Below are positions 1 through 64,000 of a stretch of DNA of 64,000 nt, piece after piece. Under the pieces are notes generated by a model. That model did no database searches. It saw only the letters and a program-made list of their open reading frames with translations, and was not told the DNA's origin. Source of the stretch: Xiphias gladius (Eukaryota > Chordata > Actinopteri > Istiophoriformes > Xiphiidae); assembly GCF_016859285.1 (NCBI RefSeq), contig NC_053415.1:16997001-17061000 (forward strand), read 5' to 3'. Each line of letters begins with the position of its first letter. The stretch's first letter is position 1. The position numbers and the translations under genes are program-made.

Positions 1-1195
1 ACTCTTTCTATTTTTTGCTTGTGTTGGAAGTCGCGGCAGTTCATTGTAAAACGTCAGAATTTACTGAGATCTAAGCATGTACAAAAGAACTCAAATAAAG
101 CCAGTTTGCTGATGAAATGTTATTGTGTCTAAAAACAAGGCAGAGAAGTGTACTGATGAATGAATGAATGAATTATCACAAATTAGTAAAAATGTTATAT
201 TTCATTTTATATGTAAATAATAGAATAGTAAATTTGTGGTGCTTTGACTCGAAGAATTTGTGAAGAAAAAAGAAATTTTTGATTTTATCCGTGGTTACTA
301 AGAAATGTGTTATTATGGTCAAGTTTAATTATCAAAAGCACAAAAGCAATGTGAATATTAAGGTCTGCATATGTTTCTTGTTCTCTTGATGTTCCGTGTT
401 ACATTAGTCAAAATTCAGATACTATACAAATTAATTTAACTGTGTTAAATCCCTGTTTGAAAAAAAAAAAACGGAGTTATTCCAAATAATAGAACAAATG
501 GCTGGCTGAATAAAATATTTAGACGTTTTCAGTTTCTACTTAAACTGAACTTCTCAGCTGACAAAAGCGCTGGTACTGTAAAATATATTTTAAAAAGACA
601 CTTTGTTTAATTAAAAATAAATAATAACAACTGCTTCATGATGCCCAGATGAGAATAGAGATTTACGAGATTAATAGGGATTTCGACACAGTTTCCAAGT
701 GTCTGTAGATAAACAGTATTGCGAAAAGAGAAGTAGATCTAATGGGAACTTTTGTTGTTTTTTTCTTATCCCCTGTAAATTTAATGTTGTACCACGTCTG
801 CTGGTTGTATAAAGGGAAATACTTGCACTTGACCCATAATAATTTTATTCCGTCAGCTTGGTTCGGAGTTCTTCTGCCCCTAGTGGCCAAAAATGAACTA
901 ATACAGCTTTAACAAACTGGATAGACCAACTGGACCATTGGTGACTTTAACTGTAAACAACCTTTTAAAAGTAGCTGATGATCATAATAAGGGTCGCTAA
1001 TGTATCATTTGGGTCCGATCATAGAAAATGACTACAGGAGGCAGACGAAATCATCCTATGTAAGACCAGGGTGGCTGATAATGTGTCGGTGACCGACACA
1101 CACACAGTGCCAGTCAAAATAATCCAGGCACCCATAAGGTTTCTTGCAAAATGCATTTGGAGGAACCATTCAGTAATACATGAACGTGATTTTTA
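1..1195. other. Upstream flank, no gene seen
   Basis: AT-rich non-coding DNA upstream of fstl1. I see no convincing exon, RNA gene or recognisable transposon. It holds short homopolymer runs and a small GAATGAATGAAT-type repeat near 160. Promoter-distal elements of fstl1 could lie here but nothing in the sequence demonstrates that. Confidence 0.5.
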
Positions 1196-1199
1196 GGAG

Positions 1200-1455
1200 A
1201 CCGTGGTTGCACACACTTTCTCCGGTGCCCTCCCTCCTCCACTCTTCTCCAAACGTCCCCTAAGACTCCAGACGTTTTCATTGGCCGCGGCGGTGAGAGA
1301 GGAGGAGGAGAGGCTGACGGACTGGCACGAATTCCTCAGCGCTCCTCAAATTTCTTGAAATCGCGGACCTCCTGCTAGACTCCGTCCCGACAAACATCCA
1401 GACCAGCTCCCACCCTCCGAACAGATTTCCCGAGCGGAGCAGCTTCTCCAAAATG
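1200..1455 (+). promoter_or_regulatory. fstl1: fstl1 promoter and probable first exon
   Basis: This stretch is richer in GC and CpG than its surroundings and carries an inverted CCAAT box (ATTGG at 1280-1284). A good splice donor (ATG|GTAACG) follows position 1455, and a matching acceptor (TGTCCAG) lies at 1573-1579, just before the first ATG of the next exon. It therefore looks like the 5' UTR exon of fstl1 with a short 124-bp intron. The transcription start is not defined by the sequence. The last three exon bases are themselves ATG, so translation might begin here (see findings). Confidence 0.5.
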
Positions 1456-1579
1456 GTAACGTAGAACACCGAAAGTAGGATTTTCCACAAGTTTCCTCAG
1501 CCTGCTAAGGAGCTGGTGCGGAAACGGATGGAGATGTTCTTTCTTTACTAAACCTTACTTTCTCCCTTTTTATGTCCAG

Positions 1580-1636
1580 ATGTTGCGAAGTGTCGCTGTG
1601 CTCCTTCTGCTGTCCCTGGCTCTCTGTAACGCCGAG
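1580..1636 (+). CDS. fstl1: fstl1 coding exon 1 (signal peptide)
   Basis: It encodes residues 1-19, [19 protein letters not shown]: a basic residue followed by a leucine-rich hydrophobic core, a typical signal peptide. Acceptor AG at 1578-1579 and donor GTAAGT after 1636, phase 0. I chose this ATG because it is the first codon of the exon and gives a complete signal peptide. Confidence 0.9.
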
Positions 1637-4634
1637 GTAAGTTGGGCTCAGGCGGCTTCATTTCTGCTCTTATAGTGAAATCCTTTTTGTTGTGCGGTTT
1701 GAAAATCGCACCCAATGTTTCCTCACATGTGTACTAAACGCTGTACTGTGCGCCTGGAGTGACATTAACGCACAGCAGCTTTGTTCACAAAGCCAAACCA
1801 GCTAGAGCACATCTGGAACCAGTCAGTCTATTATCTGACACAACACGGTGCTGTGGTGAAAACGAGCCATTTACAGCTTGGGTTTTCAGGACTGTACAGA
1901 GTCTATAGCTTGTTATGGTATTTATCTTATTAAGGAGAACCAATTATACCATTATTGTTGGCACTCTGCCATATTATGAGCTTCATTATGGAGACAATCA
2001 AGCTCACAGTTGAACTAAATTGCCATCGGGAGAGTTCCTTTCAACAGGGACATCATTCTGATAGCTAAAAATCCTTTTTTGTTTTGTGGTCTGTGAAGTG
2101 AAACAAACACCAACATTTGCATCCTTGCTGGACCACACACAAAGAAATACTCCTCATAGTTCCTAGTCTCAGTTTTTTTTTTTTTGTAGAGTTGAGAAGT
2201 TAACAGCACAGCAAAAGCTTTGGAGGAGAGTGACAGACAGCTGTGAAAAGAAAAGAAGGGAGGGCTAGTGTCTGTGTATACCCCACAAGCCCTACAGGCC
2301 TTTAGGGGTTTGATGGCCCTCATCACCAATATTGTTGAATGCTCTGGTGCAAAACTCTCCGCCAACTGGCGTCCGCTCTAATGGCATACAAACACCATGT
2401 TTGGATGGCCAGTCAGAGAGCATGTGTGTTTGTCTGTGTGCTCAGGGGTGGTGAGTGTGCTCAAGGGTTGGGAGAATACTCACCTTATGGGTCTCACACT
2501 GCAGCGCTAAGTAGTCCAACCTCTGAGTAAACACAGAGATAATGTGCTGTTCAGTTAGCTGGTCTCATGGCACACGGGGATGACCAACTCAAATAACACA
2601 GAATACATAAAGTTTCGGCGCTTCAGCACAGGAATAGTTCAACACGTTGGGAAATTTGTTAATTTTGTTTGTTAAGAAGGTTGTTGAGAAGGTTGATACC
2701 ACTCTCATGACTGTGTGGTAAATATAAAGCTACAGCCAGCGGCCAGTTAGCTTAGCTTAACATAAAGAAACAGCCGTTTCATATTCACTGTACAGACAAG
2801 ACAGTTTTATCAATCATCTCATCTAGACCTGGGTTAGAAACAGATTAAGTGTATTCCCCAAATTGCCAAACTATGCCTTTAAGAAGCAGAAACACACATA
2901 AACATAGCAGGTGGTGTTTGATGGGCTTAACCTCAACGGACACAGCTGTTGAACACCTGGCTTTGTGTTGACTCCTCTGTTGACCTGCACAACAGTTACA
3001 AGCTGAGGAAATAAACAGGGAACTGACTTCCTTTCATTTTTTTCCAGATTAGCTGTAGCCTAATTCGAGGACAGATTTTTTTTCAAACACTTACTGCTCC
3101 GGCAACTTAGTCTATCTTTCTATCTTGATCAACTGCCACAACATCACTCATAGGCTGACATGCAGGCCCTCCCAGCTGACTTTCCACTGCCCTCCCTACC
3201 TTTGCTGGCTGGAAAATGTGCTATTGTGTGCATCTTTATTGGATTCATGGCCCATGCAATCTGTGAGGTATGGCATGGTGAAGACAGAGCACACAGCAGA
3301 GTCTGTTGAGTGTCCCCATTAAGTTAATGGGGAGGTATTAGAAAGGCATGTATTCTCCAAAGGTAATTACCCTGATAACATATGGTCTGTTGACTGGCTG
3401 TGAGAAGCGCCTGAACTGGCATACCAGTGAGCTGTCTAAAGGAGGTCAACAAGTTGGAGCAAAGCTCCAGTAGCTAATCTGATGAGACTTCAGGGTGTGT
3501 AGTTAGGTTGTGTTTAGGTGATCGGATGTATGTTAAAATGACTGTATACACAACATAAAAGAGATCCATGAAAACAGGAATCTTTGTGTGTGAATTGATG
3601 TTTTTATATTCTGGTAAGACTGTAGGCTCTTAAAATCTGGATGCTAACTCCTGATTTATTATGAAGGAGAATGCCCGCCTGCCTCCTGAGGGGAGAAATT
3701 GCAGTGTTTGAAGATAAGCGGCTCAGAGATGTAGTGTGGCAGGGGTTTGCCAGGGTCAAGACTCTGTGTGGAAAACTCTGTGTTGGCGTGTGCAGGCTGG
3801 AAAACGAGATATGTATCTTGTGAATAAATATTGATGTTTTACTCAAACACACCGGGAGCTTGATATGCAAAGGAGGTCCAGATGCAGGTATAGTGAAAGT
3901 CCTAAGAGTTTACAGCCTCAGGGGACATGTGCACACACACACACTCGCATATAAACAGCAAAAGAAGAGTGTTTATTTCTGTTTTTATGGCATGCAATGT
4001 TTATTGCATCAACTGGGGGGGCAGGGTGGAATGACATAGTGGTTAATTTACTTATCGGCGCCGGGTCTGGATCTGGAGTACAAGAGCTGAGAGGATCAAG
4101 AAGACAGGCTGAAAAGAAGAAGATGACGACGATTCTCTTGTTGAGACCTTGGATCTGTAGCAGGCGCTGATCGAGCCACGGCCACTCGGGCACCCCGCCA
4201 TGTCGCCATGTTGATGCCTGTTCTCCCTCATTCAAGGTGGGCTAAAAATATCAGCCCAGGTGGAGGAAACATGAGCTTGAGGGGACGCTGTGTCCTCTGT
4301 CTATATCAGCCTGCTCTAATTACTGTAGCTCAACATCCAGTCATGGATCCTGTGCATTCCTCCTGATTGTAGAGGGAGGTGAGATAGAGTGATGTAAAAC
4401 AGAGAGGCGATGGAGCCACAGTCATGCAATTATAGCAGGGGAGACTGGGGTTAGGTAAGTCTTGGCTGTGTAGTGAGGAAAGGAAGGAGTGGGGTGTACT
4501 GTGTTTCATGTCCCTGCAGTGTGTTTTCTTCACTCTTGGCTTGGCTTAAAAGGAGTCCTCATTTAGCTTACCAGCTGTACTGGTATCTTATCATTACCAG
4601 CACTCTGTACTCAAAGGCACTACACACATAAATT

Positions 4635-4716
<82 letters not shown>

Positions 4717-7700
4717 TGACAAGGAGCAGTACTAAAGTCTACTCAAAGGGGCCGTGAGTAAGAGATAATTAATATGTAACATACTAACATGCACACTCAA
4801 AGTTAGGGAGTTGAAACCATATAGGTAGCCTGGCTTAAATGTGTTCACTGAGCAACCTAAAGAGGACTCAGAGATGCCAGCTGAATGCAGGTTATAAAGG
4901 ACAACAGTCTCCCATTGTTTCCCACTTCTCCTCTCACAACCAGAGGCAGTAAATCAACATCACTAGTGCGATGTGTTAAAAAAAACAGTTTGGATTCCAA
5001 GGATAGGTCACTTCACTTTAGTTCAAAGTGACCCAGACATGTCACAGAGTTTTCTGATAAGATAAACTGGTAAGGAAATTGTATACCACCCATTTACTTC
5101 CACCAGGGATCATCCTGCGTCCCACTGGCAGTGCAGATGGTGCATCTTGAGATCAGTTCCTGCATGTGAAATGCAGTTTGCTTGGCGTAAAAGAGGTCAC
5201 CGTTGGATGAGGGATTAACTTGCAACAATTGTGCTCTTTGATGGTCATTATAAAACCTAGCGTTAAGCAGAATGCCACTTCAAAGTGGCTCACTTACACT
5301 GTTGTAACTCTATAGTCGATTGTGCAATAAATTTTATTTTCTTGTAATGTGTGTGGCCTGAGATAGATGGTATAATACAGATACAGATATAATACAGCTG
5401 CAAGAAAAATGTAAGTGTGTTTAGCATTTGAAAAAAAGCACATACCGTCTTGTGTGTTGTATTATCCAACCAGCAGTGTAGTTGTTTTACAGAAATAAAA
5501 CAACAAGGCTACACTTAATATAATGTTTCAGTTTCTGAGTGTTTCAGTAATGTTGGCTGTCAATTTCGTTTCTCTTTTTTAGAAACAATAAGTTGATTAG
5601 TCAATTGACAGAAAAATAATCTGCACCTATTTTGCTTTTCCAGCTAAAATGCCAAACATTTCCATGTGTCAGCCTCTGTGTTGTTTGGATTTGCTGCTTT
5701 TGTTTGTCCTATGTGATACTAACCTGAATATTAGGTTTGTGCCTGATGAGACAGCGATGGACATTTTTCACTTTTTTCTAAAATTTTATTTGTTTAAACA
5801 ATTACCCAAGAAAATGACCCACAGATTGTTTGATAATGTAAATAATCATTAGTCGCAGCCCTGGTCTTTTTCAATTTAAATGATCAGGATCAGATTCTTT
5901 TTATAGGAAATATATACTCAGCGAGCACTTTATTAGGAACACCATCCTAATACTGGGTAGGGCCTCCCTTTGCTCTCGTAACAGCCTTAGTTCTTCATGG
6001 CATTGATTCATCAAGATGTTGGAAACATTGCTTTGAGATTCAGGTCCATGTTGAAATAATGGCATCACATAATTTCTGCTGATTTGTCAGCATGCTGCCA
6101 GTCTCCTGTTCTACCACACCCCAAAGGCGTTCTATAGCTATTTGCTTTTTGACGTGGTGCATCATCATGCTGGAAGTAGCCGGTTGAAGTTGGTAAATTG
6201 TGGCCATAAAGGGATGCACATGGTCAGCAACAATACTCAGACAGACTGTAGCATTAAAGCGATGATTAATTAGTATTAAGGGGCCCAAAGTGTGGCAAGA
6301 AAATATTTCCCACACCATTACACCACCACAACCATGGACCCAGCCTGCCTTATGTCAACAGTCCAGGCTGGGTCCATGGATTCATGACGTTGATGCTAAA
6401 TTCTGACTCTACCATCTGTGTGTCTCGGCAGAAAATCCAGACTAATCAGACCAAGCTATGTTTTTCTGCTCACACCCATTTATGTGAGGCATTGGCCGAT
6501 ATGTGTCTCATGCCTATGTCTTGTGTAAGTGTCTTGACATGGAATAGTGCAGGTCATCAGGTTTTGTGTAAAAGACTTCAACAGAAGTCAGCCTCACATT
6601 GGGAAAAATGTGTTGATCACAAGTCCTCAGGGAACATAGATCTGTTTAATTTGATCAACGCACTGAGCTGGTGAGCCACTCCCATCAAACTATATTATTG
6701 TTTGAGCAGATATTTTCATTCCTGATCTTTGGGAGCAGTAACAAAAAAAGCTAAGCTTCCACTTACTAGGCTTTCTGAACTTTCAGCCACACATTGCGGT
6801 CTTCATTTAGCAAATGGACATGTCATTCTAAGAGCCGAGGTTATTTTTTAAAAACATTTTATTGTTGCTTTAGTGTCTTATGGTAAAAGATATAAAGCAG
6901 AACATCCTATGTGACTGTGATTGTCCTAGAGCCAAATTCAAAGTAGAAGTATCAACAGTTACATGGACAAGTGCCATGAATTAATGTGATCACTGAGTTC
7001 TTACGACAGACTTACAATAGACACTGAATTACAAGTAACAATTATTTCCATTATCAATTAATCTGTTGATTATTCTCTCAATTAATTAATAAATAATTTT
7101 GTCTATAAATGTCAAAGAATAGTGAAAAATTAACATTATATTAACATGATATAATTTCCCAAAGCCGGAAGTGAAATATTGCTTATTTTATCAGACCAAC
7201 AGTCCGAATATATTCAGTTTACTGTTATACATGAGAAAGAAAAGCAAAAAGTCCTCACTCTTGAGAAGCTGGAGGTAGTTAATACTTTATGTTTGAAAAA
7301 ATTGATTATTAAAGTAGTTTTTGATTCATTTTCTTAGGATCTGGCGATCAGCTCATTGATTAATCACCGCAGTACCCTATCTGAGACAATAAAGGTTCTG
7401 GAAACATACATGTTTGCAGTTCAGCTGACTTGAAATGGCTGCAAAGCCTAATCACATCCTGGAGTCTGTAAATGGGCCTTTTCCTTCAACAAACATGCTC
7501 TAGCCGTTAGCCCCAATACTGGCCTCAAAGAGGGAGCAGAGAAGAGGGCAGGGAATCTGCTCATTCCCCTGGCCTGAGCCTTGAATGGGCCCTCCCTCCC
7601 TCTTTCCCTCTCTTCCTCCCTCCTTTCCTCTCTGGCAGTGGAAAAATGCCCAGAACAGAGCACGGGTGGGGGATAGGAGAGAGAAAAGTAACCAAGTGGG

Positions 7701-10700
7701 CAGAGAGAGAGAAAGTTAGCAAAGGGAAGATTTGGGGGCAATGGCAAAGGTTATTGGGTCAAGGATGAAAAGGGAAGGGTGTAAAACAGAGGATTGGATG
7801 GATAGAGGTTGGACAAATGTCCCATGGGATTGATGTGGGTCAGGTGGTGGGGACAGGGGACAGTTTTGTCCCAGCAGTGTGACAACAGGGTGAACAGGGG
7901 AGGGGAGGCCGGGGGGTGGTACTGTGTTCATCGCATTTTATGTTCTATGGTGACGTTTTAACTGCTAGCAGATGTGGCTCTGCTCAGACCATGGCTTATT
8001 TCCTGCTTTTCTTTAGTCTGTCTCTATCTTTCTCTTGCTCTCTTACTTTCTCCGTGTTTTCCTCTGTCACTTTCTCCCTCTTCCTTCCTGCCTTTCTTTC
8101 TTTTTCTCCATCTCTTTCTGTCTGCCTTTCTTTCTTTTGTTTCTCCTTCTTGTCGTTTCTTACAGGGTGTAGTTGCTACATTTCAGCTCTTGAACATGGA
8201 GGCTGGTGGGTGTAAAATTAGAGGCTGCAGACTGGGGTGACATCATCCCATCCGTTGGTGCATTCCTTTCACACTGAATAAGAAACAGGGAGAATAACAA
8301 CAGGCAGATCAGTGTAAACTGGTCGTTACCCAGGGTCCCTTTGTTTCTGCAGGTTTAATCTCTGACCTGGCCCCCCTGAGGGTGTTTGAGACCACCCATA
8401 GAGACATTACAAAGTGCTCAAACCTTATAACACACTCAAATTAGTCTTAATTTGGCCTCATTACTCCAAGGACACATCCTTCCGATTCCACTATCAACTC
8501 GCTGTCATATACATCCATGATATACTAACCAGGCATTTCAGTTCAAAGGAAGCATGTCAGTAGATTGTGTCATTTTGGGGGTTGAATGTGTGTTTCTCTG
8601 TGGATTACTTTACTGTATGTCTGATCTCAGGAGGCTGTCGAGCACAGAAGAAATTAGACTGAACCTGATTTGATATGAATGAGGATACAGTTGAACAGAT
8701 TCAGAAGGAAGAAAAGGCTAGAGAGTTTCAGAATGGAGGAACTTGAATTATTGAGGGCGCAGCAGCTTTCTGTAATGACTCAAAGCCGAAACTGATGACG
8801 GTCTGTGATGTTTCTCCCCTGTGCGATGGATTTATCCACAAGCTCACATATATACATATACCTTAAGGGGGGAAACTGGATCATAGTTAACTTATAGTGC
8901 GCGGAGTGACAGTGGTTCTCATTCTTCTATGGCTCTACGTCTCTTCTGGTAAGGCCTCGTTAGAGGCCAAGAGAAGTGAGAGGGAGGTTGAAGAGATGAG
9001 CTGTTCAATTTGTGCCCTGCCTGTCCTCTTTGCTCCTGGCATGAGCCCACATCTTATAATGCTTAAGAGTGTTGGGCAATCTGGAGCTGAAGAGACAACA
9101 ACAGAAAAAGCAGGAATTGCTGGAGAGGGGGAGAGCAGGGGCACTTCTCTGACCTAGATACTGAGGAGACTTTGGCTCAAGATGAACTCTGTCGGACCCC
9201 AGCTGAGGCACAGCATAGCTCAGGAATGTACCTCCCTACCTTCTCATTCTCCCGATTCCGTCTCTTGTCTACAGCCCTTGCCTTCACATCTCGTTTTGCC
9301 CCCATTATTTCACCTCAGTGTCATTAAAACCTGTTTGTAAAACATTGGGTTGCACCCTAAGGTTTTGAGGGTGAAGTTGCCTTGCTGTGCGTGCATTTGT
9401 CTGTCCATCTGTCGGTCCGAGTGTGGAGTTACTGTAGGTAAGAAACACACAATATCAGTGTTGTTCAGCTTTTAATAACATGATGTTTGACACAAATCAA
9501 AATATGTTAATACGTGTTAATACGTGCGGTTAAAGATGAATCTCTCTCTCATGTCTGTAAAGTAGATATGAAGTTACAGGCAGCAGCTTAGCTTAGCATA
9601 AAGAGTGGAAACAGGGGGAAATAGTTAGCCTAGCTTTGTCTAAAGGTAACAAAATCCACCTACCAAGTACAAAACTATTTCTTTACCAAGCACAGGACTT
9701 CCTGGCACATAGCCCCACTTAAAGCTACAAGTTGTCATTTAATTCTTTGGTTTTTGTACAGACAAAATGTCAAACTATTCCTTTAATACTTGGGTGCACA
9801 TTGTATCCCAGCAATTGTAAAGACAACCACATGCAATAATATGTTGAGTATTATCATTCTGTTTTGAGCACAAAGTTTTAAGTTTTGCTGATTATAATTG
9901 CCGACTGCAAAATCTCAAAAGGGAGACAGACTGATGCCTTCAGGCCACAGCTGGGAGCTCCAATGCCTGCCTTGACTTGACTGCTTCATCTGTTCATGTC
10001 AGCAACATTGTTATAGCTCCCTAATGACTTCTGGAATATCATTTCTTTGATAAATAACTGTGAGCTTCTTGGGGGAGGGGGTTAGTTACCAAATAAAAAA
10101 GATATGAGCAGTTTTTCAAATCTCATACTGTCATTTACGCTTTTCTCTTTTCTCAATTCATCAGTCATTATTTGGAAGTATTTTTCCCAGTCATTTACAA
10201 TTAAAACACTATTAACTGCTTTCATTCAGATTGTCCTTTTTTTATTCAGATTTATAGTCTTATGCTGTGACAAATCTGAGTGAGAGGTAGGTATGAGAAT
10301 GAAATTCTGAGCCTTTTTTCTTTTGTAGTACACACTGGAAATGTATACTAGCGACTAGATTAAATTGAAACATCATTACTTGTCCACCGACGAGGGTGAA
10401 AGGAGATATATCTTATGTTTTTTCAAGTTGTCAGATACCACAATATTTTATTCATGAAAACACACATCAGACTTACTGTACCTTAGGAAAAAGAAAAAAA
10501 TGTTTTTATCTTTTACAGTGAGTTGCAAGCTTGCTAGATAAGTCGAGTAAACCCAACACAACAACGTATGAATCCTAACTTTATGAAGCTTGTCACATTC
10601 AGTTTTTGTTGAAACTGTGTCATAAAGATGTTGATGCAACTCAGGCTGAATCACCTTTCATCTTTTTGTAATGCAGCACAAATCAACAACACCAGAAAGT

Positions 10701-13700
10701 ACAGCCTCCACAATGAGCATAACGCTGAATCTACACCTCTCAACCGATCTCAAGAAAAGCTCAATATGAAAAGGATTTGCTGTAGGGTTCTTGTATTGGA
10801 ATGCATTAAACTAATCTTTTTATGCCAAGTAAACTTATCAAGCTGATTAAAGTGATCATGATTTCGACAGAAATTCATATTCTTTTATAATTCATAAACA
10901 GAAAGGTTAAATTCAGTGTTTAATGCACTCATTTTTTTCAAGAAACATCCATTATGCTGTTTGTTATTGTGGCTGTACCCATTGCAGGGTGTTAACCAGC
11001 TGTAAATCAATGTTTTCTATGCTAATGGTGGGCAGAGCGCACTGTGGGAATGGATCCACGGTGGCTATAAAGTGACACCCACACCAGAGAAGCATTGATC
11101 GGTCTGCTAGATCAATGGTGCATCTTCAAGATGCACCCGCACACACAAACACTAATGCACAAACACAGAACATGCACACATAAGCGGATAGGCTCCATTA
11201 TTCATTCTGTTTTGTGTGTGTGTATGCGGGTAAGGACCCAGAGATGCAGAAAGAAAGATCGATAGATAGACAGATAGATGTTCGAAAGTGATTTTTTTAT
11301 GTTTTACTCGTGTGCAGATTTGGCTTTGCTGTTGTTAGACTGTCTTTGGAAAGAAGCTTTTTATTTCTTAATTTATTAACTGAAGCAAGAATACATTGCC
11401 CTTTAATTCTAGTGTGCCTCAGCATGGAGCCATTCAACACATGGCAGGGGTGAAGTTGACTTCTGAGTACACGCACAGCCCCACCTTTCCTATGTATCTC
11501 CACCATCTACCTGTTTCTCGCTTAATAGTCACTCTCTTAAAGGCCTGCACCTCTTACTCTTCCTCTCACTGCTCGTCTTATATTTTCCTCCATCGACTTC
11601 CACTTAGCTCTCCAAGGCTGGTCTTGGTTCACTGGAACATCTCTTGAAGCCATAAAAGGGTATGGCACTGGGAATAAGCTGACAAGAAAGAGAGAATTAC
11701 AGCATAGCAGAAATTAAAGAACAATAGACTTGAATTGTGAGGCACCACGCAGCGATAGAAAAATGAAAATGATGCACTTAGGGGTGTATGAAAAATAATT
11801 CAAATAGTTCAATCTTATTTAAGCTTTTAAATTATTTTAACCTCCTGACAAAAAGATAGAAACTCTAAAAAATGGGGGGGGGGGGGGCAGGAGACGAGAA
11901 AAATGAGCTGTGAAATGTGTGTATATGCATCAGTAATATGCTTGAGGCAGCTTTTCATTTGAAAGGCTCTGTTTAATCTGTTATGATTCACCAGTCACTC
12001 ATCGGAACTCTGGCTTCTTTGATTGGTTTTTAAATGGGAGAGAAAGAAAATAAGGCCGCATTTGTTGGCTGAAAAATGTATGTCATTTAAGTAGGACAGT
12101 CACAGTGGGTTTGTTTGTTTTTGTTTGTGCTGAGTTTGTACATTTTTTCTAATGTCTGCTCTATTGGTGATTTGGTTAATGAGCGTGTTTACATGCACTG
12201 CACTATCTCAGTCATCGTGCTGTTTCTGGAGAATCCATGTGTTTGAGCATGTTAACGTTATATCTTGGTTTCTGAAGCCTGGATAAGAAAAACATATTAA
12301 GTATTGAACTTCAGTGGAGCTGGTAGATGGATTTGGTTTTTATGCTAAGCTAAGAGAACCGGCTGCTTTTGTCATTTAACTCTCACAAAGAAAGCAAAGA
12401 TGCGTTCTCCCGAAATGTCAAAGTTAAGCCCAGCAGAGTTAGGTATCATACAGATGATCAAAAACCTGGATATTGTTATATTCATATATACATATGGGTA
12501 AATAGCAACCTTTCTCTATATTGCACGTAAATGCCACATCCTGAATTCTGATCAAAACCATGTAATTGTTCTCAGTGATGGTGCCCTTAATGGTGCATGA
12601 CTGCCCACTCCCATACATAGTAACAATGAAGGCTCCAAGCTAAACAGACATGATTTATGACCTCATAAGGTTGATCGGCTACAGCTCCAATATTCAGCCT
12701 AACTTATCTGGCTTCTTGAGGGCTGATTGGGTCGCATTGCAGTCGCTCTGTTCATTGTTTTCTACAGTCTTGTGTTGTATGGCTTTGTCGATCATAAAAT
12801 CTGAACAGCACACTCGGCTTTGGTCTCATTATGGGACTTGCCTCCATTTGCCTCATTTGATTGACACTTCTGTGATCTTGCCACAACAGGGGCCTATGCA
12901 TGCCCTCACCATAGCAACAATCCACTTGAATCAGCAGGAAAAAGAAGGGCCTTCTGCCTCGGTATTCATTAGCTAAATGTCAGCAATCCTCTGTTGGTTC
13001 TACTCAAACAGAAATGGAAAGACAGAGCTCTTCGTTTATACCAGATTCATTTAAGGAGCCCGGCCATTATTCATGTTCTCATTGGAGGCTTCTACAGGTT
13101 TCAACAGGCGTCTAGCCCATCTGTGTCTAACAAACTGAATTGTCCAACATGCTCAAGGCCACAGGGAATGCTTTGAAGATTTTCCATGACCTCAACTTTG
13201 GAGTGCAAGTGTGCGTGCGTGTGTATTTAACTCATGCATAGAAATGAAGTGAAACATACAATCCCCCTCCTATCACCAGTTTTGAGTTAAAGCTGCTATA
13301 GTGTAGTGATAACCCCCCTTCCCTGCATCCATCTTGTTATATTCTATCATTAGAGAGCTTGCGAGAGTTTGGTCACGAGAATCCACCTTCATTTTAACCT
13401 ACATACCAGACACTGCACGCACAAACACATTCAGACGCTTGAAAGCCAACTCACGTGCAGTCATACACAGAAGGCCAACTTTCTGTCTCGCTCTTACAGG
13501 AAACAGTGACTTAAGGAGGAGGAGGGGAGTCTGGAGAAACAGGGAGGAGAAAAGATTTCACAGAGCATGGGAATGGGCCCAAAGGAAAACACAGCTCAGA
13601 CTCCAGATGTTGAAACACCCTGTACGCAAACGCAAACCCAAATACACAAATACAAATAAACCCACACATATACAAAGATACACAGATAGGAAAAGGTGGA

Positions 13701-16700
13701 AGTAATGAGGGTCATAAAACAGTTCTTGGAGTTCCACTTGGCATCTTGTGATTGGTTGGTTTGTAGCTCCAGTGAACTCCTTTTTTGGCAATTCCAATGG
13801 TGATCTTCCACAACAAACAAATGATAAAGATAAAGAAACATAGGCATGAAAACATCAATAAGAGAAAGTGAGACCAACTAAATGAACTAAATGAGAGCGT
13901 TTAACTGAGACAGAAACACTACAGACATTTGAATGAAAGGAAGGAGGATTTTTAAGATGACGGTTTGGTTGTAATCTAGAAAGGTCCTATACTGCTTGCC
14001 AGTAGCACTCGCACACTAAGTGGCGTATGGTCAGCTGTCACTTCTTGAGCCAAGTCTGGCCATCACTGACATGGCAACTACTGGCTAACATTAATGGGTC
14101 TCCAGAGACCTCAATAACATTGCAGACACTCAAACATGAACTAGGTATTAAAAAGCAGGAATAAGGCTATAACTAGGCAGCATTTAGAGAGCACAATCCT
14201 CTAAATTAGTTTTTTTAATTATAGAAATGTTTGGATTGTTCTAAAATCTGCCAAAAACACATGGTGATAGACAATCCCACTGGCCAAGAAATTGAAAGTA
14301 CTTAGATTCTGCCTCCTGCATTTGTACAAGGGTGAAATGTGCAAAATTGCAAGTGAGTCAGAGTCATGACCACAAAGTTATGGCCATTTAAAGTGATCAC
14401 GTCGGTGGCTGTTGTGGAAATTCATGGCGTAGAGCGACCTAGGGGGAAATGCTGTCAAATTTTGAAGGATTGCCCAGAGGTCATATGTCCATGTGTCTTT
14501 TACATTACACTGCAATTATACGATGTTTGATAGAAGCCATTTATGTCAAATAGGCCACACTTACAGTTATGTACCACAGTTAGCAAAGAAAAATTGTGAA
14601 TCGTGAATTTTTCCAAAAAAAAAAAAAAAAAAAGGCAGAATATCTATGGGTAGTATTTGTTGTACAGTGAAATTCAGAATAAACCTTTTTTTTTTTTTTT
14701 TTTTTAACTTTGCAGTTCTGGAGTTATGAACAAAAACGTAATGTTTTTTTTTACAAACAGCTACTGAAAAATAAGCCGGTTTATCTTCAGGAGAAAGAGT
14801 CTATACTATCAATGCAGTCTCTTTATGTCTGTGACAGAGATTTGATCGCACGTGGTTTATTATGAAAGTACTTTATATTCGCGGTTGAAGTACCATATGC
14901 AAATTTGTGTTTGGTATGTACCATAAAATGTGGTCAGCACCATCACAGTACTTTCAAATAGGCCTGTGCAACAGTGCCGCCCTGTGTGTGAAATCAGTAG
15001 AAACCAATGGTATTTCTAAAGCAGCAACAATGTGTTTTCTTTCAGGAGCTGCAGAGCAAGAGCAAAGTGTGTGCCAATGTGTTCTGTGGGGCTGGCAGAG
15101 AGTGTGCCGTCAATGAGAAAGGGGAGCCCAGCTGTCTGTGCATAGAGGTGAGTATTAGGTGCGTGGCTCTGCAGCTCAGCAGAGACCATTGCATTGTGTA
15201 TTACTATACTGGAATCTTATGCACCCCCAGGTTCGTGGTAATTTAAACACAGTTTCCTAGTATGCACCATGTAAATGAATTTAATCTTGAAATTTGATTT
15301 TAACGTACAAACCCTATTCAAGACTTGTCCTGAAGATCAGGTAATAAGGCAGGACCTGTCACGACGGCTTTATTAAATCCGGGGATATTGGGCTTTAGTA
15401 GTCCATATTTCCAATATTCCCAAACTAAATTACAATTAATCAAATTACCACACAGCAAGAAAATTAAAAAGGCTTAAGAGATTAAATTTTCCTCTACTTT
15501 TCGTTTCATTTACCTCCGTCTCTCTTTTTCTCTCTCTTTCCAGAGCTGTAAGCCCCACAAGAGGTCAGTGTGTGGCAGCAATGGTAAGACCTACAGGAAT
15601 CACTGTGAGCTCCACAGAGATGCTTGTCTGACTGGCTTGAAGATCCAGGTGGCCCACGATGGACACTGCCAGGGTACCAGTGTCAGCACAAAGCACCACA
15701 TCACAAGATAAAACTGTTTACAAAACTGTCGAACCACCACATCGTCCATTAGTATCACACAATCTTCCTCAGCAAGGTTTAGCCCGGTTGTCATGGAATT
15801 TTAGATGTCAGAATTTCCTTTTTTTTTGAGCACATTAAGTGTCAGCTGCTGTTTCCAAGTACACTTTTACAATCCCAGTAAATTACACCTCCAAGTGTGG
15901 TTATGACTATAATAATGTTATTATTAATAATTAAAAAGATGTTCTTATCAAGGGCAATAAAGTGTTCTGATAGTCAAGGTTACTGTGTCAAGAGAAGGTG
16001 CCAAATCTGAAAAGGGAGCAAGACTAGAGGGCCTCCTCTAAAACCAAATTCCTACATGGATATTTTACACATGACTTGAGAAACTTTTCTGTTGTTATTG
16101 TGTCTTTTGAAAAACGCTGTTCATCTTATCCACCTTTGGAAGGATGAGGCAGGGGTTGAAAGTACTCTTTTACCCTCTTAGACGTCCCTCTTGTATGTTT
16201 TATGTTCTGATTCTGAGTCCTTATTGAAATTGTGTGATTCAGTGTGACAGCCATACAGATGCAACTGACAACAAAAATTTATTGGTTGGCTTTTTTTCTC
16301 TCTGATACCGATTCCGATAACTCAACCCAGGGTATCTGCTGATACCAAGTACTGATCAAATACCAGTGCTCTCTTCTTTTCCAAATTTAAAATACTGCAT
16401 AGAATTGAATTCAATGGGATTGTTTTTTTGTTTTTTGTTTTTTTATTGAAAGGTAGAATGAGACTAAAAGTGAAGTCGCGGGCCTGAAATGACTGAATTA
16501 ATGTTACCAGTTGTGGAAACAAATAATCTTTCTTATGCCACTGACCAAGAAACTGTATTCACAGTAGATTGGTCAGTATAATAAGGTCAGTATCGACACC
16601 AATAACAATCCGGTGTATCAGAGCAGTGCATCCCTATTCAGAAGTGTTCTGTTGTGGGGTGTCAGGTGTCAAGTGCAAGAGGGAAGCTCAAATATTTTAG

Positions 16701-17421
16701 TCTAACTGTCTTATTGCTTAGTTATTTCAGCATTCGGCCAATATGGACAGCAAGCTCTTAAGTTTATTATCCTAGTATGACTTTCTACTGGCCCTGAAAC
16801 ATAACACAGCAATTTTTGATCAGACCACAGTCTGTTAAGTAGTACATTGAGAATTTTATATTCTCTCTGAACTCTGATTTGTAAAAGGTGTAAGGCAGAG
16901 AGGCAAAAAGCCAGTTTGCTGATAACTGCATATAGTCAATTGAATTGATCTCTGAACTAGCCCATATTTATGAAACTGATATGTGAGTTGAACCAGTTGA
17001 TAGTCGACCTTATAAGGCTACCCACACACCACTGCACTGAACCCATCTGCCTTTACTTTCACATTTCTGGCTTGACTGACTAATCTATTAAAACATCTAA
17101 TATTAGGGTCTTATCTTGACTGACCTTTCACTGCTCATATTTACCGATGTTGCACTCTTTGTGTCCCTGCTGGCCTGAACATTGATTGTAGCTGTGGCAG
17201 AAAAGGTAGTCGAGAAAAAAAGTTATCTCACGCTGTCATCTTCACAGACCTTTGGCCAAGTGCTTAGTCAGAGCCCAGTTTAGCTCCATTAATGTGAATC
17301 AAGCCAACACTGTTCAATTTGCCTCAAATGCTCTATTCTTTCCCTCTTTTTAAATCACGTTTAGAGAAGAAAACAGACCAGGCAGCTGCCAGCCCAGGTA
17401 AGTTTGTGTGTGCGTGTGTGC

Positions 17422-17484
<63 letters not shown>

Positions 17485-17961
17485 TGCATATATTGCATGT
17501 ATATATGAAATTATGTTCTGTGGATTTCAAGTGTTTACAATTTTAGTGGGATAATAAAAAACTCCAAATTGAATTCTTTTCATTGAGGTTCACTTTAACC
17601 ATTTAAATTCAGGGTTATTTTTGCATTTAAGTCATGGTTCATAGATGGGTTGAGGCTAAGTATTGGGTTTTAAGATTTGGTTGTTTTGTCTGTGCAATAA
17701 CTTTAGTTTAAGGTTTAATGAAAGGAATGAACATGGTAAAATTGACGTATGCACAAAGGGACAGGGGTAAATGTGAAATAGCTTACAAGATAGATTTTAT
17801 CCTTTGGATTATTTATTAATGCTGTTGACCTATGGAAATGTTCCCATCCCCAGTGGTATGCTATGCTGCTGCTGACCGCAATGAGCTGAGGAGTCGTGTG
17901 ATTCAGTGGCTGCAGACTGAGGTTGTCCCAGATGGCTGGTTTGCAGGCAGCTGTGTGTGCG

Positions 17962-18031
<70 letters not shown>

Positions 18032-21000
18032 TGCATATATTGCATGTATATATGAAATTATGTTCTGTGGATTTCAAGTGTTTACAATTTTAGTGGGATA
18101 ATAAAAAACTCCAAATTGAATTCTTTTCATTGAGGTTCACTTTAACCATTTAAATTCAGGGTTATTTTTGCATTTAAGTCATGGTTCATAGATGGGTTGA
18201 GGCTAAGTATTGGGTTTTAAGATTTGGTTGTTTTGTCTGTGCAATAACTTTAGTTTAAGGTTTAATGGAAAGGGAATGAACATGGTAAAATTGACGTATG
18301 CACAAAAGGGACAGGGGTAAATGGTGAAATAGCTTACAAGATAGATTTTATCCTTTGGATTATTTATTAATGCTGTTGACCTATGGAAATGTTCCCATCC
18401 CCGCAGTGGTATGCTATGCTGCTGACCGCAATGAGCTGAGGAGTCGTGTGATTCAGTGGCTGCAGACTGAGGTTGTCCCAGATGGCTGGTTTGTCAAAGG
18501 ATCCAACTTCTCTGACATCCTGCTCAAATACTTCAAGGTGGGCCTCTTTTCTCTGTTGGGGTGCAGAAACACGCAGTGGACCCTGGTCTCTATTAGGGCA
18601 CACCATTGCTCCTGAACCATTCTTTTTTACCAAATACGCTGGTTTATTTATCCATGTGGGCCTCCTCCAACCTACCTGATCCTTAAAGCTGGCCCAGACT
18701 ATGTCTAATTGTTCATATGACAGGCCTTTTAGAGAATGTCAGCTGATGGATATAATTCAGTTTAATGAGGATCTCTGTCCTGCAGAGGAGGACCCGTGCC
18801 ACCCTATGGGCTGACATGAATGACATAAAAGCAGAAGAGCAGATGGTTCTGTGAAGAGTTAGTTTTAATAGCAGTATATATTTGTCTGGTGTTCCCCATC
18901 ATCATCACTGGGCTGCACAGTTTGAGAGTTTACTTACTGCTAACTTTATATACCATCTCATGAACGTTTTTAGTTCATCCGTCTTCTACAAACACACCAA
19001 ATGGTCATATAATGGGTCTTTAATTATCTGAAAGCTCCACCACCGTTACTGCCAAACTATTTCAAAAAGCCTCTGTTAAATTTCCCCACAGACACAGTAT
19101 TATGGAGCCATACAGTAGGTAACAAGCAGCAAGCAGCTCTGATGTCGATTCAATGTGAGCCATGAATACGCATTCATATTAAGATGTATACCAAAAATGA
19201 ATATATGAACTGAATTTTTCATGTAATCCAAAACATATTTCTGCTCCAGCCCCGTTTTAAAAATCTTACAAAACAAATACAGGCTGTAAGTAGAGTCGGT
19301 ACTTGAGGCACTCATGCCGAAATTGAAATCACTAAACATCAGGGTTACGGGATGATTGTCATGGCAACTAGTGTGCCCCTGATAACTTTTTTGGCAGTGA
19401 CTTCAAATTTGCTAGCAGCCTGGACTGACCTGTCTATAAGAAACACCAGGGATTTCTTTCAGAGTAACATTTGCAGTACAAACGTGCACATGACACAAAC
19501 TGATAAAACTATAGTATGTCCCCTGATTATGTATTATTTGCATCAAGCAGTATAAAAGTTGCGAAATACCTAAATGTTAACTTCGCCACTCCTATGCCTG
19601 TCCGTGTTTCTGCAGTCTTATGACAATGGTGATTCTCAGATGGACTCCTCAGAGCTCCTCAAATTCATCCAGCACAATGAGTCGGTTGTGGAGCTGCAGT
19701 CCTATGCAGACCAGGAGAGCAACAAGCTGCTCAGGTTGGTGTGTTTGTTTGCAAGGTTGTATGCTTTACATGAGTGTCTATGTATAGAAAACGGCTAGTG
19801 TTTGCAATCTTTTTTTTGTTTTGTCAGTATTTAATTTCCCTTCAAACTATGTGATTGGTAATGTTTGTACATACAGACCCATATCTGTGTCCTGCGGTGC
19901 TATTTTAAGGTACACAGTGAAAGTCACTGAACCCTTTCTGGGCTTGTGCAAATTTTACTGAAGGCCTCCTGTGGGAACCGACGCTGGCATAAACATCTGC
20001 GCTCTGTGAAATAAAACACTCTAAACAAATGATCATTTCGAGGATATGCTTATTTTTCTGTTTCTGTAATGTGTTGTTCTCACTGTATGGAGCAGCTAAT
20101 TTTTATTCTGTCTTTGCATTATGTGTGTGTGTGCTTCCCAGGAGCCTGTGTGTTGATGCGCTCATCGAGCTCTCTGATGAGAATGCTGACTGGAAGCTGA
20201 GCTTTGATGAGTTCCTCAATTGCCTGAAACCTGGCTTCAATCCACCAGAGAAGAGTGAGCCAAAAGTGTTTTATGTATACTTTGCCATATTGCAACATAA
20301 AGTTACACACCGATAGATATAGTATATGGATGCACTGACATAACCTTAGTCAGGCAGTCCTGACATCCAGCCAACTGTGGAAATGAGCCTCAAACTGCTG
20401 CTCTTATCTGAATAGTTTGAGACACAGTCTTGTGGTAGTCAGTCCAGTCTGCTCAGTCATCTGATGCTGATAAAATTAAAGGATAAAGTTCACAGGATGT
20501 AGAGGCATTGCTCACACAAAGACAAAACTAATATACACTATAGAGCACCGAACCCTGGAGTTCAAGGACACAACCTCACAGACATGCACTAGCACACACA
20601 CACGCACGTTTGGCTAGCCTGCTGGGGATTTTTTTGAAACTCTGGGTTTAATACACTCGCAGGACTCCATACTTTGTTTCACAGAAATCCTGATTCTCAT
20701 GCCTGGAGATTTTAAGAGAATGACAGACATATTAAATGTTTTGGAAAAGTCCTGATTTTTTAAAATGGTCTTTCCGACACACATGATTAGCATGAGTTTT
20801 GGCAGATTTGCTGACTTTTCATTCGTAAGCCAAAACTAGTAGAGCAAGTAAGGCATGTGGCTTTAATATTTCAACACTAAAGTCTATTATCCGTGATATT
20901 GGCTGAATAGTTTTTCATGTGTCCTTTTGCAGAATGTGCCTTGGAGGATGAGACATATGAGGACGGAGCAGAGACCCAGGTGGAGTGTAACCGCTGTGTT

Positions 21001-23503
21001 TGTGCATGCGGCAACTGGGTCTGCACTGCTATGACCTGCACTGGTATGTTAAAATACTGGAGTTGATCTTAATGCTTTTTAAAAATTTGAATCAGCTCAC
21101 ACATGAGGACAAACACCCCATGACCGTTTTTGACTATTTTGTTATATGTCCAGACAAAATGGCAGCTTTGGATGATTCAGCAGATGCTGGGGCAGAGATG
21201 ACTGAGGAGGAGTGGAACCTCCGTGTGGCTGAGCTCAACAAGCACCAGGTCTGTCTTTGCAATCTGGAAATAATAATAATGAAAAATGTAATCAATCACA
21301 TTAAGATCAAAATAAATCAGAAGTGCATCCCAGAATTTCTCTACAGAGAAAGACAAAGCCCCATCACTGCCCACTCATAGGATTCCACCCAAGGTCCATG
21401 AAATATCACTGACATGAGCCATGACCCCTGTGTCTGCTTTTAAATTCCTTCAGGATATAACCTTGATTACTTGCAATATGTTTCCGGACAAAGAGCATTT
21501 GAATCAAACTACTCAACACAATACAATTCACACAGGAATTGGTAGGTGTAAATTTTTATGTGACTGTTTGCCAGCCTAACACAGCTCAGTGAGCCTGGGT
21601 ATGAGCCTATGAGTTTATGACTCCTGGCACGAAAAGTGGAACAATAAATCAAAAGCTGTGAAATAAAGAAATGTTTTCTGAATTAGATCGATAAAACTAT
21701 GAAATGGCCATGGATATGAAATAGGGTTAGTGGCAGGAAAAAAGAACCAAATGATCACCAACATTTCCCTTTTTATTATACAGTGTAGAATGGTAGGGAT
21801 GTCTTTAACCAAAGATTTTGTGTGGATGATTCAGAATCATCAAGTTATATACTTAGTTTTTCCTAAGATTGAATATCAAGTAACCTACTATACATTTAAA
21901 GGGAAATACACCAATTTTACACATCAAAGTCTGTTTATGTCTTGTAGAGTACGACTGCATATGTGAAAAAAGTTGTATGAAGCCCTTTGTGGCTCGAGAA
22001 GTAGCTGTGCAAAGTCTGATGTATTGCCTCAAGCAATGTCATTTGAGTCAGTGTCAGGTGATGCTGAAGACTATGAGCTTGAAAAAAATCTGGGAGTGTG
22101 GAGTTAGAAAAAATGGAGCTTACTAGACCTCTGTAGCTTCTCATCTCTATTTGAGGCTAGCAACATGAAGCCAACGTAGGCTACAATAGCCACTACTACC
22201 AAAACACATCAGAATCTCTGACGGAACTGCTGGTGGTTAAGTTGCACTGTGGGTAATGTAGGAGCCAGGCCTTGACATGCATAAAATCAAAAAATGCGAT
22301 ATTTGTAGTTCTACTACATTGACTTTGATACTTATTGTTATAGGAGTGCAATGCTAACTTGGTTGAAGTACTCCTTTAATTATATAGCCTGTTATGATGT
22401 AGAACAATCATACATTGTATATGCACAAGTGCTGCCAGTTTTATGGAAACAAACAAATGAAATGACCAAAAAAGTAAAGGGGAGCACTTACGATTTATAA
22501 TTTAGTAAAAACGAGTAATTAACATCAGTTCTTAAAGACCTAAATACTTTACAATTAAATTCTATCTATAATAGACTACCAGACTGATGGGCTGTCTTGA
22601 AATGAAAGGTGCATGGTGATGCAGTGACGCAAGACAGTCACTGCAGTTTTAGAACCTCTCGAGACTGTCAGCACAATACTGCAGTCTGTTATATCAAAAT
22701 AGCTGTATAGTCTCTCTGGGCAAAAAGAATTGCAGTTGTCTAACAGCTCAAACTGAACAATTACTACAACCTTTTCTGAAATCCTACAACCTCCCCAGAC
22801 AAAGAATAAAGATGTGCAATACCATTCTAGAACCTCTGTAGACTAAGAATAGAGTTCTACAACCTGTCTAGCCCAAAAATCAAGTTCTAAGTCCTAGAAC
22901 GTAGTTCTAAAGCCTGTCCAGAAAATCAACACGCTTCTAGAACTTAGAGTGTGAGAAGTGTCTGTGTCTGTGTGTATGTGAGTGTGCCTGCGTGCGCAGG
23001 TGTGTGTGCTTGTGTGTGTGTGTGTGTGTGTGCTTGTGCGTGTGTATGTGTGTGCGTGCGTGCGCACGTGCATTTGCTTTTATGTGTGTATGAGGCTCAC
23101 AAGGTAGCACTAGGGCTCTGGCGTGAGGCCATGGCTGAGTCAGCAAGGTCATGTACTCTGTACTCCAGAAGGCCAGCATATAATGCCACTGTAAACAAAT
23201 GCAACTCTGTGGGTACAAGTTTAGTGTGACCAGGGTTACGCTGAATTCTGCCACGAGGACCTTGCTTCAAAATACAGTGTTGCTTTTAATTTAAAGTATT
23301 TCAATAATATGTGTACTTCCAAAATTGTTAAGAAGAAAAATCAAAAATAAAGCTCATAGATGCTTATACAAATACGTACTAACATTATTATTTATTCAGT
23401 ATGTTAAATGACACATTATATCTAATTTTTCTGTCAACTTTTTAAATTATTTTAAATACAGGAAACAGTTGAGAAGATGAAGACCAGCACAAAGGAGGCC
23501 TAA
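1580..23503 (+). CDS. fstl1: Follistatin-related protein 1 (follistatin-like 1)
   Basis: Secreted SPARC-family glycoprotein; in vertebrates it binds BMPs/TGF-beta ligands and has been linked to TLR4/CD14 signalling. Ten coding exons: 1580-1636, 15046-15147, 15544-15673, 17365-17397, 18407-18537, 19616-19734, 20142-20254, 20933-21043, 21154-21248, 23462-23503, all with GT/AG borders and compatible phases. The product is 310 residues (human about 308): signal peptide 1-17, follistatin (FOLN) cysteine segment about 27-52, Kazal domain about 53-96, EF-hand pair about 140-225, and a VWC-like cysteine segment [13 protein letters not shown] in exon 8. The C-terminus STKEA parallels human STKEI. Possible N-glycosylation sites are N141-F-S and N172-E-S. 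EF-hand 1 has Tyr at loop position 1, while EF-hand 2 ([12 protein letters not shown]) is canonical. Which teleost paralogue (fstl1a or fstl1b) this is cannot be decided. The intron before exon 18407-18537 carries a partial tandem copy of that exon. Confidence 0.95.
2622..2870 (+). repeat. Teleost interspersed repeat (GGAATAGTTCAACA family)
   Basis: It begins with GGAATAGTTCAACACGTTGG and contains TTGATACCACTCTCATG and GTTAGCTTAGCTTAACATAA, wording that recurs in fish genomes from memory. A second copy with the same TTAGCTTAGCATAAAG core lies at 9530-9786 and an inverted fragment at 12300-12430. I do not recall its formal class or name. Confidence 0.6.
4638..4714. repeat. (CA)n microsatellite
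   Basis: Uninterrupted CA dinucleotide run of about 38 units. Confidence 0.98.
5584..5863 (+). repeat. Teleost repeat ending in ATTAGTCGCAGCCCT
   Basis: It starts with AGTTGATTAGTCAATTGACAG and ends with AATAATCATTAGTCGCAGCC. This matches a family of fish repeats with ATCGATTA-like ends. A reverse copy is at 7030-7370 and degenerate copies at 27220-27870. No coding capacity is seen. Confidence 0.6.
5926..6470 (-). mobile_element. Tc1-like transposon remnant (C-terminal transposase)
   Basis: The end GCACTTTATTAGGAACACC is a familiar terminus of a fish Tc1/mariner-type element. Read on the minus strand, 6040-6318 gives decayed transposase: [26 protein letters not shown] and [10 protein letters not shown], resembling the DDE region around the catalytic Glu. 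The stretch before ERLW is shortened relative to what I recall of the family, and the N-terminal half is missing. Inactive. A perfect 16-bp inverted repeat lies inside (6332-6379). Confidence 0.75.
7030..7370 (-). repeat. Teleost ATCGATTA-type repeat, reverse copy
   Basis: AATTATTTCCATTATCAATT through GATTAATCACCGCAGTACCC reads as the reverse complement of the family at 5584-5863. Strongly diverged. Confidence 0.5.
7575..8170. repeat. Strand-asymmetric purine/pyrimidine tracts
   Basis: A pyrimidine-rich block (7585-7635) is followed by a purine-rich, G-heavy block (7640-7920) and then a CT-rich low-complexity block (8010-8165). Open frames here are compositional artefacts. Confidence 0.7.
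9530..9786 (+). repeat. Teleost interspersed repeat, second copy
   Basis: It contains AGCTTAGCTTAGCATAAAG, GGAAACAGGGGGAAATAG and GGTAACAAAATCCACCTACC and ends TCAAACTATTCCTTTAA, collinear with the family at 2622-2870 and extending further 3'. Confidence 0.65.
12300..12430 (-). repeat. Inverted fragment of the 2622/9530 repeat family
   Basis: TTATGCTAAGCTAAGAGAAC and CCGAAATGTCAAAGTTAA are reverse complements of the family's core and 5' part. Confidence 0.55.
14615..14705. repeat. A19 and T20 homopolymers facing each other
   Basis: An A run at 14615-14633 and a T run at 14686-14705 are separated by 52 bases and could pair as a long A/T stem. The nature of the surrounding DNA is unknown. Confidence 0.8.
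15046..15147 (+). CDS. fstl1: fstl1 coding exon 2 (follistatin segment)
   Basis: It encodes residues 20-53 from [17 protein letters not shown] to CLCIE, the FOLN cysteine pattern close to human FSTL1. Acceptor TTTCAG ends at 15045 and donor GTGAGT follows 15147, phase 0. Confidence 0.95.
15544..15673 (+). CDS. fstl1: fstl1 coding exon 3 (Kazal domain)
   Basis: It encodes [17 protein letters not shown] through HDGHCQ, residues 54-96, the Kazal-type fold with the VCGSNGKTY signature. Pyrimidine tract plus CAG acceptor before 15544; donor GTACCA after 15673, phase 1. Confidence 0.95.
15674..17364 (+). other. fstl1: fstl1 intron 3 with a probable hAT-type repeat
   Basis: Between about 16255 and 16640 the phrases GATACCGATTCCGATAA, GGTATCTGCTGATACCAAG and ATCAGAGCAGTGCATCCCT resemble a common fish repeat ending GGTGCATCCCT. 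The rest of the intron shows nothing I recognise. Confidence 0.4.
17365..17397 (+). CDS. fstl1: fstl1 coding exon 4 (micro-exon)
   Basis: A 33-bp exon encoding [11 protein letters not shown], matching the human linker EKKSVSPSASP between the Kazal and EF-hand parts. Acceptor CGTTTAG, donor GTAAGT; phase 1 on both sides. The intron that follows begins with a long (TG)n tract and holds the tandem duplication. Confidence 0.9.
17405..17482. repeat. (TG)n microsatellite, copy 1
   Basis: TG dinucleotide tract with a few CG interruptions immediately after the fstl1 exon 4 donor. Confidence 0.95.
17854..17942 (+). pseudogene. Truncated duplicate of fstl1 exon 5
   Basis: It encodes [14 protein letters not shown] to PDGWF with one extra Ala compared with the intact exon, after an AG acceptor (CATCCCCAG). 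It then runs straight into a (GT)n tract with no equivalent of [15 protein letters not shown] and no proper donor. Inclusion would disrupt the protein, so I leave it out of the coding sequence. Confidence 0.85.
17951..18029. repeat. (TG)n microsatellite, copy 2
   Basis: Duplicate of the upstream tract within the tandem duplication, followed by the same CTTGCATATATTGC sequence. Confidence 0.95.
18407..18537 (+). CDS. fstl1: fstl1 coding exon 5 (EF-hand region start)
   Basis: It encodes [13 protein letters not shown] to LLKYFK, residues 108-151. Acceptor CCCGCAG before 18407 and donor GTGGGC after 18537. This is the intact copy; a truncated second copy lies upstream at 17854-17942. It includes the NFS glycosylation sequon. 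Confidence 0.93.
18538..19615 (+). other. fstl1: fstl1 intron 5
   Basis: Non-coding. Nothing recognisable beyond ordinary intron sequence; normal GTGGGC donor and CTGCAG acceptor. Confidence 0.7.
19616..19734 (+). CDS. fstl1: fstl1 coding exon 6 (EF-hand 1)
   Basis: It encodes [15 protein letters not shown] to NKLL plus a split Arg codon, residues 152-190. EF-hand loop residues run from Y153 to E164. Acceptor TTCTGCAG, donor GTTGGT, phase 2 at the 3' side. Confidence 0.93.
20142..20254 (+). CDS. fstl1: fstl1 coding exon 7 (EF-hand 2)
   Basis: It encodes [19 protein letters not shown] to FNPPEK, residues 191-228, nearly the human sequence. Acceptor TTCCCAG, donor GTGAGC, phase 1 at the 3' side. 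Confidence 0.95.
20255..20932 (+). other. fstl1: fstl1 intron 7
   Basis: Ordinary intron sequence; a short CACACA stretch near 20595 is the only visible repeat. Confidence 0.7.
20933..21043 (+). CDS. fstl1: fstl1 coding exon 8 (VWC-like)
   Basis: It encodes [16 protein letters not shown] through [10 protein letters not shown], residues 229-265, the conserved cysteine-rich segment after the EF-hands. Acceptor TTTTGCAG, donor GTATGT, phase 1. Confidence 0.95.
21154..21248 (+). CDS. fstl1: fstl1 coding exon 9
   Basis: It encodes [16 protein letters not shown] to ELNKHQ, residues 266-297, an acidic, variable stretch followed by the conserved ELxKHQ. Acceptor GTCCAG, donor GTCTGT, phase 0. Confidence 0.9.
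21888..22392 (+). repeat. Teleost interspersed repeat in fstl1 intron 9
   Basis: It runs from AAAGGGAAATACACCAATTT through TTGTGGCTCGAGAAGTAGC and TTGCACTGTGGGTAATGTAG to GAAGTACTCCTTTAATTA. I recall this word order from other fish introns. It ends in the CTCCTTTAA motif seen in several short non-autonomous fish repeats. It contains no complete coding sequence. Confidence 0.6.
22825..22950 (+). repeat. Diverged 30-bp minisatellite
   Basis: Units beginning TTCTA start at 22825, 22855, 22885, 22905 and 22935, a spacing of 30, 30, 20 and 30 bases. Shared core: TTCTAnAACCTnTnnAG. Looser relatives occur upstream near 22648 and 22782. Confidence 0.7.
22957..23075. repeat. (GT)n-rich tract
   Basis: Imperfect GT/GC dinucleotide tract with TATG and TGCG interruptions inside fstl1 intron 9. 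Open frames reading it are artefacts. Confidence 0.9.
23462..23503 (+). CDS. fstl1: fstl1 last coding exon
   Basis: It encodes [13 protein letters not shown] and a TAA stop, matching human ETAEKTKRVSTKEI. The acceptor is AAATACAG. The 3' UTR follows directly. Confidence 0.92.
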   Translation, partial: ETVEKMKTSTKEA

Positions 23504-24574
23504 AGAAGGATATAATGAAGGAGAGGATGCACACTCTTGCTCTTCTTCCATACTTGATTTATCTTATGGCTATGTGTTGTTGTTAAACTGACTTTTTCAT
23601 GTTTCTCTGCTATGTTAATTATTATACATTTTTTACATTGTTTAAGTGTTTGTGTTGATGTTTGTTAGATCCAGGGGCTATCAAAGTGTATTATAGGATT
23701 CCCTTCTGTTCAGTTCTGTCATGTTTGATTGTATTTCTGTGCCCCTACACTAACCCTGGGGATATTTTTTTACTACAATCCTTCTATTTTTACAGTTATT
23801 CTTAAACAAACTGTCAAGTTTTCACTGTTTTTGAAACGTGGAAGTCACTGTTTGAGAAGGTAGTGAGGTTAGGAACTTGGAGAATCCACCTGTTGAAATG
23901 AGGGAGCTGTTGGAGTACGGAGAAAGCTGACTACTTGACACCTGATGCAGCGTGTTTCTCAACACCCTCGAAGGTTTTTTTGTCAGGAGATTGGTTGAAG
24001 AAGCTGGGATACGAGGGTAATGCTACTCGCTGATATTTTGGTTTGTTGCCATTTAGAGTTGCCACAGTAGGCCACTACTTGACCAATGCACTTCTTTTTC
24101 TTTCTCTCTATTTTTCCTAGGCTTTAGTTTATCAGAAGCCTGAAATTTGTTTGTGTCTTAGTGCTAAAGTAATCATTTTTTTCTGCTTCTATGTACAGTA
24201 TGTTATTGGCTTGATTTGGAACTCATCTCGTTCCCATGTTATGCTCAGGCAAGTCTCTCTGGTTCTTTTCGGTCAAACATTTTTCTATGTGTGTCCTACA
24301 TTTCTGAGACGCGAGCATAGTGGTCCAGCTTTCAGGGTGAAGCAGCACAACTCTACCCAGGTGAGACCTGTTCTGAATATAGCATGGTGAAAACTGAAAC
24401 CAAAGTCTTTATGACGTGTTTTTAATGATGTAAGAAATTCTCCAGGTAAAACATTACTCTGGACCCAGCAACAACACTATACCTGTGCTTTCAAAATCAC
24501 TCTAACAGCAGGACTAGCCTCACTGTCAACTAAAGTAGCTTAGACGCATCGATAACTGGGTGCATATAAAGCGC

Positions 24575-24625
<51 letters not shown>

Positions 24626-24984
24626 CGTTTGTGTGTGCTCGCGTGATTGTGTGCGTGCAATTAAAGCGTGATGCTGAGAGTAGTTTGGTTTGTTAAATGT
24701 GTTTATTTGTTCAATCTTGTGTCTAAATTGGGAGGTTTGACAAAAATCAGTGCCTTAGACATGCAAACAGTATTGGTCTCTACCTTTGCCTGCACAAAGG
24801 CTATTACGCCACGTGGTATACCAAGAATGAGTGCGCTTTGCTGAAGTTTAGCAGTAAACTAGTGCTTTGTGACCTTATCCCTGACAAATGGCTGTGTGAA
24901 AGTTGCATTACTAGGTTCTAGCTAAACCTTTATATTCCACTAAAAGTGCAGAGACTGTAAGGAATATGTATTTATGCCAATAAA
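23504..24984 (+). promoter_or_regulatory. fstl1: fstl1 3' UTR and polyadenylation signal
   Basis: Non-coding downstream of the TAA. A canonical AATAAA is at 24979-24984 and is the best candidate for the 3' end, giving a UTR of about 1.5 kb. A (GT)n tract lies at 24576-24617. Alternative earlier ends are possible. Confidence 0.55.
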
Positions 24985-25900
24985 GCCCATACACCACAAA
25001 CTAGCTTTGTCACTTTGTTTGTGTGCGCTTTTATCTGCCAAACTTCAAGTTTCAAATACTGTGTGAAAGGAAGAAGAACATCCCTTGGAGGACAATAAAT
25101 AATATTTGGTTGACATCGAAAGTGTTATATAAAGTATTCGATAAAGCTATTATTTTTATTATAGTAACTTAAAGTCTCTCAGTTCGGCTAATCATTGTCT
25201 GACTGACTGGCTGTTCCCAGGTCTAGTTTAATAAGACAGCTCATTTCCTGTCTTTGCCCTTAAACTCTGGAGCAGTTTAGCACAAATAGACACACAAATA
25301 GACTACTGAATCAAAGTGACATTTTTTTTTAAAAACTCACAAAGACTTACTCATATTCCCTCACTTTTTACTCATGTACTCTTGGCTGTTATTTCTGTTA
25401 TGTCTTGACTCTATTTTGTTGTCCTTGAGTGCATGACTATCCTTACTATTTGGTGTTTCGCCCTAAACAGTCACAGTGCATCATATGCTATGAGTACATG
25501 TCATGTTTTGATTCTGAAATCTTAATCTACACATTAAGTTCCTCGAAACTGGACGGTACACATACTGTAATTAAGTAAACCATACTCCCCTTTATGAAAA
25601 GTGCCCTTCTTCTCCTAAAGTAGCACGGATAGAACAGAGCAGCCCAGTGTCATGCATAGGTCTGAATACAGCGGGAGGAACCCAATTATCCTGTACCTCT
25701 TTCCCATTCTATGCACATCCAAGTCAGCAGAGCATTGCATAATGTAACAGAGGAGGGGGTTGCATAATGGCATATGGAACTGGGCGCGCTGGCAAGGATG
25801 GATCATCGGCCACCGTTCTCCCGTTGTTGTAAGACTTAAAAAGTTAAACAGCGCAATCACACCCGACAACGTGTAGTGTACAGCTATAAAAAATGTCGAC
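24985..25900. other. Intergenic fstl1-lrrc58
   Basis: No exon or recognisable repeat. With the fstl1 3' UTR it separates two genes in the same orientation. Confidence 0.6.
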
Positions 25901-25929
25901 AAATTGTGCAATAAACCTGTTACAATTCC

Positions 25930-26318
25930 CTTTTTTATAATATGATAGATTGGGAGAGTGACCAATCAACGGCTGGGTGGGCGCGGTTTGTCGCAAGAAT
26001 TAGCCAATCGCTAATATCCACCACCACCCCCACCCCACCCCCACCCAGAAGAACTGCCGTACTGAGGCAAGGCTGCAAGGCTTTTAAAGTTACATGTAGC
26101 TACAGTAGCTTGTCCTTAGTCCTAAATTAGTGACCTAGATTTTCACTAGAGATGCGGTTAAATGTTACGGGCGGGTGCAAAGAAGTATTTCCGTTCTCCA
26201 TGTTGAAAACAGACAACAAGTCCTGTAGCTAAGTCGCCGTGTACGGGGGCGTGCAGCTTATAGCAAAAGTTTTGCAAGGCATTTGTTCAGAGTTAAAATT
26301 CACGCTAAAATAGCCAAA
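25930..26318 (+). promoter_or_regulatory. lrrc58: lrrc58 promoter and 5' UTR
   Basis: Two CCAAT boxes (25962-25966 and 26004-26008), 42 bp apart, precede a C-rich tract (26027-26046: C5 A C4 A C5 A C3) that forms a G-quadruplex motif on the minus strand. CpG density rises toward the start codon. No TATA box is evident at a sensible distance. The transcription start is unknown. Confidence 0.55.
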
Positions 26319-26776
26319 ATGGAGATTCACGAAGGAGCAGCGGCAGCAGGCGACGGCGTCCTTGATTTTTCACGTTTGAGTTTAAACACTTTTAGTGCTG
26401 ATAGTATCAGCGAAGAGAGGAAGAGGGACACCAAACAGCTCTACCTGAGCTACAACCGGCTAGCCTTGCTCCCATCGTCGGTCAGCGTTTTTTGCAACCT
26501 CGAGTTTTTGGACATCAGCAACAACGGACTGTCGATCATCTGCGAAGGCGTTACGCGGCTGACCAGGCTGAAAACACTGTTAGCCAAGAACAACCGCCTG
26601 GACGAGTTTTCGCTGCCCAAGGAGTTCGGCTCTCTGCAGCTGGAGGTGCTGAACTTTAGCGGGAACCGATTTGAGGAGATCCCACTTCAGTGTACGAAAC
26701 TGGTGCGTCTGCAGTCACTTTCACTCGGCGGAAACAGACTGAAAAGCATACCTGAAGAGATAGAGAATCTAACCAG
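26319..26776 (+). CDS. lrrc58: lrrc58 exon 1
   Basis: Residues 1-152 plus two bases of Ser153. It contains the N-terminal leader and about four LRRs (LYLSYNRLALLPSS, LEFLDISNNGLS, TLLAKNNRLDEF, LNFSGNRFEEIP). Donor GTAGGT, phase 2. Confidence 0.95.
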
Positions 26777-29700
26777 GTAGGTACTACCGCAAACTGTAAT
26801 GATTAGCCAACTTAGCGCCATCATTCAAAGTCAGAAAAAGCAGCAACGAGATGTCCAGCGAAGGGTCAATGTCAGTTAACGTAACTACTCCCTTTCTAGC
26901 TAGCTAGTTTGCCATTTAACTTTATCGATAATGTTCCCCAACCACATATACAGATAAATCACAGTAACGGACTGTGTGGAGACGAAGCGGCCAGCTAATT
27001 TTCCCCTTTAGTCCATTATTACACACCTCCATTATATTAACGAGTTCAGTTAATGGTAAAACCTATCGTTTGTAGTCGCATTATTCTGTGGTTCGTGTCA
27101 ATTAACTGCTAAAATAGTGTGGAACCCAAGCGCTGTTGCTATGGTTACCTGCTGTTAAGTATACCTTAGCACAATATATGAATGTGCAGCTGTTTTGATT
27201 ATTGATTGATCTGTTCTGATATTGATCTGTTCTATTATTGAATTGATCCAATTTTCAAGCAGTATAATGTGACCAGCTTAAATTATTAGTTGATCATCAA
27301 ATATTTTGATAATTGGTTAGTCATTTATAAATAATAATTAACCAATGTTTCCTAGTTCTGGCTACTAAATTGTGAATATTTGCTGCTTTTCTATATTACA
27401 TAATAGTAAGTTGAATATCTTTCGGTTTGGGGCTGTTGGTCAAACAAAAGAAGCAATTTGAAGAGATCACCTTGAGTTTTGGGAAATTGTGTGGAACCAT
27501 TTTTAGGCATCTTATAGACCAAATGACTAATCGGTTCATCAAGAGAATAATCAGCAGATTAATAATGAAAATAATTTAGAGCCTCAACTATTAGTTGGTT
27601 GAGAAAATGGAATCAACAACTATTGTGATAATTCATCATTTTGGTCAATTTTCGAACAATTTTTCGATATTTTTGATATTTTACAGAAAGGGCCATTAAA
27701 TGAGAAAATATTCGACACATCAGTCGATAATGCAAATAATTGATAGTTGCAAAATAGTTGAATAAATTCTGATGGGCATCTTTAATAAATGTCTAACCAA
27801 ATAATTAAAAAAATTGAGAAAATGATCTTCAGCCTAATAAGCTGTGAAAATAGTTTTTAGTTGCAATGCTACATCAGGTCCATTAACTACAATGTATTTG
27901 GAGTCCTATTAAGTCAATGGCAAGGTGCCTTTTCTGAGCATACCGTCATTCTGTGTTACTTCTCAAACCATGTGGGTCCGTAGCCAACCATCAACAGCAA
28001 AGTTCTTTTCCTGAAATTCAAAATGTTTGGTTCTGTCTTGGTTTGCATTTGCCAGAGTGAGCTTTTATCTGTTGCAGTTGTTATCTGTATCCTGCATCAG
28101 GTTTATAGAGATTTTTATCAGTTGTGTCATAGAAAGTAATGTAAACCCTCTTTAATCACAAACTGCTGTCTCAATTGAGTCAGCGGAGCTTACCCACCTA
28201 TTTAATCTGGCGAGAATCTTTCATTAAAGTGTCTATATTATCCATAATAGTCACCCTTAATTAATTATTAGTTAATGGTACTTAACCACTTATTGGTTTA
28301 ATGCTATTTACTTTACCAAGACTTTTATGTCTGAGTCTCTGAGACGTGTTAATTTCCAGTCAGTTTATATACTGTTAAGATGATGATTCATAGTGTCTGC
28401 AGGATAACGGTGTACTTAGATTGCTCCACTTACTATCTGGGAGTGGTTTTAGAGATATACAAACTCACAGTACTTACTAATGGAAGGAACGTAGTACTGA
28501 AACAAATTCATTATTATAGTAAAACATATTCAAAGTGAGTGAACAAAACATTGCAGCAATTAAAGGCAGAGAAACCTCTACAATTACCTGTGGCCACACT
28601 GGCGAAGGAAAAAAAAATTCAAAGTAGGGAGAAAACACGAGTCGTGATTAAACAGAGAAAAAATACCACGCAATAACAGATTAATTACTGTTTTTGCCAG
28701 TGGAGTCTGTGGCTCTTTGAACAGAGCAATATAACAGGTGTTTCTGGTTAAGCAAAAGTATCGCAGTCTTTTACTCATCGGTGAAGAAACAAGCACTTTT
28801 AGTGGATTTACTTTGATGCGGACAAATGCACCATTTGATTACTTTGCAGCAGCTGTTTAGCAGTTGTTGGGTATACTGTTCTTGCTTAGTAGTAGACTGA
28901 TTTCAAAGATTTTTTTTGTCCCTATCAATCATTTACACCCAAAAACATGGGAAAAGAAGGCACAGGTTAAAAAATCCCAGAGTTATCCTTTAAGTACAAA
29001 TATAAGACATAAACATAATTAATTTGCATAAGTATTCATTCACCCTCAAGCCAGTACTTAGTATTGTTTATGTACCTCTAGCAACATTCACAGTCTTGAG
29101 TTTATGTGGATAGGTCTGTAGCAGCCTTTCACACCTAGACAAAGCAGTGTTCCCCCATTCCTCTTTGCAAAACTGGTCAGATCATATCAAGTTGCATGGC
29201 AACTGAGTCAACAGCAGACTAAGAATAATGGGCTTTATTGTGAAAAGCCTGCCTTGGTCCTCTCTCTGGTTATGTGGTGTTTAGAATCATAGCATTTAGT
29301 AAAGACAGCCGAAAAGTTTCACTCTGGTCTCATCAGGCCTACGAATTTTGTTCTGCTTTGTTTCAGAGGCTCAGAAATAACTAACAAAGATGTTAGTTTT
29401 TTTTAAATTAACAGTTCCTTTCCCTTTGCCACTCTGTTTTAAAGCTGCAACTGCTGAAGGCAGCAGTTTTTGACTAACCAGGCACAGATGTATTTAATTA
29501 ATTGTCATGCTTTGATTACACACAGGTGATCCTCGTTTCACCTATTAAACATCTTGCACAAACAATACACCTTATTCTCGGAAGACATTTTGACATGTCA
29601 CATTAAGAAAAGCACATGTGTAAATAATAAAATAAATGATTGGTGAATTCCATTTTAGCTGCTTCAGTTTCAGGGTCCTGGCATTGTGTGTGCTCAATCA

Positions 29701-32700
29701 CTCTCACGCTCTCATGGCTTAATGGTCCACTTGAATAGAACAGAGCCATTGTTAATGTTACTAACACCTTTGCTTTTCCTATTATGAAAAGTCAAAACAG
29801 CTGCTGTGATAAAGGCCTATTTGCGTGTAATTTTGATATATTTCTAGAGACTGTTTACACTTTGACATTCACAAGTTATTCCTCTTGGTCCTTGTTTGGA
29901 CGGTAAAAAGTCCAACCATGTCTAACACCAAATTGATATAATATAACCCCTGTCTCGATGTATCTAGACAATAAACCTTGACCTGGTGTTTTTTTTTTTT
30001 TTTTTCTTTTCGGATGAAAAAAGGCTACAATTTTTCTTATTGTGAAAATTGTTAGATTTGTAGATTGTCCTTGATACACTCCGTAACCAACCATTCGTAA
30101 TCTCTGGTGGCTGATTTGTGTCACTGTGTCGGTGAGAGCATTGAGCGGACCCTGAATGTCTCTGTTCCTATCAGAGAGGGGCTTGCTCAGTGCTCAGCCA
30201 CCAAGGACAGCATAATGGCTTCCTGTCTCGCAGTCGCTGTGTCATCAGTTCCAGCAGGCAGATGGCCTGATAGCTTACTTTTGCTGACCAGCCATCCATT
30301 GCACTCTCCCTGTCTCTGTGGTTTGCTCCCTATTGCCCTTGTGTGTAATTCATACCTCCATTAACCTAGCAGGGACCTTTTGTTGTCTTAATACAACAAA
30401 CATGAGCATATCAATTTTGCTGTCCACTCAAAATTTAATGCAGGCCATCACATAAATAGTCCCGTTTATCTTAAAATTCATTTCATGAATTGTCTTTGTA
30501 CACTTTCCTATGAGTGGGTGATGCATAAATGCATTTATAATACAAGAAACATCCTGAGGATCTGAGATAATTTTGGACATCTTGTCACGTCTGCTCACCA
30601 CTGTCTTTTTGAGTTTTTATAAATGTAGACACATCGAAAGACAAGCACAAACACATGAACTCTTAAGCATGAAACCATGCATCGTGAGCTCCCCCTTGTG
30701 GTATGCATTAAGTCTTAATTAGGTGTCACGCCGCTTTGTTGGCCAGAGCAAACTACACTGACAGTGCAGCAAATTTAAGTACAAACTACAGATGTTGAAG
30801 CTTAACCTCTAAAAACCATGCATTCGTAAATTTTGAACACAGCTTGTTGTCTAAGACAACATAAGGGTACTAAGACAACAGCACAGTACTGTTTTCTATG
30901 TCTGGGCTGTGACTCTTTAATTTTTATGGGAGATTATGAGAGAGTCACAAAGATGTTACTGTTAATACAAAATAAATGTTAAGTTGTCTTTCTTCCAACT
31001 TGTAGTGTAAATTAAAAATAAGTTTTCAGTATCTTGGTGTCTGTTTAAACTTCTTTACAGCCAAATCAGTAGTAGTAGTAGAAGCAGGGGTGGCAGTAAC
31101 GTGTTACATTTACTCTACTTTCTTTGTGCACTTGTACTTTTTAGGGTGTTTCTAAAAATGAGCAATTTCACTTGTGTTTTTTTTTTGACTCGAGTATTTT
31201 ACTTCACTGCATTTAAAGTCAAAATCGTTACATAGTAAAAACAAAAGTCGCATGATGAAATTAGATTAACCCCGTGAGAGCACAACAAATGAAATGAATA
31301 AGCTGCTGGTGAGTCTGCAGCATCACGGTCTTTGGCCACTGGAGGACAGAGCTCCGTGTTCAGAGAAGAGCCGCTCTCAGCTCGTGGTCTACATACATGT
31401 TCTAAATGTTTACGTTCACTGACCGAGGGTCAGCAGGTGCAACTGGTGCATTCGCACCTTGGCCAGGTCTGACTGTGCAATAAAATTAAGGATGGTGTCT
31501 TTATACAGCCAAATTTAAGATTAGAACTACCTTGGCATAGATATATATAAAAAAAAAAAGAAAAAAAAGAAAAGATTGCATCATGCCTTGATTAATCATT
31601 GATTTAATGCAACATACGGCGACCACAGCAGGTGTCCCAAATCAAACACACCTGCCATGTTGCGTGACCAACAGGTGCATGGTGTTAGCAATGTTTGCAG
31701 TGCTAAAATAGTGGATACTTCATCTGTGACTTCTACATTCACTTCTACCATCAGTGAGGTGCACACCACCGTACTGCTTTTTTTGATAATCCCTGTTGTG
31801 ACTGGTAATTTTGTCCAGCCCATCAATGTGGGTAGGACAAATAAAAGAAACACCTCTCTGGATGATGCAATACAGCTCAACAGCACCACACACCACATCC
31901 TCCAAAATGATCAGACAGTTGATTCAACAGCTCATTAAAACAATTTTAATAAAAACATTCATATGAATATTATAACCTTCATGAAAGTTTATTGGTTGCT
32001 TTCAGTGTAGTTCTCACCTGGAAACGGTGTATATGCATTGAAATACCAATTTCAAGATTTTTTTTAATTTAATAGTTTTATCTTATTATTATTATTATCA
32101 CTGTATAACATTTTCCCCCCTTTCCCCTTCCCTTCTAAAAATGTAACGCAGTAACGTTTATTCAGAGTACATTTAAACTGACCTATTTGTACTTTTATCA
32201 GAGTATATTTTTGCACAAGTAATTTTACTTCTACGTGAGTAAAATTTCTTTTAAGTAACAGTACTTGACCCCTGAGTAGAACTTCAGTCAAAAAAAGTTG
32301 ATTAATCATATGTATCCACACATTTTGTATTTAGGAGGAAAATAAACACATAAATAGCATTAAAAATCACTGTGAATCACTAGCAACTACCGGCTACTTT
32401 ATGCTGATTGCACAGGACATAGCTCCCACCATCCTGAGGCAGCCGGGCCACTGAACACCGCATCCTGCGATTGAGTCTTTTAAAAATAGTCAGCAAGCAA
32501 GCAGCAAAGCTGAACTAAAAGTAATGGATAAATGGTTGAAATGTCCAACATCTGTCACTCCGATAGGAAGTGGTACAGATGCAAACTTAACCAACCCTCT
32601 GAAAAAAGTAAAAAAAAGAGACCAAACCTAAACATCAACAATTCTAGTATCAATATGTTTTGTATGTAAAAACATATTGTAACAATACCTACTTTACATA

Positions 32701-34203
32701 ATTACTAGTGTAAAATCAAACAGTTTAAATTAATTTAAATGCACGCATTTGGAACAGTGTGGGTATACGGGGTACACCTGACAAAAAAAGTTGGGAACCC
32801 CTGATGAAGAGCGTTTAGAACCAAAACAAACTTAAATATTGTATGAAAATTGCCGTTAAATTGGACTTTGGGATATTTATTCAGTAGTTTTTAAACACAC
32901 TTGCTGATTAAGAATGAACCCTTTCTCTGTCTCTTTTTTTTGTCAGTCTGGAGCTGTTGTATCTGGGTGGAAACCTAATATCAGCCATTCCTCCTGAAGT
33001 GGCTAACCTGCCCTACCTCAGCTATCTGGTCCTATGTGACAACCGCATCCAAAGTGTCCCCCCTCAGCTTACCAGGTGACTGCAGCCCTCCACCACTGTT
33101 CTACCAGTCTAAGATGCAGTATATGATATCCTCAGAGATTATATAAAAGCTAGAATTGTACGTGCTATTGCCCTCTCTGTCTCACTTTAGGCTCCACTCT
33201 CTGCGATCTTTAAGTCTCCACAACAACTTGCTCACTTACCTGCCGAGAGAGATCCTCAGCCTGGTACACCTGCAGGAGCTCAGCCTCCGAGGAAACCCAC
33301 TGGTGGTGCGCTTTGTTAAGGAGATGACCTACGACCCCCCTTCACTGCTAGAGTTGGCAGGACGTACCATTAAGAGCCGAAATATTCCCTACTCTCCCTG
33401 TGACCTGCCCTCAAATTTGCTGCGCTACCTTGACCTGGCCAGCAAATGCCCCAACCCCAAGTGTGCCGGTAAGACAATGTGTTTGAGAAAAATGCAGATT
33501 TATGTTGAAAGGTTATAATATATGAAATGTATATCAGGAATTGACATTATTTAACTGCAGCTCTGCCATTTTCCACCAATATTTGATAACTGTTAGGGAC
33601 CTGAAGAAGTAAAAATATGTAGTTATTAACAAGGAAAAGATTGGAGGAAAATCTGTTTAAAAAAAATAATTAAACCAATAAATAAAGACACATAACTTTG
33701 TAAATCATAAATGTACCTTTTTCTTTTTTCATCGTCTGGTAATGATGTGGCAACAACTCAGTTTTATCTTATGACCTCTTGTGGGGGTCCTGATCCCCAG
33801 GTTGGGAACCACTGTGAAAACATATCCCATACATTTCTTTCCCTTCACTGTTTCCTGCCTGGTTCTATGGTCTGACTTTGTGATGGTGATTTAATGATTT
33901 AATAATTTTATATAATGATGATGTATACATCTGTCACACAACAGAACAATATAAGTCACTGACCTGCCACTTGAACCTGGCTTGGTTTTTCACTCTTGAC
34001 TTTTTCCAGGCGTCTACTTTGATTCATGTGTGCGCCAGATCAAATTTGTGGACTTCTGTGGGAAGTACCGGCTGCCCCTCATGCACTACCTGTGCTCTCC
34101 AGAGTGTACCTCTCCCTGCAGTTCCAACCCCCAGAGCGATGCCGAGTCGGAGGACGAGAGCAGCGTGCCCGCTGACCGCCTGCAGAGGGTGCTTCTGGGA
34201 TAG
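26319..34203 (+). CDS. lrrc58: Leucine-rich repeat-containing protein 58
   Basis: Four exons: 26319-26776, 32947-33075, 33191-33468, 34010-34203, giving 352 residues (human about 371). The protein is an array of leucine-rich repeats (for example LQSLSLGGNRLKSIPEEIEN and LRSLSLHNNLLTYLPREI) followed by a conserved cysteine-rich C-terminal segment (CPNPKCAGVYFD, KFVDFCGKYRLPLMHYLCSP), a Ser/Asp/Glu-rich tail and the terminal VLLG shared with human. No signal peptide or membrane segment, so it is probably intracellular. From memory, LRRC58 has recently been linked to regulated turnover of cysteine dioxygenase as a ubiquitin-ligase substrate receptor; the sequence here does not test that. Start choice: this ATG (AAAATGG context) opens MEIHEGAAAAGDG, in register with human MEEAG; upstream in-frame codons lack an ATG. 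Confidence 0.95.
27220..27870 (+). repeat. ATCGATTA-type teleost repeats, degenerate block
   Basis: Two successive degenerate units seem present: one with TATCTTTCGGTTTGGGGCTG and TCATCAAGAGAATAATCAGC, the next starting near GCCTCAACTATTAGTTGG. Same family as 5584-5863 and 7030-7370. Confidence 0.55.
29020..29565 (-). mobile_element. Tc1-like transposon remnant with internal deletion
   Basis: TTGCATAAGTATTCATTCAC, TTCCTCTTTGCAAAACTGG and TCACTCTGGTCTCATCAGGC are spaced fragments of a fish Tc1-like element read from its 3' end. A distal piece, GATTACACACAGGTGATCC, resembles its opposite untranslated end. Most of the transposase frame is deleted. Confidence 0.6.
31078..32290. repeat. Possible composite repeat with AGTAAC-type ends
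   Basis: The left part (GGGTGGCAGTAACGTGTTAC near 31088) and right part (AACGCAGTAACG to TTAAGTAACAGTACTTGACC, 32146-32270) resemble ends of abundant fish repeats rich in TTACTT. The middle (31600-31940) is open on both strands but matches nothing I know. Boundaries are uncertain. Confidence 0.35.
32395..32807 (+). mobile_element. hAT-like transposon fragment
   Basis: ATGGATAAATGGTTGAAATG at 32525 reads MDKWLKCPTSVTP, like the N-terminus of some fish hAT transposases, and soon hits a stop. AAGTTGGGAACCCCTG near 32791-32806 is a typical hAT-style end. Internal transposase is absent; a short non-autonomous derivative. Confidence 0.45.
32947..33075 (+). CDS. lrrc58: lrrc58 exon 2
   Basis: It encodes LELLYLGGNLISAIPPEV to PPQLT, residues 154-195, two LRRs. 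Acceptor TTTTGTCAG, donor GTGACT, phase 2. Confidence 0.95.
33191..33468 (+). CDS. lrrc58: lrrc58 exon 3
   Basis: It encodes LHSLRSLSLHNNLLTYLP to CPNPKCA, residues 197-288, the last LRRs and the start of the cysteine-rich region. Acceptor CTTTAG, donor GTAAGA, phase 1. Confidence 0.95.
33570..33816 (-). repeat. hAT-derived MITE in lrrc58 intron 3
   Basis: The end GATCCCCAGGTTGGGAACCA (33793-33812) is, on the other strand, the TGGTTCCCAACCTGGGG terminus of abundant fish hAT non-autonomous repeats, preceded by TATGACCTCTTGTGGGGGTC. The distal end is not resolved. Confidence 0.55.
34010..34203 (+). CDS. lrrc58: lrrc58 exon 4
   Basis: It encodes GVYFDSCVRQIKFVDFCGKY to LQRVLLG and TAG, residues 289-352. 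Acceptor TTTTTCCAG. The tail contains DAESEDESS, similar to the human acidic serine cluster. Confidence 0.95.
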
Positions 34204-35793
34204 TACGACATGGAGGAACCTCTGACCTGCCCCAGTCTTGTCAGTCCGTCGCTGTGTTGAGCATTTATACAGACATGAACTTGGCTGGCAGACTTTGCTA
34301 CACATAAACACACATACACAATTTTACACACACATTCATAATTTTACATAGAGCCACTTAAAAACACAGAATGTGGATTGTAAAGAAATGTTTTCGCTCT
34401 CATCACATGTGACTCCACATAACATGAGGAAAGGAATTATTTCCCATGCAGCCGTGTAAATCCACAGGCTGTCAGTCATGACTCCATCAAAGTGCTGGTC
34501 TCATGGTGGATCATAGGAGGGCACTCAAACTCTTGTTTGTACTGCGAACATTGAAGGGGCATACTTTATCTTTAATACTGCACATGGTGCTTTTTTGTAA
34601 CTACAGCACGTCATTCTGTATATTCTGAGAGTTTGGATATGAACAGAGTGTTTTTTTTCCAACTACTGGAAACACACGGCAAGCTTTCATCTGCAGTCCT
34701 TTTACCAAGGGAGCATCACAGCTGCTATGCTAACTGAGAAAAAAAGTCTGGGATTTTTCAATATGTCAACAGAAACAATAACATTCATTTTATACTACAA
34801 TACTCTAAATTGAATGAGTACAATTTGTGACACTTCCTTATTTACACTTTACTACCTTATAAACACTGGTTTAGTTAGGCTGTCCCACGCAATATTAAAA
34901 AACCAAGGTTTGTCCATATTTGTCAGCACAGTGGTCATTTCACACCAGCCTTGACAAATTTTGCCATGTTGGCATAGTTGTTATGAATTAACCCAGAATA
35001 AGGGTTATGTGCGTATGTGGAAGATTGCTTTTCCAGGCTTACTCACAGGAAGTGGATGTGGGGTGGACCAGGGAAAACCATTTCATTCTGTTGGCACAGA
35101 AACAATAGCTATTCAGCAAAACACAGTGGCACCCTCCATGTTTATGTTCAGGGCTGTCGCTTTTCTCTGGCCATAACTATATAGATGTGAGCGATTTGGA
35201 GCCTACAATCAGAGAATCATTTTTGAGGCAGAAACGCGACTTCATTTCTAAACAGAGATGATGGTGTTTCTGTCCCTGGTTACATCACCGCTTCGTCTTT
35301 CAGCTTGTGTGGAAGGCTGGGAGGTTTTACCCTCCCAGCCAGTTTGTGTTGATTACGGAGGAGGAAAAACTTCCTCACATTAGACCTTTTAGTGTTTAGA
35401 GAACAGAGGAGCGCTCCTCTATGTTACAGTAGAATCTATACGCGAGCATTTAAGTGCCTTACTAATGGTGACTTCTAACACAGTGAAACAGAGTCTGAAG
35501 AAATGTGATTCATGCACCCTGAAATGTGACAAAATTAACATTCTTGATTATAAAGTCCTTTATAAGTGATTTTGTACTCATCAGCCTAGCAATAATAGAG
35601 AAAAAGTAACCTTTTAATACCAAAATGAAATGCTTTTATACAATTCCCTTTCCAAATGTTAAACAAATATTTAAATGACCTGCAGAATAGTTGGCACTTA
35701 AACAGAAAATATATTGATATATATTAATTGTAAGTACTTTTACCCAATTCAGATAATGTATGTAGACTGTACAGTTTATATAACATTAATAAA
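34204..35793 (+). promoter_or_regulatory. lrrc58: lrrc58 3' UTR and polyadenylation signal
   Basis: About 1.6 kb of non-coding sequence after TAG with a canonical AATAAA at 35788-35793. A perfect 10-bp hairpin lies at 35315-35340. No coding sequence. Confidence 0.6.
35315..35340 (+). promoter_or_regulatory. Perfect GC-rich hairpin in lrrc58 3' UTR
   Basis: GGCTGGGAGG, six-base loop TTTTAC, then CCTCCCAGCC. Eight of the ten pairs are G-C. It is a stable RNA structure if the UTR is transcribed as inferred. Function unknown. Confidence 0.8.
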
Positions 35794-38700
35794 GACTGAT
35801 TGTAATACCTTTAAAATGTCGGTATTGTTGTGTGATTCAATTTAAGCCAAATGTGAGTGTTGATATCTGGAACAACAGCTTGGAGAATCATTTTTATTAT
35901 TATTTATTATTATATGTACAGTACAATGTGTTTGGTTTTTTGTTGTTGTTGTTGTTTTCACACAGGAGATGCACAACAACTATTGGAGAGTTTGAAGTAT
36001 GTGTTTTTGTGTGTGTGTTTTACATGAACCAGTCCAACCATTTTGTAGTTTGAATGTGTCCAGTTTGCATTTGCATATGAAGGTAAGTTCATTTTCGAGG
36101 CTGAATACTGAGAGGCCTTTTCTGTAACCCAGAACCAAGAAATGCCAGGGCGAGTGCATTCTGCCTTGCACAATCTGCTAATCCTTTAACGTCACCTGCC
36201 AAGTGCCACTAACTACTTTGTTTCTCGTCTCTCGTCTATTTTTTCACACTCTCTGTTCCTATCTCAGGGCCTCACTCGGTTTCTTTTCACCTCACTGTTT
36301 CTTTCAGTCTGGCTGGCAAGAACGATGCTTTGAGTTTCACATAATTTGTTTATTTTGAATGGTCTTAGATCAGGTCACAGCTGGGTTCCTGTGTTTTTGC
36401 AGTGTGTCTCCTCTCCCTCATTTTCACTCTCTTTCAAACACGTACACACAGGACCCCTGTAGCAACAGCAGGCACCTAGGAAACACTCCCAGCATGTTGT
36501 GTGGATGTGTAGCTTATGTTACACCTAAGGTTTGTGCACACATAAGCATGCACGCACACGGCATGCTTTCTTAGACGAGGATGCTGTGGCAGATGCAACC
36601 TGAGATGCAACTCTGATGCAACCACTATGCACTGGAAGAAAAGTGACTGGCAGATGAGGAGAGTAGCTATCACAGGCACTCAGAAGTCAAATCGGCTACA
36701 GTGGAGGTTCCTCTGAGTCACAAAAAAGAAGATAAGTCTTGAATTTGAGCCTTCAAAACCAGGATTTGAAAATGGAATGGTGTCAGTGAAGGAAGATGCC
36801 GTCTGTTTTAGTCATCTGCAGCTCTGCAAGGTAAATGTGTCTCTGTGTGGTTATGTAGCTCATACGTGTAGTTGTCATATTTGTTTTATCTGCCTTTTAA
36901 ATCCATGTAAAAAGTATTTTGGGTGTTGAATTTCATCAGGGCACCAGTCTCTTTACCTTCACAGTAACTGTTAACAATACATACAGTGTTGTAGGTTATC
37001 AGTGGATCAAAGAGCCACATGAGGGCTTTTTTGATACCCTAAGCCTCTTATCACCCTCAGTCAGAGACCTACCAGCCCAAATCAGCTCTCAGTATAGCCA
37101 GTGTGCATTAACATGCATCCCAGACCTCACACACGAGAAGTTTCAAATTTACACTGAGCTGAGCCTTCGCACACGACAGCCACACACTGCACCCTCACCC
37201 TCACAACAATCAAACCTTGTCTTTACACTGCTAATCCTGCACGGAGAGAGTCTGGTTGCAGCCCACTGCAGGGGAGGCGGCGGAGATGGAGGTGGAGGTG
37301 CTTAGAGGGGAAAGGGAAGAAGTGGTGGGCGAATAACCATCCGCTGTAGTGTAACCATGTTTGATTGCCATAGTGAATAACTTACCTAGGATGCTTTCCC
37401 TTTCCACTGCTATGTCACAGTCAATCTTGGTTAAACTACTACTGAAAGCTTTGGAAAACACAAGAAAGTTGACTTAAAGTTAGTGTTTTTGTCAAACTAC
37501 TGTTGAAAGTTCCATAAAAAAAGCTAAAAAGAACTTTCTCATTACAACTCATAATTATACTTTTTACAGTTTGAAGAATTCAAATGCTTAATGTCACATT
37601 ATTAGTAATAACTACTATTGCAACCTCAATAAAACATTGATTGTTGTTATTCTGTACATCATGGTAAGTAAAACTCATTTATGGAGTCACCTATCACATT
37701 ATCTGGCAGTTATTGCATCATCAGTTGCTTTGCTGCTTTTCAGCGCTTAAACTAGAAAATCATTTTTGAAAATAGAGGGAAGAGGCTGATGCTTTGATGC
37801 TACATTTATTATAATCGCCGCCTTCAGTAGAGACACCATGACTGGAGCCTGCTGGGGAGCTTTGATCCAGCGCAGCTAATCTAGGTCCATGGCAACACGG
37901 CAGGAGGAGCTGCAGTGTTCCATGGAAGGGATTTGTCTCTGGGTATGCTAGTGGGCAAAACTGGGCATGTCACAAGGGGAGCGTCCAGGCTCTGGCAGTG
38001 GACAGTGCTGGGCGGGAAGGGGACGGAGACGCTGCACCCACAGAACAATGCATTTCCACCCACACAGAACAGTCTACAGAACGGTGGGACTCTTGGGCAC
38101 TGTGGTCAGGTGTAGAGTCGCCGCTGCAGATGCCTCCATGTCAGGAAACAGCGGTGCTGCCTGTCGGGATCGGTTCAACAGGAAATGGTGTGTCACTGGG
38201 TTAAAAATTTGTTTTTTTTGCTTGTTTTTTATTTTGTTTGGTGGACTTCCAGCTGATACGTGCTAGAGCAATATGATAGTTCTGAAAAAGATGGACACCT
38301 TTAGTGACACCTGTATTTGTTAATTATAACATCTTAATGTTAGAGCTGATCCCTGGTAACCTCAGTAAAATGATGTGTCCTGTTTCACCCAGTTCACTCC
38401 TCTTTGACTCCTGCTTTTTGAGTAACAGCCCCGTGTACCCAGATAAAATATTCAAGCTCACAGTAATCTGAGCATTGGTGCGGTCCACCTGCTGCTGATA
38501 CAGTCTATCTTGAACCTGATCTTGAAAGAAACCTGAGAGTGATTGCCACGCTTTGGGTGAAACAGAGCTGGCAACAGTGAATCAGTCCTTGAATGGGATG
38601 CTAAGCTGGAGTCATTTGATCTCAACACACAAGTCAAAATGGACTACTGTCCCACATTCTGCTGGAGTTCACTATTTCTTTGCCTCAGAGCTTTTTTATC

Positions 38701-39405
38701 TCTGATATGTTCACAGATGATTAGCTCAGTATGGTTATTGCTTCTTGGTGGCCTTTACCCTCATAACATGATTGTAATATACAGAGTTTCCATTAGGAAA
38801 TGATCCTATCAGTTAAAAGAGATAGATAACATAAGATCCTGTTGTCACTAATGAACACCTAATTGCTTTTTATTTTAATTTTATTTTCCGCTTTCTGCTG
38901 TAGGTTCTCACTAAGCATATTCCAATGATAACTTTACTTGTAGACAACAGGAAACACCCAGAATTTTCAGACATGTTTTCATGCGACCACTGACAAAACT
39001 AGCATCAATATCCATGTTTTGTATCAGAGTTTAACGCCAGTGTTCTTAGTTATCAATACACATAGTGAAATGTGCCAAACGTTGGGTAAGCATTTGGAAG
39101 CCCAGTACTGTGCAAAATAAAGTCCATCCATCCTGATAGAAGGCATTAGTGCTGGTTTCACCTGGTTCCCCTTTTCCCCTTCGTGGACATTAAAGTTAAG
39201 CTGAAGTTGAAATTAAAAAAATAATGCTTATCATAGTGTTTCAATAATTTTGTGTTTAAGCCCCAAGAGAAACTGCAGCAGCCCAAAGTTTTTTCAAAAC
39301 CGAGACCAGAATGTGATATAGACTATTCTCAATGAGAGAAACCAACATTTTATTATGTTTTAACATGGAAAATCAGTGAACCTATACCACATCCGGGAGA
39401 AAGAA

Positions 39406-39408
<3 letters not shown>
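35794..39408. other. Intergenic lrrc58-gpr156, first part
   Basis: No supported gene. Open frames of 60-130 codons at 36.9-38.3 kb lack splice structure or recognisable domains. A GTTGTTGTT microrepeat sits at about 35941-35955. Confidence 0.55.

Positions 39409-39461
<53 letters not shown>
39409..39461. repeat. (GT)n microsatellite
   Basis: Uninterrupted GT run. Confidence 0.98.
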
Positions 39462-39464
<3 letters not shown>

Positions 39465-39762
39465 CCTGTGTGACTGAATAAGAAGTTGATGAGTGCATGA
39501 ATGAATATCCGCATATTTTACTCTTCTTTAATAATCTCTGTATGTTTCTCTCCCCACATATAGCTGTCAGTAGTGGTGACACTCCCTCATCAGGAATCAC
39601 CCTGTGTGTAGGCTCACACTGTAAATCTCTGTGACGTCTTAATAACACCTTCATGCCTCTTATTGCTGGCGGAACAAATGCAGAAATGTCTCTGCTGGCT
39701 CTACTGCATTTAGAGAGAAACTCCTTGTATCTTTTGATGTGAAAGACCAGCCTGCAGAACTA

Positions 39763-41333
<1,571 letters not shown>

Positions 41334-41389
41334 TATTTTGCCAGGCTCTCTCCCTAGTGGAGGTCTGCTTTTGAGAAAACAAAATAGAG

Positions 41390-41598
41390 ATGATGTGTGT
41401 TTGTCTTTCCATTAAAGCAAGTGCTGTTTATTTGCACTGTGGACAGAGTCTGCCGCCCTGTCCCATATGCCACCCAGTCCCGCGGGGTCCCCGCAACATG
41501 CTGCACCCACACTGTCACAACCCCGCTGCACTACGTGGGACACATCACAATCTGACGCAATTTGTGGAGCAGTTGGAGTTGAAGAGCTTGCAAGACAG

Positions 41599-41683
<85 letters not shown>

Positions 41684-42175
41684 CCTCCCCTCCATACTCG
41701 GATCAGAACTCTGGCAGTCTGGTGAACATTTTCCTGAGTGACAGGATCTTCTCGGGCTGCGGACTGACAGTTTGATGGACGGATAGGGTCTTTGGGATTC
41801 CTTCCAAGTATGCAGCTTTGGGAACCTTTGCAGCTATGGTAGCTAACATATTATCCAGTCATTTGTTTTCTATTTATACCAAAACGTTTCCGAGTCTTGC
41901 GCGATGGAGTCTGGAGCGGGACGAGGAGATGGAATCCACCGTGCGCTTTGGAGACCGAGGTTTGAGCTTTAAAACTTTATTCCTTTACGTATTTGCGTGT
42001 CGTTTTCGATCTCAAGCGGTCGCGGTGATTACTTTGTTTCTTTTACCGTGCACTGGTTGCATCTGCACGGATGCAGCTGTGAGTGAGCACATGTTTTTAC
42101 GCATCTTTTCCACCGAAATGCGATCGCTTACCGTTACCGGTGGAGATCATACAAGACGTAAAACAGTCTGAGCCT
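41390..42175 (+). promoter_or_regulatory. gpr156: Possible gpr156 promoter / 5' non-coding exon
   Basis: A moderately CpG-containing stretch (clearest at 41880-42170) with a (GA)n/(CA)n microsatellite at 41603-41681. gpr156 genes usually have upstream non-coding exons and this is the most promoter-like DNA before the first coding exon. A donor-like GTGAGT lies near 42079. The assignment is weak. Confidence 0.25.
41603..41681. repeat. Compound (GA)n(CA)n microsatellite
   Basis: AG repeat to 41646 followed by CA repeat 41648-41681. Confidence 0.97.
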
Positions 42176-44315
42176 AGGGGCTGGCTTGGTTAGTCTAAAA
42201 TAAAACATCGTGATTTCCCAGTAACAATTATCTTGGCCTGTTATTCCAATGATATTTTCTAGAATGTCCTTTCATATTAGTGAACTGATAATTACTATTT
42301 TTTAAATGTTCATCTGTAGGTCGCCTGTTGTTTGGCTTGAATTGGACGCATGGTTCCGTACAGCACCGGTGTCGGCTCCTCAAATCAAATATGTCTTTTG
42401 CTGAAATTTACACATGGTGTTAGATGACCAAATTTCCAGAACCAGGCTGTAAAATCGGCGTGCGCCGGGCCTGAGGCGGGATTTCAGTGTCAGTAAATTG
42501 CATTCTAACTCAGCTTAAAGAATCAACTCATGAACGGATTAATGACTGAGGAGGAATGTTTCAATATTGGCCCCTGAACCGGGCTTTACATCAGGCAGCG
42601 CCCGTGGTTCCACCGCTCTAATCTTAAAAGCGAAACCGAGAGATTGACAGGACAATAAATGGGTTTAACTCAATTTTTTTTTGTGAGAAGTTTTATGCTA
42701 AAACTCAGTTGTGTCTGGCTGAGCTCAGAGGCTTGTTAGATAAAGGCTGAAATATTCCTGATAGGTCAATAAATGAAAGAAGAATGGGACATAAAGGGCC
42801 TCCCTTTAAAAGTTAAGGTTAAACTGCTCATAGTTTAGGCCTGTCCTACATTTAAGTAAGACAGCCAAGGCCAACGGTAGCTCAGGTAGGCCTCCTACTT
42901 TTGGTTTAGACTTGAGGACTTAAGAAGACACTCCTCATGACTATTCTGAACTGTCAAAACATGTCCATAAAACTTAGCTCAGACTGGGGACGGGCCCTGT
43001 GCTTGTTGCTTACACATTAATCCCCGTGCTAGATGTTGGCCGACCTTTGTTGACCTCTGCAGGGTGGCGGGTTTTCTCCCATGCTAAAATCTACGGAGGC
43101 AGGATTTTGAAAAACCGGCGGAAATGCCTCTCTCTGCCGGCTTTTCCTGCGGGAAGCAGCAGAGCTGTGATCTAAACTTGGAAAGTGACGAAAGGACATG
43201 AACAGGAACTCCAGACATTTCCCAGATATGCAGCCCGGAGAGCTTCATTGTTCTGTTAACATCATTAGTTTTTGGAAATAGGTCACTTTGGACTTCATTT
43301 CATAACTTATATCTACAAAATGTTTCACATAGAAGACCTTCATGTCTAGAGTGGATTACTGCATTGAATGTTTCCTTCTCATATCCCAATCCAGTTTAGT
43401 TTCTCAGTACAGATTTCCCACACTTTTTTTAATGGATCCCATAATCTAACTATAACAGTGCCCTCAGGTTACCTTAGTCATGTTACAGACAATGACGGGA
43501 CATGATGCCAAATAACACGCTATTCCAATAAACACTTACCTGTCTGCAAATTTGTATCAATACAAGTGGTTTTACGTTGGCCCAACAACGTGTAGCTGAG
43601 TCATTGCAACGTTTATACTGTTCAGACTAAGTCTGTACTAGTTACAGCTCAGAGTATCAGGTGATACCATGCTGCATAATTAAATCTGCAACATGTCAGT
43701 GCAGCTTCTGAAAAATGCCTGTGGCAGGAGTGACAAGCAGCTGTTTGATGATACTTTCTAAAGTTTACGTTTTCAGTCTCCGATGCCTTAAATAAACGGG
43801 CCAATTGCAGATTTTATGGCCCTTGGTGAAACTGTAAATGATAGCTCTGGTATATTTCAGTTGCAGTATTTTTTCCTAGTCTCACTCCGTCTTGTCCACA
43901 GATGTGTGTCACAGCAAAGTGTGATCATGTGCTGGCTGGTTCACCTCAGTGATGACTTAGTGTTGGTCGAAACTGCGGATAAGCAGAATCACTCAAGCTT
44001 CCTGTCACACAGGTCAAGTCCTGAATTCTCAATTTGTTTTGTTGTTGTAGAAAATAATGAATCCTTTTTGATGCATTTTCCCTCTGACCTTATTCTAATC
44101 TTAGTGTCCGTTGGATTTATTTGTGCCTCTGGTCTCTTTTTTCTATCAGTGCAGTCGAAAACGACATCCATGCTCCCACTATTTCTCCCCTCTGTGAGAG
44201 CACCACACTGTGGTGGCCACAAGCCTTACAACAGTTTTGTGAACTTTAGACCTAGAAATAGAAGCAGGACTTCATATAAAATGTGTTTGTCTGGTCTCTT
44301 GCAGTTCAGTGGGTG

Positions 44316-44319
<4 letters not shown>
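42176..44319 (+). other. Upstream gpr156 region, no gene seen
   Basis: No exon supported. An open frame of 214 codons from 43816 runs into the (AT)n(GT)n tract and has no recognisable domain, so I treat it as chance. Confidence 0.5.
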
Positions 44320-44406
<87 letters not shown>

Positions 44407-44469
44407 ATCTGTGTATATCTGTGTATATATGTATCTACCAATCTAGATATAGATAGATAGATAGATAGA
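44320..44469. repeat. Compound (AT)n(GT)n(GATA)n microsatellite
   Basis: AT run 44320-44356, GT run to about 44401, imperfect GTATCT units, then GATA units 44446-44468. Confidence 0.95.
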
Positions 44470-44530
44470 AGCTGGATAGCTGGCTTTGGCGCAGGAGGTC
44501 GGGGGTTCAAATCCCGGCCAGGACAGGGAA
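44470..44530 (+). repeat. tRNA-like (Pol III B-box) segment
   Basis: GGGGGTTCAAATCCCGGCC contains a near-consensus B box (GGTTCAAATCC, 44504-44514) with a T-arm-like stem (CGGGG/CCCGG). The 5' half is too degenerate for a functional tRNA and no acceptor stem can be drawn. It abuts LINE sequence, so it is either a SINE head or part of the LINE-associated repeat. Confidence 0.55.
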
Positions 44531-45212
44531 GATGGCACCCAAAGATCAACTGCTAAGTGAATACCTCAGGCAGCAGAAACCCGATGATGCAGAGGAGGAG
44601 GAGGAACCATCATGGAGGGACAAGCCCCCACCAGTGGCTGGAAAAGGCTGGACTGAAGGACAGCACAGAAGCACTAACCATGGCAGCACAAGAACAGGCA
44701 CTCAGTACAAAATCAATAGAGGCGGGGATCTACCACACCAGACAGGACCCCAGGTTCAGGCTGTGCAAAGATGCTCCTGAGACAGTTCAGCACATAGTAG
44801 CAGGGTGTAAGATTCAGGCAGGAACAGCGAACACCGAACGCCATAACCAAGTGGCTGGCATAGTGTACAGGAACATCTGCACTGATTATGGGTTGGAAGT
44901 CCCAAGGTCACAACAGAAAACACCTCCTAAGGTGGTTGAGAATGACCAAGCCAAGATCCTGTGGGACTTCCAGATCCAGACTGACAAACAGGTGATGGCT
45001 AACCATCCCGACATCGTGTTGATCGACAAACAACAGAAGAAGGCAGTAGTGATAGACGTAGCGATCCCAAGCGACAGCAACATCAAGAAGGAGGAACACA
45101 AGAAGATCGAAAAATATCAAGGGCTGAAAGAGGAGCTAGAAAAGATTTGAGAAGTAAAGGCAACAGTGTTGGCAGTGGTAATTGGAGCACTGGGTGCAAT
45201 GAAAATGTTGTG
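44531..45212 (+). mobile_element. 5'-truncated LINE, REL-endonuclease type ORF2 end
   Basis: Reading in two frames gives the C-terminus of a non-LTR reverse transcriptase protein: LLSEYLRQQKPDDAEEEEEPSW, then (44600-45147) WLEKAGLKDSTEALTMAAQE, a zinc-knuckle remnant LCKDAPETVQHIVAGC, and an endonuclease-like stretch NHPDIVLIDKQQKKAVVIDV. The frame change near 44625 looks like a deletion of a short segment. A TGA at 45148-45150 sits where I recall Trp, and the frame then resumes with EVKATVLAVVIGALGA to 45212. Compared with remembered copies, the first Cys of the knuckle is Phe here. The PD...D pattern suggests the restriction-like-endonuclease group of LINEs (R2/R4-like), clade not resolved. 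Confidence 0.75.
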
Positions 45213-45367
45213 ACTGAACAGGGGACGAAGGATTTTATTGGTTTTCTCCCTCAATGGCAGTATTTACAAAGAATTATGTGTTTGATTTTGAAAGGTCATC
45301 ACACCCATCATATCATCTTTTTGCTCCTTAGGATGTGTGTGTAAAAGTGGACAGACAGGGGCCAATC

Positions 45368-45484
45368 ATGGAGCCTGAGCTGAACTGCAGCTCCCACTGC
45401 AGCTCCCCGCTTTGCTTTATCCACTCGGGAGTCAACAGGCAGGAGGGCCTCGACATTCTGCAGAAACTATGCAGTCTCAGCAAG
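45368..45484 (+). CDS. gpr156: gpr156 coding exon 1
   Basis: MEPELNCSSHCSSPLC to KLCSLSK, residues 1-39. The acceptor AG is at 45330-45331, so the exon begins at 45332 and includes 36 bases before the chosen ATG. Donor GTAATT, phase 0. Confidence 0.88.
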
Positions 45485-48400
45485 GTAATTTCTCTCTGTC
45501 TACTGTGCACACACACAACCTCACATGCACATAAACACACACGCATGATGTTGAAATTCAACACTATCAAGTATTTAAATATAGTGAACATATGCTATCT
45601 GACGCATGCAAGTGCCATGTGCACACATACACACACATTTGTCTGTGTATAACTGTATACGCATATGCACACACAAATGGAAGATCCACACAGTGCTGAC
45701 ATATGGCCAGGCTCATACATATACACATGTTGGCAGACGTGGCTTAATGACATCCAGGAGAACTGACCAACAGAATATTTTTGGCCCCTCGCAAAGGTTA
45801 AAGGGTTAAAAGATATATCCTGTAGGGTTGATATAGATATTTCAGTTGAATATGTACTGTAGTCTACTATTTCGACTCTGCAAATTAATCAAATTTTGTT
45901 AACAAGGCTTTTTTTACAAGACTGATTAATGACAAGACTTAAACAGTTTAATCAACATCAGACTAACTTTTCTATTGATGTTGGTGAATTTTTTGAATTT
46001 CTGTAACTAAATGCACCGTCTTGACCATCTTGTCAGACCATCAGACCAGAGAATCTTACTTCTCACAGTCTGAGAGTCCTTTAGCTGCTTTTCTGCAAAT
46101 TCCAAGTGTGTTTTCATTTTTCTTTCACTGAAGAGAGGCTTCCGTCTGGCCGCTCTGCCTTAAAGCCCAGATTAGTGGAGTGCTGCAGTGCAGTGATGGT
46201 TGTACTTCTGGAAGTTTCTCACAGGATCTCTGGAGCTCAGCCAGGGTGACCATCAGGTTCTTGGTCACCTCTCTTACCAAGGCCCTTCTCCCCTGATTGC
46301 TCAGTTTGGCCGCTGTGCTCTTGGGAGCCTGCAATGCAGCAGAGCATTTTTTTTTTTTCTTGCCTTCCCCAGAAATGCGAATTGACCTGAGCTCTGCAGG
46401 GAGTTCCTTCGACGTCATGGCTTGATTCTTGCTCTGATATGCATTGTCAGCTGTGAAGCCTTTCTATATCGACAGGTGTGCCTTTCCAAATCATGTCCAA
46501 TCAATTGAATTTACCACAGTCGGACTCCAATCGAGGTGAAACATCTCAAAGCTGATCAAGAGAAATGGGAGGCTCCTGAGCCAACAAAATGTGAAAAAAA
46601 AAGGGAAGGTATCTGAATACGTTCCGAATGCACTTTATATCAAATGAAAACATACTAGAAGTTTGGTATTAATCCCCTCAAGAAGTCAGTTCAATGGTAG
46701 AGATCAGGGTAATGGGGAAGGACTAGTGAAGCTATGTTTAGTATCGTCTCGGTCACTGGTGCCTTTTAGGACAAGAGTCAGTAGAGATCAGCAACATGAG
46801 GCCGGCACAAGAGAGTGTAATGTGACTTTCCAAATAGAAACTAAAGTAGCAGAGGAACTGTGTCAGGGAATACAAACACTTTCCTTTCCTCTCCGTGCTA
46901 CACCACATAGAAACGAGGTGAGTTATCTCTTTGATTTCATCTTCACCCGAGCGGAAGGGAATCTTGAGCTGCACTGTGTTTGCTTTGTTATGGTAATGGA
47001 TTATGTGGACAAGATAGCATTTTAATCTACTGTTTGATTTTATTTTAATGTCTTTATTAATGTGTGTTTAACTCAAGTGACATGAAAACTGTCAGCTAAA
47101 ATGAAACATCCTTTGATGAAATGTAACACCGTACGTTTGTTACTATTCATGGAAGCAGACAGCTCAACGGGCACAAATGTTTCTAGAACTAATAGTATAG
47201 TAAAAAATATATATAAAAGGAAAAGAGACAACTTATTCCCTAAAAACCCACCTGCTTTTCTGTCTGGATCTGTTCCCAGGTATGGCTACTGCTGGCAGTC
47301 TGCTGTCTATGGAGCAGCTTCTTTGTCCCATCTGTCTTGATTTGTTCAACCAGCCAGTCTCCACTATTTGTGGGCACAACTTCTGTAGGGATTGCATACA
47401 AGGATACTGGCAGGATGCTAATCTGTCGCAGTGCCCCATGTGCAAGCATGAGTTCTACAGGGGGCCTGAGTTCAAAGTTAACACATTAATTTCAGAGGTG
47501 GCCTCTCAGTTCAAGAAGTCGTTGGCAAAAAAGGGCAAAAAAAGACAAAAATGAAGCCGACACTGTGGACCAATATTCAGGCCATGAAGGTGACGTTTCA
47601 TGTGATGTGTGTGTTGGAAAAAGAGTCAAGGCTCTTAAATCCTGAATAGAATGTTTGGCCTCCGTCTTCGAGACTAACCTGGAGCCCCATTATGTTCTAG
47701 GTACCTTCAAAAAACACCACCTGATTAATCCCATGGTGAACATGCAAGACAGAGTGTGTAAAAAGCACGAGAAAAACTCCTGGATCTGTTCTGTAACACT
47801 GACCAGACATATGTGTGCCAGACCTGCATCAAGAGAGACCACAAGGCTCATCACACCGTTCCTATAGAGGATGAGAGCAGAGACAGGAGAGCTCAAATTG
47901 GAAGGATAAATGAAGAGGTGGGAAAAAAGGATCCACAGTCAACTGCAGAAAATCAGTGAAATCAATCAAACCGTTAAGGTCAGCAGAGGAAACACAGAGA
48001 GATTGAGGAGAGTTTACAAGCCTTCACCAAACTGCTACACCTCATCCAGAGAGGCCGCTGAAGTGGTGGAGGTGATTATTGCAAAGCAGAGGCAGGTTGA
48101 AGGCAGGGCCAGCGGAGTCATCATGGAGCTGGAGCAGGAGATCGATGAGCTGATGCATGGAAGCACAGAGCTGGAGCAGCTCTCTCAAGCTGAAGACGAC
48201 ATTTACCTTCTCTAGAGCTTCCAGCTTTCTCCACACTGCCGGCCGCCAAAGAGTGGTCTGACACCTACGTACAAAGTGCTGAATACGTGGGCACGGTGAG
48301 GAGAACAGTCAGGAGAGTAGTGTGTCAGCTAAAGGAGACTGTAAAGGCTGAGGTGAAGAGGCTGTGTGAGAGCGAGTTACTGAGGGCTCAGCAGTGTGCT

Positions 48401-51400
48401 GTGGATGTAACTCTGGACCCTGACACAGCCCATCCCAAACTGGTGCTGTCTGAAAACAGTAAACAGGTCTATCATGGTGATGTAGCGCTGAGCCTCCCTG
48501 ACAATCCAGAGAGGTTTTACCCCAGGGTTGGTGTTTCGGGAAAGGAGGGTTTTTCCTCCGGCAGGTTCTACTATGAGGTCCAGGTGGAAGGGAAGACCGA
48601 GTGGGATATTGGAGTTGGGCTTGAATCTGTCAACAGAAAGGGAGGGAATATGCTAAACCCTGAAAGAGGCTACTGGACCCTGGGGATGAGAGAAGACGAG
48701 AGCTACAGGGCCCTCAGCAGCACTCCTATCTGTGTGCCACTGGTCGAGAAGCCCCTGAGAGTCGGGGTGTATGTGGATCTGGAGTGGGTTACTTTTTACA
48801 ACGTGGACGCTGCTTCTCATATTTACTCATTCACTGGCTACTCATTCAATGAAAGACTTTTCCCCTACTTTAACCCCCGGCGTAATCATGGTGGCATCAA
48901 CTTTGCACCTCTGATCATCTTGCCTGTCAATTTCTAAAATCTGCTTTACTGCTTTCATCTATTAAAAAAAAAAAAAAATCGTGTACCAATTTCACATTAA
49001 AGGTAGCAAGGCTGTAGCATGATGTTTGTTGCTCGGTTTGCCTTAATAAAGTTTTGTTTACTCAGATGAGCCTTGTCTACTTTTTTTTCCCTTTGTTTTA
49101 ACACAAGTGAAAGTTTAGAATACATATACACAATAATCAAACAATTTAGGTTTATAAAAGCTACATTTGCAATATTTCATATGTGATTTTTAAAGCATTT
49201 GCATGTGCATGTGTGTGTTCAGGTGGCAGTGGAGCTCCCAAGGAGGTCCCTCTCCCCAGCGCTAAGCGCTGTGGTGTGGACGCTGCTCTCCTGTGGCATC
49301 CTGCTGGCATTCTGCTTCCTCCTCTTCACCCTGCGCTTCAAAAACAACAGGTGTTGTGCAAAGTGAAACACATACAACATATAAACACAAAGAGCCATTT
49401 AATGAAGTTTTATGGATTAATTGTTGCACTTGTTTTATCGTCAGGATTGTGAAGATGTCCAGTCCAAATCTGAATGTCCTGACTCTCTTTGGAAGTCTAC
49501 TGACTTATAGCAGTGGCTTCTTATTTGCCATTGATGAACGAACACATTCGCAAGGTGGACCATCTACAGCTGTGCTACAAGTAAGCACCCATGTCACCCT
49601 CAGTGCTCCATTATATTGCTGGATAAATCATCATTAGATAAGTATGCAGTGCTTTCTCCCACAGGCTCGAATGTGGACTCTTTGTGTTGGCAGTACCCTG
49701 GTGTTTGGACCAATTTTGGGGAAGACATGGAGACTGTACAGAGTGTTCACCCAGCGAGTGCCTGACAAAAGAGTGGTAGGCATGCGCTTCAGGCCTCCTG
49801 GCGGTCTCATCTGTTTTCAGCATACAAAGTCCAGGACCTTGTACTATTTTTATTTTTGTTACCCAGTCACTCTGGGATGCATAAATTCGATTAATTATTA
49901 CATTAGTATTTTTTGCAAGGTTATTTAAACCTTTTTAGAATTTATTTTAATTTATTTGGTGAACAGTTTTAAATTGTGGCTGATATTGTGAATCATGTGG
50001 AACTAATGCAAACATGGGTTGAAAGGGGTAAAATGGAAAAAAAAAATGCATGACAGACATTTTCAGACCAAGTGGTGCACTGATAGCATCTATTTTTAAT
50101 TGCTGACTTTCATATCTTCCTTAGTCAACGTATATTATGTAATGTTAATGTCACAATTTTGGTCTCACTTGATTTTGTGTCTGTTTCCTTAATAGTTAGC
50201 AGGACATCTCAAACTAATGTGTAGAGATTAATTTCAGTAGAAATTAAGGCCATTCGCCACGGGCAAAGTGATAAGCTTTTTGTGTGGACTCTGTTTTCTG
50301 TCTCAGATCATCCGAGACATCCAGCTGATGGGCATGGTGGCTTTGTTGATCCTGGTGGACACGCTGGTTCTCACCACCTGGAACCTCACAGACCCCATCA
50401 GATGCTCACGATCTGTCGGAGCTGTTGTCAAGGTAAAACTTAATGGTGATTCTGTGAAGCTGTACAGCAAGTTGTAAAACAAGTTATGAGTTTGTTTGTC
50501 TTTTGATAACAGGACAGTGTGGGAACTATAATTGCTGACCGTTTTTTTTCATGTACTTTTTATTGCTGCCAAATTAGGATTATTTGATTTGTATGAAATT
50601 GCTGGAAGGTTTGATTACGTGACTACAAAATACAAACTCCCTGATCCTCCTACCTTAATGTAATTATTTACAGTCACATTGGTGACATTGCCGAATATAA
50701 CTAGGTTTAAACTCACTAACAGAATATTGTTTTGTATGATGTAGGTGGCGGAGAGAGACATTTCCTACTCTTTGTCTCAGCTGGACTCTTGTTCTTCTGT
50801 ATACTCGAAACTGTGGGCTATCATTATTGCTGTCCAGAAGGTAAGTTATCTCTGTTCTATTCAAATGCAATGATTAAAACCTTACTTTGAGTTATGATAA
50901 CATGATTTATCTATTTACATAGTACTTAACGTGTTCTCTTTATGCAAAATTACTTTGTTCAAATTTAGAGAATAAAAAACTGAGTTAATCTCAGGTAAAA
51001 GAGAGGTTTCTTCATATTACTTAATTTATTTACTTATATATACTAGAAGGACTGCAGATGGTCAAGTCAATATATGCGACATGAACAAGATCAAAACCAA
51101 CATGTAGACTCAAATCTGGACAATGGATGACATATACATTTTTGAACCAATGTAATTGTTTGAGGTCCTAAGTCTGTCATTAATATATCAAAAAACAAAA
51201 GGTATCTCCAGCACTTACAAGAATTTAACAGAACCCAAAAATTACAAAGAGATGGATTTCAACATGTTGCTTTGCATTTTCTTTGTCCTTTGTCTTTACT
51301 TTATCCCTGCTTCTCTCTTCAGGGTTGTCTGCTCCTCTATGGCACTTATCTGGCTGGACTGACCAGCAACGTCAGCCACCCTCCAGTCAACCAGTCTCCC

Positions 51401-54400
51401 ACCATCATAACAGCCGTTACTTTAGTCACCCTCTGCTCAGCTGTGGTCGTCCCCGTGTCCATCTTCTTGCAGGCCTGGCCCAACCTAGTCTACAGCACTG
51501 TGGCTGGAGCTATCTTCATCTGCACATTGGCCACTAACTGTATGCTGTTTGTGCCTCAGGTTAGAAAAAAACACCCACAGATACATATAGCAGATGAAAC
51601 TGCTGAGGAAAAGGTGTCTCAGAAAAAAAAAAAAAACACACCATATTTATTTATTTATCTATTTGATCAAAAAAAACAAAACACGTTTCCTTAGCCTTGG
51701 AAAAGACCTGAAATTTCCTTGTGTCCAGTGATGACAGTGGTACTTTTGTACCAGCTCTTCAGCACAAACCACAAGGAAGAGGAATTTTATTTTTTAGTCT
51801 TAAATGTCAGGCAATCATAGGATACTCTGTCTGGAAACCAGCAACAAACACAGGCATTCAACCAGACAGGCAGAAACTGCAGATAGACAGACGTATGACA
51901 AACAGACAGATGAACAACAGATAAGGGGTTTTGACAATACCAGTAAATTCTATGATTGACATTGGTGCCCATTACTCCCTTTTCCATATGCCTGTCAGTT
52001 TGCCATATCTATCAGTGGAGTGTGACTCACACAGAAGGTGTTTATGAGTCATAACTACGTAGGCTGTTGCAAACAGGTTTATGACTCTCTTCGTGTCTGG
52101 CAGTGGGTTTATGTTATGATAAAGGAATGCATTGGAAAGGAAAAGGAAATATCTGAACAATGAGTAATATGCTCCAATAATACCTGGTCAAAAGGTCCCA
52201 TGTCAAATGGTCCGGGTAACATTTACCACTACTGTGTGCATTTCTATAGCTGAACGTTAGTGTAAAGATCTGTACTTTCTTTCACCCATCCAAAATGTCA
52301 TACTCACCACCATGCAGCTGACCCAGTGGCGGCAATTTGAAGAGGATCAGAACAACCCGGGTCAGATGGCAAAGTATTTCAGCAGCCCTAGTAAGAGCCA
52401 GCTGTCTGTGTATAGCCAGGATGAGATCTACTACCTGCTGGGGGAGAACAACTCCATGAAAAAACTCCTTAATGAGGTACTGCATCAGTCTTTCACCATA
52501 CTATCTGCCATTTAATAAGGAGGTCTGATAGGATATCAAATAGAATTTGTGTGAGCATGTCATGTCAAGTGAGCATGTCATGTCATGAACCTAGTTGCTG
52601 AATTATCTCATAATGCAACAATTTGTTATTTTAATTTGTTGTCAATCATCCAGACCACACTTCTCTTAAACATTTATTCCTGGTGTTGTTTGCTCTTTGA
52701 AAGCATAGCTAGAAATAATGGAGCTCGTTTTTAGTCATACTAGTGGGTTGGCCAATGGCAAAGTGGCAATGTTGATCTGTCGGTCAGTTGGCCCAACCCT
52801 TTGGTCCAGACTGAAATATCTCAGATTTTTTTCATGGTCCCCAGAAGATGAATCCCAATGATTTTGGTGATCCCCTGTCAAATTTGAATTTTTCTAATAT
52901 TTTGGTTTATGTCAGAAAACTGCAAAACTAATTATTCCCATCAGCCTAAGCTGTTCTTTGTGTTTAGTGCTAATAAGCTGATTTTATCATACTAACATGC
53001 TCAATTAAGATGCTGAACACGGTAAACATTAAACCTTGTCATTGTTATGCTGATAGCATTTAGCTCAAAGCAATGCAGTGCTTGTTAGCATGGCTGTAGC
53101 CACTCTTTACTTTCAGTCGTCTTCTAACACTGATTTTCCATCCAATATAAAACACATCTCAAGGCATAAAATTGCCTATCGTTGATAATTCATTTTAGAT
53201 ACAACGCCTTTTCAAGTCAGGCCAACAGAAGGAAATTGTGGTCTCTTGCTGGCAATAATCCCTCAAAAGCATGTTGCCTGACAGACTTTACTCTGTTATT
53301 TTTTACCGTCTTTTCAGAAGGGGTGTCTGTGTTCGCTGAGACTTTCACTTATCAAAATGTAATAGAATGCATTGCAAATTGGCTGGGAATTTCTTTTTAA
53401 TTTTTACTTTAATTGAGTCGAAAATAAAGCGAAATGACACCGGCTGTTTAACAATATATTGACAGTTTTCTCCTAGCGCTTGACTCTGCTGTTTGTCTCC
53501 CTTCAAACCACATCCAGGAAACTGTGCACATTTTGTTTAGAGGAAGACTACACTTCAAGATCCTATTTCTTGTGTTGGTTTTTACAATTTCCAGAAAAAC
53601 GCTGTGATTGACAGTCTGCAGGAGCAGGTGAATAATGCCAAGGATAAACTCCTGCGACTCGTGTCAGCCAGCCAGACCTGCGAGGACCAGGACATGGACT
53701 CTTCTGCCACCAACCTCAACTCCTCCTCCACTCGGACCACAGAGCTTCAGTCTGATGGCCCCTCCTCTTCTTCTCTACCTCAGAGAGACACTAGGTCTCA
53801 ACTCTCAACCCCTCACCTGACTGCTGCTGCCGTTCAACCGTCTTCTGAGCATCCCACAGCTCCAAACTCCTCGAACCCCATTACTGCTTCCTCCCCTCTC
53901 CTCGATGATATGTATGTGGGTGATAATCAAAAGAGTGCGTCTATCTCTGGCCCTACAGACAAAGACACAGCTGAGTCCAGAACAGAAGATGATCTCAAAC
54001 AGCCTGTGTCCCTCCCGTCTGCTGGATTACTCAGGACAGCAGAGGAGACCGTTAACTTTGTCACTTCCCTACAAGACTGTAGAGGGTTAAACCCCTTTCA
54101 GGTTGAAACTTTCGGCAATCACAGTGGCCTAACATCTCAGCTGGAACCAAACGCCAGACCGCCTGGTTTTGTTAGCAGCGAGCAGTTGCAGGAGATCCTC
54201 CAGGAGCTGAGCTTGGATGCAGTAACGGAAAGCACACTTCGATCTCCCGGTCAAACAGCCAGGACGCCCTCTCAGCTAAAATTTACAGCAGACTCCACAC
54301 TCTCCCCTCTCTCCCCGTGGACACCAGGCTGCCCTCATCCTCCTGTTCTCTTCCGTTACCCCAGCATCTCACCCTACGCGATGAGGAAACGTCGGCCGCC

Positions 54401-54944
54401 CTTCAACTCATCTAGAAGAAGTTTGACCCCTCTCTGCTTCTACACAGGTTGTGGGAAGCTAAGGGAAAACTGTGAACACCCAAATCCAGGCAAGCACCAT
54501 GATGGGGTCATTGTGGATGGTACCCTCCTCCAGGTTCCCCACTGTGACCTTGAGCTAGAGGAGGAGGAGGAGGAGGAAGCAGAAAGGCAGGAAGTGATGA
54601 GAAAATCTCGGAGGTGTGTTTCAAGGTCTCACAGATGTTCAGTGTTGCATTGTGCAGAACACAATCACACAGCGCGACCTGATGTGGAAGCGGTTGGTGA
54701 TAATGAGCAGCACCACAGACGCATCAGAGACTCCTGTGGGTACTGGGACTCAGACTCAAGCAGCTCAACAGACTATTGTTACTACCACCGTCCATACTGC
54801 GACTCCTGCCTGCAGCGTGGCTCGTTCCTGTCCTCTGACAGCTCTTCAGACTCCTCCGACAGCGAGTACGAAGGCTACACCAGCCTCTACCGCTCCCCAC
54901 ACCCTGTGGTATTCAAAGAAGACCTCAAACCCACCTTTGTATGA
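45368..54944 (+). CDS. gpr156: Probable G-protein coupled receptor 156
   Basis: Class C (GABA-B-related) orphan receptor lacking a large extracellular ligand domain; known in vertebrates for Gi-type signalling that sets hair-cell orientation in the inner ear and lateral line. Nine coding exons: 45368-45484, 49223-49350, 49445-49580, 49665-49775, 50307-50432, 50745-50840, 51323-51559, 52318-52476, 53595-54944; 819 residues (human 814). Short N-terminus MEPELNCSSHCSS with an NCS sequon, TM1 about 53-75, TM2 91-111, TM3 130-148, TM4 169-190, TM5 228-252, TM6 265-288, TM7 293-317, then an intracellular tail with a coiled-coil-like VIDSLQEQVNNAKDKLLRLV and the conserved end HRPYCDSC...KEDLKPTFV. 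The last exon (449 codons) encodes most of the tail. An in-frame ATG at 45335 could extend the N-terminus by 11 residues; I prefer 45368 because human starts MEPEIN. Confidence 0.95.
46025..46640 (-). mobile_element. Tc1-like transposon remnant (N-terminal half)
   Basis: Minus-strand 46125-46418 gives MTSKELPAELRSIRISGEGK, KLSNQGRRALVREVTKNLMV and TLAELQRSCE, the helix-turn-helix region of a fish Tc1-like transposase. Upstream UTR words CAAATCATGTCCAATCAATT and GAATACGTTCCGAATGCAC mark the element's outer part. The catalytic half is missing and an A/K-rich slippage tract replaces part of the linker. Inactive. Confidence 0.85.
47282..48937 (+). pseudogene. TRIM/bloodthirsty-type RING-B-box-PRY-SPRY gene, frame-broken
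   Basis: An E3 ubiquitin-ligase-type tripartite protein in order. RING (C15, C18, C30, H32, C35, C38, C51, C54) is intact in 47282-47554. The frame then shifts, and a TGA at about 47643 interrupts DVCVGKRVKALKS. The B-box part (RVCKKHEK, then LLDLFCNTDQTYVCQTC in another frame) shows a one-base insertion near 47773. The coiled-coil region (47910-48215) switches frame at least twice. PRY-SPRY (about 48300-48937: LDPDTAHPKLVLSENSKQVY, RFYYEVQVEGKTEWDIGVGL, ERGYWTLGMR, PLRVGVYVDLEWVTFYNVD) is intact to the stop. There are no introns within it. It sits in sense orientation inside gpr156 intron 1, with an A15 tract at 48963 and AATAAA at 49045-49050. It resembles fish TRIM39/TRIM21-like (btr) genes. 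Sequencing indels remain an alternative to true decay. Confidence 0.85.
49223..49350 (+). CDS. gpr156: gpr156 coding exon 2 (TM1)
   Basis: It encodes VAVELPRRSLSPALSAV to TLRFKNN, residues 40-81. Acceptor GTGTTCAG; donor is GTGTTG after AACAACAG, phase 2. Confidence 0.93.
49445..49580 (+). CDS. gpr156: gpr156 coding exon 3 (TM2)
   Basis: It encodes IVKMSSPNLNVLTLFGSLL to STAVLQ, residues 82-127; KMSSPNLN is identical to human. Donor GTAAGC, phase 0. Confidence 0.95.
49665..49775 (+). CDS. gpr156: gpr156 coding exon 4 (TM3)
   Basis: It encodes ARMWTLCVGSTLVFGPILGK to QRVPDKRV, residues 128-164. The RVFTQRVPDKRV intracellular loop is nearly human. Donor GTAGGC, phase 0. Confidence 0.95.
49776..50306 (+). 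other. gpr156: gpr156 intron 4
   Basis: AT-rich non-coding intron; nothing recognised. Confidence 0.7.
50307..50432 (+). CDS. gpr156: gpr156 coding exon 5 (TM4)
   Basis: It encodes IIRDIQLMGMVALLILVD to VGAVVK, residues 165-206. Acceptor GTCTCAG, donor GTAAAA, phase 0. Confidence 0.94.
50745..50840 (+). CDS. gpr156: gpr156 coding exon 6 (extracellular loop 2, TM5 start)
   Basis: It encodes VAERDISYSLSQLDSCSS to IAVQK, residues 207-238. Acceptor GATGTAG, donor GTAAGT, phase 0. Confidence 0.92.
50841..51322 (+). other. gpr156: gpr156 intron 6
   Basis: AT-rich non-coding intron; nothing recognised. Confidence 0.7.
51323..51559 (+). CDS. gpr156: gpr156 coding exon 7 (TM5-TM7)
   Basis: It encodes GCLLLYGTYLAGLTSNVS to CMLFVPQ, residues 239-317; LLLYGxYLAGLTxxVSxPPVNQS follows human closely. 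Donor is GTTAGA, phase 0. Confidence 0.95.
51560..52317 (+). other. gpr156: gpr156 intron 7
   Basis: Non-coding intron with an A14 run near 51626 and CAGACAGA-type short repeats near 51862-51920. Nothing else recognised. Confidence 0.65.
52318..52476 (+). CDS. gpr156: gpr156 coding exon 8 (membrane-proximal tail)
   Basis: It encodes LTQWRQFEEDQNNPGQMA to KKLLNE, residues 318-370; QMAKYFSSPSKS parallels human RMAKYFSTPNKS. Acceptor CATGCAG, donor GTACTG, phase 0. Confidence 0.93.
52745..53110 (+). repeat. Teleost interspersed repeat in gpr156 intron 8
   Basis: GTCCAGACTGAAATATCTCAG, CATGGTCCCCAGAAGATGAA, TGATTTTGGTGATCCCCTG, TTTGTGTTTAGTGCTAATAA and GCATTTAGCTCAAAGCAATG to TTAGCATGGCTGTAGC follow a very common fish repeat in correct order, with part of the middle missing. 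Non-coding. Confidence 0.7.
53595..54944 (+). CDS. gpr156: gpr156 last coding exon (cytoplasmic tail)
   Basis: 449 codons plus TGA. It starts KNAVIDSLQEQVNNAKDK, contains Ser/Thr-rich low-complexity sequence, a helical LQEILQELSLDAV motif (human LQEVLQDLGLGPE), an acidic (Glu)n run from about 54555, the CYYHRPYCDSC motif, and ends DLKPTFV. Acceptor TTTCCAG. Confidence 0.95.
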   Translation, partial: KNAVIDSLQEQVNNAKDKLLRLVSASQTCEDQDMDSSATNLNSSSTRTTELQSDGPSSSSLPQRDTRSQLSTPHLTAAAVQPSSEHPTAPNSSNPITASSPLLDDMYVGDNQKSASISGPTDKDTAESRTEDDLKQPVSLPSAGLLRTAEETVNFVTSLQDCRGLNPFQVETFGNHSGLTSQLEPNARPPGFVSSEQLQEILQELSLDAVTESTLRSPGQTARTPSQLKFTADSTLSPLSPWTPGCPHPPVLFRYPSISPYAMRKRRPPFNSSRRSLTPLCFYTGCGKLRENCEHPNPGKHHDGVIVDGTLLQVPHCDLELEEEEEEEAERQEVMRKSRRCVSRSHRCSVLHCAEHNHTARPDVEAVGDNEQHHRRIRDSCGYWDSDSSSSTDYCYYHRPYCDSCLQRGSFLSSDSSSDSSDSEYEGYTSLYRSPHPVVFKEDLKPTFV

Positions 54945-55288
54945 ATACAGGTTTACTGCACTTTACAGGTTCATCCATTTCCACCTCTTGAATTCATTTC
55001 CGAAGAACATTAATATTAGCTTTGAGGATAGGACAAAATTTGAGTGTGCATTAGGATATTGTGCATCTATATTGGGAGATAATTTGACAGAAGCTTTCAA
55101 TAGGAATGTGTTTATCATTCTGTATGAAGAGAGGGTTGGTATTCTTGAATCTTGCATCGTGGGACAGACACTATTAGATTTGTGAGATTTTTTTTGTAGC
55201 TCAAAAGCACACAAAGCTGTTTTACTTTTTAATATTTCTGCTGTCAGATGAAAACCCTTACAGTTTGACATTTAGAGTAACAAATAAA
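54945..55288 (+). promoter_or_regulatory. gpr156: gpr156 3' UTR and polyadenylation signal
   Basis: A canonical AATAAA at 55283-55288 follows the TGA by about 340 bp. Later alternative signals are possible. Confidence 0.5.
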
Positions 55289-57990
55289 AAAGCCCAGAAA
55301 GCAAAATTAATGGTTTTCACAGAACAGTTGAAATGTGCATTATATTAGCTATTATGCAGATGTTTTATTTATTTTAATATTTATTAGATGTTTTGGTTTA
55401 CAGAATTATTTTGTGTCCTTTTTACCATTTTACATTTTCATACATGTAACTTAAAATGTTGCCATGCCATTTTATTGCATAGTCTGTATTTTGTAGTTTG
55501 AGTTTTGCTTTAATTTTCAAATGCCCTACATTGTCTACACAACACTCTGCATTTGCTATCACATGCTTCCCATCTACAGCTGGTTTATGAGACACCACAC
55601 CCTGTCAGAGCACTTGGGGAAAATAGGTCACTGCATTCGCGTTATACTCTTGATTATTTTCTCTGTATTTATTTAATGTGCAAAGGTCACAGTTAGCTGA
55701 AATGTATATCACGTGTGTGAGTGTTTAAGTGTGCGTGAGAGAGAGAGAGTACCCTGCTGCCCTTTGATCTTAAAGTCATCACCTGGTTTTTTTTTTTTCT
55801 TCTCCTTCAAAAGAAACTCCACACCACGTCATGTTCATTCTGTGTCTTCTCCTGTTTTGACCTATAAAAGAGCAAAACAGAAAGTGTATGGAACGTTGAC
55901 TTGATGCAGGCCTGAAATAACCTGCAGGGGTATCACAGGGGCAAAAAGGAGCCCCTATTAAGACCAACGTTCTCACATTCCCTCAAAGCATTTTACCTAG
56001 AGACTCACAAACCATAAAGGGTTTCTATGCAGGAATGCTAACCTGCCCCAGGTTTGCTGCTGTTATAAGGTTAGATATGCAGCATGTAAGCATATTAAAA
56101 GTAGATTTTGACACAAGACCCCTGTCATAAGACAGGGCCTCAAGTTTGGGTGAAAATGCAGGAGCCACCTTAAGGCTCTTACCATTTCAGTTTTTAATTG
56201 TAGTGTTGCATAATACTATTTGTAACTGATCAAATTGCCACCAAGCAATTTACATGCAGACAACCTGAGACTTCTGGGGCCCCTAAGTGTCAGTTGACCA
56301 CCGTGCCCGACTTGTGATGATGAATACAATACTAAATTTGACATTTATTGGCCTTTCCGTGATAAAAGCAATATCTTTACTGGATTAGAATATTTGCCAG
56401 CATCCATTTCATGTGACTTTAATCAAGACCAAAATACTTTCTAAAGACAAATTCAAGAGTTTCTATGATCTCTCTTCAACACAGACAAAAAACAAAAAAC
56501 TTGCCTTTCTCTCTGTCACTCCCTCCCACTATCTCCTCTCTGTGTTTTTTCTCCTCCTCTAATGGGAAAATGTGTGTTTGCCGGGGGAGGTGTTGCTACG
56601 AAGGGAAAACGGAGTCTTGCGTTACTTCTGCTCAGCTGCCTGTTTTTGAGATGCTGCTGCTCTCTATTCTGCATATGAACCATTGAAGGGCAGCCTGGGA
56701 GAAATTCCCTTTGATATAGAACATAACAGAGTATAAATAAACCACACAAAAGACCAACTAACAGCATCCTTCTACAGAAGGAAAGACTTTCCTGCCAAGC
56801 CACTCTGTTTAAGATGAGGAAAACTGGCAAATTGAGGAACTGTGGAATAAAAATAGTTGTCAGTCAATCACACTTATATTTTTTTTCTTCAAATAACACA
56901 ATAGTCCATGGTTATCCACTACATCATTCAAAATTTAATACAAAATCTTCTGGTTTTAGGTCATCAGAGAAGGATTTCTAATAAGTCACTATTTTTAATG
57001 GGTTAAGTTGTAACTAAAGGTTTTATTGATGGTTAATAAAACATCTGCTAATGCTCTGTTGTTCAGTTAAAAGCCATTAATAAGATCATTTTTTGGGTCG
57101 CCAGATTGTGAAAAATCTCTTGCTGATTTGACTACTTACTTTGTGAAAAAGAGCCGCAGAAGATTGGGACTGACAGCCATCTATAATAACTTATTAAACA
57201 TTTATTAAATATATTTGTTTTTAATTATTGGATTACCACAAGTTTGTAACAGTGTTCTTACCAAACAGAAATGAAAAACAAAAGCCACAGCGATTTTTTT
57301 TTTTTTACAACTTGGCAACACAAAACTTGCTCTTATTAACTGATATTAAACTGATCTATTAAGCATGACTAAAGGTTCAAGTTCTAGCTTTATTGCAATA
57401 GAGGGATGCACAATGAAATGTAACCTTCTTCATACATAAAATGTACAAATAAGTCAAAGATATTAAATTAGAGTAGAATTTTAAAAAGTAATAAAAAACA
57501 GAACAGATAAGAGTACACTCCAGTAATAGTACGACATGGCCTGTTGTACAAGATGTGCAAAATAGCAGGAAGTTGCAGTGCAAAGAACTGAGGGAGTAGT
57601 GGGACAGAAGGTGTAATAATATAATAATATATTATTAATAATATAATATATATATATAATATACATAATATGATTTCCAATAGAGAAGAGAAAATAAAAA
57701 TAAAGGATTTTTAAACATTAATAAAGCAATAAATTCCAACTTTATAACCCCTTTATAAATCTTGCCTTATTATAAAGTAGTAGGCTACCGCATAAATGAT
57801 AATAAGAATAATAAACTTTATTTATACAATAAAGCTTAAAGTGCTCCATAAAAATGAAAAAGAATAGAGATGACAATTTAAACAACAGTTAAAATGTTAA
57901 GGATATAATAGATATGGATGTATAGGCCAAATTTAACTGGGTAAAGAGTTGTAGTGACAGGGCAGCCATGCAAATATTCGCACATACATT
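55289..57990. other. Intergenic gpr156-gsk3b with AT-rich repeats
   Basis: No supported gene. 57380-57680 resembles low-complexity 3' parts of fish LINE-like repeats (TGTACAAGATGTGCAAAATA) and includes a (TAATA)n-rich patch at 57615-57665. AATAATAAACTTTATTTATA to AAAGTGCTCCATAAA (57808-57852) resembles the tail of another widespread fish repeat. Confidence 0.4.
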
Positions 57991-57999
57991 ATCAGGAAT

Positions 58000-59234
58000 T
58001 ATTATGAATTAAAAAGTGTCGAGGAGAGACAGAGGATGGGCTTTTGTAACTGACATAGCAACAGTGCTGCATGACCACCGGTGCACTGTGACAGCCGGGT
58101 CCGTTTGAACTGACAGTCTGGATTCGGAGATTCCATTGGCCGACGAAGTCATCAATCCCGGGAGCAGCTCCGCCCCCTGTCCCTGTCGCGGCGTGGGGAA
58201 AAGCCTTTGAAGTCGCGAGGGCGGTGCCAAGCAAATTGTGCCATGTGGTGCTCAAGAGCGGCGGTCTGATTGAACCAGAGGAACACGGTCAACGCCCATT
58301 TCTGAAGGATACCCCCTCTGATTGGCTCAATCGGCCACCCCAGATTCACTGTTTGCGCGTTCACAGTTTTCCTATTCTCCGTCGCGGGTTACGTCAGTGG
58401 CGTGAACCTCCTCCCGACACAGCGGAGCAATCCCTGTAACCTTTTACAGAAAAGGCGTAGCTAAGGTGCGCAGCGACAAAGACAGCGAGCCCGAAACCTA
58501 TGGGGAAGGAATAAAAAAAGAAATTCAGTATCGTCGCACTCTGTACGTAAAGACCATCATTTTCGGAAGAGCTCGCTGCCCCGGGGCCTCGGTAAAGACA
58601 CCGAAATTTGACGGCAGCGAAGGCGGATTTTAGCCAGCGTAAAGCCATTGAATTCGTTGAAGAAGACTGTGGCAACTGGCAGATTTTCCGTTGGACGCTC
58701 TGTAGGCTAGGGTATAGCGAGGGAGCCGCCATGGCAGTCGGATCATTGAGCCTCCACATCGGGATATGAAGAGAAACTGCATGCGTCCCGAATCGTCAAG
58801 AAAACGCCGCATTTACCTGTGATCCGCACCGGATCAAAGCTCTTAACATCTGAACTCACCCTACTTCATCTTTGTGAAATTGATTCCGCTTCCAGAAAGA
58901 AATCGCAATTGGTTTTAATCGGGGGGCCACAGGGAGAGGCCAGATTCATGACTATTTTAGTCGGAGACGTGTCTTCAAAGGGCCGCTGAAAGAAAACCGG
59001 GAATATAAGGAAGAAACGATGCTCTGATTGACCGCTGGTGGGAAAGAAAGGGTAGTTTATTAGGTGATAAGAACTAGTGTGAAGGATCGTGGGATTTCTG
59101 CCTGTCCTCCCCGTGAATTACAGTGATATTCATTTACTGGCATCCTCTTTGGATGAGAAGGGTCGGCGAATCGATCAGTCCTGCCGTTTAGCAAGTCACA
59201 GTCTCCGAGTCGAGAGAATCAAAGGGATTGGATC
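58000..59234 (+). promoter_or_regulatory. gsk3b: gsk3b promoter and long 5' UTR
   Basis: GC- and CpG-richer than flanking DNA, with inverted CCAAT boxes (ATTGG) at 58135-58139 and 58321-58325. The start codon lies about 900 bp downstream, consistent with the long GC-rich 5' UTR of vertebrate GSK3B. Several upstream ATGs with short reading frames occur in the presumed UTR (for example one at about 58949 that closes after 14 codons). The transcription start is not determined. Confidence 0.6.
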
Positions 59235-59322
59235 ATGTCGGGTCGGCCCAGGACCACATCCTTCGCGGAGAGCTGCAAACCAGTGCCGCAGCCCTCGGCT
59301 TTCGGCAGCATGAAAGTCAGCA
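59235..59322 (+). CDS. gsk3b: Glycogen synthase kinase-3 beta, first coding exon (partial gene)
   Basis: Encodes [20 protein letters not shown] then SAFGSMKVS and one base of the next codon; human GSK3B reads [20 protein letters not shown] here. Ser9, the inhibitory site phosphorylated by Akt-type kinases, is present in the RPRTTS context. The donor GTAAGT follows 59322 in phase 1, as expected for a split Arg codon (KVSR). GSK3-beta is the Ser/Thr kinase of Wnt, insulin and Hedgehog signalling. The kinase domain is encoded by later exons, none of which is in this window; I looked for KVIGNGSFG-type sequence downstream and did not see it. Confidence 0.96.
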
Positions 59323-59518
59323 GTAAGTACACCGATGTAATCCTAGAGTAGCCTACCTTTTTCTGCATGCACCAGGCCCAGTGTGGGCTACATATCCTCG
59401 CTAAATGGCTCGTCACTAACCAGGCTGACAATGTGTCAAGCGAGTATGACGTTAGCTCTGGATAGCTTAGCCCTGCCATATATCTGTGTCACTGACTAAG
59501 ATTGGCCAGTGCTGAGTG

Positions 59519-59521
<3 letters not shown>

Positions 59522-59565
<44 letters not shown>
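59522..59565. repeat. (CA)n microsatellite
   Basis: Uninterrupted CA run 200 bp into gsk3b intron 1. Confidence 0.97.
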
Positions 59566-59567
<2 letters not shown>

Positions 59568-60693
59568 CCCGCCTCGGTGTGAGCACACACCGCTGCGCTC
59601 TGATGCGCCGCCCCGGGGCCGGTCAGCCTCGCCAGGGTTTAGCAGGCCGCGCCGGGCAGTGCCGGGCCAGAGGAAGGTAGTGTTGGCACCGGCCCAGGTC
59701 ATAAACCAAGCCGTCTCCCTTTACCGCATAACCCGTCTGATTACTGTGCATCTGAACGTAGGTCACATTTCATAGCGGTGTTACTACTCGGCACCAACCA
59801 TATGCGTAATGAGGTTAAAGCTATAGGGCCGGTCTATTACGCAACTGTCAAAGCGGAAGGTGCGCCCATAGTTGACTCGGGCGAAACTGACGTGAACCGG
59901 GAGTGGGCTGATTCAATGATCCTGCATGCTGTGGGCCATGTCGAAATCAGACGTCGCGACGACTTGAGGGAGTGTGACACACGGTATCCTGTTCATGGAG
60001 TGGCACCGTGGCGAGGCTGGTTATAGCCCGGCTGCAGAGATGAAGCCATGTGACTGTCCAGGCCTACCTGCTGAACAAAGGAGGCTGGCAATGTTGGTCC
60101 ATAGACAAATCTCTTTTAATTTCTGCTTTATAAGATCTCTGCCAGGCATATTACACTCATTCATCTTTCAGTGCCTGTCTTGTGTCAACATTTCTCTCTT
60201 CTCAAACTGGCATCCTGCTGCATTTTATCACAGCCTGTGTGTTTCATAGACTGCAGATACTGCAAGTTAAAGTAATCAAAGGAATGTTTCTGATATGGTG
60301 ACGTGAGACTAGATATCATTTAGGAGTCTATCTAAAATAATATAGGTGAAATTAGTGCTTTCCCAGTCTACATGTTTGCATTACAGTTGTGTGACACCAA
60401 TTTAAGTTTATTAGACTTTTAAAGCGTAGTGAAATTCATTTTTAACCATAATATCCACATTATTAATGACTAATGACTGTCCTGGCTGGAAACGTCTACC
60501 TACCTGGCTACACCCTTTATATTATCTTGCATGCAGACACCTCTGGGTGTGTGTGGGGAAAATTTGAGACTTTTAGGGAACGTTAGTGGGGCTTCGGGCT
60601 TTGATTTGATCATGATGTGTGTTAGTGAGGTGAGGTCTGAGGCTGAGGCTCTCCTCTGGGCCTTGGCACTGAAAACCACTTAGTGGACTAGGG

Positions 60694-60694
60694 T

Positions 60695-60743
<49 letters not shown>
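60694..60743. repeat. (CA)n microsatellite
   Basis: Uninterrupted CA run. Confidence 0.97.
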
Positions 60744-60746
<3 letters not shown>

Positions 60747-62561
60747 CGAGAGAAGCACTCCCATCTCTAACCCAATACTTCTCTTGCCCCAGATATGGGT
60801 GTTGAAGCTTTGGTGTGTTCCTGTCAGTGTGGATCATTCATGGTTATGTTGCTGTACAAAGAAAAATTCTGTTCACTCTGAGAAATGTTGTGCTGGTCAG
60901 TAAGGTGGCTAAAGTTAAGAACTCTAGGACTGAGAGTCTTTGGCCTAATTGTTGTGCAGACATAAGCTACATAATTAGCAGAAAATGTGAGGCTGACCTT
61001 GTGGTCTTAACAGTGCGTGAGTTTAACACCAGTGTTTCAGTGTGGTTTCTCAACCTGAACATAGTTTTCTCTGAGAGACTCATCTGGTGAGTCAGTATAT
61101 CATTATCAGTCATTAAAGGCTGAAGCTGGACTTGCAAAATTAACTGGGTGTTAAATAATCTGATTTTTACAAGCAGGTGGTTTCCAGACCTATAGAGAAA
61201 AGTAGAGTAGTTGATTGCTCAGTTGTTCCCTGTATAAAATTTCAATACGTGAAACATTCCATGCAATGATCTCTCCAGCTCTATTTTACATGGAAAAACA
61301 TTGAGAGATTGTGACACCAGGCAATAATTTGGTTAAATTCAAGAAAATGTGAATGTTGAAAGGAAAGGTCTGCTCATGTTCAATTATGGCTTTCTTTGCC
61401 TACTTTCTGCTGTCATGACGATTGATTGTGTTCAAACAGTTGATACTTAGTTGGTACTGACATTGGTGGGTTCCCGGTTGTTTTTACCGTTCATCTTCAT
61501 TTGGTCTTCACAGTTTGAGACATTAGGTCGAATTTTTAAAAAAAACAAAACTTATTTTTGTGCCATTCACATCTGTGTAGTTGTCAAGAAATCAATTGAT
61601 TCACCCAGAGAAGGATGCTAATTGGATACTTCATGGGCCAAAAAAAACAAGGACACCAGAACAACTTCGCCTGATGATCAACTTTTATTGGTTTGAATGA
61701 TGTGGCACCGTCAAGTTATTCAGTTCTCTTAATACAAACACAGAGTGAAGTGGTTAAGTAACATATTTGAACACAATCCATTGTAATCTTGGTAAGGACT
61801 GGGACAAAAAGGCACTTGTTGAAATGATCAGGCTTCTTCGTCTATCTGGCTTCCAGCTGATGAACAGGATTCAGGAAATGGTTTGATATCTGCTGTACTG
61901 GCTGCACAGATCCTCTGGGTTTGTAGTTAGACAAATGTACATAATAGAAGCAATTGTACTTGCTATCTTAAATGAAACCTGTAATATAGAACTGGTTGAG
62001 GCAACCCCTTGACATAATATCAGTAATGGAGACTAATGAGACTAGATAATGGCTTTGGCTAACATTGTGAGGCACTTTAGATTAAATATTGTTTCTTTCT
62101 GGTCTTACCGGTTGAATTACACTTAACTATATAGTTTGTTGTGACTCTGATTTAATGGACAGGGACTGCCCTTTATCTCTTCGTAATCATATCCATAGTA
62201 CTAAAGATTTTTGTTAGATATCATATACTGTATCACCCACCCTTAGTTTAATCTAAATGTAGCATGACAGGAACCAACAATCAAAACCACATAAATATTG
62301 TTGTATTATTGCTGACTAACTACTATTTAATCAGTAACTGAATTTATATCGTGACATGTTGGTATCTACCTGGACCTGTTTTCTTCTTTTTCTCCTGTAT
62401 GACACCTAGTGTTAACCTGACCTCCACCATCCTGATACACACGCTCTGACACACACTTCCACTCGTGTGTGTGAATAACTTGGCGGATGATCTCAAGCAG
62501 CTGGAGCCAGTGTGTATGATCCTGGAGAGAATACTCCTACCCCTTCTACACAGGCAGACGG

Positions 62562-62562
<1 letters not shown>

Positions 62563-62592
<30 letters not shown>
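62563..62592. repeat. (CA)n microsatellite
   Basis: CA run followed by ATATACATACATAC. Confidence 0.95.
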
Positions 62593-62598
<6 letters not shown>

Positions 62599-62702
62599 TA
62601 CATACATTCACACACCCACATGAGCACTCAGGTTTTGTTTTTTGGGGTGAGGCAGCTGGCCAAGAACAATAAGCGGCTTGTTTAGCATTTTCAAAGCCAC
62701 AG

Positions 62703-62707
62703 CTCTC

Positions 62708-62739
<32 letters not shown>
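62703..62739. repeat. (CT)n microsatellite
   Basis: CT dinucleotide run leading into a further pyrimidine tract to about 62763. Confidence 0.95.
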
Positions 62740-62741
<2 letters not shown>

Positions 62742-64000
62742 CCTCTTTCCCTCTTTCTCCCCTTTCCGTTCTGTCTCTTTCTGACATTTAGCAAGTGATG
62801 ATGGGAACAAAATGAACTAATTATATATATTTTTTATTTCAAATGAAACAGCAGTACTTGCAGACAAGACAAGAGCAATCTGAATCACTCAGGCTTTAAA
62901 AGCGAGCTGAATTTTGAAGGAAAGAGACATGAGAAGATAGTCAGTCTCTGCTCTGTCCACTGGGTGTAGTCAATATCGTGGCAGGACAAGGCGGCCATGG
63001 CTCTGCAGGTGGTGGTTGAACATCACTCTGATATCTAAAAATCTATGCACCCACATTGTGTCTGGTCAAAAACACACTGATACCCTGATGTCTCGACGTC
63101 AGCGACGCTGCTTGGCCAAGCTTGCTCTGTGTAAGCAGCAGCAACATTCCTGTGACGGGATGTTTCAGCAATGGAGTGAATTATCTCATCAGCCTTGCAG
63201 CAGTGGTGGAACACTTTGCATGAGTGCGTTGTGTACCTGCGCACGTTAACACAATGCTTGCATGCTTTCGCTGGTGGTACAGTCTGTTTTGTTGTTGAGG
63301 AATTTAGCAAGTCTCTTCATACATTCCTCACAAATGTCTCTGACCTGCAGTCCACAGCCACCATGTACCAAAACCCATTAACATTCTGCACATTTTGTAT
63401 TTTGAAACCTATAATACAACAAGTATAATAACACGGTCATAACCTAAGCAAGAAAATGCTTTTGACAGTTTCAAGTAACTAAAAGGGTACGTAATTTCAT
63501 AGTAATTAGCCTCAGTGTTTGAATCTACAGTGTGTGTGATATTATAATTTACCTGCAATAGTCATAAAGTTAATAAATCGAGTATGCATGCATGCACTTG
63601 TATGCATTTGTTTGCTAAATTTCAGGGAGGAATGAACATATGGACGGTTTGGAAGGTCCACATTCCATGACATTCGCACGCAGTGATACAACATGACTGG
63701 TGTGAAAAATCTCATCACTCATCTTGCAGGAAGTGCTTGAATAATGTTACCACTACAACCTGGTGGTGTCTAATATGTTAACGTTGCAACTTTTCCCCCT
63801 GATACTAGCTCTAAAGTGGGTGGCTCATCATGTCAGAGTATTCAAGTTTTAAATCCCCTGACTTTAGCAAAGAATTTCTTTGTTTATGTTAGACAAAATA
63901 CATATACATAAACTCCAAGGAGGAAAAATGTACCCAGAGGATTAATGTTCCTCTGGTTAAAAACAAAAACTGGTGTCTTGTTCAAAACTTTCTAACTTTA

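Follow-up and report, generated by a model that had tools for sequence, protein, structure and literature searches.

A near-identical tandem repeat of intron 4 and part of exon 5 of fstl1 in the Xiphias gladius assembly and its probable origin as a false duplication

The fstl1 locus and the repeated unit

The window analyzed here is a 64-kb stretch of Xiphias gladius DNA (positions 16,997,001–17,061,000 of its contig) in a genome of 690.8 Mb and 1,298 contigs. The 19 contigs that were sampled measure 15–36 Mb each, and the assembly is therefore of chromosome scale. The gene at the center of the analysis is fstl1 (follistatin-related protein 1), in which Pfam comparisons identified FOLN (PF09289), Kazal (PF07648) and PF23564, in that order, with the FOLN and Kazal domains upstream of exon 5; a later exon encodes a von Willebrand-type domain. 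The domain order is that of FSTL1-type proteins (FOLN, Kazal, and an EF-hand pair over exons 5–7), which places the gene in the fstl1 family. The EF-hand_FSTL1 profile is tiled once by exon 5 (copy 2, see below), exon 6, and exon 7, which cover profile positions 1–42, 43–82, and 83–119, respectively. The exons are numbered as in the first-pass annotation of this DNA. The features discussed below are as follows.

17365..17397, + strand: exon 4, 33 bases, phase 1 to phase 1, with the donor GTAAGT at 17398; the reading frame is unbroken from exon 3 through exon 4 into exon 5 of copy 2
17379..17388, + strand: CAGGCAGCTG in exon 4, matching 8–10 bases at the junction
17405..17943, + strand: repeated unit, copy 1 (TG tract, body of intron 4, acceptor, 90 bases of exon 5)
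17405..17482, + strand: TG tract of copy 1, 78 bases, with a C/T difference from copy 2 at 17425
17720..17866, + strand: indel island, holding all six indels between copy 1 and copy 2
17854..17943, + strand: truncated exon 5 of copy 1, with an extra GCT (alanine) and without exon end and donor
17944..17951, + strand: junction bases CAGGCAGC, matching exon 4 at 17379–17386
17952..18493, + strand: repeated unit, copy 2, from the blastn self-comparison
17952..18029, + strand: TG tract of copy 2, 78 bases
18407..18537, + strand: complete exon 5, 131 bases, donor at 18538; its residues 2–43 match EF-hand_FSTL1 profile positions 1–42 with equal lengths

The first-pass annotation had described a near-identical tandem duplication of about 547 bp comprising an intron and part of exon 5, and a blastn comparison of the window with itself bears this out. 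The segment 17405–17943 recurs at 17952–18493 with 98.0% identity over 545 columns, a period of 547 bp, and an 8-base spacer between the copies. Under a second scoring scheme the same pair has 98.2% identity, a single mismatch, and six gaps that together span nine letters. The unit contains intron 4 including the TG tract, the acceptor, and the first 90 of the 131 bases of exon 5, so that copy 1 indeed lacks the end of the exon and its donor, as had been noted from inspection of the sequence.

A genome-wide search (690.8 Mb) with the exon 5 protein yielded two locations at E ≤ 0.001, both at this locus. The 1.3-kb region as a whole was found at one place, namely itself, in a genome search that skips simple repeats, scores the best candidates alone, and does not list the inner copy apart. 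We also surveyed 264 kb, made up of the window plus 20 sampled 10-kb stretches of this genome, for pairs of at least 120 bp and at least 90% identity at an offset of 100–9,000 bp, after filtering out low-complexity pairs and excluding stretch L001, which lies within the window. The fstl1 pair was the only one detected, and we conclude that the assembly is not full of such duplications. No Rfam family reached its gathering score anywhere in the window, and a PDB search with exon 5 returned weak leucine-rich-repeat matches alone (three at E up to 1, the best at 0.01), which were of no use. Among the matches listed in a literature search for tandem duplication of fstl1 exon 5 in fish, none concerned this locus, as judged by the title and the start of the abstract.

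Differences between the copies and the junction

Compared at an offset of 547, the copies are identical throughout 17405–17720 save for the single C/T at 17425 inside the TG tract, owing to which the pure TG runs are 56 and 60 bases long in the two copies. The remaining differences are six indels located at 17720–17866, where copy 1 lacks G, G, A, G, and GC and carries the extra GCT. This agrees with the earlier description of the differences as nearly all short indels, with missing G, A, or GC and an additional GCT. On the two sides of the 146-bp island the copies match exactly over 295 and 77 bp, the latter at 17867–17943. The island is situated ~240–385 bp downstream of the end of the TG tract and ~80–220 bp from the junction. 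Outside the TG tract there are no substitutions, and all differences (6 of 6) are indels. Such an outcome has a probability of P = 6e-5 if the natural share of indels is assumed to be 0.2, and P = 0.016 if it is assumed to be 0.5. The confinement of all six indels to 146 of 539 bp has P = 0.007 under a uniform spread, in a test that was picked post hoc.

TG tracts of this kind change length fast. If microsatellites are taken to mutate at 1e-4 to 1e-3 per generation (all rates used here are assumptions), the unchanged tract length implies an age that predicts 0.001–0.014 ordinary indels outside the tract, compared with the six observed. From the equal 78-bp tracts it follows that the six indels would be either errors or changes made at the birth of the duplication. 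Under the same assumed rates, an old duplication with ordinary divergence is ruled out by the equal TG tracts and the lack of substitutions outside them.

The same exon stretch was compared with the family profile in both copies. The score is 39.5 bits for copy 2, which is equal in length to the profile over this stretch, and 35.5 bits for copy 1, which is one residue longer. Because of the additional residue and the lower score, copy 1 is likely the faulty copy at the GCT site. At the other five indels either copy could be the wrong one.

The sequence CAGGCAGCTG occurs three times in the window, at 17379–17388 in exon 4, at 17944–17953 at the junction, and at 56633–56642 on the minus strand, compared with 0.23 occurrences expected from shuffled sequences. 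The last TG of CAGGCAGCTG is already part of the repeated unit, leaving eight extra bases, and the junction omits 18 bases relative to exon 4 and the intron, the donor included. The junction sequence had previously been reported to occur at the end of exon 4 as well; its presence in the exon holds, but the 10-mer stops 9 bases short of the exon end. The exon-4 match is 18 bases away from the breakpoint, and a match by chance within the 100 bp left of the unit is found for 0.6% of the 8-mers of the window on either strand and for 0.03% of the 10-mers on the same strand. There are no runs of N anywhere in the 64-kb window, the junction included.

Origin of the duplication

The indel-only differences, their clustering, the equal length of the TG tracts, and the comparison of the copy-1 exon with the family profile lead us to favor an assembly artefact. 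The end of exon 4, intron 4, and the start of exon 5 were probably written twice by the assembler, in a false duplication similar to the homotype class. An assembly artefact with uncorrected long-read indels had been suggested in the first-pass annotation, and the indel-only, clustered differences make it the more probable reading. The specific proposal of gap filling at a microsatellite finds less agreement with the data, as the indels are located away from the TG tract, the tract has equal length in both copies with one C/T, and the window contains no Ns.

The full history of the assembly we infer from the anatomy of the unit and the pattern of differences. Two overlapping pieces of one locus, the first ending in exon 5 at GGTTTG and the second starting in exon 4 at CAGGCAGC, may have been concatenated rather than merged, and uncorrected indels in the first piece could have helped to hide the overlap. 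During polishing, reads would have preferred the cleaner copy 2, leaving the island in copy 1 uncorrected. If so, the fstl1 gene of the animal would contain an ordinary intron 4 and exon 5, each present once.

In the description of Rhie et al. (2021; PMC8081667), homotype duplications are found near contig boundaries or as under-collapsed sequence resulting from sequencing errors and are often about as long as a read, and among the errors of their unpolished long-read contigs short indels are the most frequent. The marks of the class listed by Ko et al. (2022; PMC9516828) are low read depth, a gap separating the two copies, and the lack of haplotype-specific k-mers. In these two accounts, the gap and the read-like length figure as frequent rather than constant marks. 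The fstl1 pair resembles homotype duplications so described in its near-identical neighboring copies on one scaffold, error-like differences, and partial gene content. It differs from them in that no gap separates the copies, the 547-bp unit is far shorter than usual long reads, and the seam consists of 8 bases of exon 4 with 18 bases skipped. Other observations also count against an artefact. The noisy stretch is interior to copy 1, the first 316 bp of which agree with copy 2 to one base and the last 77 exactly; a single base separates the two TG tracts, the most difficult part of the unit to sequence; and the 18 bases expected beside the exon-4 piece from a simple overlap are absent from copy 2. 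The extra GCT of copy 1 leaves the reading frame intact, its AG acceptor is preserved, and the pair is the only one of its kind in the 264 kb surveyed.

Tandem duplications can arise by template switching or polymerase-theta end joining, and the fstl1 pair could be a real and very recent duplication of this type, in which the broken end in exon 5 became linked to the beginning of the TG tract via eight bases templated by exon 4 (CAGGCAGC) followed by TG as the microhomology. A short piece matching nearby sequence and a 2-bp microhomology at the junction are what such processes leave, the low chance frequency of the exon-4 match so close to the breakpoint is in keeping with them, and the junction has no Ns. 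The gene would also stay usable, as the copy-1 exon fragment would be inert without a donor and exon 4 would be spliced from its donor at 17398 to the complete exon at 18407–18537. The indels would then stem from error-prone synthesis at the birth of the duplication or represent uncorrected errors atop a real duplication, later ordinary mutation being unlikely with the tract length unchanged and no substitution outside the tract. According to Deem et al. (PMC3039667), break-induced replication in yeast produces chiefly deletions of 1 bp, most of which fall in runs of at least two, and raises frameshifts up to 2,800-fold. Four of the six indels, when read as losses from copy 1, are likewise 1-bp deletions in runs, but 56% of the bases in the copy-2 stretch lie in such runs. 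Moreover, six indels in 146 bp amount to about 1 per 24 bp, and an increase of the reported size from a very low base should fall far short of this density. The location of the indels also departs from what template switching or end joining would leave, as they are clustered inside the copy, ~80–220 bp before the junction, with exact sequence adjoining the junction itself. Given the interior island, the near-identical TG tract, and the junction with its 8 bases of exon 4 and 18 bases omitted, we retain a real recent duplication as an unlikely but by no means negligible alternative.

The copies could also be allelic, with both haplotypes of a heterozygous individual placed one after the other in the assembly (a heterotype false duplication). 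In the overall comparison of Ko et al. (PMC9516828) this is the commoner class of false duplications, and the in-frame GCT step and the C/T in the TG tract would pass for ordinary allelic differences. However, alleles that diverge by 1–2% should show substitutions and often tracts of unequal length, whereas here the tracts are equally long and the differences beyond them are six clustered indels and no substitutions. We regard this explanation as improbable. Also improbable is a newborn intragenic tandem duplication in a vertebrate produced by error-prone template-switching synthesis, in which the junction would be templated by exon 4 and one copy would have received a burst of slippage indels. 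If true, a single event would directly document mutagenic synthesis during repair.

A scaffold-gap join is not favored as the direct cause, as the junction contains no Ns, compared with 500 N in the sole N run in the 200 kb sampled. This run (exactly 500 N, at 2558–3057 of stretch L013) is probably a scaffold gap, although stretches that are withheld also read as N, and its flanks had no shared sequence at E ≤ 1e-3.

Consequences for the gene and other features of the window

The exon piece in copy 1 retains the AG acceptor and continues in the phase of exon 4, with an open frame up to a stop whose last base is 18101. Four GT sites before this stop reach the cut-off, each with 4 of 7 consensus positions, compared with scores of 7, 5, and 6 for the three real donors examined, by a simple consensus count as opposed to a trained splice model. 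The suggestion that a cryptic exon could be mis-spliced and insert a frameshift thus finds little to build on, as the piece is in the phase of exon 4 and is followed by no good donor. If the duplication is real, reading on through copy 1 should give a truncated product and not an internal exon with a frameshift, because the frame is open to 18101 and there is no good donor before the stop. In the simplest view, a real duplication would be harmless, since exon 4 can splice to the complete exon of copy 2. A functional duplicate or alternative exon is ruled out, as copy 1 has neither the exon end nor the donor.

A practical consequence is that automatic annotation of this genome could give fstl1 a spurious exon or a spurious truncated isoform. 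Equal microsatellite length, indel-only differences, clustering, and a check against the family profile together offer a cheap flag for small false duplications that requires the sequence alone.

Several other features were recorded in the window. An open frame at 26229–26780 contains leucine-rich repeats (Pfam LRR) and probably represents exon 1 of lrrc58. Part of a class-C GPCR (7tm_3) is encoded at 51164–51694 and perhaps belongs to gpr156; we take lrrc58 and gpr156 to be neighbors of fstl1. An open frame of 197 aa at 44557–45150 had no Pfam match at E ≤ 0.01 and gives the impression of the end of a retroelement reading frame. The open frame at 48194–48937 (247 aa) has PRY and SPRY domains, as in TRIM-type genes. 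The segments 39749–39965 and 41127–41347 form the arms of an inverted repeat with 83% identity over 221 columns, possibly the remnant of a mobile element.
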